Shown one piece after another: positions 1 through 64,000 of a DNA stretch of 64,000 nucleotides. The notes beneath the pieces were generated by a model. It had not been told where the DNA came from. It was given only the letters and a program-made list of their open reading frames with translations, and ran no database searches. A program made the position numbers and the translations under genes. Every line of letters starts with the position of its first letter. The stretch's first letter is position 1. Source of the stretch: Chrysoperla carnea (lineage: Eukaryota; Arthropoda; Insecta; Neuroptera; Chrysopidae); NCBI RefSeq assembly GCF_905475395.1, contig NC_058338.1, positions 6,710,935-6,774,934 of the forward strand, read 5' to 3'.

Positions 1-1057
1 CGAAAATTGATTAGCTTTAGTTTGAAAAGAAATAAATTAATCAAGAAAGGTATTCACACAAAAAATATATAAATTAACGTTAAAAGAAAATAGGAAATAA
101 CAACGATACACAACGAAACACTTAATAAAAGCATGTGAAAATTAACAATTGACTAGGTTAATTGTTGAAATACTTTATACGAACAGTGTTGAATATAAGT
201 TCTTATTATTTTATAATTAAGATAAGTTTAAAAAAGAATCATGTAAGATAAAATGGTAACCATTTTTCTCCTTAAAACTCGATATTTTTTCTAAAATTTC
301 TATAAGCGAACGTCCAAAAATTTGATATTTTCACCCCCTTAATATTATCGGATAGGTTTAGCATGAAACTGGAACCACTCACTATTTGAAGCAATCTACA
401 AATTTTCAACCCTCTATCTTTTATAGTTTTTGAGAAAATGGTATAACTAATAAATAAACAAATTTTATAAACTTATATAAACTTTTAATATTTTTAAGCG
501 TTAAAAACTTGGGACTAAACTTAATATACTCTGATATATTTCATATACAGGGTATAAAAATATTGGTAGATTGGATTCTTCTTTACCTCCATCGGTAAGA
601 GTTTAAATCAAATAAAAAGTTTTAATTAATACAATATCACTAAAGAGATGTAAGACCAACTACAGAGTGTCGGGCTTGCCATTAATATAGTGAATTGTTA
701 TTAAAAAAACGAGTTTTGGTGTTTACCAATGAGTACTTGTTGCTTTCTGTTAGACTGATATACATATACAGAAAAATTTATGATTTTAATTTTAATTTTC
801 TAATTCTAATAATTCCACAATATTTTTATTATAATTTTATATAATTAAATTCGTTTATAAAAATTAGGTCGGAAAGTGAATCAGAGTGGCCAGAGAGTGA
901 GGGACACTTTGTATACACAATATATTTATGTCAACAACACGAGAATTCCCAAGATATATTGATGAATGACGTGTATGTATGTATCAACAAAACTTGATTG
1001 ACTTCACTAATTCTGCTCTAGTTGAGCACTGATACTTCTATGAATTTAGCTCACCAT
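1..1057. other. AT-rich non-coding DNA, left edge
   Basis: No coding exon was recognised on either strand. Bases 490-562 are a short fragment of a dispersed repeat (family R) also found at 4963, 8390, 24255, 35587 and 60460; it carries the 'aacttgggactaaacttaatata' block of that family in slightly changed form. The rest is AT-rich sequence without visible structure. Confidence 0.6.
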
Positions 1058-1728
1058 TTAAGGATATATGAGCATGACAACAATGTTTGATTTAAAAGCT
1101 CAAAATTTGTTTATAGGTAAACTTTTACTCAAAGAATATGTGGTTAAAATATGTGTCTTTCTAAGAGTGGCTGTTTTTCTTTACTTACATGACGTAAAAA
1201 ATTGCGACGATTGCGTAATTATCATTGTCTATACATGGTATTTTAAATAATTAACTCAGTCAATTATTTTCACTTGTTAATATTATAGAGAATCCAAAAT
1301 CGTATAATTTTATGTGAATTATGGATCATTTTGAAACAGGGATAAGTTCATTGATGAAGGGGGTGGATGTTTGGATAAATTATTTTGGTATGGTACTGTT
1401 CCATATATTATTATTAATATTATCATGAACAGCTGTGTTTCTATATTGTATGGGTCATTCTACGATAAGAGATATTTTCTCATCAAAAACAATCACATCT
1501 GCTTTGTATCTTATTTTCAACTCTTGATGATGAATTTTGTTATAACTTCATAAATGTAAATTTTTCGATATGTACCTTGGTTATTTTCATTTTTCGGTAT
1601 TTTAAAAATAACACCAGATGTAGAAAAATTGTATTCTTACTTTTAGTCTTATATCGTCAAGTTAAAGTAGAAATTTATCATCAAAATTGAAGATATATAT
1701 TTTTGAAATTTGTACCCCACTACCGTGC
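1058..1728 (+). mobile_element. Degenerate copy of 645-bp TTAA-ended transposon
   Basis: The first 90 bases and the last 230 match the full copies at 15890-16535 and 20509-21153. The left end still reads TTAAGGATATATGAGCATG, but the right terminal repeat is lost after 'ccccactaccgtgc'. The middle (about 1148-1500) differs from the other copies, so this copy is rearranged or has taken an insertion. A separate pair of inverted arms (1450-1476 against 1843-1870, sharing GGGTCATTCTACGATAAGAG) overlaps its right half and may mark a second element. No transposase frame is visible; the short open frames inside are not coding. Confidence 0.7.
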
Positions 1729-2060
1729 AATACATTGTATAAATAATAAGAGCCTAAAATATTCCAATTACTGGACAAAGGCCTTGTATAAAATCACAAC
1801 AATTAGGATAAAACATCTATTTTATAATGATTGTTGCACATATTATCTCTTATCGTAGAATGACCCTTATGTATGAATGTGTGGTGTGTTTGCTTCTAAT
1901 TTGATAACTGTGAACGTTCAATTACAATTACAATCACACCATCATACAACTTTAATAGTCAGTCCACACTTACACATTTAGTACTTACACTAACATTTAA
2001 TATCAATTGTTTATTAATAATGATATGAGAAAGTATATGAAAATTTTTATTTAAAAATAC

Positions 2061-2185
2061 AGGATGGACCCCATTTTAATATCTTATGGCTAATAGCCCG
2101 TTTTGTAGTTAACCAATCAAAAAATAACTTAAAGAAAAGTTGTAGAGTTTGATGGGGTACATCATGTTTTGACATAAGATTGGAC
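2061..2185 (+). mobile_element. Half copy of TACAGGGTGG-type foldback MITE
   Basis: It starts 'tacaggatggacc' and continues through 'ttttgtagttaaccaatcaaaaaataac' in pieces, matching one arm of the complete foldback element at 40503-40727. The second arm is missing here, and the sequence runs directly into the Helitron that starts at 2199. Confidence 0.65.
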
Positions 2186-2198
2186 GAACATCAGTTTA

Positions 2199-2721
2199 TC
2201 CCTATATATTATAAATGTGAAAGTAAGGATGTTTGTTACGCTTTCATGCAAAAACTAGCGAATGGTTTTTAATGAAACTGTACAGCAATATAGCTCATAC
2301 ATCAGAATAACACATGAGCTATAAATAAAAAAGATACAGATATTTAAAAAAAATTTTTTTAATAAAATTTAATCTGACATTTACTATTTTAAATTTTTAC
2401 AGAAATCTTTAATTTATGGTTTAAAATGATGATCATAACTCTACTCCATCTGTGATCATCATTTTGAACCATAAAATAAAGATTTCTGTAAAAATTTAAA
2501 ATAGTAAATGTCACAATTCACGGCTACCTTTTCTGATATACTGAATGAATTATGACTACTTTACAATTTAAAAAATTGAAAACTCTGCATATTTTTTAGC
2601 TGCGTAAAACAATCCCTTCAAGTGTTATGGAACGTTGATAAGTGAGATCAAAAGAGGTGATGGCCATAAAACGATGGTTTTTTACTTTTAAGCCCAGTGA
2701 AACGGGCGGGTATCAAGCTAG
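2199..2721 (+). mobile_element. Non-autonomous Helitron, plus strand
   Basis: The element begins TCCCTATATATTATAAATGT and ends in CTAG, inserted between A and T, as Helitrons are. A GCCC/GGGC hairpin (around 2690-2706) lies about a dozen bases before the end, followed by GGGCGGGTATCAAGCTAG. The shared 5' block with GAAAGTAAGGATGTTTG and the 'acgctttcatgcaaaaactagcgaa' region match the minus-strand copy at 6571-6928. No Rep/helicase gene is present. A 140-bp palindrome (2371-2513) sits inside this copy and is absent from the other, so it is either a nested insertion or a local inverted duplication. Confidence 0.8.
2371..2513. repeat. Near-perfect palindrome inside Helitron
   Basis: Two arms of about 62 bp, beginning 'gacatttactattttaaatt' and ending with its reverse complement, flank a loop of about 16 bp near 2440. 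The arms carry 'cagaaatcttta' and 'taaagatttctg'. The near-perfect match implies a recent inverted duplication. As RNA it would fold into a long hairpin. Confidence 0.85.
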
Positions 2722-2943
2722 TATTTATATTAAAATGATATTAATATTCATGGTTTTTATTTATTTTTTTATCAATTGATTGAATTTATTTTTTTCCCTG
2801 CATTGCATTGATACAGGAAGTAGATTAAAATGTAGAAGGAAATAACGAAATAATTTCATTAGGTTTTTCGTAAAGTACTTTTTTTTCTTTCCATTATGTT
2901 TTACTTTTTACGTCAATTATATTTTGGTTTCTTTTAACGTAGT

Positions 2944-3236
2944 TTTTCTACTGAAGGAGCTGTCACAGTGGCGAGGAGGAGGAGACAATGTCTCATCTTC
3001 TCTGTCACTGTCCAGCTCTTGTCATGAGGAGATGGATTTACTTGAACCAGCTTCTCTTTGACGACCTCTCCGACCTAAAGTCCGTTGACGTCAAAGCTCT
3101 CCTGCTGCTCTTAAACAGCTCCAAATTGTTCATGGAGTAGTGGCCGGGTATGGGCCAACCCTTTTTCGGTATCACAACGGATCCTATGGTCTAAGTGAGT
3201 CCCATCCCAGGACAGCCACTCTAACCTATCCTAACC
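2944..3236 (+). pseudogene. LINE 3' fragment: C-terminus of reverse transcriptase ORF
   Basis: In one frame (about 2950-3139) the sequence encodes a short C-terminal stretch with the zinc-knuckle-like pattern of non-LTR retrotransposon ORF2 tails: Cys-His-Ser-Gly-Glu, then ETMSHLLCHCPALV, closing with KLFME and a TAG stop. The same pattern (EETSIHFLCYCPAL) appears in the LINE at 5832. The tail ends in a repeated CCTAACCTAT motif, typical of a LINE 3' end. The rest of the ORF is missing, as expected for a 5'-truncated insertion. Confidence 0.8.
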
Positions 3237-4279
3237 TATCGTAGATTTTAATTCTGAACGTTTTGTTGATGAATTTTTTGTTTTCTTCATGCCTTAACAA
3301 TTCTTTTAAGAATTTTTATAAATTTTCTAAAATTTATAAATATTGAATTGCAAAAAAAGGAAAACGTAGAAAAATTTTAATGAAAACAAAGAACTTAAAG
3401 GGAAATTATCGTAAAAGGGGATAATAAATAATAAACCTTTGTGTAGTGGATTATCTGCGACATTTTTATTGATACCTATAAAAATAAAAATTGTTTTACA
3501 CGAATTGGTTAGATAACAGTTTATCAGACATTTTTTCCGTTTATTTCCCAATGTTGTTGTTCTCAGTAGTCTAAGAGCTCATCGTCGTAATAGACCTTTC
3601 TCACAGACCCGAGCTTTGCTCCTTATTTTTTTGGTAGATCGTGTATTTCGAGACTAAAGTTTCTGAAATAAAACGACGTTTTCTTAAAATAAAATCTACC
3701 TAGATTGATTTTTCGCCCCCGAAATCCTCTGCATACTAAATTTGCTCGTTTAAATATATACAAGAATTACTCGTTTAAATATATAAGATAAACAACGTGC
3801 GTGTGTCACAGTAACGCATGGCTGGGTCAGCTCTAAAATTACCATAAAATTCTATTTCAAAATATCAAGAATAGAACATTTCGTCTCTCACGAGTATTAT
3901 GCTCTAGCTTTTTCATATTAAAAACGATGATAATATTCCGGAATATATACCATTATTTTAACACGTAATTTCAAAACCGTTTTTTTTTCAACAATTTATT
4001 ATTTCTATATTTTGTTCGACATACAATGAACACAATGGATGGGTTGGCTCCTGGACTATAAATAATGATTGTAATATAATGTTGATTACATTCTTGCATA
4101 CATTTATTTATTGTCATTAAAGAATGAATATTGTGTGTGTTGGTAATTTTTTTTTTTATAATCATGTACAAAATTCAATAACTCAAGGTCGATTTTATTT
4201 TTTTATTTTGTTTACATAAACATCCATTAAGTATTTTAAGTAAACGTGTACGAATACATTACCTAACCAACCTATATTA
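3237..4279. other. Non-coding DNA without recognised elements
   Basis: AT-rich sequence. The only local structure seen is a repeated phrase 'ctcgtttaaatatata' near 3745 and 3768. No exon or transposon ends were recognised. Confidence 0.5.
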
Positions 4280-4600
4280 GTTAATTGCATGGAGGTTAGA
4301 AAGAAGGAGAACGATCGCTGTAGGAAATGGTGTCACAGAAATACGGACCAAATAAGTGAGGCGCTGCGATCGCTAAGTTGTCTCAATAAAAGCGGGCTGT
4401 TGTTAAATTTGTACATTATGCAACTAACTTCTTCTACTTTTACTCATAAACAGCTAACTTCACAGATACTACTTACCGACGACAGCGCGGCTGGTGACTG
4501 AAAAATGAACTATAAATTCTACAAATTTTTAGGGACAGGCGCGCTAATGCTTTAGCGAGTAGCGATCGTTTTCTTTCTCTCTAACCTCCATGGTTAATTG
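4280..4600. mobile_element. hAT-type MITE with 8-bp target duplication
   Basis: The 305-bp element (4288-4592) starts CATGGAGGTTAGAAAG and ends with the inverted repeat ...CTCTAACCTCCATG. The inverted similarity extends about 35 bp, into ACGATCGCT. It is flanked on both sides by GTTAATTG (4280-4287 and 4593-4600), an 8-bp direct repeat as hAT transposases make. A 70-codon open frame inside (4289-4501) is fortuitous: it starts within the terminal repeat and resembles nothing known. Confidence 0.85.
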
Positions 4601-4962
4601 TTTAGGTTCCGTAGTCTTAATTTGAGATAATTTTAAACCAAACTTTAGACAAATAGTCATATTTCTGTTGGTACCTTATCAATATTTGACATTTTAACCT
4701 ATTAATTTCATCAATTATGTCGTTTATTAGATATATCTTCTTGAATTAATCTTGAGGGAATTGTTTCTAGACTTCAGAAAAATCCCAAGACATGTATGTT
4801 ATAGTGACTTATACATTTGAGATGTATTTTAAAATTACGATGAAAATAAATTAACTTGAACAAAGGACCCCGCAATATTGGATAGGAAAATGGCTTTCCT
4901 GGAAACTTTTTTAAACCCAAAATGTTCTTCATCATTCTAATCAAAAGCTTTGACGACCATAA
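4601..4962. other. Non-coding spacer
   Basis: AT-rich spacer between the hAT-type MITE and a family R repeat. Nothing is recognised in it. Confidence 0.5.
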
Positions 4963-5205
4963 AACTTTTTATACCATGCATATATGTAATATGCAAGGTA
5001 TACTAAGTTTAGTCCCAAGTTTGTAACGCTTAAAAATATTGATGCTAAACAAAAATTTTTGGTATAAGTGTTCATAAAATCACCTAATTAGTCCATTTCC
5101 GGTTGTCTGTCTGTCTGTTATTTGTCCGTCTGTCATCAGGATAACTCAAAAACGAAAAAAGATATCAAGCTGAAATTTATAGCTGAAAACTACTCGTTAA
5201 AAATT
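4963..5205 (-). repeat. Dispersed repeat family R, copy 2
   Basis: It contains the family blocks 'agtttagtcccaagtttgt', 'gttcataaaatcacctaatt' and 'agtccatttccggttgtctg', then a (GTCT)n-like run at 5104-5137. It is the reverse complement of the long copy at 24255-24667. No protein-coding content is visible, so this is probably a non-autonomous transposon. Confidence 0.75.
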
Positions 5206-5820
5206 TTTGCTGCCGTGAGAGCTATTGGTCAGAATGATCCAAAGAACTTTTTAGGGTGGGTTAGGACAAGTTTCACAGAATGCCATTTGTCTATCTAATA
5301 ACAAAAATTAATATTCAACACTGTATAAACTTATTCCTAGCAAAGCCGCCAAGTAACAGCTAGTGTTTCCCTAAAGTATTTGATGGGGTATACACGCGGT
5401 AAACAAAAAGAAGTGTATCTAAACAATATTTAGGACATAAACAATTTGTTTATGTAGAATAGTAATAGAATAGAATTCCCCCGAAGATACATTTTAAAGG
5501 AATTTATAAATAAAAGACTGCAATGTTGAAGGAGATTCTGGTACTCTCTGGTACCTCTACTCTGTTATCATAGAACTGGCTCTGACTGCTATGTATACTT
5601 GATACTTGTCATGTAACAGTTGTGCATACTGAAGTATACATTGTATCATTGTATAATGGTCTCTTCTATATCCTTTAATATGTCTTTTGTATTCTGGATG
5701 TATATCGGGATCTACAAGGTTATTGTAAAATGTTGAAGGATAATAAATGATTTAAGAAAATACTTAAAATTTAGTAGGTGTAGAGTGAAATCAAGTTCAA
5801 TTTTAAAATTATTTACTATT
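5206..5820. other. Non-coding spacer
   Basis: No exon or transposon end was recognised. The sequence is locally less AT-rich near 5520-5700 but without a coherent reading frame. Confidence 0.5.
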
Positions 5821-6490
5821 ATCGTCGGTTTTTATTACCTGGATCCCCGGACACTCTGGTTGGAACGGTAATGAGAGAGCAGACAAGCTGGCCAAACTGG
5901 GAAGCACCATGGCTCCCAGTCAAGAAAAGCTTGCGAGGATGCCATACCAAGAAGGTCTTAACACATTAGGAGATAATCTGAAAAACCAACAATTAAAGGC
6001 ATGGACCAGCTACGAGGGAGGGAGAATCGCCAAAAGCCTGTTGGGTGAAGGAAACTCGCTCGGTAACAGAGCCGAGGAGATCTTGAAACTAAACAGAGCT
6101 GATATTAGAGTCATCGTAGAGTTACTCACAAGGCTGAATAACCTGAACAAGTTCCAACATGAGATTGGAAAAAGACAATCTCCCACCTGTGACAGATGCG
6201 GAGAAAATTCAGAAGAAACATCGATCCACTTTCTCTGTTACTGCCCGGCGCTCATACAGCAGCGAAGTAAATGGTTTGGTCCGGCCATAGTCGAACCAGA
6301 AGAAATTAGGAAACTCAGCGTTAGGCAAATCCTGGGTTTCAGTACATCAGTTGGTTATAATAGCCACTGAAAAGCGTAGCGGAGATAGAGTACAAGGGTC
6401 TATTTGGCTAGGTGCACTGAACCATTGCTTCGAGGCGCGATGATCGAGCATGGCCCGCTAACCTCCATACCCCATACCCATCGTCGGTTT
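5821..6490 (+). pseudogene. 5'-truncated LINE (RNase H and C-terminal tail) with target-site duplication
   Basis: The insertion (5832-6479) is flanked by an 11-bp direct repeat ATCGTCGGTTT at 5821-5831 and 6480-6490. From about 5838 to 6370 one open frame encodes the end of an RNase H domain (TWIPGHSGWNGNERADKLAK), then the C-terminal region with a Cys-x2-Cys...His...Cys pattern (CDRCGENSEETSIHFLCYCP), ending ...STSVGYNSH-stop. This is typical of ORF2 of I/R1/jockey-group non-LTR retrotransposons. The frame is intact but lacks the endonuclease and polymerase domains, so it is a dead-on-arrival copy. The tail ends in short CCATACCC repeats. The clear duplication and open frame suggest a fairly recent insertion. 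Confidence 0.92.
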
Positions 6491-6570
6491 AAAAAGTTAG
6501 GATGCAATACGTTTTAGAATTAGTGCTTAGCCTAAACTTTACCTATAATACATCCATCTTATTAAATAAA

Positions 6571-6928
6571 CTAGCTTGATATCCACCCGCTTCAGTGGGC
6601 TTAAAAGTAAAAACCACCGCTATATAGCCTCCGTCTCTCTTGATCTCACTTATCCCACTTTCATAACACTTAAAGGGATTGTTTTACGCAGCTCAAAGGT
6701 ATGCACAGTTGACAATTTTTTGAAAAGGTGGCCATGAATGTGACATTTACTGTTTTAAATTTAATTTTTTAGATTTTTTTTTTTTAAATATCTATATTTT
6801 TATGATGTATGAGCTATATTGCTGTACAGTTTCATTAAAAACCATTCGCTAGTTTTTGCGTGAAAGCGTAACAAACTAATAAACAAACAAACAAACATCC
6901 TTACTTTCACATTTATAATATATAAGGA
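6571..6928 (-). mobile_element. Non-autonomous Helitron, minus strand
   Basis: Read on the minus strand it begins TCCTTATATATTATAAATGT after an A and ends GGGTGGATATCAAGCTAG before a T, with a GCCC/GGGC-type hairpin near the end. It is the same family as 2199-2721 but 358 bp, lacking the internal palindrome. A (CAAA)n run near 6880 lies close to its 5' end. No coding capacity. Confidence 0.8.
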
Positions 6929-8033
6929 TACATAGAAATATATAAACATTTTAAGTTGTTTCTTAAATCGAAAAATCTTCTACAAAAAAACCATTGATAT
7001 CAAAACTTAACCTAAGTTGGACGGCTAAGCCGTCTCTAAAACAAAACCTTTACCTTAAACCTTTAATAAAATATTTACAAAATTATATTTTCAAAATTAA
7101 CTAAAAGAGTTTAAGTGATAATGCATTATTTAAACAATATTTTTCCTGTATATTTAAATAATAAATACGATTCTCCATTATACATGATATTTTCCATAAA
7201 ATTTATTTAAAATTAGTTTAATTTTTTAACATTAATTAAAAATATTCAACACAATAACTGTTAATTAAATTTGTGGTTTTGGGTATTTTATTTTCCGTTT
7301 TTATTAATTATATATCAGACCACAAACTCATTAGTTTTGTGTGAGAATAACAAATTTTATTTAAAAAAAACCATAAAGATTTAATTCTTTTTACGACTAG
7401 TTGATAATGAATTGCAGCGTTTCTTACCGTATTTCGAGCCATATCTTAGAATTTACTCAACCAGTCGTAAAATGGATCTGCTTTTTGTATTGGGTCAAAA
7501 TTACGTTATATACCAAGTTTTATTAAATTTCGAATCAAAAATTTTTCGGGATATATTCGACTTATTAGTTGTACTAATATCTTGAATCAAGAAAAACCAT
7601 TTTTCTAAGCAGAAAATGTTAAAAAAGCTATAAAAATTTTTTGTTTTGATAACTTGTATATGTTTTGATGAGTTGTGTACTGTGAATAATCAAGAAGAAT
7701 AAAAATTGCTGGGTAATTTAGTAACGAATACCCTGTAAATAAAATGAATCTTTCCATTTGAGAGCCATTTATTTGATATATATTTCATTTATGCTTGTTG
7801 ACCGATTTATTAAGATTGTTCTTCTGTTTCTGTATGAGAGATAGATTATTTATGTTCTGTTCTATTGCATCTGCTTGCTGAGCGTTCTTCATGACTCCTA
7901 CGCTTTTATTCTTATTTATAAACTAAGCAATGAAGCTTTGTAGCTTGTAGATTTTTATCATCAATTAATGTCTTTATTCTGGTCTGATAAACATTTCAAA
8001 GTCTATGACCAATATTTTAAACATTATATTATA
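6929..8033. other. Non-coding DNA
   Basis: AT-rich. No gene, RNA or transposon end was recognised. Confidence 0.5.
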
Positions 8034-8100
8034 CTAGCAGTTACCCACCCCGGTAGTTTTTTTGCTGTAGAAATTGATTTCACACTTGGCACCGCTCAAG
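8034..8100 (-). mobile_element. Possible Helitron 3' terminus remnant
   Basis: On the minus strand the segment ends CCGGGGTGGGTAACTGCTAG before a T, resembling a Helitron 3' end (GC-rich stretch, then CTAG). No matching 5' end was found, so this is a weak call based on the terminus alone. Confidence 0.35.
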
Positions 8101-8389
8101 AACGCTAGAAAAAACGTTGTCTCTAGTTAATATTTTTTTAGCGATTTTTCCATCTCGTTAATTATCAAATACTTTCAATAATTCTGTTTGTCCTTTGAGA
8201 AATACATCAAAATCAAAAAGTTTTGTGATTGAAAGGAAATTAAATCTTCAGAGAAATGGTTTATTGATATGTCTATACATAGATTACAATGTCTATGATG
8301 TACAGTGTCCGCTAGAGAATTTTATCTGGGTTTCATGCTCTTTTATTTTTGACGTACACTTACGAAAAATATTGATTTTTATATCCTGA

Positions 8390-8760
8390 ATAGAATATAT
8401 ATCAAAGTAGTTTAGTCCCAAGTTTGTAACTCTTAAAAATATTGATGCTACAAAATTTTTGTACTGGTGTTCATAAAATCACCTAAGTAATCCATTTCTA
8501 GTGGTCTGCCTGACCTACCTGTATCTGTGAACGCAATAAATCGAAAACAAAAAGAGATATTGATTTTTATAGCGTGCTCAAGACGTAATAAGTGAATTTG
8601 AATTCGTAAATGAGCATCATAAGTCCATTCGAGAAATGTAAAAAATGTTCCTTAAAAGATAAACAACTTTTGTTTGAAACATTTTTTCATAAATATCGCT
8701 GTTTTACCCTAAGAGCCCAAATTAGTGCAAAACTTAAGTTTCCATTTTGTGAAAAGCTAT
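8390..8760 (-). repeat. Dispersed repeat family R, copy 3
   Basis: It carries 'tttagtcccaagtttgtaac', 'ttcataaaatcacctaagta', 'gcgtgctcaagacgtaata' and, further on, 'gaaacattttttcataaata', which line up in order with the minus-strand orientation of the 24255-24667 copy. It is diverged and lacks the tetranucleotide run. Confidence 0.7.
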
Positions 8761-9635
8761 AAAAGAGATTTATCAATTTTCGGGAAAACGTTTATATTTT
8801 AATTCGTTTCGAGGCAGGTAGATTCCAAAAAATAAAATAAACATCCTAGCAAAATTTCCGGGGGAAAAATGGCCACCATTTTATCCTTCGTGAATCTTTT
8901 TCTGTCTATGTAAGGTATTTCAAAAAATATAACTCATTCAATTGTTTTTGTTTCAAAATAAGCCCAGTGAGTCTACTGTCGTCTGTGTCTGTTACTCCCT
9001 GTAGACACTGTATGTTAGTAGAGAGTACGGTGTATTATTTTGTTTGTTTATTTTTCAATAAATTGTTATACCTTTATTGAGTTGTGCCGGTGTTGCGCAG
9101 CGCAGCGCATACCATACAAATTTATTGTACACACTTTATTTTCTAAATCAAATACAATTTTCATTTTCTTATTTTCATTTATGTGTACCTTTTCTTACGT
9201 TCTCAAATTTATGAATAATGAATTGTTTTTTATCAATACACAATGTCCAATTTTATAATTTCTATATTAGTCATATTTTAAAACTAACACAGTTAATTGT
9301 TTAGATATCTACTGTAATGTTATTTAACTAAAAACTTACAAATATTCTTTTCTTTTGTTTTAGGTAAATGTCAATTAAAGGAAAACAATGAATTTTTAAG
9401 GTATTGTGAGGTTTGGAATTTTATTATTATTTTATATTTTGTTCAAAAAGTGCTCAATAAAATACATTATAAAAATTACTCGACTTTGATAGTAATTTTT
9501 CTAATATCAAGTTTGAATAACGGATTCATATACAGTATTTTTTAATTTAATCAAATATCCCCGCGCAAAATTTCTCATTGATCAAAGTTGTCCACGACAA
9601 AACATCCCCGGATAAAATATCTCCAAACTAAATGT
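8761..9635. other. Non-coding DNA
   Basis: No exon with convincing similarity. A 40-base stretch at 9363-9400 sits between an acceptor-like 'tttgttttag' and a donor-like 'aaggtatt', but it encodes nothing recognisable. Confidence 0.5.
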
Positions 9636-9880
9636 GCTTGCGTTTAATTGGATCGAGTTAGCACGAGTTTGCGGATCTTTTTGCTTTATGGTTAACCTTG
9701 TGATTGCGTTCATTCACTAATCCACGGGTTAGTTATGCCTTTAATCGGATTGAGTTAGCACGTGTCTGCTAACTTAATTTTCGCTTTTCGATTAATCCTA
9801 TGATTGCGTTCATTCACTGATCCACGGGTTCGCCATGATTTTAACCCTGTGATTGCGCTCCTTCACTGATTTTAAAGATT
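9636..9880. repeat. Degenerate tandem repeat, period about 105 bp
   Basis: Two full units and part of a third share 'gagttagcacg', 'ttgcgttcattcactgatcc' and 'acgggtt' in the same order. Units begin near 9640 and 9738; the partial unit is near 9840-9876. Divergence between units indicates an old array. Confidence 0.75.
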
Positions 9881-11636
9881 TTTTGCTTATACTTGAGTAT
9901 ATTTTGTCTAGACATATTTTATCTGATAATATTTTGTCGCAGGAATATTTGTGGGAATATTAACTCGTCAGCACTTGCGTCAACCGTTCGGTAATCTTTA
10001 GTCGCTAGGTGAGCGATTTACTTCGGTGTCACTTAAACTAACGAAAGAACATGAATCGGTCCGAAAATTTAAGAAGTAAATATTTTTTGTGCTTATAGCT
10101 TTACTCTCATGATGAGAGAAATTCTCACAATTTCTGAAGGACAAAATGCTTATAACGCGAGTGTTGGCTGGCTAACGTAAGCAACCAATCATTTTTTTTA
10201 TATTTTTTTGCTATTTCTTGTCTGTTGTTAATGAATTTCTTGGGGTACCAATTTTTTAAACACAATGTACTTGTTAATATTGTTATTTATAAACAATATT
10301 AAATTATTCAATTTCGTATCCCTACCTTTAATTTAAAACAAAACAAAACAATAGAAATCTTTTTATTTATTTACTATTAACTTCACTTTAACGTTGTCGC
10401 TTTAATCGAATTCGCACTTCAACGTCAATAACAACAACGTAAATACATTAATTTTTAGTAAAATTCATGAACTCCAATCGAAAGTGCTCAATAAATGGTT
10501 ATTTTTTTACATAGTGTGAAAATGAGGGATTGTAGAGGATAAAATTCTCTACAAATTTTGTCTGAAATATTTTTTGGTATGTTAGAACTGTTTTTGGAAT
10601 AGAGGGTGCTATCTTTCCCGGCATACATTTTATGTTTAGAGTGTATCTCGAACTCGAAAAAAAATAATTCAAAAAAACTGTAAAAGTGGGCATAAAAGGC
10701 CATATCTGAGGACCATGTTCTTTAAATGACCTTTGGTGGGTGTCAAATTTTGCGTATGTACTCCAGGTACAACTTTTCTAGGTAGACTTTTACCTATGGT
10801 GAGTGGAATGCGATTTAAAAACGTGAGATACGAAATTTCTAACATCAAACAACAATTTTCTTGGATAATATAATAATACTCGTATTTATCACTCAAGATG
10901 ATAAAGCAAAAATAAAACTTTCATTTTGGTATCGTATCAAAGAATGTTATTATGAAAATTGAATGGGTGTAATATAATTTGTACGTAGAGCTTCATCATA
11001 GCTCTACGGAGCACACACACAAACACACATCTCGTTATAATATGAATGACGTCGATAATAAAAAGCTCATATCATATTTGTAACAGTTGAATGCATACTT
11101 TAAAAAAATCAATTTGAGTTATTGGTTTGTGTTATAATATTAATAAAGATTGGATTTTAGCTCCTTTAAAATGTTAAAAAATATTTAAAATTATTTTCCT
11201 GGTGACTTTAAGGACGTTCCCAAAAATTACGTTTTCTTAGGATCATCGTTAAGTCGTGTATATATATATATTCTCATTTATGCCCTTTATAAGCAGGTCG
11301 TTAATACCTCTTACCGGTCTCATAGATTTAATCTGTTAAAGTTTGCGTTTTTAACATAAATCCTACATTCAAGTGCTTTTAAAGGTATGATTTATGTAAA
11401 AAGGCTAATTTCTAAAAAGATTAATTTGGCAAACCAATGTTCATTAGTTAAAAGCATGACAAATGTTTTCCTAAAAAGAAAATTATAACAAACGGCACTC
11501 GTTTTTCCATAAAATACATTTAAAATGATGAAATGAATGGCATTTGTGTGTTATTTCTTCTATAAGTGATTTTCTCTAAATCTTTAGGGAAAGATTTCCA
11601 ATCTTAATTAACCTGCAGCTCCAATTCATTAATAGC
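9881..11636. other. Non-coding DNA
   Basis: No gene is recognised. Open frames on the minus strand at 10488-10896 encode low-complexity peptides with no known motif and overlap each other in different frames, so they are not called. A short (CA)n-like run lies near 11013-11028. Confidence 0.5.
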
Positions 11637-11770
11637 TATACTATGCTTAGCCCCACCCGTAAGCCCGCCCGCTAAACATAAGTTTTACTACTATCTCTTG
11701 GACAGGTCTTCGGTCTAGCTGAAGCCTTCGGCAGTGGAGCTCGTTTCGCTCGCATATAGTTCTAGTAAAT
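11637..11770. repeat. CG-rich repeat remnant
   Basis: The stretch with 'agccccacccgtaagcccgc' and 'ctcgtttcgctcgcatatag' is much richer in CpG and palindromic bits than its surroundings and looks like the end of a transposable element. No partner copy or terminal repeat was found in the window. Confidence 0.35.
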
Positions 11771-11848
11771 ACCTATTCATAATACATGAATAATAATAAA
11801 TAATACCTCAATACTATTCAAATACCTGTTTACAATTCTTGATTAAAT

Positions 11849-11925
11849 ATGGTGGGAGCGCAAATAAATACATAAGTACAGAGAGTAAGGTAATATAATG
11901 CATTATTTATTTGCGTTCCCACCAT
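11849..11925. mobile_element. 77-bp foldback MITE
   Basis: Terminal inverted repeats of about 22 bp (ATGGTGGGAGCGCAAATAAA and its near-exact reverse complement) flank about 30 bp. One mismatch is seen in the arms. The target-site duplication is uncertain. Confidence 0.75.
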
Positions 11926-12164
11926 TTATTGCATTTTAATATTTTGTCTTAAATTTTCTATTGTTTCGCTCTATTTCATTAATTTTTCAATTATTAAGTT
12001 TTAACAGAATCCATGATCAAAAGTTGTAAACTTAAGCCAAATATTTGTGTGTTGAATTGTGCAACTTTCGAAAGACTTCAAAAATTCAAACGTAACTTTA
12101 CTTGAAATCTGTTCTTTAGTTACTGCAGAACTTGTACCTATTAAAAATATATATTAATTATGTT

Positions 12165-12475
12165 TTAAGGTAGTACTATCGGTAATAGACTTTGCATTCA
12201 GAATTGAATGAAACTTGGCATAGTTGTCCATTATTATATCATAATTAACCAATTAAATTTTTAGGGGCCTTCAGAGAACTGAAAAAAAGATATTCGAACA
12301 TCCTTATGGAAAATCACAGATTTAATTTTATTTCACAAAACTTGGACGTTCAGATTTTCAGTTATCTGAAGGCCCCTAAAAATTTAACTGGTTAATTATG
12401 ATATAATAATGGACAACTATGCCAAGTTTCATTAAATTCTGAATGCAAAGTCTGTTACCGATAGTACTACCTTAA
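12165..12475. mobile_element. 311-bp foldback element with TTAA ends
   Basis: Arms of about 105 bp (12165-12270 and 12370-12475) are near-perfect inverted repeats starting TTAAGGTAGTACTATCGGTA. The core of about 100 bp is unique in the window. Both outer ends are TTAA, so the target duplication is TTAA or the TA inside it. The start GGTAGT does not fit the CCYT ends of classic piggyBac, so the superfamily is left open. No open frame. Confidence 0.85.
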
Positions 12476-15400
12476 CACAGTGAGCCAAATATTTAAAACT
12501 GATGAGAAGAATTTTAGAATGAAAAATGTGTGTAAAATATGAAAACATATTCACATTATTATGTGAAGGTCATTCGTATTTTTAAATATCATCAACTTAA
12601 CTCTCAACTTCAACTCAACTCTCAAGAAACATAACGATAACACATTATTTTAGAAAAGGAGCAAACGAGTGATGTTGGACACAAACGGCATTCATGTTTG
12701 TGTGTGTGTTGGTAAAACGATTGTCGTGGTGTTTTTCTCATAATATATATATAAAAACAAAACTTTCTCAGTTGGGTGTACGCTGAACGGTGGTCGTGTT
12801 TATACAAATCATTTTCACTCGAATACAACAATTCTTTCGAGTTTATATCACAATACTACCATCTGTCCGTTAAGAAATATTGGTCCATTATTTCCTCTCT
12901 CGATCTAGGCCAAGTTTATGTATTCTGAATTTATTGAAACTTGGTATTTAGTCTTATTTTGGTCCAAAAATTGGGTTTTTTTTTATTGATTGGTTGACTA
13001 GTTTTGGAGATATCAATATCCTGCACGAAATTATCTCGAAAAATACTCATTTAATTAGGCCAATCTAATTAGGGATGAACCTCGGAATAAGAGATAGTAA
13101 GCTGAATAAATTTTCGTATATATCTTTCATTTTGGCTTTCTAAAAGTTGCCTCAAATATATCATAAAATCTCGTGTCTGCGTCGTAAGTTATTCAAGGTC
13201 AAAGGTCAAAAAAATTAATTTTTAGTGATTATCTCTGTTTCTATTGTTTCAATGATGTTAACATCTATTATAAAAATTTGCTCAACCGTTTTGAAGTAGA
13301 GCGTGGTGAGCGCCATAACTTAAGCTGACTCACTGACTGACCTATATATACTCTAAGGGACTGCTACCAGCAATTTAAAAAAAAGAAAGTTAAAACCCGT
13401 TTATTTGCCTGAACTGTACGAGCTGGCTTTTTTATGATCATAAGTTACATCTTTTTCCAGAATTGCAACTCAATTCCTTCATTTTTCGAAAAGTTATCAA
13501 AAAAATATGAGGTTACTGGGGTTTTCTTGAGATTTTGAGGTTGATTTGCTATGTTCAGGATTCTTTATCAAGTCGATGCAGAAATTATTATCAAACAATT
13601 ATTTTTTTTTATTCGTCTCAATCCCATCAATGGAAGCAGAGATATTCAAGAAAACGTAGCCAAGGAAAACAATGTTGATGAGATAAATTGTCCCAAAACT
13701 ACGTACAGAAGGTCGTGTGGATCGTTCCGAAACTGGAAACTCCTTTTCTGAATTTTTTACAAGGAAAGAAAACTATTTTTAAAAAAGTTATCCATTTCCC
13801 AAATTGGATATTTTATTATTAATTCTTCTGCCTCATATTTTCTCATTTCTATGGTAGATGCATACGAATGATAAATAAACAAGACACAAATCCATGGCCT
13901 TATTTTATGATGACTCCTCGTCTAGTCTAGACTCTAGTCGCTATGTAGCATACGGCTTCATGTATAATGACAAATAATCTGTGTTGAAATAAAAGACAAA
14001 CAGAAAAATATGAGCATTACAATTTGGTGTAAATTTACAATAGCGCTTTGTGACAAAATACTGAACTATTTATTACAAGGAAATCATTTCTATGAAGCAA
14101 ATAGTTTGTTAGTAGTCGAATAACTAACCACCTTTTTATAAATTGTGGCTGATCCTCGTACAATAACATAGTATCGTGGTTTCGAGATACAAAGTGGTTT
14201 ATTCAGTTTAGATACCTTTATTATGAAATAACTTCAGTTTTCTATTTATTATATTATAGTACAGGCCCTTGGTTTAAGAAAAATAATCCATTTCGGAAGA
14301 AAACAGGAAACATATTCGTGTAGTTCATAACTACACGAGTCTGGTATTGTGGGTGGCTGTGCGAATTACAAAAACAGTATATGGTTTCCATGGAAACGGC
14401 TTATATGTGTATTGTAAAATAACATGTCAGTTGTTAATGGACAGTCATTGTGAACGGACGCTATTATTAAAAATAATTGTTGAATTATTGTTAAATGTAT
14501 TGATTGTAAATATATTTGGAAATTAACAATTAATGGACCAAAATTAATACACCTTTGTGTTAAATTAAATATAGCAAAGTTTTCAAGGAATTCATTTAGT
14601 GGTGTTTTATTGTATTGAATCTACGAGGAATAGAACGTTGAGATTTGAGAGAATACATTTCTTAAAAATTTTGTGTTAGTAATGGTAAAACTGTCCTGCA
14701 ATTATAATCTGATGGTAAAACTGTCTGACAATTATAATTCATGTTGCTAAAAGTACATGAAAATGATTTTAAGCAAGTCAGTTTATCAGGCATGCGCACT
14801 AATAAATGCAGTAAACGCATCCTTTCTCGAATGTCAGACATACTTCATCGCTACTTAATTCCAATAAGAAAAAATATCCAAAATCTTCTGTCTTGAGATC
14901 GACTTTGCACTTATATTATTACAAGTCTAGAGTCAAGCATAGTATTTAGACGACTTGACGAATTTATGGATTTTTTTGCACCTTTTTGTAGGCTAGACCC
15001 CGTACTAATAGCATGGAGTATAACATGATTCCGTCACTTTTCTACACATTCGTTAAGATTGTTGCTTGCTCGTATAACGGATATAGTTGCCGCTATTGAA
15101 TTTATAAAGCTCATATGTGTTGTGTTTGTGTTATATTCTGGGAATACCCTTTGGCATATATACTTTTTCTTTTAAATTGTTTGGTTATATACCGTGATGG
15201 CGTTATGTAAAAATATATACAAATTACTAGTTGATCTGTTGAGCATATTTTTATTTATAATATAGCCTAAAGCTATCATTTGGAAGAAAAAAAGACTCTT
15301 TTCAAGAAAGAAATGGGCACTCCACCTGTGGATCTCAGATCTGTAGTCACTAATCGAAAAAATTATATGATTTTCTGGTGGGGAATATGAAAACCTAAGA

Positions 15401-15594
15401 AATATTTAAAAAATCTTGAAACTTTCCAACACATTTTTATGTCCTATTTTTGCCATTTTTGGAGTGAAACTTCCTTGCTCACACTAATGAAAAACGAAAT
15501 ACAGAGAGTGAATCGGTATAAGTACGTGACATCATCGAATTGGGGTTTTACGAAACTTGAAACTCCGATTCTTCTTCTCACTGTCTAATATTAG
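12476..15594. other. Non-coding DNA, 3.1 kb
   Basis: No exon is recognised. Small structures seen are a 10-bp-arm hairpin at 14314-14337 (TCGTGTAGTT/AACTACACGA) and a short duplication near 14680-14740 ('atggtaaaactgtc' twice). The rest is AT-rich sequence without visible organisation. Confidence 0.5.
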
Positions 15595-15734
15595 CAATAA
15601 TTTTATTTGTCATACACAGGTGGCACTTGTGTTCTAAAATTTAACAATAGTTCTATTTATCATTCCCAGATAGCACTCGTTTACTAAAAATGAACAATAG
15701 TTCTATTTCCCATCCACAGGTGGCAATTTATTGC
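15595..15734. repeat. Tandem repeat, period 50 bp, 2.8 units
   Basis: Units start at 15595, 15645 and 15695. Each begins 'caatagttctattt' (first unit diverged), has a 'cacaggtggcac'-like block, and ends in an 'aaaatttaa'-like run. No coding meaning is apparent. Confidence 0.85.
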
Positions 15735-15889
15735 TATTCGACATAATCAACTATAAATGTTTATAATTTATATAAATTTTCAATATAAAGCGAGTGAAAT
15801 TCTGTCCTGTGTCCTCCGATCCATATATTTTTGATAAAATAGTAAAAATCACAAAAGTTTTGTATTCGTTTTGGATGAAAATGTATGGC

Positions 15890-16535
15890 TTAAGGATGTA
15901 TGAGCATGGTAGTGGGGGCACAAATTTAAAAATAGATATTTTCAATTTTGATGATAAATTTATATTATTACTTGACGATATAAGACGATAAGTAAGAATA
16001 AAATTCTTTGATATCTGGCTTAATTTTCAAATATCGAAAATTGAAAATTTTGTTTAATTATTTAGCTTTCGATATTTCAAAAACCAAGACACATATCGAA
16101 AAATTGTATTCTTATTTTTCGTCTACATTCATGAAGTTATAACAAAATTCATCATCAAAGTTGAAAATAAGATAAAAATAATTTCAACCCTTAATCTACC
16201 CTGCTCTTACATCCCTTATATGGACGGTGACACTTAGTTTTTTTCTTTTCTAATTCATTGCTAATATGTTTACTTTCAATTAAAAAGTTTTTTTTAAATT
16301 TGTTTTCATTCATTCCAAATGAAAATTATCAAAAACTTCCAAAATATGTCGTTTTTTGAGATTCCTCCATAAGAGCCAATGTATATTATATCGATTTTTA
16401 ATGACTTTTTTCTTAAAAATTTGCACGGTTACCTAAGCTGAAATTTTAACCACATATTCTTTGAGTAAAAGACTACCTACAAACAAATTTTGAGCCTTTA
16501 AATCAAACATTGTTGTCATGCTCATACATCCTTAA
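15890..16535 (-). mobile_element. 645-bp TTAA-ended transposon, minus orientation
   Basis: Near-identical to 20509-21153 in the opposite orientation. Terminal inverted repeats are TTAAGGATGTATGAGCATG and its reverse complement. Subterminal blocks 'tgacgatataagacgataag' and 'attcctccataagagccaat' are conserved in both. The element is too short for a transposase and has no open frame. The TTAA (or internal TA) at each end is probably the target-site duplication. Confidence 0.88.
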
Positions 16536-17710
16536 ATTTTTATAAAAATCAGGATGTAATTACTAGGAACCATCTTCATGACACAGCCGTTACCACTAAG
16601 TATAGCAAATCGCACAGAAGCTCGCCACAATGCACACACACAGTACTAGCTTGTAGAGGGAACAGTGAGTCACAGTCGACCGACTGACTGAGGTACAGAG
16701 GACACGACTCACTCTCACCCGACTACGACTACGACACACAATCTCTTCTCTAGATAATGCTTTGCTATGTGCTATGTGACTGTGAGACAGTGATGCCAAT
16801 AGGTAAACAAGAATCAATAAAATTATGAAACACACAAGTTAAAGTTGTTCACGTTCAACCAAACGGAATACGTTCAACTCTTGCTTCATTTTAATGTTGA
16901 CTGTACTACAGTTCATATTACAACTCAGAGTTACCGTACTACTACCGTACGAGTGTGTTTATTTGTTTGTTGCGCCTTTTTTTCACTTTTACTCATATTC
17001 GATAACCAACGACTGTGCTACTTGTCTAACTTCTACAATGTGCGAATAAAATTTTTTAAGAAGATCTGTTTTATTTTTTTAAATGCCCATACAAGCCTTA
17101 AAAATCCTTAAAGGAGTACTGTGATGAATTAAACGACGCGACGATATTAGGAAGTGTGCGTTTCTTGTTACGTTGGTGAATTATACACTAATGGGAGTAA
17201 AACGTCGGGGTAATTAACAATGTTTCAAATCCCTTTTTAAAAATAAAATATGTATTTCCTTAATTTATGTGTGCAAAAATTAAGGTGTATTTGTTAACTG
17301 TTGTTTCCCCACTATCCTTGTATTTTTGTACTGGATTATTTTTGTAATTTTCTCCCAAACCTGTAGTTTTATTATCGTGTAGGAAATTTGTTTTTTTTAA
17401 ATGTCATAAAAATTATATAAATTTTTTTTATTCAGTTAAATTCGCGAGAAAAACAATTCACGATTTCTTTTGATGGAATTTTTAAACGTAAAAATAAATA
17501 TTTTGCCATATTTTAAGAAAAAAAATTTCTTGTTTCCTAAAGGCTCCTGATTTCGGGTTTGAAAACTGTTTGGCTGCCAGAGATTGCATGGATTTATGAA
17601 GTTTTTTTGTAGTACATATGGGAAAGGACTTAAAATTAAAAAAACATCCCTGTTATTGTAAAGTTTTAGCAGAGAAAATTTTTTAAATTTCTAATTTTAA
17701 TTTCTTTTTG
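16536..17710. other. Non-coding DNA with a locally CpG-richer patch
   Basis: Bases 16596-16790 and 17120-17210 contain many more CG dinucleotides than the surroundings ('ccgactacgactacgacaca', 'aaacgacgcgacgatatta'). On the minus strand the patch holds the arthropod initiator-like TCAGTC. This could be a promoter or non-coding 5' exon of widerborst or another gene, but no splice junction ties it to one. The rest shows nothing. Confidence 0.3.
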
Positions 17711-18018
17711 CAATAATAATAATAATAATGGGGTTTATCCTCCGTTTCTCTGAAATATACGCCTATAACAGAGGCCACTCACATCATTATTTGTTAATCT
17801 TTATTTATTTAATTACAAACATATTTATAATTACATTTTGATGTGGGTGGAGTCGGTTACTTCTTTCTTATCCAAGCGACGACAATGTGATCAATTCTGC
17901 ACTCCCATTAATTATAAATTGTTCACACTACCTCTGCCTGGATTCGAACCCGCAACCTAAGTCTAAATGGACGAACAGTCAAAGACAAACGCCCTAGACC
18001 ACTCGGTCATTTAGGCTC
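17711..18018 (-). mobile_element. tRNA-derived SINE
   Basis: On the minus strand the head (18018 down to about 17935) reads like a tRNA: an A-box-like ATGACCGAGTGGTCTAGGGC and a B box GGGTTCGAATCC, with an intervening length as in tRNAs with a long variable arm. A body of about 200 bp follows and the element ends in (ATT)n (17712-17730), a common SINE tail. RNA polymerase III would transcribe it from the internal boxes. The head does not close into a complete acceptor stem, so it is not called as a functional tRNA gene. No target-site duplication was found. Confidence 0.85.
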
Positions 18019-19160
18019 TTACCACAACAGCCATATCACGTTGAATTTTCGCAATAGATAAGACCAAACCCACTTCAGTAACGATTATCGATTCTGGATA
18101 TATATTTTTCTCCGCCTCGTAAATGTCATTTTTCTGAGAAAGTGTAACTTTTTAGGAGACTGTCACAGTTTGTCTGGGGGTTTGTTTGGATGGATCAATA
18201 TTTAATTTGTCGACCACAAATTGTGTAATTATGGTACGATAAATAATAATCTTTCTCAATTTCATCCAGTTTATTTAAGTGAAAACTTGTGTAGGCGCGT
18301 AGGACACTTTTGGGATGTGGAAAAAAAAGCACTGAACTCGAATGAGTGAAACATATCCAACTACTACCCAAAAAAAAATATCTATTTTCTGGTTTAGTGT
18401 TTTTACAACTTAATAAACAATATGCATCTCTTTATTTAAAAATATTATCTAAAACTATTGATTATCCTTTTTGTATCCGCCATAAACCCATTTTTTATCT
18501 GCACAGTAAAAAAAAATTAATAGCACAAAGTTGTATTTCAATTCGTTGGTAATTTCTTAGTAATAATAGGTGGTATTAACTGATAACCCATCGTTTCTTC
18601 CAATTCTCCGCTTGATCCACCTTTGAATTTATACTTCTTGAGATATAGGCTACACACAGCTCTTACTCAAAATTTTAAGTAAAATATTTGAAAACCACGT
18701 AGATAGCACGTTCAAATTAACCCAATTTTCGATAATTTTTGGGTAAAGTCGGTGAAAAATAACGTTTGCCTCAAATTTTTGATGAAAACTTTGTTTTAGG
18801 CTAATTTGGACCCCAGTGAAAATAATGTCGCAGGTCCCAAACGAATCCGATTTATGGTTCTTGAGATATCAGCTCCAAAGATCTCCTCAAATTCAAAGTC
18901 CAAAACATCAACGACGTAAAATCCAAAGTCCAAAGAATCAACGACGTAATACCTTGAAAAACGTAGATCGTATGTTTAAACGAACCTGATTTTCATTATT
19001 TTTGTAGCTTAAAAGCCCCCTTCTTTTCGCCCCATCAATCTCCAAAAAAAATCTCCATTCAAAATTGATTTTCATAACGCACTAATTGATCTACCACCTG
19101 TAAATTACCAAAAATTCTACAAAAAACCCAACTACGTAAAAGTTAAATTGAATAGAAAAA
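18019..19160. other. Non-coding DNA
   Basis: No gene. Two diverged blocks near 18700-18880 and 18960-19030 share phrases such as 'acgtagat' and 'aaattaaccca', hinting at an old dispersed repeat. Bases 18880-18950 contain a short duplication of 'tccaaagtccaaa'. Confidence 0.45.
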
Positions 19161-19276
19161 AACAAGTTCAGTAGTCTACATTACTTTAACAGTCCAGGCC
19201 CGTTAAGAATCTAGACTGGATCAAATTTTTCCAATAAAGGATCCCGACTGTTATGCAGACTACAGCCCTTGTTTTT
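19161..19276. mobile_element. 115-bp MITE, diverged copy
   Basis: Ends in ACAAGTTCAGTAGTCTACAT and an imperfect inverted repeat of it, with the inner block AACAGTCCAGGCCCGTTAAG and an inner inverted GACTGTTA. It is the same family as 29681-29797, with the inner order conserved. Confidence 0.75.
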
Positions 19277-20046
19277 TTTTTTTTAATTTACCCTTTTTAG
19301 TTAAGATTTTCAAATACCTATTCAATAATACCCCACTTAACATAGTTCGTCGATTTTCATTTTTTTTTCTTCAATTTGGCGTCTGGTTATCGCCATATTA
19401 AATTTTGATTACTATCATGTGACACTCGCAAGATTAGGACAAATCGACTGACGCCTTTCAAATCGGTCCACGCGTTTGATCTGTAAACCTTATTGGCCAA
19501 ATTATTTCAAAACCTAAAAATGTCAGGGAATTCAAAATCTATTAAATATGTCATGGAATTCGAAAAAAAAAAGTCAGGGAAATTAATTAGTTTCGCAACA
19601 AAGTTCTAAGAAAAATTTTTTTCCAAGTATTTTAAAAAATGGGCGCATATGCAAAGCAATTTAAAAGTAATCATTTGGTCAAGGAATTTTTGAATTATTG
19701 GACTGGAAATCCTGGAAAAGTTAAGAAACTACAGATAGTTTTTTCCATTCCATTTTCTCCGAATTTATAAAGTTTACGAAAAAGTGTTTCCAACAAAAAA
19801 TTTTGGCTATTAAAGTTATACTACTTTAGTCGCGTTATGAAAAAATGATGAGATAAAATAATACTCTAAATTTAAAACATTTTTTTCAAAATCGTTAGCT
19901 TTTGAAGGAAATGAGACTTATCATCAGAGATATATCATTATTGCATTTAATCAAATGAAAAACTTTAAATCTTTAGAAAAAACATGTTCAGATAAAACTT
20001 GTCAATGGTAATAAAGGTCATTTGTGTCTGTGTTAATAACTTTTAA
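19277..20046. other. Non-coding DNA
   Basis: AT-rich sequence with several poly-T runs. No element or exon was recognised. Confidence 0.5.
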
Positions 20047-20264
20047 TCCCAAATAAATTTCCAAGATCATTTTAAGATCAATGTCAACGACCTTGAAACT
20101 AGGTCAGTTGTAGGTCAAAGCCGTGGACACAGGCGAATGTGCTCTAACTTGACAATCCCAAGTGAATTTTCAAGATAATTTGAAGATCAATGTGAATGAC
20201 CTTGAAACTAGGTCAGCTGTAGGTCAAAGCCGTGGACACAGGCGAATGTGCTCTAACTTGACAA
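20047..20264. repeat. Tandem duplication, two units of 109 bp
   Basis: The two units share 'taggtcaaagccgtggacac' and 'aggcgaatgtgctctaactt' without visible mismatch and differ at several sites in the first half. A sharp, fairly recent duplication in non-coding DNA. Confidence 0.88.
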
Positions 20265-20508
20265 CTTTTGTTTAAGCATTTTTCTATACTTACCGTGTTT
20301 TCTTTCGATTAAATACAATAACGACATATTTTTCCGTAAGCTAACGATTTTCAAAAAAATGATTTAACAAAAAAATGTTAGTTGTTTTATGAGAATCAAC
20401 TTTCTGATTTAAAATGTTTCTATTTCTTGCCTTTAAGGTTCTTGAATATTAAAGCAACTCAAAAAACTAGGTTCAATCTGATGTCAGAACATCATGCCTT
20501 CTCCAATC

Positions 20509-21153
20509 TTAAGGATGTATGAGCATGACAACAATGTTTGATTTAAAGGCTCAAAATTTGTTTGTAGGTAGTCTTTTACTCAAAGAATATGTGGTTAAAA
20601 TTTCAGCTTAGGTAACCGTGCAAATTTTTAAGAAAAAAGTCATTAAAAATCGATATAAAATACATTGGCTCTTATGGAGGAATCTCAAAAAACGACATAT
20701 TTTGGAAGTTTTTGATAATTTTCATTTGGAATGAATGAAAACAAATTAAAAAAAAACTTTTTAATAGAAAGTAAACATATTAGCAATGAATTAGAAAAGA
20801 AAAAAACTAAGTGTCACCGTCCATATAAGGGATGTAAGAGCAGGGTAGATTAAGGGTTGAAATTATTTTTATCTTATTTTCAACTTTGATGATGAATTTT
20901 GTTATAACTTCATGAATGTAGACGAGAAATAAGAATAAAATTTTTCGATATGTGTCTTGGTTTTCGAAATATCGAAAGCTAAATAATAAAACAAAATTTT
21001 CAATTTTCGATATTTGAAAATTAAGCCAGATATCAAAGAATTTTATTCTTACTTATCGTCTTATATCGTCAAGTAATAATATAAATTTATCATCAAAATT
21101 GAAAATATCTATTTTTAAATTTGTGCCCCACTACCATGCTCATACATCCTTAA
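20509..21153 (+). mobile_element. 645-bp TTAA-ended transposon, plus orientation
   Basis: The partner of the inverted copy at 15890-16535, 4 kb away, with the same terminal repeats (TTAAGGATGTATGAGCATG) and interior. Few differences were seen between the two by eye. The third, broken copy is at 1058. No open frame. Confidence 0.88.
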
Positions 21154-21845
21154 GGACTCTCAGTTATGAATTTAAAAAACAAACTTTTGAAAGTTTATTA
21201 TAGTGTTAGCTTTTGTACGATAAATATAAGAAAGTGTTATTTACGATATAATACTGGTATAAGTAAATTCTAAGTGAAATTCCTGCTAAGAATGTGAAAT
21301 GTGACAAACTATTTTCTATAATTAATTAAAATAATATCATAAATAATATAAATATCTACAACCGTGTGTACACACATACATACATATCAGAGCACTAGCA
21401 GCTTTAAACAGCACCGTATTTAAATATAAATGTTCAATTATGTTAATGAGTGGTTGATACGTTTATATTAACGTATTAAATTAATAAATTAAAAATTAAA
21501 AATAGTAAAACATAATACAGTTGTTATTTATGTTTATGCATATTATAATTAATGACTAACATGATTTCATTCAGATTCAGTTATAGCAGTCGGTTGACAA
21601 TTAAAATTAAAATTTTAATAATAAAAAAACTTGAATGAATGCAACAAATATAGTCAACTCAAAACTTAAGTGTATGTCACATATCGCATGTAATGTTCAT
21701 AACTTGCCAAAGTGGTTCTAAATAATTATACAACATGTATTTTTTACAATTGTATATACGCTTTCAGTTTAACGTGTCGTCGCTAATATTTCATTAGGAG
21801 AATGTAAGACATTTAGTAGTAAACTTCGGTAGTGAAAAATAAATT
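21154..21845. other. Non-coding DNA
   Basis: Very AT-rich with short (CA)n and (TACA)n runs near 21370-21390. Nothing coding. Confidence 0.5.
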
Positions 21846-22012
21846 ATGAGATAATAATTAAAATTTATGGAGAAATATGCTTAAATATTCTGATTTTAAA
21901 TCATGAAAGCACATTATTGTTTAATTAGATTAAAATTAAAAGTATTAATGTTTAATCTGTATATCACGTGACATAAAACACGAGCCGCCATGATATGACA
22001 TCATATAGACAA
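21846..22012 (+). repeat. Dispersed repeat with conserved TCACGTGA core, copy 1
   Basis: Blocks 'cttaaatattctgattt', 'gaaagcacat' and 'ctgtatatcacgtgac' occur in the same order, inverted, at 60258-60440. The CACGTG palindrome is kept in both copies. Probably an old MITE; the ends are not defined. Confidence 0.65.
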
Positions 22013-22649
22013 AATAATAAGCATTAATTACTAATTTTTAATGCCTTTCATAATAATTTTACGTTATGTTACCATCAACTTTATTTATACATATAATAAT
22101 TACATACACGACTGTTATTTTTACCAATATTACGTCATCAAAATGGCTGACAACGTTTTTGCGATCCAAATCCCGAGACCAAAAAAACAATACAGAAAAT
22201 TTAACGTTTCTCGACTGGAAATGCGATAGTTACGAATACCCTGTATACACAGCTTAAAAAATTACAACCTGTGTGACTTCACCATGTGTTATGAGCATGA
22301 TTCACCGAGTAGTCAATAGTCACTCACGAATACTTTTGTTTATTAGATTTTACCTCTGCTAAAATATGAGTAATGCCATTTTAACACTCTGCCAAAAGTA
22401 AAGACTATATTTTAAGGGAATAAATATACCGTTTTGATCTGTTTGTGAAACTGGAAACTTTCTTTCAGTACATGCATATTATCACCATCTCTAGCTTCGA
22501 CACTTATGTCTCTGAAAAATTCTTATTGATACTTTATTGTGTTTAATTCATATAAGACTAGCAGATACCCTCATTTATCCACCCTTTTGTTCACAATTTT
22601 ATGGATTTTAATTTTTTGCCCATGATACTCGCTGACATTGTAACTTTCT
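22013..22649. other. Non-coding DNA with possible Helitron end
   Basis: Two short overlapping open frames at 22041-22257 have no recognised similarity and are not called. On the minus strand, 22558-22590 ends GGGTATCTGCTAG before T, which resembles a Helitron 3' terminus but lacks a partner. Confidence 0.4.
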
Positions 22650-23345
22650 ATAGGTTCAATCATTAAATTTCCCTGATTTTTATACTTTTTGGATCAAAAT
22701 GACTCCAACCACCGAGTTTCATCAAATTCAATAATAAAATTTTTTTGCCATTTTCTCGATTTTTTCAAAGGGGTACGTATCCCTTAAAAAAATTGCAAAA
22801 AATCGAAAAATTTTTGCTATCTCCAATTTCGATAAAACTCAGTATATATGGTAATTTTGACCCAAAAAATACAAAAATCGGGTGCATTTGATGACTAGTC
22901 GAATAGTTTTTGAGATACGGACGAAAATCGATCGAAATATTGCGATATTTCAGAAACTCTGCATCCAATCGTTAAATTAACCCGATTTTTATAATTTTTG
23001 GATCAAAATTATCCCATCCACCGAGTTTCATCAAATTTCGAAATAAAATTTTTTTTGCGATTTTCTCGATTTTTTCAAAGGGGTACCCCTTAAAAAAATT
23101 GCAAAAAATCGAAAAATTTTTGCTATCTCCAATTTCGATAAAACTCAGTATATAAGGTAATTTTGACCCAAAAAATACAAAAATCGGGTGCATTTGATGA
23201 CTGGTCGAATAGTTTTTGAGATACGGACGAAAATCGATTCAAATATTGCGATATCTCAGAAACTCTGCATCCAATCATTAAATTAACCCGATTTTTATAC
23301 TTTTGGATCAAAATTACCCCATCCACCAAGTTTCATCAAATTCCT
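22650..23345. repeat. Tandem repeat, period about 307 bp, 2.3 units
   Basis: The phrase 'ggatcaaaat' with flanking 'ccaccgagtttcatcaaat' recurs at about 22691, 23000 and 23305. Each unit also contains 'ttttctcgattttttcaaag' and 'tttttgagatacggacgaaa'. Unit-to-unit similarity is high. Open frames on the minus strand here are products of the repetition, not genes. Confidence 0.88.
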
Positions 23346-24254
23346 AACAAAAAAATTTTTTCGTTTTTCTCTTAACCTAACAGTATATAAAGTAATTTTG
23401 ATTCAAAAAGTACAAAAAAATAACAAATTTTCATACAGATCATCAACCCCTTTTCACCACCAAAATTACAGAGTTTTGAACTATAACGGACATTCTACTT
23501 TCAATCGAAATTATTTATAATAATGTTAATGCCTTTACTTTCATCATTAAATATATTTGTACCAGAGCTTTAAAAACTGCACATTAAAACTAGTTTGATT
23601 TTAATGCACCAGATGTTATGACCAACGTGGTCAGTTATCAATATACGTATAAAAGTCATTTGAAAGATATGTAAGGTGTACAATTTTTTCAAACCACATG
23701 GTATGTAAATGTTGTATGATGTATAAATTTTAAAAAGAAATCAACTTTCCTTATACATAACCTTTTAAATTTCAATATAAATGGTGTATTAGTGTTAGTG
23801 TTAGTGTTATTAATGTTTATAGTTTGTGTTAATTAAAAATATTTTATTACACATTTTATTCATATTCACCAAATATGGATCACAATCACATTACACTTTT
23901 AAATATGAGGGTAGCTAGACAGACTATCTATTACTTTAATATTCATTAGCTACTTACTTTACGCGACATTTTAAATTTTTCAATTTAAATACCAAAAAGA
24001 AAATATTTAAAACAATTTATGATATTATTTATTAGCATATAAAAATCGTAAAACGCATATTTCGTTAAAATTAACGAGAAAACTTATTATTAAAATTATA
24101 AAATAAACAAGTGAAAACAAACAATTGACTGAGTTAATTGTTGATATACCATGTATAGACAGTGTTGATTACTCTTATCACATTACACACACACATACAT
24201 GTCACACATATATAACTGATATAGCCATAACATACATACTATACATTTTACGCA
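23346..24254. other. Non-coding DNA
   Basis: Contains a short (AGTGTT)n run near 23790-23810. No gene was recognised. Confidence 0.5.
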
Positions 24255-24667
24255 TAATTTGCGCTCTCACGGATAAACAGTGATGTTTACCCAAAAATGT
24301 TTTAGAAAAAAGTTGTTTAATTTTTTAGAAGAAACATTTTTTACGTTTAAATTTTTGTTCTATCTCTAACGGCTTACAAGATGGGTCCTACGGACCCAAG
24401 ACCCAATTGACCTATGTTGCTCATTTACGAACTTGACCTCACTTTTTACGTCCTCAGCACGCTATAAAAATTTCAGCTGGACATCTCTTGGTTTTTGAGT
24501 AATCGTGATGACAGACGGACAGACAGACGACAGACAACCGGAAATGGACTAATTAGGTGATTTTATGAACACCTATACCAAAATTTTGTTCATAGTATCA
24601 ATAAGCGTTACAAACTTGGGACTAAACTTAGTATATCTTGGTATATTTCATATATACATGGTATAAC
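24255..24667 (+). repeat. Dispersed repeat family R, longest copy
   Basis: About 410 bp from 'tttgcgctctcacggataaa' to 'tatatacatggtata'. It contains the (GACAGACG)n-like run at 24508-24536 and 'aaatggactaattaggtgat'. Used here as the reference for the fragments at 490, 4963, 8390, 35587 and 60460. One end shows a small hairpin (TATACC...GGTATA). No open frame, so probably a non-autonomous transposon. Confidence 0.78.
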
Positions 24668-27600
24668 TAGATGTGAACGACCAACGCATGTACAAACCTA
24701 TTTTTTTACATAATTAAACAAAATGCCATCGTAATACTATTTTGAACTTTATAAACTGTATTTTAAATCTTATCAATTTTATTTTGGACCTTAATAACTC
24801 ATAGATCGGATATAGCGACCAATTGTCTTTGCAGCTATTCAATAATAACGACATACATATGTACATGTATAACCTATACATACACTTTCACTTTTATATA
24901 AAAATATACATATCACTTATAATTACGTTTACTGTTCCCTTTACTGTCGTTAAAACTGATTTTGACTGTATTATTATTATTAACTTATTGAATTTACGTA
25001 TCATTTATCAAAAAAAATCACGCAAATCAGACAAACGAAATAATTTTCATTGTAAAGAACGTATTATTCCACCTTCCACCTAAATATTTGGTATGTAAAT
25101 CGGTTACATTAGATTGAATAATAATATTTATTTGATGATGGTGTTTATTTGCTAAATATTTCAAATGATCATTAACATTTATATATGATATTACGTAATA
25201 TGTAAAGTATACAGTGTGTCAAACAAACTTTACATCATTTTATATCTGCCAATTTTGTACTTAATAATATTAAGTAATATTTCTGAAATATACGTAAATC
25301 TGGCGTGAAATTCTAAACTCGCACTTGATAGCTAAGAACACTCCCACTTAAATTACCTTTCAAACGAAACAAAAAAAAATTAAATCGGTTCATCCGTTTA
25401 GGCGCTACGATGTCACAAACTGACACACAGACATAGCGGTCAAAAGTTTTGGATCGGGGGTTAAAAACTATGGTATATATCGAAAAATTTTACTCTTAAT
25501 TTTCGTTTAATTTACCCAAGTTCTAACAGAATCCAGCCTTCAAATTTGAAAAGTAAGTCTCAAATATTTCCATACACTCATTTTTTTGGAAACGTCCTTA
25601 AGACATGGTAAAATGATTTGATTGACAGTCCGGTATATGTATACTAAATAATAACATCAAAGTGTTCCTGTTGCTTTCAATCTTGTATTCTTGTATTCCT
25701 GTATTCCTGTAGTATGTAGTATATAATATATAGAATGTTTTTAATTGAATGAACTTGATCAATAGTCTTTAAAATTAACTGTATCTATATCAGTTATCAG
25801 CTATCTATAGATACAGATAGATAATCAACCAATCAATTTTATCTATACATCATACCACACTTCAAATAATTCAACCAATCAAAACTTACCCACATTCTTC
25901 CATTCTAATTCAAGCATAATATCTAAATCTAAAAAAACTTTCCTATAATTATTAGTTTACTTTTTAAGAAATAGGCTTCGTAAACTTTAAAAAATTATAA
26001 GTAATCATTATTAAGGTAGTTTTGGTACCAAAAAAATGGAAATGATCCAAAAACTTGAAAATCAATTAATCATCCTTTTGGTGTTAATACATATTTAAGT
26101 AAAATGTTTCAACCTGTATTTTGCAATGAATTATAATGAATAAATAATAATCACCTTTAGTTTAAATAGAAGTAATTAAATTATTAAATGTTTATAAAAA
26201 TTAATTAGTACAAACATTTTAATTTCAATAAAATAAAATAAAATACTTAGATTTAGTTAGAGTAGTTAATAAGAATAATCATAGGCAGTTCAATTCAGTT
26301 AAGTTTAGTTCAGTTATTGACCTTATTTCTATTCTAATTCTAATATTAATCTAATTCTAGCACTGGTACTCATACTCATATAATATAAGAATTTTAATTA
26401 ATTTTATTTATTTAACAACATTATAATTTATTAACAACTTATATAGAAATAGGTGGCGCAAACACACTATATACAATATACAGAGTGTTCTAACTTTTTA
26501 TAACGCTACACGATATTTGAGGTTACACTTAGTTTTTGAGTTATTGTGCCCTTTGACAGACGGTTTCAGGATTGTATAAAAAATCCGTTAATATTGTTTT
26601 ATTCTAAACAACGTATTTCTTCATTGATAAAGTCCCAAAAATTACAAAAATTTGGTTCATTTGATTTGATGATTGATCATATCGTAACACTACGAAATTA
26701 CATCGAATCATTAATCGTCATATTTGTGATCTCAGTTTACCCTAAATCGAAAATTTCTAGAGATATTTTTTTTCGATGCACTTCTTAAAAAATTTTCTGC
26801 GTTTAATTGTTGCTTAATCTTGTCTTATCGTTCGGTACTTCAATGAAAAAATACTTGAACAAATGAAAATTTAATTTTAGAGGAATAAAATTAATAACTT
26901 AATTAAATAAATTTGTGTGACTAAAGTGTATATTTTTACTACTCCCGACGAGTCGAACCGACTGTTTAATATTATAAAATTCATTTTATTCACTTATAAT
27001 TTGTCGTTTATTAACAAAGATATTTTTATTAAATATAGATCGCTAATAAACCAAATAATTGGAATCGAGTCGAATATCCCAGATGATTATAAACAAATGA
27101 ACTGAAACTTTGAATATTTGTGTCAAGATGATTCCAAAAATGTCAGAAATGGTTCACGTTTATTAAAATGCTATTATCTTCTAGTCGTAAGGTATATTCC
27201 TGATTCGAAAGACAAAATTTATATTCTTGATTTCGTTTAAGAAAATTAGTGATGAAACTCTGGAGTCAAGTAAATTTACCTAACTCATACTCGAATGAAA
27301 ACGAATTTGACTCAAACTTTGAATGTCGTATTTACTTACATTTAATTAAAAGCCTGAAAAATAAGTTTCAAGTTTCTAGCTTTAAAAATGACGTCATTTC
27401 TGTACAAACTTGGATCTCTCCTATTTCAACCTCTTACAGCCCTTTTTGCATTAAAAAGTATTCTATGTCCTTTCTCAGGCTCTAGAAAATCTCTGTATCT
27501 AATTTCATTTAAATCGGTTCAGTAGTTAAGTATTTAACAATGGGTATATCCCCAATTTTTGCCTACAAATTCCTACCTGTGCAAATATTGTGAAGTTTCT

Positions 27601-28244
27601 TCTCATTATTCCTAATTAGATATTGAATTAGTTGAAATTTCCTTCTTACTAATAATTTCTTCCTAATTTTCGTCTTACTATTCTTACGTGTAGGAATTGT
27701 GGGGAAAATGTTTAAACAAATCTTGCTCAAGTTGCAAGGAGTGTAAATAGTTAACTCGAGTACCATTCGACTGATTCCGAAAATTCCACTCGAGTCACAT
27801 CACTAAATGAACTAGTATTTTCCATATAATAATAGTCAATCACAAATTCTATTAGAAATGATAATGTGTATGTAAGAGCGATCTAAGCATGATGTATAAA
27901 CATCTATGTATATTATTATTATATGGTAATCATGGTTGAGATCAAAAAAGGTTATTCCAGAAAATTAAATAATTATGTTGGTAACTGTTTATTATTTAAT
28001 AAACATCTTTTAATTTACATTAAACATTCTATTACAACAACATATGACAACCTTTAATGAATAATTTTATTTCGTATTCATAAATTTATCTTATATATAG
28101 AAAAAAATTAATTTTAAACACATTCAGTAAAATATCAAGATAGAATTACACAAAATACCAGTTCTGCGAAATTTCCGAACATTTGTCGAACAAATCTACA
28201 CTTATATAATGGTCGTATAAAACCTCATCTCGTTTTTTTCTGAT
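24668..28244. other. Non-coding DNA, 3.6 kb
   Basis: No exon is recognised on either strand. Short open frames at 24823, 26546, 26917 and 27249 show no motif and atypical composition, and are not called. Small (TATTCCTG)n and (GATA)n-like runs lie near 25685 and 25810. Confidence 0.5.
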
Positions 28245-28486
28245 CAAGGCAGTATTTGACTATCTTTGTTTAACGAATTTAGTGTAAAAAGTTTAGCATC
28301 TTTGTCTTAATCATTGGCCTTGGTCTTGCAAGTCTTGTTTGGTTTTGCATATGTGTAAGAGCAAGATCAAAATACACCACCAAGTATGCTAGACCAAAGC
28401 AGTTAATTACAAAAGAACCAAGACCCATGTGTAAGACAAAGAACAAAGTTCAAATGTTAAAGATAAAGAAAGTCAAATTAGCCTTG
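28245..28486. mobile_element. Imperfect foldback element, about 240 bp
   Basis: The left end CAAGGCAGTATTTGACTATC pairs with the right end (reverse complement CAAGGCTAATTTGACTTTC). Inner blocks CTTTGTCTTA and CTTGGTCTT are also inverted. Arms of about 110 bp are diverged, implying an old MITE. Confidence 0.7.
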
Positions 28487-29680
28487 TTTTGTTCTTGGTA
28501 GTCAAATAAAAATTTGAATCTCAAAATCATCCAAATTAAGACAGCGATATCTACAACCTACTCTAGAAGTGATTCAATTTTTGTTGGCTTTCAGTGTACA
28601 TTCTACAATAAAAGCAAACTACAAGTAATAAAAGTTTAGTAGTTTTTATCACCTTTGGTGTACCTACGTCATACCGTTATACGTGACGACATTATCATTA
28701 CAATGTTGCAGTCAAAATTTATGGATTTCATTCTCGAACACATGCACTTACAAAAACAGACCAGAACGAAAACAGATCAATGATGCAATGATGGTTTGAA
28801 ATTGAATGAACAAACATAAAAAAGCTAGATTTTTGCTAACAATTGCCTAAACTATTCGGTTTACAAAAATGTTTCAAACAAAAAAATATATATAAAATCT
28901 AAAAGGCTATAAAAATCATATAAACTAGGTACTACACTTTTCCCTACTATCGAGTTCAATATAAATGGTGTTGTTATTTATTTAAATGTCACGTGACGAT
29001 GACACTGACAAGACAATGATGAACATGTACCTTCATTAAGTAACACTACACCTATTGATAATGAGTTCGACTACGACACTGGCACACCAATCACACTATT
29101 CAATATATACAATAAATATACAAGATGGAGCTGCTATCAAAAATACTTTGCATAAAATTATATCGAAAACGAATTTAAAAAGTCTTGTAATTTACTCCAA
29201 AACATGTACAAAACAAAAGAGAAAACATTTTGTCGGGTAGAAGAAAAAATTCTAAGGAAGATTAGCGTTTTAGAATCGGATAAGTCGAAACACGGTATTT
29301 TGCTTTTATACAGAACAATGTAGTCTACATGACTGTCAAGGAGTGGTTATGTTTTTCCCGAGTAGTTTTTCGCGGCTCAATGGATTTCAACATATAAGGT
29401 ATCATTATAGTTGTCTCAAGAACCCAAGTGTTCTTAGGTAGGTTTTTTAAAAAACAAAACAAAATGGTGGATTTTTGAAGCGAAATAGTAATACTTTAAT
29501 AAAAAAAATGAACAAAACCTATCGAGTAGGGTATCAAAATAAAGGAAATTAAAAGGGGATTACAAAATATTTATACGTTATATGTTTTAATTTAATTAGG
29601 AAGAATAAATTGGTTTAAAAGTTTTAATATAATATAATGAGAGGGTTATTTAATGCTGAGACTCTATAAAAGTCAAAAAT
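28487..29680. other. Non-coding DNA
   Basis: No gene or repeat end was recognised. Confidence 0.5.
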
Positions 29681-29797
29681 AAGTCCAGTAGTTTACATAA
29701 CGACTTCAACAGTCGCGGCCCAATAAAATCTAGACCGACACAAACCCTTCCCAATAATGGCCCCGACTGTTAAAGGCTATGTAAACTACTGGACTTG
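29681..29797. mobile_element. 117-bp MITE
   Basis: Perfect 19-bp terminal inverted repeats AAGTCCAGTAGTTTACATA. The inner block 'cgacttcaacagtcgcggcc' is followed by inverted 'ccgactgtt'. A diverged relative is at 19161-19276. Confidence 0.88.
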
Positions 29798-31161
29798 TTT
29801 CTTCTTTTTCAGATTTATTTAACGCAGTCAAGTTTTTATTTCTTTAATTATTTATTTTATATTGAGAAGTCCTAGAGAAACAACCTCAGACTTAAATTCT
29901 TCATAAAAGATTGTCTTATTATGTACGGCAAAAAAAAAAAATTTTTGACCTTCAACTATTCTTAATTCGAATTCGTTCAAAATTCTTTAGAAATTCACTT
30001 TATAAAATACTGATAAAACTCGAATGATAACACAGTGTCATTTATTATCCAGGTAAATTTTTCACGTTCTTTAAGTTTGAATTCAAAAGAAAAATCTAAA
30101 CTTTTTGGTGGGGGTACATTCTGTATATATGTATTTATGTAGAAGTTGATAACGAATAATAATATAATGATACCGAGGAATTATCATATTCGTTTACTTG
30201 GTAATTGTAAACACTGTAATATTGATTTTCTAACTTAGATTAATTTATTTAGAATAAATAATCTAGAAAAATTATTTTTAATTGGTCTGAATATACGTAA
30301 CTAAATAAAGATATTCGAGCAGAGTAGCTTAACAATTTTAGTTAATTGTATAAATATCTTATATATAGACAATTCAATTAAAAGTTCGTACCTGAATGAC
30401 CGAGTTTTCTCGATATTTTTTGAGTTAAAAAGACTCAATTTTTATCACTAATATAAGAATCGTTTAAAATGTCTCAACACAAATACCAATATACCAATTT
30501 GAATGTCCCAGTATTGTACTTTATTCGTTAACTACGATATACGCCAATAGAAGTCAGGAAGAGTCATATTTTGCAGTTTATATTTCAGTTTTACCTAGTT
30601 CGATTTTTCGCCCCAAAAAACCCTTACCTAAACTATACGATTTTCGAAAGAATGTTTCGAACAAAATATGTTACTTTTTTAATCAATAACAGCTTTCTAA
30701 TTTAGCTTGAAAACCTAGTTTCAAGCATATGTCAACTTAAAAAAGCACCGTGTAAAAGCTGCTCAAAACCGACAAATTTATCAGAATACGAACCAAGAAA
30801 ATCGCTTTATGTACTCAACTTTGGACGAATTATGGTGATATGGGAGAGGTGACAATTCTACATATCTTATTTCTTTTGAGTTATTTAATTTAGGCTAGGA
30901 TATTTGGAATCACTTGTTTAAAAAAGTTTGGGAGAGGAGAGAAGCACTTATGACTTTGGAGGCTTATATTTTGCGAAATATTCTTCTAAAAATCACATTA
31001 TTTTTCCTATTTCCCACTTTTAAAGACGTATCCAACACTTAGCGGTTCTACAAAAATTTCCATAGTATTTAATTAACTGTACACCTTCCCCCTTAATAAA
31101 TGTATGATTCCAGTTTCACTGTATTAAATAATATAATTAATTTGTTTGTATTTTGTTTTAG
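29798..31161. other. Non-coding DNA upstream of the widerborst exons
   Basis: Probably part of the intron before the first visible widerborst exon, because that exon begins in phase 1 and needs an upstream coding exon. Nothing else is recognised. Confidence 0.5.
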
Positions 31162-34100
31162 ATGTGACGTCCGGTGAACAAGAGGATCTATTTATTCGTA
31201 AATTACGACAATGTTGTGTAGCATTCGATTTTATGGACGCTACGGCCGACTTAAAAGGTAAAGAAGTCAAACGTGCTACGTTAAATGAACTTGTGGAGTA
31301 CATTACAACCGGACGTGGTGTGCTTACCGAGCCTGTTTATCCTGAAATTATTAAAATGGTACGTATGAATCTAGTATTTAAAAAAAAAATATAAAAAACT
31401 ATTATTGGGTAAATTTAAAATGAAAATTGCATACTTTAAAATTCATATATTTAAATTAATAGCAGAAACAAAATTGATATTTTAAAAATAATAATAATTC
31501 GCTGAATACAAGAGCACAATCAGATTCAATATTCATCATACTCGACTACACGAGTGTCTGAGACAGAGACCTTCACTAAATCGCACTATTATAATCTTTT
31601 ATTTATTTATATATTTCATAAGCAGACTATAAACATCATAGATGTTTGTACTAACAGCTAAGATCGCTGATCTAGTATTAGACTATAATTTATTATTTAT
31701 TCTCTGATATCGGCCCTCTATTTTTATATATAACATACCATAGCCCTGACCGCAAAGGAGGCCTTTTGTTCCCAACAAAACTTTTATATTCCCCCTCTGT
31801 ATAGATTCCGCTGGGAATACAAATTATTATGCTATTCCAAATGTGGATCTCTGATGATTCCATTTGGAGGACGATGAAACCTCCACACATGTCATTTTTG
31901 TCACTTGCAGAAATTTGTTGCAAAAAGAGTGTCAGGTATGTATTGTTTGGGTCTGAAACCTTGGACGCATCAATCCTTGTAGAACTTTCAGCGAAGAATC
32001 TGAGGGTTTTCTGTGTGGCGTATGACCTCGACAGAATTCTTTAAATTAATCTGCTTAAAATAACACCTCTTACCTGTTGATGTCTTTTCTTCGGGTGATA
32101 GTTTCTTCTCAAGAAGGGCACAGAAGCGTTCCATAAATATTATCCTAATTATAGAGCAGGCTCTGGGAGATAAGCATGATGAACGGTATATCCCTGTCAA
32201 CAAGATTACTGTAGGAACCTGGAGTTGTCACACTAGAAAGGAGGAAGAGACGAAGGCTAATATCCTTTTATCTAGTATCTCTGTCTTGAGTCAGAAATTT
32301 TTGGCGACCACCCGGGAACGATATTTTCCTGTCAACAGACGAAGGCTCCTTTTACCTATCTCTATCTTGCGTCAAATATTCTTTGGCGACCTCCCGAAAT
32401 TAAAATTTATCGATACCAAATCTCATCTGCTGTATTTTTTCCACAATTTGAAAATATGTTGATATTCTATCAAACAGTTTAAAGTTAAAATGGAGTATTA
32501 AAGAGATTTGACTGTAAAAATATTTGAGTCAGATAAATATTTGCTTTGAATATGATATTTTAAATTACTAAAGTTTATGGTTAGTTAATTTTCTATTTAA
32601 GTAGTAACCTATCTAGCAACCATCATTCAACGTTATCGTTCTTAAATTAAAACCATATTCAAGAAATACGATTACGATCAAACGTTACGATTTTTCTACG
32701 TAGTCTAGGAGCCAGATGGGATATCCAGTTCAAGTTTTTTTTAACTCGCTTATTACGAAATGATCATTTTTTCTGTTGTTTTAAAGATATAAAGACATAG
32801 AAATCGTTTTTAGGATTCCGCTGTCAAATGGTAAAAAAGAGTTCCTTATAAATTGTATCTTTTGTACATCAGAGGAAAAAATTGTCAAGTGATCTTTTTT
32901 CTTCAGCTCAATATATGCCCAGGATGTTTGTCCTTTAATTTTAAGTCCACTTAAATGAGTTAAACTTATAATAATCTTTCTTTTGTAGATATCAGCAAAT
33001 CTATTTCGAACATTACCTCCAAGTGAAAATCCAGACTTTGATCCAGAAGAGGATGATCCAACGCTGGAGGCGAGCTGGCCCCATCTTCAGCTTGTATATG
33101 AATTTTTCCTACGATTTCTCGAAAGTGCTGACTTTCAACCCACCATAGGCAAAAAAGTTATTGATCAAAAATTTGTTTTACAGGTAAGAAAAAATAACAA
33201 ACTAAAAATATATATTTGAAAAATAATAAAAATGATTTATTCTTTTTTTCAGTTGTTAGATCTATTCGATTCAGAAGATCCTCGGGAGCGAGATTTTCTA
33301 AAAACAGTTTTGCATCGTATATATGGCAAATTTCTTGGCCTACGAGCATTTATTCGTAAACAAATTAATAATATATTTTTAAGATTTGTCTACGAAACTG
33401 AACAATTTAATGGTGTTGGAGAATTATTAGAAATTTTGGGAAGGTAAATTTTATTCATTCATTTTTTTCATGTTCTTTTAAGTTAGAAATCCGATTAAAT
33501 ATAAGCCGATCAAAGATTCGTCCCATTTATTTTAAATGTTGACCGAGTATTTTTTTGGAAGCGTAACTTAAGAGCAATAGTTTCCCGCGGTATATTTGAC
33601 AAACCATTGTCACTCATAAGGGCCACGCTTGCCGAATTTTTCTATTTTATCAGCACGCTTAGAAGAAAAAACTAAAAAAAAACTAGTTGATTTGACGACT
33701 AGATCATTAGTTCTCAAGATACCGCTAAAAATTTCTCTAAAATATAGGGTTTCGTATGATAAGGTGGGGAGATTGGGTCACAGTGGATCTCTTTTTTCCT
33801 TAGGATACTCTAGGCAAGTGCCCAGGGCAACACAAACGATGGAGGCTCCTGCTTGTCCTCAAAAAAATCATTCTTTGTAGTCGTCGTTCCATTCTACGCA
33901 GTAGGTGCGTGTTTCAATGACAAAATAATATTTGCAATAATTTTATTCGATTTGCCAACTGTAAAATACGTAAAATGAGACGAAATGCGGTAATGACATT
34001 GAATAATTATGTAATTAGCACACCTGTTAAATCGAAAATCTTATCTAAAGGCTAATATTTTTAATTTCGTGACAATCAATTTGTTTATACAATTTGAAAT

Positions 34101-35892
34101 GAAGTTTAACAAAAAGAAAAGAGGTCCCCGTGATCCATATGGGGTGCTAACTCTCGGACTATAGTAGAGAATAACCTGAGATAAAAACATTGATTTTAAT
34201 ATGCTTGATGATTTTATTTTGCAGTATAATAAATGGATTTGCGTTGCCGTTAAAAACAGAACATAAACAGTTCCTTGTGAAAGTGTTAATACCGTTGCAC
34301 AAGGTGAAATGTTTAAGTTTATATCATGCACAATTAGCATATTGTGTTGTACAATTTTTGGAAAAAGATGCTACGTTAACTGAACCAGTTGTACGTGGTC
34401 TACTCAAATATTGGCCAAAAACATGTAGTCAAAAAGAAGTTATGTTTTTGGGTGAAATTGAAGAAGTATTGGATGTTATTGAACCAACACAATTTACTAA
34501 AATACAAGAACCATTATTTAGACAAATATCTCGTTGTGTAAGCAGCCCACATTTTCAGGTAAACTACCAATTAATTTATTTATTTATTCTTGTACTCACT
34601 GTACCATTCTTGAGTTTTTCATCAGATCGAAAGGGTAGAAAGATAGTTTGTATATTTCTTATTTTGATTATCCTCATCTACAGCTTTATCCTTCGTCATC
34701 GCGATTTTGTTCATAAAAACTTTGAATCGAGTTATTAAAACCAAAATCTGTGAAGGATCGGTCAAAATTTATTCTCCTTAAGTGATAAATTGAAATTAAT
34801 TACAATAAAATTTGTATGTTTTTGATTTAGGTTGCTGAACGAGCACTTTATTTTTGGAACAACGAGTACATAATGTCATTAATGGAAGAAAATAATCATG
34901 TGATTATGCCAATCATGTTCCCAGCTTTATATCGTATTAGTAAAGAACATTGGAATCAAACCATAGTTGCACTTGTTTATAACGTTTTGAAAACATTTAT
35001 GGAGATGAATTCTAAATTATTTGATGAACTTACGGCTAGTTATAAAGCTGAGAGACAAAAGTATGTATATATTTTTATTTTATTTAATTATAAACTTTAC
35101 CGTATTTATTCTTTCTCCTATAAATCATTGAAATTGTACGAAAAACGAACTGATTAAATTTTTCTATTTAATTTTGATTCGGAAAATATCAGATTTCTAT
35201 ATTATATGGAGTTACTCAATTTTTTAGAGCCTGGCAACAGTGTACCTTGAATGAAAATCTCAAACATTCTGATCAGCCTTTAATATTTTATACGCAAGGT
35301 TGAAACGTTGAGAAAATTTATTTATTAATTTGATATGTTTTTTTAAACGTGTACATAAGTATTTAAACTAAAAATTGAGTATGTGCAGTGAAAAGCTTGT
35401 TTATTTCTCTTTAAAATACGCTTGTATTGATCTTTATACGAGCTTTTAAGATCGAGTTATTTGCGAAGAAAATAGACTTTCGTTACTTTTTAAACTGCCG
35501 TATTTCCTTGCGCCACGCTTAAATCGTCAGATATTGAAATCCTTTTTAGCATGTAATTAAGCCACCACATGTTAATCTGACGTTTAACATTTTTTCGTAA
35601 ACATCATTGTTTACCCGTGAGTGCGCAAATAAGAAAAACTTTGTTGTTTATTAGTTATATAGTGGTTTTGTGAAATATTTTCGAACCAAAACAAATGGTA
35701 ACCGAAAGACCGCCATAATTACAGTTGCAACAATTCAGTCACTTGTTTTTAAAATGATTTTTTTATTTATTTTACAGAGAAAAAAGACGTGAAAAAGAAC
35801 GTGATGAGCTTTGGAAACGTTTAGGTGAATTGGAAATAACAACTAAAAAAAATGTCCATCACAGCCCAACAACAACTAGTAACAAAAAGTGA
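31162..35892 (+). CDS. wdb: PP2A B56 (B') regulatory subunit, widerborst type, 5' end missing
   Basis: B56 subunits are HEAT-like scaffolds that bind the PP2A A/C core and recruit substrates through an LxxIxE-binding groove. Six exons were joined by splice sites and phase: 31162-31358, 32989-33183, 33253-33443, 34225-34558, 34831-35060 and 35778-35892. Together they give 419 complete codons from [14 protein letters not shown] to ...TTTSNKK-stop. Family hallmarks include [93 protein letters not shown] and [27 protein letters not shown] and LRAFIRK place it with widerborst/alpha/epsilon rather than well-rounded/gamma/delta. The first visible exon starts in phase 1, completing an Asp codon, so an upstream coding exon exists; none was found in 1-31161. 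The C-terminus is short. Intron 1 carries a LINE fragment. Very sure of family; symbol assigned by recalled family sequences. Confidence 0.95.
31693..32400 (+). pseudogene. LINE tail (family L) in widerborst intron 1
   Basis: In one frame the segment around 31870-32020 encodes [15 protein letters not shown] and a following tail. This matches, with changes, the C-terminal stretch EDETSIHVICIGRNL encoded on the minus strand at 44241-44489. The 3' tail after the frame contains 'gacctcgacagaatt' and 'ctgcttaaaataac', shared with the copies at 37395, 44171, 44511 and 52540. Frames are broken by shifts. Bases 32090-32400 repeat the phrase 'cctgtcaacaga/aagatt' and 'ttggcgacc' twice and may be further LINE 3' sequence. 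Confidence 0.7.
35587..35632 (-). repeat. Family R fragment in widerborst intron 5
   Basis: The short piece 'ttttcgtaaacatcattgtt' followed by 'tacccgtgagtgcgcaaat' matches the reverse complement of the start of the 24255 copy. It lies about 150 bp before the last widerborst exon. Confidence 0.6.
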
Positions 35893-37394
35893 TAGCCAAT
35901 CACCTCCTAGTGTCCCTCATTCATTATTAATAATAAGAATAATAATTAATTATAAAAACAAATAACAACAAGTCATTGAAAAAAAAAAAACAAAAAAATC
36001 AAAAAAATCCTCTTGCGTTTTCCCTTTTATATATTTGAATGAAAAAAACAAAAATCACGAGACCCCAAAACATTTTTTTGATAGAGATACGATACAACGA
36101 GATCTATTGTTGTGTGTGTCACATCAAAATAAAAAAACTAATCAGCCAGTCACAGACACATAGACTCCTGATTATAATAATTAATTATCTTGTAGCAATG
36201 AAAAACAAACAAAATTATTTAAAAACCAATCATCATACTTACTACATTTATATAAATCAAAACTTAACATTTACTTGACATTTTAAATGACTCAAGGTTG
36301 TGTCCAATAAAATCAAAAAAAAAATAATTGTGCTAAATTATGTCTTGTTTGTTAACGGTCGTCGTCAGGTAAGTCAGAATCCATCTTTTTCATCACACCC
36401 ACAACACATACATACACACACATACATATATATTCACAAAAAATCCACATCCACAATCTTTTTTCTGCAATGGCTGCTAAAAAAAATTCATCATCGTAGA
36501 GACCAAAAAAAATAAAATAAACATATTATAAATATAAATATTATACAAATTAATACTTTATCAAAACAAAACACACCGCCATTTTTAAAAAATTTGTTTT
36601 TTTCTTAATAGGTTAGGTCTATTTAATCACCTCCCGCCCCCAACTTTTCATAGATTTGCGCTAATTTTTTTTTTTTGTTATCACTACTCAACAACACATG
36701 ATTAATGATGGAAGTTAAATGTGATGCGATTAAGTGTGTGATTGTGATGTGTATTGAACGCGAATTTGGTGTGATATAATGCGTAATTCGAAAACAATCG
36801 ATGATTCTTTTCTAGAAACTTGAATTTCTGGAAAAGGATCGTCGATTGTGTACATTCCTAATCGATTACTAAAATAAAAGAGAGATGACAGTGATATTTG
36901 TCGTAAAATAAGTGAAGAATTCTCAAAATTTCGAGATCATGCGGATGCAATTAAGATCACATTCGATGTAGTTCGATAATCCTTTTCTAAAAGCTTGGAT
37001 TTTTAAATTCCTAAAAAAGAGTTAATCGAGTACTGAAAGAAAAGCGAAAAGACAGTGATATGTATTCGAGTTATTTTTAGAAACAGGCAAAGAATTAATT
37101 AGCGGGGTTTTGAACAAAAAAGGGAATTAATGCGAGGAATTTGAACGACGAGTGTTAAAAAAGGAGCGCGAGTTGAAAAAAAATTGAAATTGTTGCCGTG
37201 GAAAATGAAGAAGCGGGAGAAATAGAAATAGATAGTTCTCAGAGTTCTGCAGTTCATACAAGTGTAATTGAGGAGAAACCAAAAGACATTTTGATTTAGT
37301 AGCAAAATATTTTTCACAAAAAGTTTAACATGGGCATCATTTCAGGGAAATTGGTGCTTTAATTATCGTAATGATATAATACATAAGATACCCC

Positions 37395-37575
37395 TCTTAT
37401 GGATTCCTGACACGTAGGCGAAGGGGTACTCTTTACCCTCCAATAACCTGTCACCTGAAGGTACGACATCTCCGTGTAAGAAATGCTATTGAAGCAGATG
37501 AAGTTATAGGATTCTGTCGAGGCTAGACGCCACGCAGAAAGTCCACAGCATTTCCACCGGAATTTCTCCCAGAAT
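37395..37575 (-). pseudogene. LINE family L 3' tail fragment
   Basis: It shares 'gcagatgaagttataggatt', 'ctgtcgaggc' and 'gacgccacgcagaaa' in order with the minus-strand LINE tails at 44171-44340 and 44511-44705. Only the end of the ORF and the 3' tail are present. Confidence 0.65.
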
Positions 37576-37865
37576 TGAAGAATTTATTAACATCAAATTA
37601 TTACTTGTAATAAAAAAGTTTCACTGTTGACTTGTTTGTATAGAATAACGGGAAATGTAGGCTAAATTTTCGAAAAATATAGGAATCGAACTCAATTAAC
37701 ATCAAAATCACAAAAATTTACGCAAGTTGAGTAGTGGACAACCTATAAATTTTTGTTTTGGGTGTAAACAAATCATAAAAGTGTGCGCAAAAATTATGTA
37801 CACAGATCTGATGACGTGCGAGATCACCTTTTTTACGAATACATACGAAGAATTTTTTATTTCTG

Positions 37866-38160
37866 TTCGAATTACGGAAGCCTGGATGTCTCAATAGCTT
37901 TTTTTTTTAAAAGTGTCTACCCACAAATATAAAACCAACTAGTTCACTTTCAACAAGTGCACTTGTGACTATTCCAGATAGTTTCGGTAGTGGCTAATTA
38001 AAGAATAGTCATTACCGACTGACACTTTCAAAAAAGTTTGTTTCCATAATGTCCCACAAGTCACAAGTGCACTTGTTGAAAGTGAACTAGTTGGTTTAAT
38101 ATTTGTGGGTAGACACTTTTATAAAAAAGCTATTGAGACATTCAGGCTTCCGTATCGAAT
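37866..38160. mobile_element. Foldback MITE, about 100-bp arms
   Basis: Left arm 37866-37970 and right arm 38059-38160 are near-perfect inverted repeats. Outer ends read TTCGAATTACGGAAGCCTG against CAGGCTTCCGTATCGAA; inner ends read AACAAGTGCACTTGTGACT. The loop of 88 bp holds a second small hairpin (GACTATTC/GAATAGTC). If the region is transcribed as widerborst 3' UTR, the RNA would form a long double-stranded hairpin. Confidence 0.9.
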
Positions 38161-39050
38161 CACAACTTTTGTTATTTTTTTCTTTTTTTGGTAGTTAGGA
38201 TTATTAATAATAATAATTATTGTATTTTGTAAATAGAATTTAATTAAGAAAAAAAAAATATAGCCGACAATGAAAATATATAAGAGAGAGGCAAACGATA
38301 ATGTTTTGTCCTTATTTAAATTACCAGTGTATTAGTTTTTATTAAATGTTTTTATTAAAAAAAAATACAAAAAGCCATTGCTACGTAAAAAAAAAAGAAT
38401 ATTAGCCTCAAAGGACTTAAAAATATTTAGCTTTATGAAAAATACCAAAATTATATTGTTAAAGAAAATGCTTTGGGCTTTTTTCATACCATAACAAATT
38501 TTTTATAAAAAAAACAAACAAACGGAGAAGAAATTGTTGGAACTATTTACTCCCCCTCCCTACCTTACCAATAATAATACGTGTTTTTTAAAAGAGACTG
38601 ATTGAACGATTATAAATGATTAAATAGGCTTAATCAAAAACAAATCAAAAATTTTTAATTTTCATCCAAAAAAAGAAACCGTTATTTTTTTGTGCATTGT
38701 GATTTTTGAAATATTTCACCTGAAGGAGGTAACGAATTATTTTTGTTGTTGTGAAAAACTGTTATAAAAAATAAAACTCGTTGCAAATATTTCAAAAAAA
38801 AAATTTAAAGAAAATTTATAAGAAAAACTGATTGATATGATTGTTATTCGTTTTCCTTTAAAAATGCTTTTAACAATTTAATTATAAATAACTCTAAAAA
38901 GTAATTTAAAAAAATACATTTCATTTAAGAGTTTTTCATTTTCTCTTTTTTGTTTTTTATGTAATTTTTCGACAGAGGGGGAATCATAGTCTTCGAAAAA
39001 TGTAAACTGTTCAGCCATAGCAAGTTAACGAAACGCTATTGTCTCCTTTT

Positions 39051-39275
39051 GCATTTTTGATGGATCTTCTTGGAATTAAGTTCCTTGGTTTTTCATATTT
39101 CGAGACTGATGGAACAAATGATGATGCTAAGAGAGATTCGAGGTAAAATTAAACTAATTAGATATGTGGAATATGATTATTTACGCATTTTTGATAGATC
39201 TGCTTAGAATATAGTTTCTTGGTTTCATATTTCGAGACTGATGAACATATGATGATGCTAAGAAAGATTCGGGAG
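39051..39275. repeat. Tandem duplication, offset 134 bp
   Basis: 'gcatttttga', 'catatttcgagactgatg' and 'atgatgatgctaaga' recur in order at 39051 and 39185. About 90 bp of each unit is alike. Confidence 0.75.
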
Positions 39276-40502
39276 AGATGCTTTGCATGTCGAAAATAAA
39301 GAGGGTTATGTTCAGATACTAAACAAAATGTACATATGTATTGTTATATAATTTTAGATAACAACGTCGATTTTCGATTTGAAATCTTCTATCACAGTAA
39401 TAAATACTGCCTTCTCACTCAATAAGGCTCCTTTGATATTGGAGCTCACTGTAATCAGTATAGAACGCCATATTATTGGCAGTAAATCGGAGATTGTGAA
39501 AATGTAATTAATTTTTAATAATGGTATTTTTATTATATTAAAATATTTGGCGCCCAACTCCGCCCCTACTCCTTAATCGCATTCTATAAGTTCGTCTTAT
39601 TCAGATAAAGAAACATTTTTTCGTCGGTGTTAATTTTCCAACCATTAATTTTATTTAAATTTTGGAGCAAACATTTATTTTCTTCCCTTAAATGTTTTAT
39701 ATCTTCAATTTATTTACAGCTTTTAGTGCTCTATAATTCAGCATCGAAAGAAATCTTGGCATCTATAACTTAAAATTTTTTTGCTAATGAACATAAATTT
39801 TTTGAAGGCTGTGTTTCACTCTCCAACAAATTCATCCCCCCTACATATTTCAAAAACCCATAATATTTTGGATCTTTTTAATTTTTATTGAATGTTTTTT
39901 AATCAAAAAGAAGTAATTAATTATTTTTAGTCTTATATTATTAATAATTATTTGTGTTAAGACAAACAAGTTATGTTTTGCACAAAATTTGTACAGTTGT
40001 GTGTATAGAACTAAAAACATAAAAACATATAAAAACATTAAAAAAAAATTATGAAATCATAAAAAAATAATTATTATTTGTAATTTTTAATTATTAATTA
40101 ATATCATTATAAATAAAGAAAAAAAAAAAAAAAAAACAAAAGATATGATGTACACTACCACAAAAATACAAAAAACATAAAAAATATATATAAATATATA
40201 ATCCATCCCTCCAAAAACGTTATTATTCTAATTATTATTATCATTGCTCTAAAATTTAATAAAGAAAACAAATCAATTCAATAAAAATATCACTTTTTAT
40301 TCATTTAACCCTTCAGAATGGTCGTCTTTCGTATACCACAAGCATTATTCTTGTGATGAGAGATTATCTCATGCTATTACGCAAGCGTCAAAAGCAAAAT
40401 TTCAAACTGAATAACGTATGAAAATACATTAATTCATATGAAAGAATAGTATATTAAATTTACTTATTAAATATTCTGGGTAGGTAATGTTACTTATAAA
40501 TT

Positions 40503-40727
40503 ATGCAGGGTGGATCATTTTAATCTATTATGGCTAATAGTTCGTTTTGTAGCTAACCAATAAAAAAATAACTTCTACTAAAGCAACCTAGAGAACTAGT
40601 CCAATCTAATGTCAGAACATGATGTCCCCCATCAAACCTTGAAACTATTTTTAATGTTATTTTTTGATTGGTTAACTACAAAACGAAATATTTGCCATAA
40701 TAGATTAAAATGGTCCACCCTGTATAA
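40503..40727. mobile_element. Foldback MITE with TACAGGGTGG ends
   Basis: Arms of about 70 bp are inverted: one end reads TTATGCAGGGTGGATCATTT, the other, reverse-complemented, TTATACAGGGTGGACCATTT. Both continue into TTTTGTAG(C/T)TAACCAAT. The core contains 'gatgtcagaacatgatg'. A half copy is at 2061-2185. Confidence 0.85.
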
Positions 40728-43206
40728 TAATTATAATTACAAATAATCACATTTTTTTTATCTGTCATCTGTCATTGAAAACACAATGTATCTACGGAGA
40801 TAGCCGAAGTATAACGAAGCCATCCGAATTGCGTTTTTTTAAACCGATTTTACTGAAGTTATAAGAAAAATCTCACAAATTTTTGTGCTGTAAAGCATGG
40901 AATTGTGAAGGAAAAAAGATTTCAAGGTTATTCCATTTGAAAAAAAGAAAAACGTTTTAAAATAAGCGTGAGAGAATCTCTCTACGCAACCGTTCTGAAG
41001 GGTTAAGTAATAGATTGGGAACCCACCTCATCAAGTGTGTCCTTGCAGCGATTTAACGAAAGATTTATAGGATAAAATTAAAATAAAGGTAATAAGTAGT
41101 ATGAAAGGGCAAGTAAAATGTTACAATTTTCCATGAGGCATGCAAGTGCGGCCCTGAAAAGAAGTTGTGGGCACAACCACCCGAAAATCGGTCAAGTACC
41201 ATTAGGAGTATCGCCTGATATTCATAGAATTTTTACGGGCTTCGTGCTCATGGATACTTTTTATCTATTTGCCAAGAACTGTTCCGGGAAGCGCACGGGA
41301 AAAATTCGTGTAAGATACATTGGTATTATAATTGAAGATATCAGTTTTGCATCAAAACTCGCCTGCCCCATAATCAGGATGTGATATGAGCCCCCAAAAT
41401 TGATATAAATGAAAATATGCCTTATGGGGAAGCTTATTCGACATTGCTGTATCTGGAAATATATCTGTACCAAATTTCGATTGCTTTGCCTTCATGGGGT
41501 GGGAAAAATATACCTCCTTCTATTCCTTCTTAATTTAAAAAAAAGTAATGTTTTTACAACCTTTCGGCACGCGCTTTGGTCTCTTATAATCTTTAATTTA
41601 TCTGTAGTTATTAAACTCGGTAAATCTTAAATATATGTGAGGGCAAATTTGATGTCATGAGCTCTGAGTCTATAAAAATTATTCAATACTAAAAAAAACA
41701 TCGGTTTATATTTGGATTAAGTTTAAATTATCTGATCCACAGGGGTTAAAACACACCCCCCAAAAAAATGTATTTTGTTATTTTTGTGATATTGAAATCT
41801 TTCACCTAGGGTGCCAAATTGGCTCTGAACGATACCGAATTTGTTTTATTCCCTTTTTTGAATTTTTTATGAAGGCATTAAATAGAAAATATCATCGTGT
41901 ATTAATTTTTTTCTCGGTGAAAAATAGCCACTGAATCAAATTTTGTAAAACTAGAGATGTAAGTCAAATAATTTAAACTCGATCCAAATAGAATATATTA
42001 TTAAATCGCTTTAAAATCTCAAAATAATAACTGCCAGTGATATTTTTTTGATGTTGTTGCAGTGTGTTTTTTTCTTCATCTTACGTTTAAAATGTTTACT
42101 TTGGTTGAATGAGATCAATTAATGCACGAGTCCAGTCGGTGTTGACATTCGATAATTATATAATTAATTCATTTTTAAATTAATTAGTTCATATATTATT
42201 ATTAATTCATATGTATATTCAATTGAAAATGATATGTGAATCCAAGATTTAAAACTTTTCATCCAAAAATTTGATTTCAAATACTTTTACGTAAGCAGTT
42301 ATAGAACTATACAGCCCCGCCAGAAAAATTACAATTTTAAAAAAAATTTCGAGAAAATTTATTATTATTTTTTAGGTTTGCCATTTTTTTTGCGGGACAG
42401 TATATAACATACTTTTTTTAGTCTTCGCCATTTTATTTATTAGGAAAGAATGAACACTTTTAAGAAGAGGTTTTTATGTGAGTTTTAATTTCAAAGGTGC
42501 CGCGTTGTATAGCTGCTTAGTAAGCATATCATTTGATCCGAATATATTTCGATTGGTGCACATACGTTGATGTTTTGAATATTTTTTTTTTTTAAACTCA
42601 ACTGATTTTTTTTTATATTGTGATTTCTGTTTTTATATAAATTTAATTCAAATTTAGGAGGTAGAAAAACATTATGTACATACAAAATGGTGAATACGAA
42701 GGGGAAATGAAAGAAGATTTGAAGTAAGTTAGAGAATAAAAGTGAGTTTTTGTTCAAAGATACTTTTTCATCCTGATATTCAGTTGATGAGAATTATATT
42801 ACAGTAAAACATGGTCGAAGAATGAGCAAGAGCGAAAAATATTAAACAATTATGGGACAACAAAGTTTGCATTTGATTCTGTTCTCAAAAAAAATAATTC
42901 ATCCATTTTGTATTTACAAAATTAAGAAATGAAGACCGTGTGATTTACAAAAATTGAATCTATGCAAGAAAAACCCAATATTTAAATGTATAAAAAAAAA
43001 TTTAATTTTTAAATTGACCCGTTTTTTTTTTATTTTTTAAACAAATTTTGTCAAATAAAATTTCATCTCATTATTCTTAATACAGTGTGATTCAGTAAGA
43101 ATCGATTTTTTATTGAAGACAACAAAGCTCATTGTTTAATCAACATTATTTCATATTTTCTGTTAAAACATGCAGTAGAATTTAATGAATAATTAAAATA
43201 TAAATA
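40728..43206. other. Non-coding DNA with an unidentified higher-GC block
   Basis: Bases 41110-41560 are clearly richer in G and C than their surroundings. They hold 88- and 73-codon plus-strand frames (41118-41384 and 41409-41630) without any motif I recognise. This may be a transposon remnant. The rest is AT-rich, with nothing found. Confidence 0.4.
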
Positions 43207-43337
43207 ACTAGCTCGACTCGTACGGACTTCCGCAGTGCGGTACTCTTGGTTAAAAACAGGATAGATAAATAATATATAAGTGAGTAATTGACTTTTTATT
43301 TATACCGCACTGCGGAATTCCGCACGGATGGAGCTAG
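43207..43337. mobile_element. 131-bp MITE
   Basis: Ends ACTAGCTCGACTCGTACGGA and, inverted, TACTAGCTCCATCCGTGCGGA. Inner inverted blocks CCGCAGTGCGGTA/TACCGCACTGCGG are perfect. The 60-bp core is AT-rich. Confidence 0.8.
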
Positions 43338-44170
43338 TAATTCCATATTCAAACGCCTAAATTGTAATTTAATTTATAATGAAAATATGAAATTTTATCG
43401 ATTAAAAAAAGTATGTTTTTTGCCTTAATAATCTCGATTCATACTGAAACATTCTTTATTGAAAACAAAACAAATAAAATATATTCCTCCTCCATCCACC
43501 CCTCCCCCCCTGTTAATTAATAATAATAATTAATTGTGAGGCAATGTTAAATAATATTTAAATTAAATAAATTAATACCTCTGCTCATAGAAACAAAAAA
43601 TATAAATTTTATATATAAAAAATATAACAATTGCTGCTGAAATTCAGAGTGTATGAAACGTTTCATCTCTGTGAATATTTTTATTTTTGAATAATTCATA
43701 TAATTTTGAAAGATTTCATAATTATATCAACTATTCAGACAATTCTCGGGTATGGAAAATCAAAATTTAAAACACAAAAAATATATTCAGAATGTTTTTT
43801 TTCTTCGGGACCTATTTAATATTTATTTCAAGTTATGTAATGTTGAATTATGACGTCATGAAAGTAATCCGGTTTTTTTTAATGAATAATGTTAAAATAA
43901 TTAAGAAGGTCTCCTATCACAAATATCGTGGAATAATGAAAAAAATTCTCGATATATTTTTTGTACCGTATTCTATAGATTGATGAATGGGTATTGATGA
44001 GGCTACAAATCGAAAATAGTTCGAAAATCGAATTAGAAGTAACGTGGGGATTATCATAGATGGGCGATAGATACGTAACATTTAAAAAAATCGGTATTTT
44101 ATATTCCTACGCTACAACATTTCTCATTTTTTTCGTTTTTGTCTCGGAAATAGACAATCTAGACTAAAGG
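43338..44170. other. Non-coding DNA
   Basis: AT-rich. The 63-codon frame at 43792-43983 is low-complexity and hydrophobic and resembles nothing. Confidence 0.5.
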
Positions 44171-44510
44171 GTCTTCTGTGCCTTCCTTGAGAACAACTTG
44201 TCATCCGAAGGCGAGAAGTCTCCGAGCAAAAGATGCTATTTTAAGCAGAAGAAACTATAAGATTCTGTCGAGGCCAGGATTTCTCCCCCAGATTTGAAGG
44301 ATCCAAGGTTTCGGGCTCAAACATTCTAAACCTGACACCTTGCAGATTTCTGCCGATGCAAATTACATGTATGGAGGTTTCATCTTCCACCATACAGATC
44401 CTACAGGTGGGATCATCAGAGATCCCCATGTTATGAATTTCGTAATTCAATCGGCAATGTCTTGTCAAGAGTCTCACCGCCCTTCTCAACTGTGCTCTAG
44501 TGAGTTTCTG
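44171..44510 (-). pseudogene. LINE family L fragment: ORF2 C-terminus and tail
   Basis: On the minus strand, from about 44510 to 44241, one frame reads RRAVRLLTRHCRLNYEIHNM then DDPTCRICMVEDETSIHVIC, the conserved zinc-knuckle-like region after RNase H in I/R1-group LINEs. The last expected Cys region reads CIGRNLQG, so the motif is decayed. The 3' tail (44240-44171) contains 'ctgcttaaaatagcat' on the sense strand. The endonuclease, polymerase and RNase H parts are missing. Confidence 0.85.
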
Positions 44511-44705
44511 TTGAGAAGTCTTCGGCTAAGAGATGCTATTTTAAGCAGATGCACCTATAAAATTCTGGCGGGAACAGACGCCAAGCAGAAAGGTCACAGC
44601 TTCTCCGCTGAGATTTTTTCCACGACTGATGAATCCAAGGTTTCTGACCCAAACATTCTAAATCTGACGCCATGTAGGTTTCTGCGAAATACATCTATTA
44701 AAATA
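44511..44705 (-). pseudogene. Second LINE family L tail, abutting the first
   Basis: Read on the minus strand, it carries the end of the ORF (a GVRF-MFGSETLD-like stretch with shifts) and then the same 3' tail as 44171-44240. It directly precedes the other fragment in sense orientation, so two tails lie head-to-tail: either one LINE inserted next to another or a tandem template jump. Confidence 0.75.
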
Positions 44706-45310
44706 GTATCCATGAAAGCGACATGTTTCGGTTTGTAAGGCCATTTTCAAACTATTAATTTTGTGTAAACTTTATGATACTCAACACTTTCCATAAACAC
44801 GACCAATTTATGAGATTTTCCGTTAATTTTCTAAACGAATTAAAAGTACGCGTGCCGAATATTTTCGATTTGAACAATAAAAAACATAATTTCTCCATTG
44901 ATTTATAGAATATAATTTATTATTGTATATGTATATACACATTAAATATTGCCAACATAAAAAAGTCAAAAAAGGAAAAAAAAAAACATTAATTTAAAAA
45001 GAAAATTGTACTATGTAGATAAAAAAATGAAAAATAAAATAAAATTCAACAAAAAAAAAAATATTTAAAAAAGATTAAATATTAATATCCAAAATTATTA
45101 TTTGAGATCAAAAAGATCAAATCAGATCAGAAATCAAGATAGTGACAAATGTGTGTGTTAATACTCATTTTATTACATTTAATAACAAACATAAATAAGT
45201 GGGGCACAGCTCCCTTGTCGTATAGTCGCTTCAACAATAAATCAAACAAAAAATAATAATAAAAATAATTATATTGAAAACAAATTAATTGCATTTCTTT
45301 ATTTATAAAA
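44706..45310. other. Non-coding DNA
   Basis: Very A-rich, with many poly-A tracts. Nothing was recognised. Confidence 0.5.
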
Positions 45311-45874
45311 ATATAGGATGCTCCTTTTTTTATTTCTCCAACGAAAATTTTCTACAACAAAGCCCTTTGGAAGAGAATTAACTTGAGTACGAGTTGTTCT
45401 ATCAAGAGGAGTGTATCTTACGAAGACCTCGAAATTGGCCTCAAAGGTGAAAATTCAAATCATGTTCATAAAGATTAAGAGATAGAAGAAATGTTTAACA
45501 AACAAATAACTTTTGTAAAATTCTATAACTTGGTTTTTATGTTTAATTTGCATGGAATCTAGACGATTTTCGAAAAAAAATGGTTTGAAAGAAACTAAAT
45601 TCTGTTTGGACCAACTTTGGAAATTATTCATTGTCTTTTTAAATCTTATATCTTCGAACTTATTAGATTTTCGAAGAAGAGTCGTTTTTTTATCCTCTAT
45701 TTCTTTTCATCTACAAACATGAGCTTAATTTTTAACGATCCTGAAAGTCTAGGTCAATTCGAGGTCTTTGCAAGATAGCTTCTCCAAAAAAAATAACTTT
45801 TACTCGGGTATTTTTAAAACGCTTTGTTGAAGAAAAATTAAACTGGGGAGTATAAAATAAGGCACCCTATATAG
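45311..45874. mobile_element. About 564-bp transposon with TATAGGRTGC ends
   Basis: The left end ATATAGGATGCTCCTTTTTT and the right end (reverse-complemented CTATATAGGGTGCCTTATTT) are inverted repeats, and similarity continues through 'ctacaacaaag' and 'cttcaacaaag' about 40 bp in. Internal sequence has no open frame. A similar end (ATATAGGATGTCCC) is at 63669. Confidence 0.7.
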
Positions 45875-46666
45875 TTGCAGAAATTTTCGACACTTTAAGT
45901 AGCAAAGAACGGGTTGATAGGGCTGATAATTTCAAGAGGTCTTATACGAACCGATTTACAGAAAAATGTGGGTCTTTTAATTTTGAACCTATTATAGGAA
46001 GTAATTTTTTGATGAGAAGAGAAAGGAACAGTCAATGATTACGCTCACTTAACGATGAACGAGTTCTCAAGTTGAAAAACAGTAGATTCAATGTTATTGA
46101 TGATTAAACCCCAATTCTTTTTGCACCAGGGGTTAAAAATGGGTTCAAAATTAGCCTCACTGGTTTCAGTAAAAAGTTGTGTGTTAGGCTTCATTAAATT
46201 ACTGTGTATGACAGCTTTAGAATTATAATCGAGTTGTTAAAATCGAAATTTCAGTTTAAAGGAAGCGGCAATACGCAATAACTAATTCCTATGATGAATG
46301 GCGTAATAGACTTCGGTATGTAAAACTTCATCCTCCAATTTATTGAACATAACTCAAAAATAAAGGATGTGTTCGGTCGAACTGAGGGCTCGATTAGTTT
46401 ATTGAGGATTTCTCGGCCCCCATGGAACTTGCAACAAAAAATGGATTGTTAACCTTGAATTGGCTCATTAAATAAACTTAACGCCTGCGAGTGTTCAATT
46501 CGGCCAGACGCACCCAATAATACAAATAACATTTCTACTAGCCGAATAGTGGCCAAATATCGAATATTCGGTGCAAAACTAATTTATATAAAGTATTGTA
46601 CTCGAAAAGTACTCAAAAAACGTCGTATTATACTGCCTAATACAATTTAGATGGGATGCAATTTAT
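45875..46666. other. Non-coding DNA upstream of the B56 paralogue
   Basis: No repeat ends or exons were recognised. The proximal promoter of the next gene probably lies at the right edge. Confidence 0.5.
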
Positions 46667-46687
46667 AACGTTGCTATTAGCAACGTT
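46667..46687. promoter_or_regulatory. Perfect palindromic X-box (RFX-type) motif
   Basis: The core GTTGCTATTAGCAAC (46670-46684) fits the RFX consensus RYYRYY-N(0-3)-RRYRAC in both halves, with a 3-bp spacer. The palindrome extends three more bases on each side. It lies 108 bp before the ATG of the B56 paralogue. The match is seen directly; binding by RFX is inferred. Confidence 0.5.
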
Positions 46688-46794
46688 TGTTTTACGCCCC
46701 CGCTATCCCGAATTTTTCCCAAAACACAAGCAAAATGTCACATTGTTCAAAATTTATTTTTTCGTAAATAATAATGATTTGATAAAAAAAAATA

Positions 46795-49700
46795 ATGTTT
46801 CCAACATCAAATATTGATGGTGTCAAGTTAAAAAATAGGGCAGTGAACGTAAGAACTAGCAAATTTAAAACAATACCAAAAAATATTGATATTTTGAAAC
46901 CTTTGCCACGTTTAAACGGTGAGAAAACTCTAGATGGCGTAATTTCTTCGTTACTTCAGAGGATAAAATTCAGGATTTCAAAAACGCCTCCGTTGTCACG
47001 AATTCAATTTTAAGTTTTTAATTCTGAAAATAATTTTTTATATTTTAAAGATTGCCGTAATGCAAATGAAAGAGAAAGTTTACTTATTAGAAAAATTCAA
47101 CAATGCACAACATTATTCGATTTCTCGGATCCAAATATTGATAATAAGAGCCAAATGGTTAAAAAGAATGTATTAAATGAATTAATTGATTATATAACAG
47201 ATGATAAGAATTCGATTAGTGATAATGCTTCGTCAGAAATTATAAATATGGTACGTAATACAAATACTTTACTGTAGCTATTGATAACTGGGAGTGGACC
47301 GCTTTTCAGTAGTTCCAATTTAGACCACCTAATTACTTACCATTTGTCAATATTAATCCAAACTTAAAAAAGTAATCGAAATTTGAAATCATATTCGATT
47401 TTAATTCTAGGAAAGACTCTATCTAACGATAGAAAAGAACTATTGTAAAAAAAACTTTAAGAACTATTGTAAATGTTTTCGATATTGTTGTCTCTAGGTG
47501 GCAAAGAATTTATTTCGAACTTTACCATTAAGTGATTTTGATCCTATGGAAGACGATCCAATATTAGAACCAAGTTGGCCTCATATGCAATTAGTTTACG
47601 AATTATTTCTACGCTTTCTTGAAAAGTTATCTTTTCATGAAGTGAAAAAACCACTTGATCAAGGTTTTGTTGTTCAGGTAAGTACACCAACTTTCCTAAA
47701 ATTATTAGTATTTGTGGAGTATCAAGAGAGAACTGGGCTGCCTCCTTTTGATCTCAACGTTCCATACATTTACCTGGTTAATTATGCGTCTTTTTCTAAG
47801 TACTGTTGTATTTATGAAATTTTGTTCCAACTTTAGACAATAATTCCTGAATCCTTAAATTTTTATGCCTTTTTCAGATTATTCGATTATTTGACTCAGA
47901 AGATCCTAGAGAAAGAGATTATTTAAAAACCGTTTTACATAGAATTTATGGTAAATTCATAAATTTACGCGCATTTATTCGAAAGGAAATCACATACACA
48001 TTTCTAGAATTTATTTATGAAACTGAACACTTTAATGGAATTTCTGAACTTTTGGAAATATTTGGCAGGTCTATTAGTAATATAAGTTGGTATATTTTAA
48101 TTATTTATAAACAAAAACTTCTCTTGAAAGGTTCTTAAAGGACCCAAATTTAGTAGGATTTCATACTTGGTTTATCAAAATTGGATAAAATTTGAATGTG
48201 ATAGAGCAAAAATAAATTTTTTGGATTCTGATGACGTCATTAAGTTAAAAAATTCAATTTTTTTGATAACACAGGCAAATTTGATCCGATCTTATTGGAA
48301 TTTTTTTTGGAACTCACTAATTGTGGGACATTCTTTTCAGCTGTGATGTCAATTTTTCGCTAGCTATCTCTGTTGTGCTTAATTCCGGTACCAGGGCTCC
48401 ACATACTTAGAATCTATTAAAGCTAGGTTAATTTTGACCTCAAATTTGAAAAGTATGACCCAAATTTAGTAGGGTTACATACTTGGTTTATCAAAATTGG
48501 ATAAAATTTGAATGTGATAGAGCAAAATTAGTAGGATTGCATACTTAGTTTATCAAAATTGCCTATATGGTACTTTTTGATACCTTTTAATGAACAGCGA
48601 ACTCTTTAAGGTAAAATGCCATGATTATGGCAACTCTTCCCCGTTTTGCCTTTACTCTTATGTTAAATACTATCAGTATACGAATTTTCATCAAAATCAT
48701 TAGAGTCGATCCCGATATATATATGGGGCAACCTAAATACTTGCCACCGATGCTATGTACCCTCGTTACGACCCTGCGTGCGTTTATTAAAGGACACCCC
48801 ATTAAAAAGGCAAAAACTGGTGGAACGAGGATCATTATATTTATTAAAATAAAATTATTTGAATTATAACGTTTTTAATTACAGCATTATAAATGGATTT
48901 GCAATACCAGTAAAACCTGAACATAAAATAACCCTTCAACGTGTTATAATGCCGTTGCATACTCCAAAATTGTTGCACAACTATTGTACACAATTAGCAT
49001 ACTGTGTTGTTCAATACGTGGAGAAAGAAGCTTACTTTGCTCGAATATCAATAAAAGCATTATTAAAATATTGGCCAAAAACGTGCTCAAATAAGGAAGC
49101 GATATTCGTAACAGAAATCGAAGAAATATTAAATATAATTGATGTAAATGAATTTAAAAAAATACAGGAACCATTATTTAAACGGCTTGCATTGTGCGTG
49201 GGAAGCTTACATTTTCAAGTAATTCAATCTTTTTTCACATTTTTGTAGATAAATTTATTTCCTCCCAATTTTTATCTACAGGTTGCAGAAAAATCATTAT
49301 TATATTGGCAAAATGATTTTGTTTGCCGATTAATGGAGGATAATTATAAAACTTTAATTCCTATACTGTTCCCTCACTTATATCGAATGAGCAAAGAACA
49401 TTGGAGTGAAACAATTATATCGCTGATAATGAACGCATTAAAATCATTTATGGAATATGATCCAAAATTATTTGGTGATTTAACAGCACAATACAAAAAC
49501 GATAAACAAAAGTTAGTAATAGAAAGTATGCCAAAATCTAAAAATATAACCACGACAAGAACGGGTTCACCTCTTGTACCATAAGTGAAGCCACTTTTCC
49601 GCAATGTTTCTGTGGAGTTCTTTATAATTTACAATAGTCCAAATGTTCCCACATCAGTAACTGATACGCCATAAACCACCAAAAAATAAATGAATGAACA

Positions 49701-49878
49701 TGACCATAAATTATGTTAGATCATGACCAAATTAATGAAATAAAACTTCTTAATATTTTACTGCAGGGATAAACGAAAAACGAAAGAGCGGGAAGAACTT
49801 TGGAAAAAATTAAATGATATTGAAGTAAAACGGAATATGTCAAAACTTAAACAATACAAGCAAAATAAATTTCATTAA
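46795..49878 (+). CDS. Diverged tandem paralogue of PP2A B56 subunit
   Basis: Seven exons: 46795-46918, 47051-47250, 47498-47677, 47878-48068, 48885-49218, 49282-49511 and 49767-49878; 1371 nt, 456 residues. An in-frame TAA at 46783 supports the start. Residues 36-42 (KPLPRLND) match the 'LPxLKD' entry to the B56 core. Exons 4, 5 and 6 have exactly the lengths of their widerborst counterparts (191, 334, 230 nt), and all phases agree, so this is a DNA-level tandem duplication, not a retrocopy. It keeps [47 protein letters not shown] and KIQEPLF. By hand, 47 of 63 residues match widerborst in exon 4, far fewer in exon 2. The acidic loop is altered ([15 protein letters not shown], four residues shorter before it). 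It should still be a PP2A targeting subunit with changed partners; tissue unknown. AATAAA follows the stop directly. Confidence 0.95.
48125..48560 (+). repeat. 1.4 units of the 315-bp CRE repeat, in intron 4 of the B56 paralogue
   Basis: Shares 'aaatttagtagg', 'atcaaaattggataaaattt' and 'ggattctgatgacgtcatta' with the tandem array at 58435-59296. One TGACGTCA lies at 48232-48239. Confidence 0.85.
48561..48884. other. Rest of intron 4 of the B56 paralogue
   Basis: Contains overlapping open frames on both strands (48587-48869) in sequence richer in GC than the exons. Phrases such as 'gttacgaccctgcgtgcg' look transposon-derived, but no family is recognised. Not called as coding. Confidence 0.4.
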
Positions 49879-49984
49879 TAAAAATGAAATTAAAAAAAAT
49901 GCATTCCTTCTTTATTTAAAACAAATCATTAATGTGAAAAAAATTGTATAAAATAAATTAGAAAATATTATTTAACCATAACAG

Positions 49985-50335
49985 GTTGCTTCATTTTAGA
50001 GATTTTTTTCAAAGGGCCGATAAATCAGAATCATCAATTATTCTGCTTTATCGTTTTTTCTACAAAACTTTTTCTGGCGGCACCAAAGTAGTATTGATAA
50101 CATTTATCTCCCCAGGTTTTAAAGTTTCTCGGGGTGGCCAATCACTTTTAGTCCAATGCTGTTCTGTGGCTCTACTATCCCATAAGCATAAGAAGCATGG
50201 ATATTTAGTATAGCCTACCTGCTGGCCCAAAAGCATCGTATTTTGAAGTCCCCACGAACCATCCATTGATGGTCCTGATATTTGATTCTTTCCAGGGTAA
50301 TGGCCAAATTGTTATAGTTAGTTTTCTTCCATATG
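49985..50335 (-). pseudogene. Broken copy of a repeated arthropod protein family (YQDHQW...YPCFLCLWDSR)
   Basis: On the minus strand, fragments read in order YQDHQWMVRGDFK, then (after a frameshift) LLGQQVGYTKYPCFLCLWDS, RATEQHW, WPPRE, LVPPEKVL, a stop, and a remnant near SKMKQP. I recall this combination from a multicopy family of uncharacterised arthropod and cnidarian proteins, probably encoded by a transposon; its function is not known to me. Stops and frameshifts show that this copy is dead. It fills much of the 966-bp gap between the B56 paralogue and salvador, so salvador's promoter should lie right of it. Confidence 0.7.
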
Positions 50336-50844
50336 CACAGAATAACCCATTGGAAGCGAAGCTAATTTATTTTCATCGTGCAATAATAATACTTTAAGAC
50401 TAGTTTATGTTGTTACTAATATCTATGAAAACCTATGTGATAGAATGTTTTGAATAGTTTTCCTGATTTTGGGAGGTCAAAATCTATAAGAAAATGTAAA
50501 AAAATCCTATGCAATTTTTTAGTCGCAGACCTGTGTCCTTTATATTTTTTGAATAATCTAGGTTGTACGGAACCCTAAGTCAATTCCTGTACATATGTAT
50601 GGACTATGGAACTTTGTAGCGAGTAAACCCCAACTCTCTTGACTATTTTTTTTTATTAGCTGTCAGTTGAATAGTGTCAGTTATTCAATTTTATCTTATG
50701 GTTATTATTATGATTATTATAAAAACTTAAAAAGTTTTATTTTAATAAGTTTTAATAATTAATTCAACGTATATTAAAAAGATTATTAAAAAACAACAAA
50801 AGAAAAATGTTAATTTAGCAAAAGGAACACAAAAATTAGTTAGA
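50336..50844. other. Putative promoter / 5' UTR region of salvador
   Basis: No coding content. A transcription start cannot be placed: no clear initiator or TATA box was recognised in the AT-rich sequence. Confidence 0.35.
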
Positions 50845-54187
<3,343 letters not shown>

Positions 54188-54739
54188 ATCCATCCAAAAA
54201 TTGTTTTTCTTGAGTACAAACTCCAGGTAATTTTAAACATTTATAAAAATTTCCAACGCTATTATGGATTATTTAATTTTGGAATGCTAAATGGATAGAG
54301 CCCCTTTAAATGAATTTTCCCCTTCACCCATTTGTTTTAACGATGTAAGATATTAATTAGATAATAAGGTGGATCGGAAAAGTCTTTTTATTTTTATTTT
54401 AATACATATATACAGAGAAAACATCCAGAAAAAAAGGACAAGAATCTTGAATTTTGGAATCTCTTTATATTTTATACATGAAGTGCATAAATTTGAAAGG
54501 ACCCTCCATTGTTTACAATCAATATAATCAATGATGTTTTGACAAATAATTTTAAATTTGAATGGTAGTCTGTGATAATTACGTTTACAAAAAGTAAAAA
54601 AAACTAAATCTTTTTAAAAAATTATTAATTTTAATAAATAAGTACTCAATTTTAATTATTAAGAATAATATATTATTGATTGGTCCTTGTTTAGATTAAC
54701 TATGCGTTAAATCTCGTTTTACTTTACGGTTTTGAATCC
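54188..54739 (+). other. Probable 3' UTR of salvador and downstream DNA
   Basis: AT-rich. AATAAA-like signals occur near 54636. No second gene. Confidence 0.4.
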
Positions 54740-55410
54740 CGTCTAACGATGTGCCTTTTGGAGGTGAAAACTTTCCAGTCTCTTTCCCACTTTCACATGT
54801 CGTAATATTATGTTTTTTCATGGTTTTTATGTCATTGAACAGGTGTACAGCCTCCCCAAATGAAACTAGAATGTTGAAAATCGGTATGTAGGTTGGGTTA
54901 GTGTCGAGGATGTGCCTTATGGGGGTGAAAACTTTCCAGCCCCCTCTCCACTTTTACATGTCGTAATATTGTGTTTTTTCGTGGCTTTTATGGCAATGAA
55001 CAGCTATATAGCCTCCCCAAATTGAACTAGAGTGTTGAAAATCGGTATGTAGGTTAGCTTAGTGTCAAAGATGTGCCTTATGGGGGTCAAAATTCCAGCC
55101 CCCTTTCCACATGTGGTAATATTGTGTTTTTTCGTGGCTTTTATGGCATTGAACAGCTGTACAGCCTCACCAAATGGAACTAGAGTGTTGAAAATCAGTA
55201 TGTAGGTTGAGTTATTGTCTAGAATGTGCGTTTTTGGGGTGAAAAATTTTCAGCCCCCACCCCGCTTTCACATGTTGTCAAATTTTATTGTTTTTCTGTG
55301 GTTTTTATGGCCTTCCTAAATTGGAATAGAAGGTTGAAAATCGGTATGTAAGTTAGATTCGTGTCAAGTATGTGCCTTTTATGTGTCGACATTCCAGCCC
55401 TCCCCCCCTT
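54740..55410. repeat. Tandem array, period about 150-161 bp, 4.3 units
   Basis: Units start with 'gatgtgcctt' or variants near 54748, 54909, 55070, 55222 and 55368. Each holds 'tgttgaaaatcggtatgtag' and a C-rich 'ccagcccc' block. Unit length shrinks along the array through small deletions. It lies between salvador and the converging small gene. Confidence 0.88.
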
Positions 55411-56319
55411 ATCGCTCTATTTTGTAGATATTGCATGTTTTCTAAAAGTGGAAAAGACATCAATTTCATTTCAATAAAAATAATCTTTTAATAAGAAATA
55501 TATAATTTGAGAGAAATATAACTTGGTGGTGAATTTATGGTGCTCACGAGTTTTAGTTATTCATCTTCTTGTTTGGATATCTCCCTCAATAAAAATATGC
55601 ATGTCTGAAAAAAAATTTCTTCACAATCTTCACAACAGTAACTCAAATTTCGAATCGTTCTAGACCTATTAGTGCTAAGTTAGTCTAAACACAACCAATA
55701 TATTTTGCCTTGAATATGATACGCTGTAAGAAAAATAATATCGTGTTGTTCCTAATGTGGGCAATTCTATGAACTCTGTGACACCTTTATTTGATCCCCT
55801 CGTTTTCATTGTTCTCTGCCAGACAATTTTTCGATATATCATGCGGGAAAAAATACCGATTCAAAAATGAATCATGGTGAAAATTTAGGAAATTTTGGTG
55901 ATTACTACGCTATATCCAAACGAGATATCGAAAAATTTGTCTCATTGAGTGTTATTATAGTAGGGGACCCCAAGAGAGAATTTGGGGAGTAACTCGAGCA
56001 TGTTAGATTAAGATATAGGAGGGTTCCTTGGACCTTCCTACGTATCTCCTCCAAATATTAGCCCTTAATATAGGGACGCGCGTGTAGGGCAGCTGATTTT
56101 TATTTTTAACCCTTTTTAACGACGCTTGAGTTACTTCACATTTAGCATCGTGGGCTTCCTTACTATTAATATCGACAGTTAAGTAAGGTGCTACGGAAAG
56201 CGTAGAATTCCCCTGTTATGACTAAAAATAAAAATAAATATTATATATTTTGTGATCATATTTATTAAATAAAAAATCAAATATTTAATTCTATAATTAA
56301 TTTATTTTTCTATTTACAA
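55411..56319. other. Non-coding DNA between converging genes
   Basis: No exon was recognised. TTTATT at 56261 and 56301 gives AATAAA on the minus strand, suiting the polyadenylation of the small minus-strand gene. Confidence 0.5.
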
Positions 56320-56922
56320 TTAATAATTTTTTCCTTCTTCTAACAATTCATTTTCCTTTTCCGTAGACAAAACCGTATTTTCATGATATTCATCAGTTTC
56401 AGTAACTGTTAATCCTTTGATTCTTACAATTTGTGCGTTTGGTATTCCTAACGTCTTAGCCCATTGTTTACCTACAAAAAAATAATTATCAATCCTAGAC
56501 TTTTTTCAGCCGTTACAGAATTTGGATTCAACTTCATGAATTTTAATTTTAGAATCAACTAGCAGTTTACTCATGTTACTCGCTGATACAGTTTTATATT
56601 GGTGAACTAATTTTTTTAAAATAGGTCCAGTGTTTTTGTGTTTATCCACAAAAAATCAAAGATTTCCTTTTCTATAATGTTAGTGTAGATAAAAAAAATT
56701 TCTACCTGGTGATAGTTGTTTGTCTTCATCAGACTTGTACCCATAATAATCAGCCCAATCTTTTTTGCCCTGATATATCATATACAGGACACATCCAAAA
56801 GCATTCCATGCTACTAACGCATATATCACAGATAAACGATTTTTCCAAACTTGTGCACTTTGTACCGGTATTGGTTTTGTATTTCGTCTAATCAGGCGTC
56901 TTAACCATTGTATTCGAAACAT
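56320..56922 (-). CDS. Small single-pass membrane protein, SMIM26-like, probably mitochondrial
   Basis: Two exons, complement of 56706-56922 and 56320-56471; 369 nt, 122 residues, from MFRIQWLRRLIRRNT to ...LLEEGKNY-stop. The N-terminus has many Arg and no acidic residue, as in mitochondrial targeting signals. One membrane segment spans about residues 30-50 (SVIYALVAWNAFGCVLYMIY). It is followed by a charged tail (KKDWADYYGYKSDEDKQLSPG, then exon 2). The pattern W-x2-R-[LM]-S-V-x-Y-x4-W-x3-G-x2-LY matches human SMIM26 as I recall it (a mitochondrial microprotein linked to complex I assembly), but the tail is longer than the vertebrate one and not alignable by eye. Upstream of the ATG a 'ttattccag' suggests a 5' UTR intron acceptor. 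Transcription converges on salvador. The gene model is sound; the family call is tentative. Confidence 0.78.
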
Positions 56923-58434
56923 TACTGGAATAAAAATTTTAAATATTTGAAAAAAAGCACCTTAGGTGGTTTTCTACCTACGGGGGTTTTATTCGTTTTG
57001 GGGCATTCCAAGTTTTTGGCAATAATATTTATAGGATTAAATTGAAATATAAGAAAGAATCTTTATTTTATATAATCTTTTATAAATCCCAGAGAAAACG
57101 TTGTAATATATTAAATTCTACATAAAAATAGGGTTATGTTAATAAGTGGGTCATTATATGAGTTTTTTGAATTACTTCAAAATAAATTAACTGTTTCTAA
57201 AGGAATTTGAGCACATACTTTTAGAAAAAAATATACCTTAATTAATTATTAATAATTATGTATAAAATTTTTTTTTTTCGAGTTACATAAATTGAAATTA
57301 GAAAAATGGGGTTAGGTTTCAATCGTATTTGTTGTAGATATTCAAATATTAGAAGCGGGAATTGAATTTTTTTACGTTTATAAAAAACACTTTTCTCTTA
57401 TTTTCAAAAAGAAATATAATAAAAAGTGTCTTTGGATTTGATGTTTAATAATTTTTTTTAACTTCGGTAAAATAACAGAAATTATTCATGAAAGTTAAAC
57501 GTCTTGTAACGCGAGAAAAATATAATTGGCATTTAGTTGATATAAAAGTTTAAAAAGGTCTTGGATCTCTATTTTGAATTTTCAAATTTTGGTGTCATTA
57601 TGTTTTATTTTACCTTTCTTTAAAATTTGTCATTGTTGGAAAGAAGGTGGGATGGTAAACGTGGAAGGAATTAGCTAAACCGGACACCTTTTTTACTAAT
57701 CTTAGATTTAGCTTCAGCATGCAAATAAATTAAAATAGCTTTCGTAACTGAGCTTTCCACACTATCTTTACTAGGGGAGGAGTGGTTAAAGTTAAATTAA
57801 CACTCTGTATTTTAAGAAGTGTGCAGATATTATGATAAATGGATGTCATATCGAATAAATTTATAAAGTAGTGATAAAAATAATTTGCATAATCAGCATT
57901 TTATTAAAATAATTACTTTATTAAATCAATTTCAATTTCAATACGTTTACAATATTTTATATTCAATTATTTTCATTATATTATTATATTAAGTAGAAAG
58001 TAAATTGGGCATTTTATCATGCTTGTATTATTTTGAGATGGAAGTTTTGAAATTTATTGTATAATAAAATCGAAACTTTTATAGTGAACAAAGTTGTAGA
58101 GTACAATTTATCATCTGCAGGGCTTGATTAATTATTTCGGGGCAATTCAATTTTCGGGGGTCTTTTTTAGCAGTTTGAAGACATCAACTTTTTTCAAGTT
58201 GAAGGTAGGGATGTGAGTAATATGTCTAATTTACGTACAACCGTTTTACAATCTACAAAGTTCAATTGTTAGGTATTGTTTATATTCTTTACTCTATAAT
58301 GGAATGAATATATAATTGATTGGCCTAAATACCTAAAAAAAAAAAGCGTAATAATAGAATCCTGAAATGTTTTAGAATAACATTGATTTATGGTAACAAC
58401 AATTACTGTGAAGACACTCAATTTATTCCTTCTC
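56923..58434. other. Non-coding DNA
   Basis: Upstream region of the SMIM26-like gene, then AT-rich DNA. No element ends or exons were recognised. Confidence 0.5.
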
Positions 58435-59296
58435 TCTTTTCAACTGTGTCAGTTTTTCCCTAGCTATCACTTATGTGCTTATTTTCGGTACCAGGGCTCC
58501 AAAATCTTGAAACCTATTAGAGCTAGGTTAAATTTGATCACAAATTTAAAAAGTATGACCCAAATTTAGTAGGATTACATACTTGTTTTATCAAAATTGG
58601 ATAAAATTTGAATGCGATAGAGCAAAATTAAATTTTTTGGATTCTGATGACGTCATTAAGTTAAAAAATTCGATTTTTTAGATAACACAGGCAAATTTGA
58701 TCCGATCTTATTGGAATTTTTTTTGAAACCCACTAATTTTGGGCCATTCTTTTCAACTGTGTTGTCAGTTCTTCGTTAGCTATCACTTATGTGCTTATTT
58801 TCGGTACCAGGGCTCCAAAATCTTGAAACCTATTAGAGCTAGGTTAAATTTGATCACAAATTTGAAAAGTATGACCCAAATTTAGTAGGATTACATACTT
58901 GTTTTATCAAAATTGGATAAAATTTGAATGCGATAGAGCAAAATTAAATTTTTTGGATTCTGATGACGTCATTAAGTTAAAAAATTCGATTTTTTTGAGA
59001 ACACAGCCAAATTTGATCTGATCTTACTGGAATTTTTTTTGAGATCCACTTATTTTGGGTCAATCTTTTCAACTGTCATGTCAGTTTTTCGCTAGCTATC
59101 ACTGTTGTGCTTAATTCCGGTACCAGGACTCCAAATTCTTGGAACCTATTAGAACTAGGTTAATTTTGATAACCAATTTGAAAAGTATGACCCAAATTTA
59201 GTAGGATTACATCCTTAATTTATTAAAATTGGATAAAATTTAGATGTGATAAAGCAAAATTAAATTTTTTGGATTCTAATGACGTCATAAAGTTAG
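58435..59296. repeat. Tandem array, period about 315 bp, 2.7 units, each with TGACGTCA
   Basis: Units begin 'tcttttcaactgtg' near 58435, 58748 and 59064. Each contains 'ggtaccagggctcc', 'tatgacccaaatttagtagg' and a perfect cAMP-response-element palindrome TGACGTCA at 58648, 58964 and 59280. Units 1 and 2 are nearly identical; unit 3 is more diverged. The same repeat is in intron 4 of the B56 paralogue. Confidence 0.92.
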
Positions 59297-59749
59297 TACA
59301 CTTATACTGAGTGTAATTAGCAAAGGATAGTGCTGATACAGTGTTTTAAAACTATATTCTAGCCCTAGGATAAAAAAGAACAAAATATATATTCCTTTAA
59401 AAAAAAAGTTTTTGTTTGAAAATTCATTTTCAATCCCTTTATTTAGAGACTGTATATATAAACAATTAATTACGTTGGTTGTTTTATAAGGTAAGAAAAT
59501 AATTTCTTACAACAAAAATAATTAAACTTTCACTTTTATGTTAGATAAAAAGAAATTAGATCGAATTAAAAAGATTTCTTCTCTTAAATGTTATTTTCAA
59601 TTAAGGTAGTATTATTATTCATTTTAAACAGTACAGCAGAAAATGTCTTTAATAAATGACTTTGGAAAGAAAAAGTTACTAAAAATTTGTTTCAAATTCA
59701 ACTCATGTTCAAAATTTTTAAGAACTATCTCTGGGAAAATGGAGCCTAT
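59297..59749. other. Non-coding DNA
   Basis: AT-rich. Nothing was recognised. Confidence 0.5.
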
Positions 59750-59890
59750 TGTTTCGCATTCTGGCAGTTTTGCCTGTGACAACAGCGAAGAATAAACGCT
59801 CCTTGTCCTTTTAACTTTGCGTCGTCTCCCTTAAATAATAAATATCTTGGTGTAGAGATCGATGCGCCCAGAGTTTTGAAAAAGTTTTTT
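59750..59890 (+). pseudogene. Broken hAT transposase fragment
   Basis: 'ctggcagttttgcctgtgac', 'aagaataaacgctccttgtc' and 'tttgcgtcgtctc' match in order the hAT dimerisation-domain remnant at 51710-51780. Stops interrupt every frame. Confidence 0.65.
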
Positions 59891-60257
59891 TTCTGTGCCT
59901 CGTTAACTTACTCGAAAAAAGGACACCAAAGTTTTGTCATAATAGGGTATTCTACTATTTTTGAAAAAGTACTTCCAAATGTTTATTTTGCTAATAAAAA
60001 GCCTCCAAAAATTTATTTTGAAAAAATACACACGCTTTCTTGCCAAAAACTTAAATTAAATTTTAAACCTTTTTTAAACTGTCAAAAACGCGGGCATCCA
60101 ATTTGATGACGTAATATGGGTATCACTATACGAAATAACACAAATAAGTTTGACAGATATATTCATAGACATCTGATTATAATAAATATAAATACTTATT
60201 ATCTATGGATATATTATACCCAGCTGTCTACACTGAACTAATTGATGGTCTATGACT

Positions 60258-60440
60258 CATACCGCTATGACATCACAGCAGGGCTTACCCGCGTTTTAGG
60301 TCACGTGATATACAGTTTAAAAATTACGATTTTTAATTTAAATATTTTAAAAGAAAAATGTGCTTTTATGACTCGAAATCAGAATATTTAAGTATATTTT
60401 TACATAAATTTTAACTTTTTTCAAATTTCATGATTTATTT
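60258..60440 (-). repeat. Dispersed repeat with conserved TCACGTGA core, copy 2
   Basis: The inverted relative of 21846-22012, keeping GTCACGTGATATACAG in complement order and 'aatcagaatatttaagtata'. Confidence 0.65.
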
Positions 60441-60459
60441 TTGACTAACGATAATACCC

Positions 60460-60712
60460 TATTTGCACCCTTTTGGGTAAACAGTGATATTTGCAAAAAA
60501 ATGTTTCAAACAAAAGTTGTTTATTTTTTTATAAGGAACATTTTTTAGACTTAAACTTTTTTTCTATCTCTAACGGTTTACAAGATGAGTCATACGGATC
60601 CAAGACCCAATTGACCCATGTTTCCCACTACTATATTTTATCTATGCCTATGTTGCTCATTTACGAACTTAGCCTCACGCTATAAAAAGTTTTAACAGGA
60701 AATGGACTATTC
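60460..60712 (+). repeat. Dispersed repeat family R, truncated copy
   Basis: 'gggtaaacagtgatatttgc', 'aacggtttacaagatgagtc' and 'catttacgaacttagcctca' match the 24255-24667 copy. It lacks the tetranucleotide run and the distal third. A 64-codon frame at 60491 lies wholly inside it and is not coding. Confidence 0.7.
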
Positions 60713-63062
60713 AGGGGATAGAAAACAAATTGATATTTGATAAAAATTGTTGTTAAATAAAATGAGTGTTACATATGAACTACCTTAAAACTTATTAACA
60801 AAAAATACACGGACGAACGAACACGGTTATTAAAATTTTTGTTCAGTAGGTAAAATGGTAGGTAAAATATTAAATAGTGAATAGCCACCGTATCTAAGCA
60901 ACGCACGCGCATTCTAAATGCATAATCAAATCAAAAATGTAAAATAGAAGTATTTTTGCACCACACTTAATTCTCATCGAAAATCAAAATTATTAGTCTA
61001 TTACACACACATATTAAAAATTTTTATTACAATAGTTTTCAAAATTACAATTCAAGTTTTAATTCTAGATTCTTTACATCGAATTCATCGAAACACGTCA
61101 ACCAACCCACATATGTTTAGAAAATTGAATCAACATCAAATTTTAAGTGTATGTAAGTTTACAATAAAATGTTTTCATAACCTATAAATAATTTATATAA
61201 ACACGAAATATGTTTTTATTATAATTTTATAACTTATTTATTACAATATGCGTTAATTCTATTCGAAGATGACACTTTCTGTCTTCGAAATTCTATACAG
61301 AATCATAAAGCAAATTTTAAGAGTGATGGGTTTAAAATTTTTTTGGCTAATGTCAATTTGACATGCACGTTTGAGAAATGCGATTTTAATCTATTTTTTT
61401 TTAAAATCTTTTATATATATGGTGTTTTTATTTTATTTAGCTGTTTTAAATTTATTGTTTTTAATTCAAGAATTCAACTTAATTATAACTTACTCAAATT
61501 CTAGAATTTTAGAATGACTGATTAGTTTTTTTGCAAATTTTATAGGAAAAACGATTAATTCATGAATGTTTCATGAAAAATTGGGATTAACGTTTATTAA
61601 ATTGTTTAATTTTAACTGGTTTTTATTTGAAACTACGTTATTGGCTTGCTATTTTTAATTAGCCGGTAAATTTTTGTCCGATGGCGTAAATAATAACAGT
61701 ATTTGTAAATAAGTAAAACAGATCGGTATTTCGCCCAAAAATTTGTTGAGATACTGATTTGGACGGCACTGATTCATATCATTTAGCTGTAGAAACTAAA
61801 TACCAATATTTATTTGATCCATATTTTGAGTAATCAAAATTCAGACTGTTTCCATTCTCCATTTTAGCATTCCATTGTTTCTGTTAATATAATAATTCTT
61901 ATAAGCGTATAATTGGAATCAGAAAAAAATTCAAATTTTTGTGTAAAAAATGGCTCATTAATCGAAGAAATATAAACAAAAAAACAGTCAAACCCATTTT
62001 TTTGTGAGCCGGTGAAAAATGTTCTCCTAAGTGTACTCAACAAGATCATGTCCAAAAGAACTTGTGCTTTTTCGCTTTTCGCCCATAAAGATGGACAAAG
62101 CACATTCTCTTTATTTAGTATTTAAAAAACTAAAGGATTTTCTATTTTGAACGATTCTAAGCATTTTTGGATCCTGGACATTTTTCACCTAACCTCACCG
62201 TTTTTGAGATAGCATTTGAAAAAAGCGGATTTTCGCCGAAAACTCGTTATTGGCGAAAAGATTATTTTGTAGTTTTTTTTCTGGTCAAAAATTTGATTCG
62301 TAAACTCTCAACATTTTTTACCTAACCTCATTGTTTTCGATATATAAGCGTTTGAAAAAAAAAATCGCGTATTTTAGTCTCAATTTTAGCTATACATAAA
62401 AAATATATATTTTTTTTGGCAAGAACCCACTTCAGAAAGTCTATAAGAACGTGCATTCCAAAGTATTTGTTCTCGAAACTTAAACACAATGTTATTATAT
62501 CTCGGAATATACAGGATATTTAAATAATTAAATTTAAAAGTAGTTTTTTTATATGTATGTATGTATTCTAAATATGTGACCATGACAAAGTGAAATTGAA
62601 TTGTAGTGACAGCGTAAAAAATGTCTTAATAATATCGCGTGTGTTTCGATATAACTAGAATTGTCATATTTGATTTTATCCAATTTATTAGATTTTCACC
62701 AAAAAATTATCTACCATCAAGTGAAAAATGTCATAAACTATCTATTGTTTATTTGTACATATTTTTGAAAAAAATTGCATGGAAGAAAGCTTTATGTCTA
62801 GAAGTAATTTTCCTTGAGTTTAAACTTCTTAAAAACAAACTTTCGATTTAGATTAGGTTCTAAAAAATCAGAATTACAGTAAAATTTGTTAGTACGTGAA
62901 GGCAGGGTTTGCTCTATGACCATTTCCAATCAACTTCCCGTTAGGTCGGTAAATACCCCTTTGCTCCTGGTGAAAGTAAGGGAATGTTGCGGGGGGTGGT
63001 TGTGGGTGGCAAAAATGTGAAAAAATATATATCTGCCCTTTTCTTACTCATATGAACTTTCG
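60713..63062. other. Non-coding DNA, 2.3 kb
   Basis: No gene on either strand. The short frames at 61864 and 62386 (minus) and 62639 (plus) show no motif. Two diverged blocks near 62190-62240 and 62300-62350 share 'acctaacctca', suggesting an old repeat. Confidence 0.5.
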
Positions 63063-63157
63063 GAAATTTCCAGAACAAATTTCTGGAATGATTTAGAAAG
63101 TTACAAAATGTGTGTAACGGTCAAAATCGATTCGAAATTTCCTAGAAAATTCTAGAA
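63063..63157. promoter_or_regulatory. Cluster of heat-shock-element-like motifs
   Basis: Two perfect three-unit elements of the form GAAnnTTCnnGAA are present: GAAATTTCCAGAA (63063-63075) and GAAAATTCTAGAA (63145-63157). Two-unit elements lie at 63081-63088 and 63134-63141. HSF trimers bind such arrays. No gene is visible just downstream in the window, so function is unproven; an internally duplicated transposon end could give the same pattern. Confidence 0.45.
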
Positions 63158-63928
63158 AGTTATAAAAGTAATCTAGAAAGTTTGTTTAAACCGACAACTA
63201 TAATCATGATTAACTTTAAATTGACCGCCGAGAGCTGTTAGCGCCATTTCTCGACGACCAGTAGAACTATCAAGTCAGACCCGGACAAGAACTTTCTAGG
63301 CCTTTTTCCGAAATTTAAATCTTTTAATTTCAACCAAGTTTAGTGTTTTTTTAAGGGCTACACAAAGAGTGAGTTTGTCTGTTTTTTTTATGTCAGTAAT
63401 GACGTAACCATAGACGTAGGAAATGGAATTCCTTCTCCATTTAGCTGTCAAATAAAGTTTAACAAAAAAAAAAAACAAGGGACACCGTGATCCCAGGATT
63501 AACCCCCTGTAGTTACCATGATTTCTAATGACACCCAATAAAGATTTAATGAGATATTTCTGTAATTAGTTTTAAATATCTAAAACGTTAATCTCTATTA
63601 TTGATTTTTAAGAGTACGTTTTTTAAATATTTTATGAGTAAATATACATTTTAATCTTTATAATTATATAGGATGTCCCTCTCCACAGATTAAAGAGTGT
63701 TTTTAAAGAGAGATTCATAACTTTAAAATATTAAATTAAAACAAAGACGAATATTTTTAATATTAAGGCTGTTATGAACAAATTTTGAAAACATTCTTTG
63801 ATTGGCATGAAACTTATCATCAAAAACAGTAATATTTTTTTCCATTCATGGTACACTTTTTTATGGAGTCAGCCAATAGACTTTTGTCCTAAACTTAGAA
63901 AAATTTTTTATACGTTACTTTAATTAGG
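63158..63928. other. Non-coding DNA with small repeat fragments
   Basis: Bases 63452-63500 ('aataaagtttaacaaaaa' then 'caccgtgatcc') resemble 34098-34140 in a widerborst intron, an undefined dispersed repeat. 'atataggatgtccc' at 63669 resembles the end of the 45311 element. Nothing coding. Confidence 0.45.
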
Positions 63929-64000
63929 TCAACCCTAGTGGCTCAGTTGGTTAAGGCATAACCAATTCCGTTCGCGGTATGTCTAGGGTAGCGGGTTCGA
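63929..64000 (+). mobile_element. tRNA-like head, probably a SINE, cut by window edge
   Basis: An A-box-like TGGCTCAGTTGGTTAAGG (63939-63956) and a B box beginning GGGTTCGA at the last bases are 40-45 bp apart. The 'ccctagtggctcagttgg' start is tRNA-like, but no anticodon arm folds convincingly, so a SINE head is more likely than a tRNA gene. It differs from the SINE at 17711. Confidence 0.6.

Follow-up and report, generated by a model that had tools for sequence, protein, structure and literature searches.

A complete, fast-evolving B56 gene of Chrysoperla carnea, probably a working PP2A regulatory subunit that arose by tandem duplication of a wdb-type gene

In the window (the whole stretch of 64,000 nucleotides analysed, C2:6710935-6774934), a complete gene for a B56 regulatory subunit of PP2A, G2, was found at 46795-49878; a conserved wdb-type B56 gene, G1, lies 11 kb upstream. 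By far the simplest reading of the sequence characters is that G2 would be a DNA-level tandem duplicate of the wdb-type gene, and the sequence makes it probable that G2 acts as a working, less constrained PP2A-B56 subunit (a germline step, treated separately below, is not counted in this estimate).

The gene model of G2 comprised seven exons and 456 codons: ATG at 46795; stop codon ending at 49878; spliced frame without internal stop; six introns, all GT-AG, of phases 1, 0, 0, 2, 0 and 2. The features were as follows.

46795..46918, + strand: exon 1, 124 nt, phase-1 end, start codon at 46795; the N-terminal segment of B56 epsilon/alpha can be aligned with its end
47051..47250, + strand: exon 2, 200 nt; 27/65 residues identical to G1
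47498..47677, + strand: exon 3, 180 nt; 41/60 residues identical to G1
47878..48068, + strand: exon 4, 191 nt; 48/64 residues identical to G1; most of the LxxIxE pocket is encoded here
48141..48530, + strand: repeat insert in intron 4; ~90% identity with the tandem array (316-bp period) at 58435-59295
48885..49218, + strand: exon 5, 334 nt; 63/111 residues identical to G1; the altered acidic patch is encoded here
49282..49511, + strand: exon 6, 230 nt; 41/77 residues identical to G1
49767..49878, + strand: exon 7, 112 nt including the stop codon; 15/35 residues identical to G1
49877..49882, + strand: AATAAA, read directly, a possible poly(A) signal, overlapping the stop codon

The Pfam profile PF01603 matched the G2 protein with 508.7 bits (cut-off 25) over residues 38-436 (profile positions 2-410 of 413), i.e., the B56 domain is present along its full length; a CagE/TrbE/VirB match (17.7 bits, cut-off 21) was below threshold and was taken as chance. 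A sequence-only reading of the same DNA had described a complete 456-residue frame without stops and had put the share of replaced residues in the first homologous exon at about half; the coordinates proved exact, and the replaced share in exon 2 was slightly over half. The RefSeq annotation of the C. carnea genome (PMC10116181, available in part) may already contain G2. No report of G2 was present among the matches listed for literature on duplicated or testis-specific PP2A subunits, nor among those for Chrysoperla combined with "protein phosphatase 2A".

Six exons of G1 were located in the window.

31162..31358, + strand: exon 2, 197 nt
32989..33183, + strand: exon 3, 195 nt
33253..33443, + strand: exon 4, 191 nt
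34225..34558, + strand: exon 5, 334 nt
34831..35060, + strand: exon 6, 230 nt
35778..35892, + strand: exon 7, 115 nt including the stop codon

A candidate exon 1 of G1, with a phase-1 end followed by GTAAGG, was found 28.7 kb upstream of window base 1; a motif pattern applied to 111 kb matched only there, and among the tblastn matches listed this one ranked first (E 0.044), so that it is likely the true first exon. If so, the first intron of G1 measures ~60 kb; the homologous intron of G2 is 132 nt long. The intron positions and phases of G1 and G2 agreed in 5/5 cases in the window, together with the acceptor of intron 1 (phase 1), and in 6/6 cases when the candidate exon 1 was included; exons 4, 5 and 6 were of equal length in both genes (191, 334 and 230 nt). 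The shared intron positions and phases and the three exact exon lengths, both of which had been claimed from the letters alone, were thus reproduced. Comparison of the two loci at the nucleotide level (28001-38000 against 46001-51000) gave three blocks of similarity, all at exons, and no trace of a duplication breakpoint.

When the whole C. carnea assembly was searched with PF01603, 15 exons were matched, divided equally (five per gene) among G1, G2 and a third locus; only the best candidates were scored (13/13 here), so that a more divergent copy could escape. The B56 loci found in this way numbered three, the third being a wrd-like gene near C2:2.16 Mb. Over 391 shared columns, the wrd-like protein was 84.4% identical to B56 gamma, 85.2% to delta and 70.6-71.9% to alpha, epsilon and G1. 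The B56 chains used for comparison (alpha, gamma, delta, epsilon) were the sequences of solved structures, which we take to be human proteins; the top two solved relatives were B56 epsilon and alpha for G1 and G2 alike.

Synonymous sites were near saturation between G1 and G2: 20/49 four-fold third positions were identical, and 34% would be expected by chance; NG86 gave dN 0.37 and dS 2.06, maximum likelihood gave dN 0.32 and dS 4.43. Because dS is saturated, no date of the split can be drawn from these sites. Searches for relatives of G2 were of no use for dating either: 50 pattern matches in GTDB genomes with 0 confirmed, and 154 in IMG/VR contigs (alignment query) with 0 confirmed. It is conceivable, although on balance unlikely, that G2 represents an old third B56 class, older than the lacewings and lost elsewhere, e.g., in Drosophila; this would be compatible with the explanation preferred here. 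The saturation is consistent with such an age, and so is the short stem common to G1 and G2 (0.045, vs 0.083 private to G1, with both genes held together). However, a long G2 branch can shorten this stem artificially, the two genes remain in tandem, and the available part of PMC4463637 lists two B56 genes for Drosophila, one per clade.

The identity between G1 and G2 was 235/412 (57.0%), that between G1 and alpha 326/409 (79.7%); G2 was 55-57% identical to the B56 proteins of the alpha/epsilon clade, where G1 reached about 80%. With G1 and G2 held together, the G2 branch was about ten times longer (0.846 vs 0.083), in line with the fast-evolving copy proposed earlier. The same imbalance was seen in private changes (G2 vs G1) with every outgroup: 110 vs 16 (epsilon), 113 vs 18 (alpha), 90 vs 22 (delta), 94 vs 24 (gamma) and 85 vs 22 (wrd-like). 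At sites invariant in the six other sequences, G2 had changed 57/229 residues and kept 172/229; the corresponding changes were 2/174 for G1 and 3/175 for the wrd-like gene. Scored by BLOSUM62, 18 of these 57 changes were negative and 28 positive; loss of some contacts by G2 is possible. Exon 4 was the most similar between the two genes (75% identity) and exons 2 and 7 the least (42-43%); exon 1 of G2, which has no G1 counterpart in that alignment, was identical to alpha at 7/20 residues.

In a three-gene codon model, omega=1 on the G2 branch was 32.2 lnL units worse than free omegas, and omega 0.2 was 12.0 units worse; the distances stood at the upper bound and dS was saturated, so that the omega values are unreliable and only the rejection of neutrality is usable. 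Neutral simulation of the G1 coding sequence left 11/1000 runs free of stops at 0.05 changes/site and 0/1000 at every higher value simulated (0.1 to 1.0); decay to K 0.37 produced ~20 stops on average, and the neutral chance of keeping all 24 splice-site bases at this K was 2.5e-4. An open frame by chance is excluded by the PF01603 score of 508.7 bits together with this simulation. Purifying selection on the G2 protein is supported, because omega=1 was rejected and neutral decay would have left ~20 stops. The idea that G2 is a relaxed, nearly redundant duplicate heading for loss, with no role of its own, would fit its far faster change and the 28 positive BLOSUM62 scores at otherwise invariant sites; it is nevertheless improbable in view of the absent stops, the intact splice sites and the strong rejection of omega=1. 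The sequence-only reading had named dN/dS near 1 as evidence against itself and had proposed selection for a changed job: neutrality did not hold and selection, of the purifying kind, was found; the changed job did not follow, as relaxed constraint explains the faster rate equally well.

The residues at four functional sites were compared. At the positions E198, E200, P201 and W207 of B56 delta, which we take to be disease positions, 3/4 were kept in G2, and E200 was D in both G1 and G2. The LxxIxE-binding pocket of B56 gamma is composed of S173, D180, T184, H187, R188, Y190, R197, R201, E226, I227, S230, I231, A236, K240 and H243, as given in the available text of PMC4930772 and PMC7108865. 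All of these residues were identical in G2 (15/15, vs 172/229 for all invariant sites, P=0.012); the other invariant sites of the pocket region were kept in 35/43 cases, and the local excess of pocket retention is therefore modest. The conserved acidic patch of B56 gamma (E276, E310, D313 and E316; PMC7108865, same portion) was identical at 2/4 positions: D313N loses the charge and E316D retains it. The acidic-patch mutants described in that portion of PMC7108865 are charge reversals, unlike D313N/E316D of G2; the altered patch may give G2 a weaker preference for basic-patch targets. According to the accessible part of PMC9974998, joint loss of K181, K217 and K227 of B56 alpha breaks PP2A assembly; the equivalent lysines were kept in G2 (3/3).

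These data also bear on a decoy or inhibitor, i.e., a G2 protein that keeps the LxxIxE pocket, does not assemble with PP2A A/C and blocks the targets of G1 and the wrd-like B56. A complete pocket in a protein that has otherwise diverged, most in exons 2 and 7, is what such an inhibitor would display; the retention of all three assembly lysines and of three of the four disease positions, the fourth being D in G1 as well, argues against it, and we regard it as quite improbable.

The clade of G2 was assigned from gene structure and alignment. The intron at the G-S codon is common to G1 and G2 and missing from the wrd-like gene, which has its own intron inside exon 4, 60 nt before the G-S site, absent from G1 and G2. 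Insertions of one residue (VSDP) and three residues (before FDP) occur in gamma, delta and the wrd-like protein and are absent from G1, G2, alpha and epsilon in the alignment. The protein tree separated {wrd-like, gamma, delta} from {G1, G2, alpha, epsilon} with support 100/100 and rejected a pairing of G2 with the wrd-like protein (p-AU 0.0034); joining G1 and G2 improved lnL over the free tree by 0.08 units (p-AU 0.504), the G2 branch being long, and a position of G2 as sister to gamma/delta/wrd as a whole was compatible with the data (p-AU 0.213). Among 24 strict clade-diagnostic markers, G2 had 8 of wdb type, 7 of wrd type and 9 of neither; its exon 7 was identical to G1 at 15/35 residues vs 4/36 to the wrd-like gene. 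Origin within the wdb clade is thus assigned because of the intron and indel characters and the adjacency to G1, the residue markers and the protein tree being undecided by themselves. The same characters bear out the extra tandem copy of wdb type that had been suggested at the outset; a placement with wrd orthologues, named then as the result that would speak against it, is the pairing rejected by the tree. That G2 is instead a copy of wrd type or an old, unrelated branch, and no duplicate of G1, is very improbable: the evenly split markers and the tolerated sister position to the gamma/delta/wrd clade stand against the shared G-S intron, the missing clade insertions, the adjacency and exon 7 match to G1, and the rejected pairing.

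The surroundings of G2 were inspected as well. The array at 58435-59295, to which the insert in intron 4 is related, has a 316-bp period and 2.7 copies; the repeat is probably young and spreading. Another tandem repeat (161 bp, 3.5 copies, 82% matches) lies at 54748-55311. Directly downstream of G2, on the same strand, a WW-domain gene was found at 52710-53197 (PF00397, 47.2 bits), presumably Salvador-like; the ORF next after it had no Pfam match. At 5807-6370 (+) and 44241-44525 (-), RNase H was matched above threshold (26.1 bits, cut-off 25.8) and a reverse-transcriptase zinc-binding domain below it (20.8 bits, cut-off 27.5), and an ORF similar by eye is situated immediately 5' of exon 2 of the wrd-like gene, at L009 5260-5544 (+); the three ORFs are likely remains of non-LTR retrotransposons.

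The assembly was searched for extra PP2A core genes as partners of G2, and the best candidates gave no clear indication that the core had been duplicated in parallel: at C5:64.85-64.87 Mb one PP2A-C-like locus stood out, with exon matches of 74-96% identity against 37-75% for all others, and PPP2R1A-like HEAT matches occurred at two places, on C1 and C3. Since a single PP2A-C-like locus is outstanding, G2 would use the same core. A long one-stretch phosphatase match at G000:C5:22740305-22741039 (-), 51% identical to PP2A-C and with one TAA inside, is possibly a PP1-type or retrocopied phosphatase.

For the working, less constrained subunit preferred here, the following course may be proposed. 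The G2 product most likely keeps the HEAT solenoid fold of B56, would join the ordinary PP2A core and would capture LxxIxE-bearing proteins through the unchanged pocket; because the pocket is retained, it would compete with G1 and the wrd-like B56 for these proteins. Outside the pocket, G2 has evolved at about ten times the rate of its parent, and the altered acidic patch may favour fewer targets with basic stretches. The setting of G2 would most likely be a restricted one, with relaxed constraint on G2 and the essential functions carried out by G1. A germline setting is a tentative guess, short of an even chance by our analysis, made because LxxIxE-dependent recruitment of B56 is reported for meiosis in C. 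elegans oocytes (PMC7787666, available part) and because the new, faster-evolving phosphatase paralogues of Drosophila are mostly male-biased (PMC3137614, available part). More speculative and rather unlikely is the proposal that G2 founds a third insect B56 class. Derived from wdb, such a subunit would bind LxxIxE motifs in the standard way, with its acidic patch weakened and its flanks remodelled, and would serve a phosphatase pool dedicated to the germline or to meiosis in lacewings, or else an older pool that flies have lost.

A duplication with one fast copy is ordinary in kind and mildly unusual for so conserved a family. A fast G2 that keeps its docking pocket constitutes a natural experiment for telling apart the B56 surfaces that pocket docking requires and those that can vary freely.

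Among known systems, widerborst (wdb) with human PPP2R5E and PPP2R5A (alpha/beta/epsilon clade) is like G2 in the full-length B56 domain, the matching N- and C-terminal segments, the LxxIxE pocket and the absence of the two insertions of the other clade; unlike them, G2 has changed a quarter of the otherwise invariant residues (57/229) and carries D313N/E316D in the acidic patch. Well-rounded (wrd) with human PPP2R5C and PPP2R5D (gamma/delta clade) belongs to the same family, and the wrd-like gene of C. carnea has 5/6 intron positions in common with G2 (the first seen from the acceptor side only), but differs by its own exon 4 intron, the lack of the G-S intron, the +1/+3 insertions and a longer C-terminus. 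Drosophila PpY-55A, PpD5, PpD6, Pp4+ and Pp6+ are, like G2, extra faster-evolving paralogues beside conserved core genes, as stated in the available part of PMC3137614; should G2 prove to act in the germline, it would be a counterpart of these male-biased phosphatases on the targeting side. The male-biased Drosophila phosphatases described there are catalytic subunits, mostly retroposed, whereas G2, known here from sequence alone, would be a regulatory subunit and a DNA-level duplicate.
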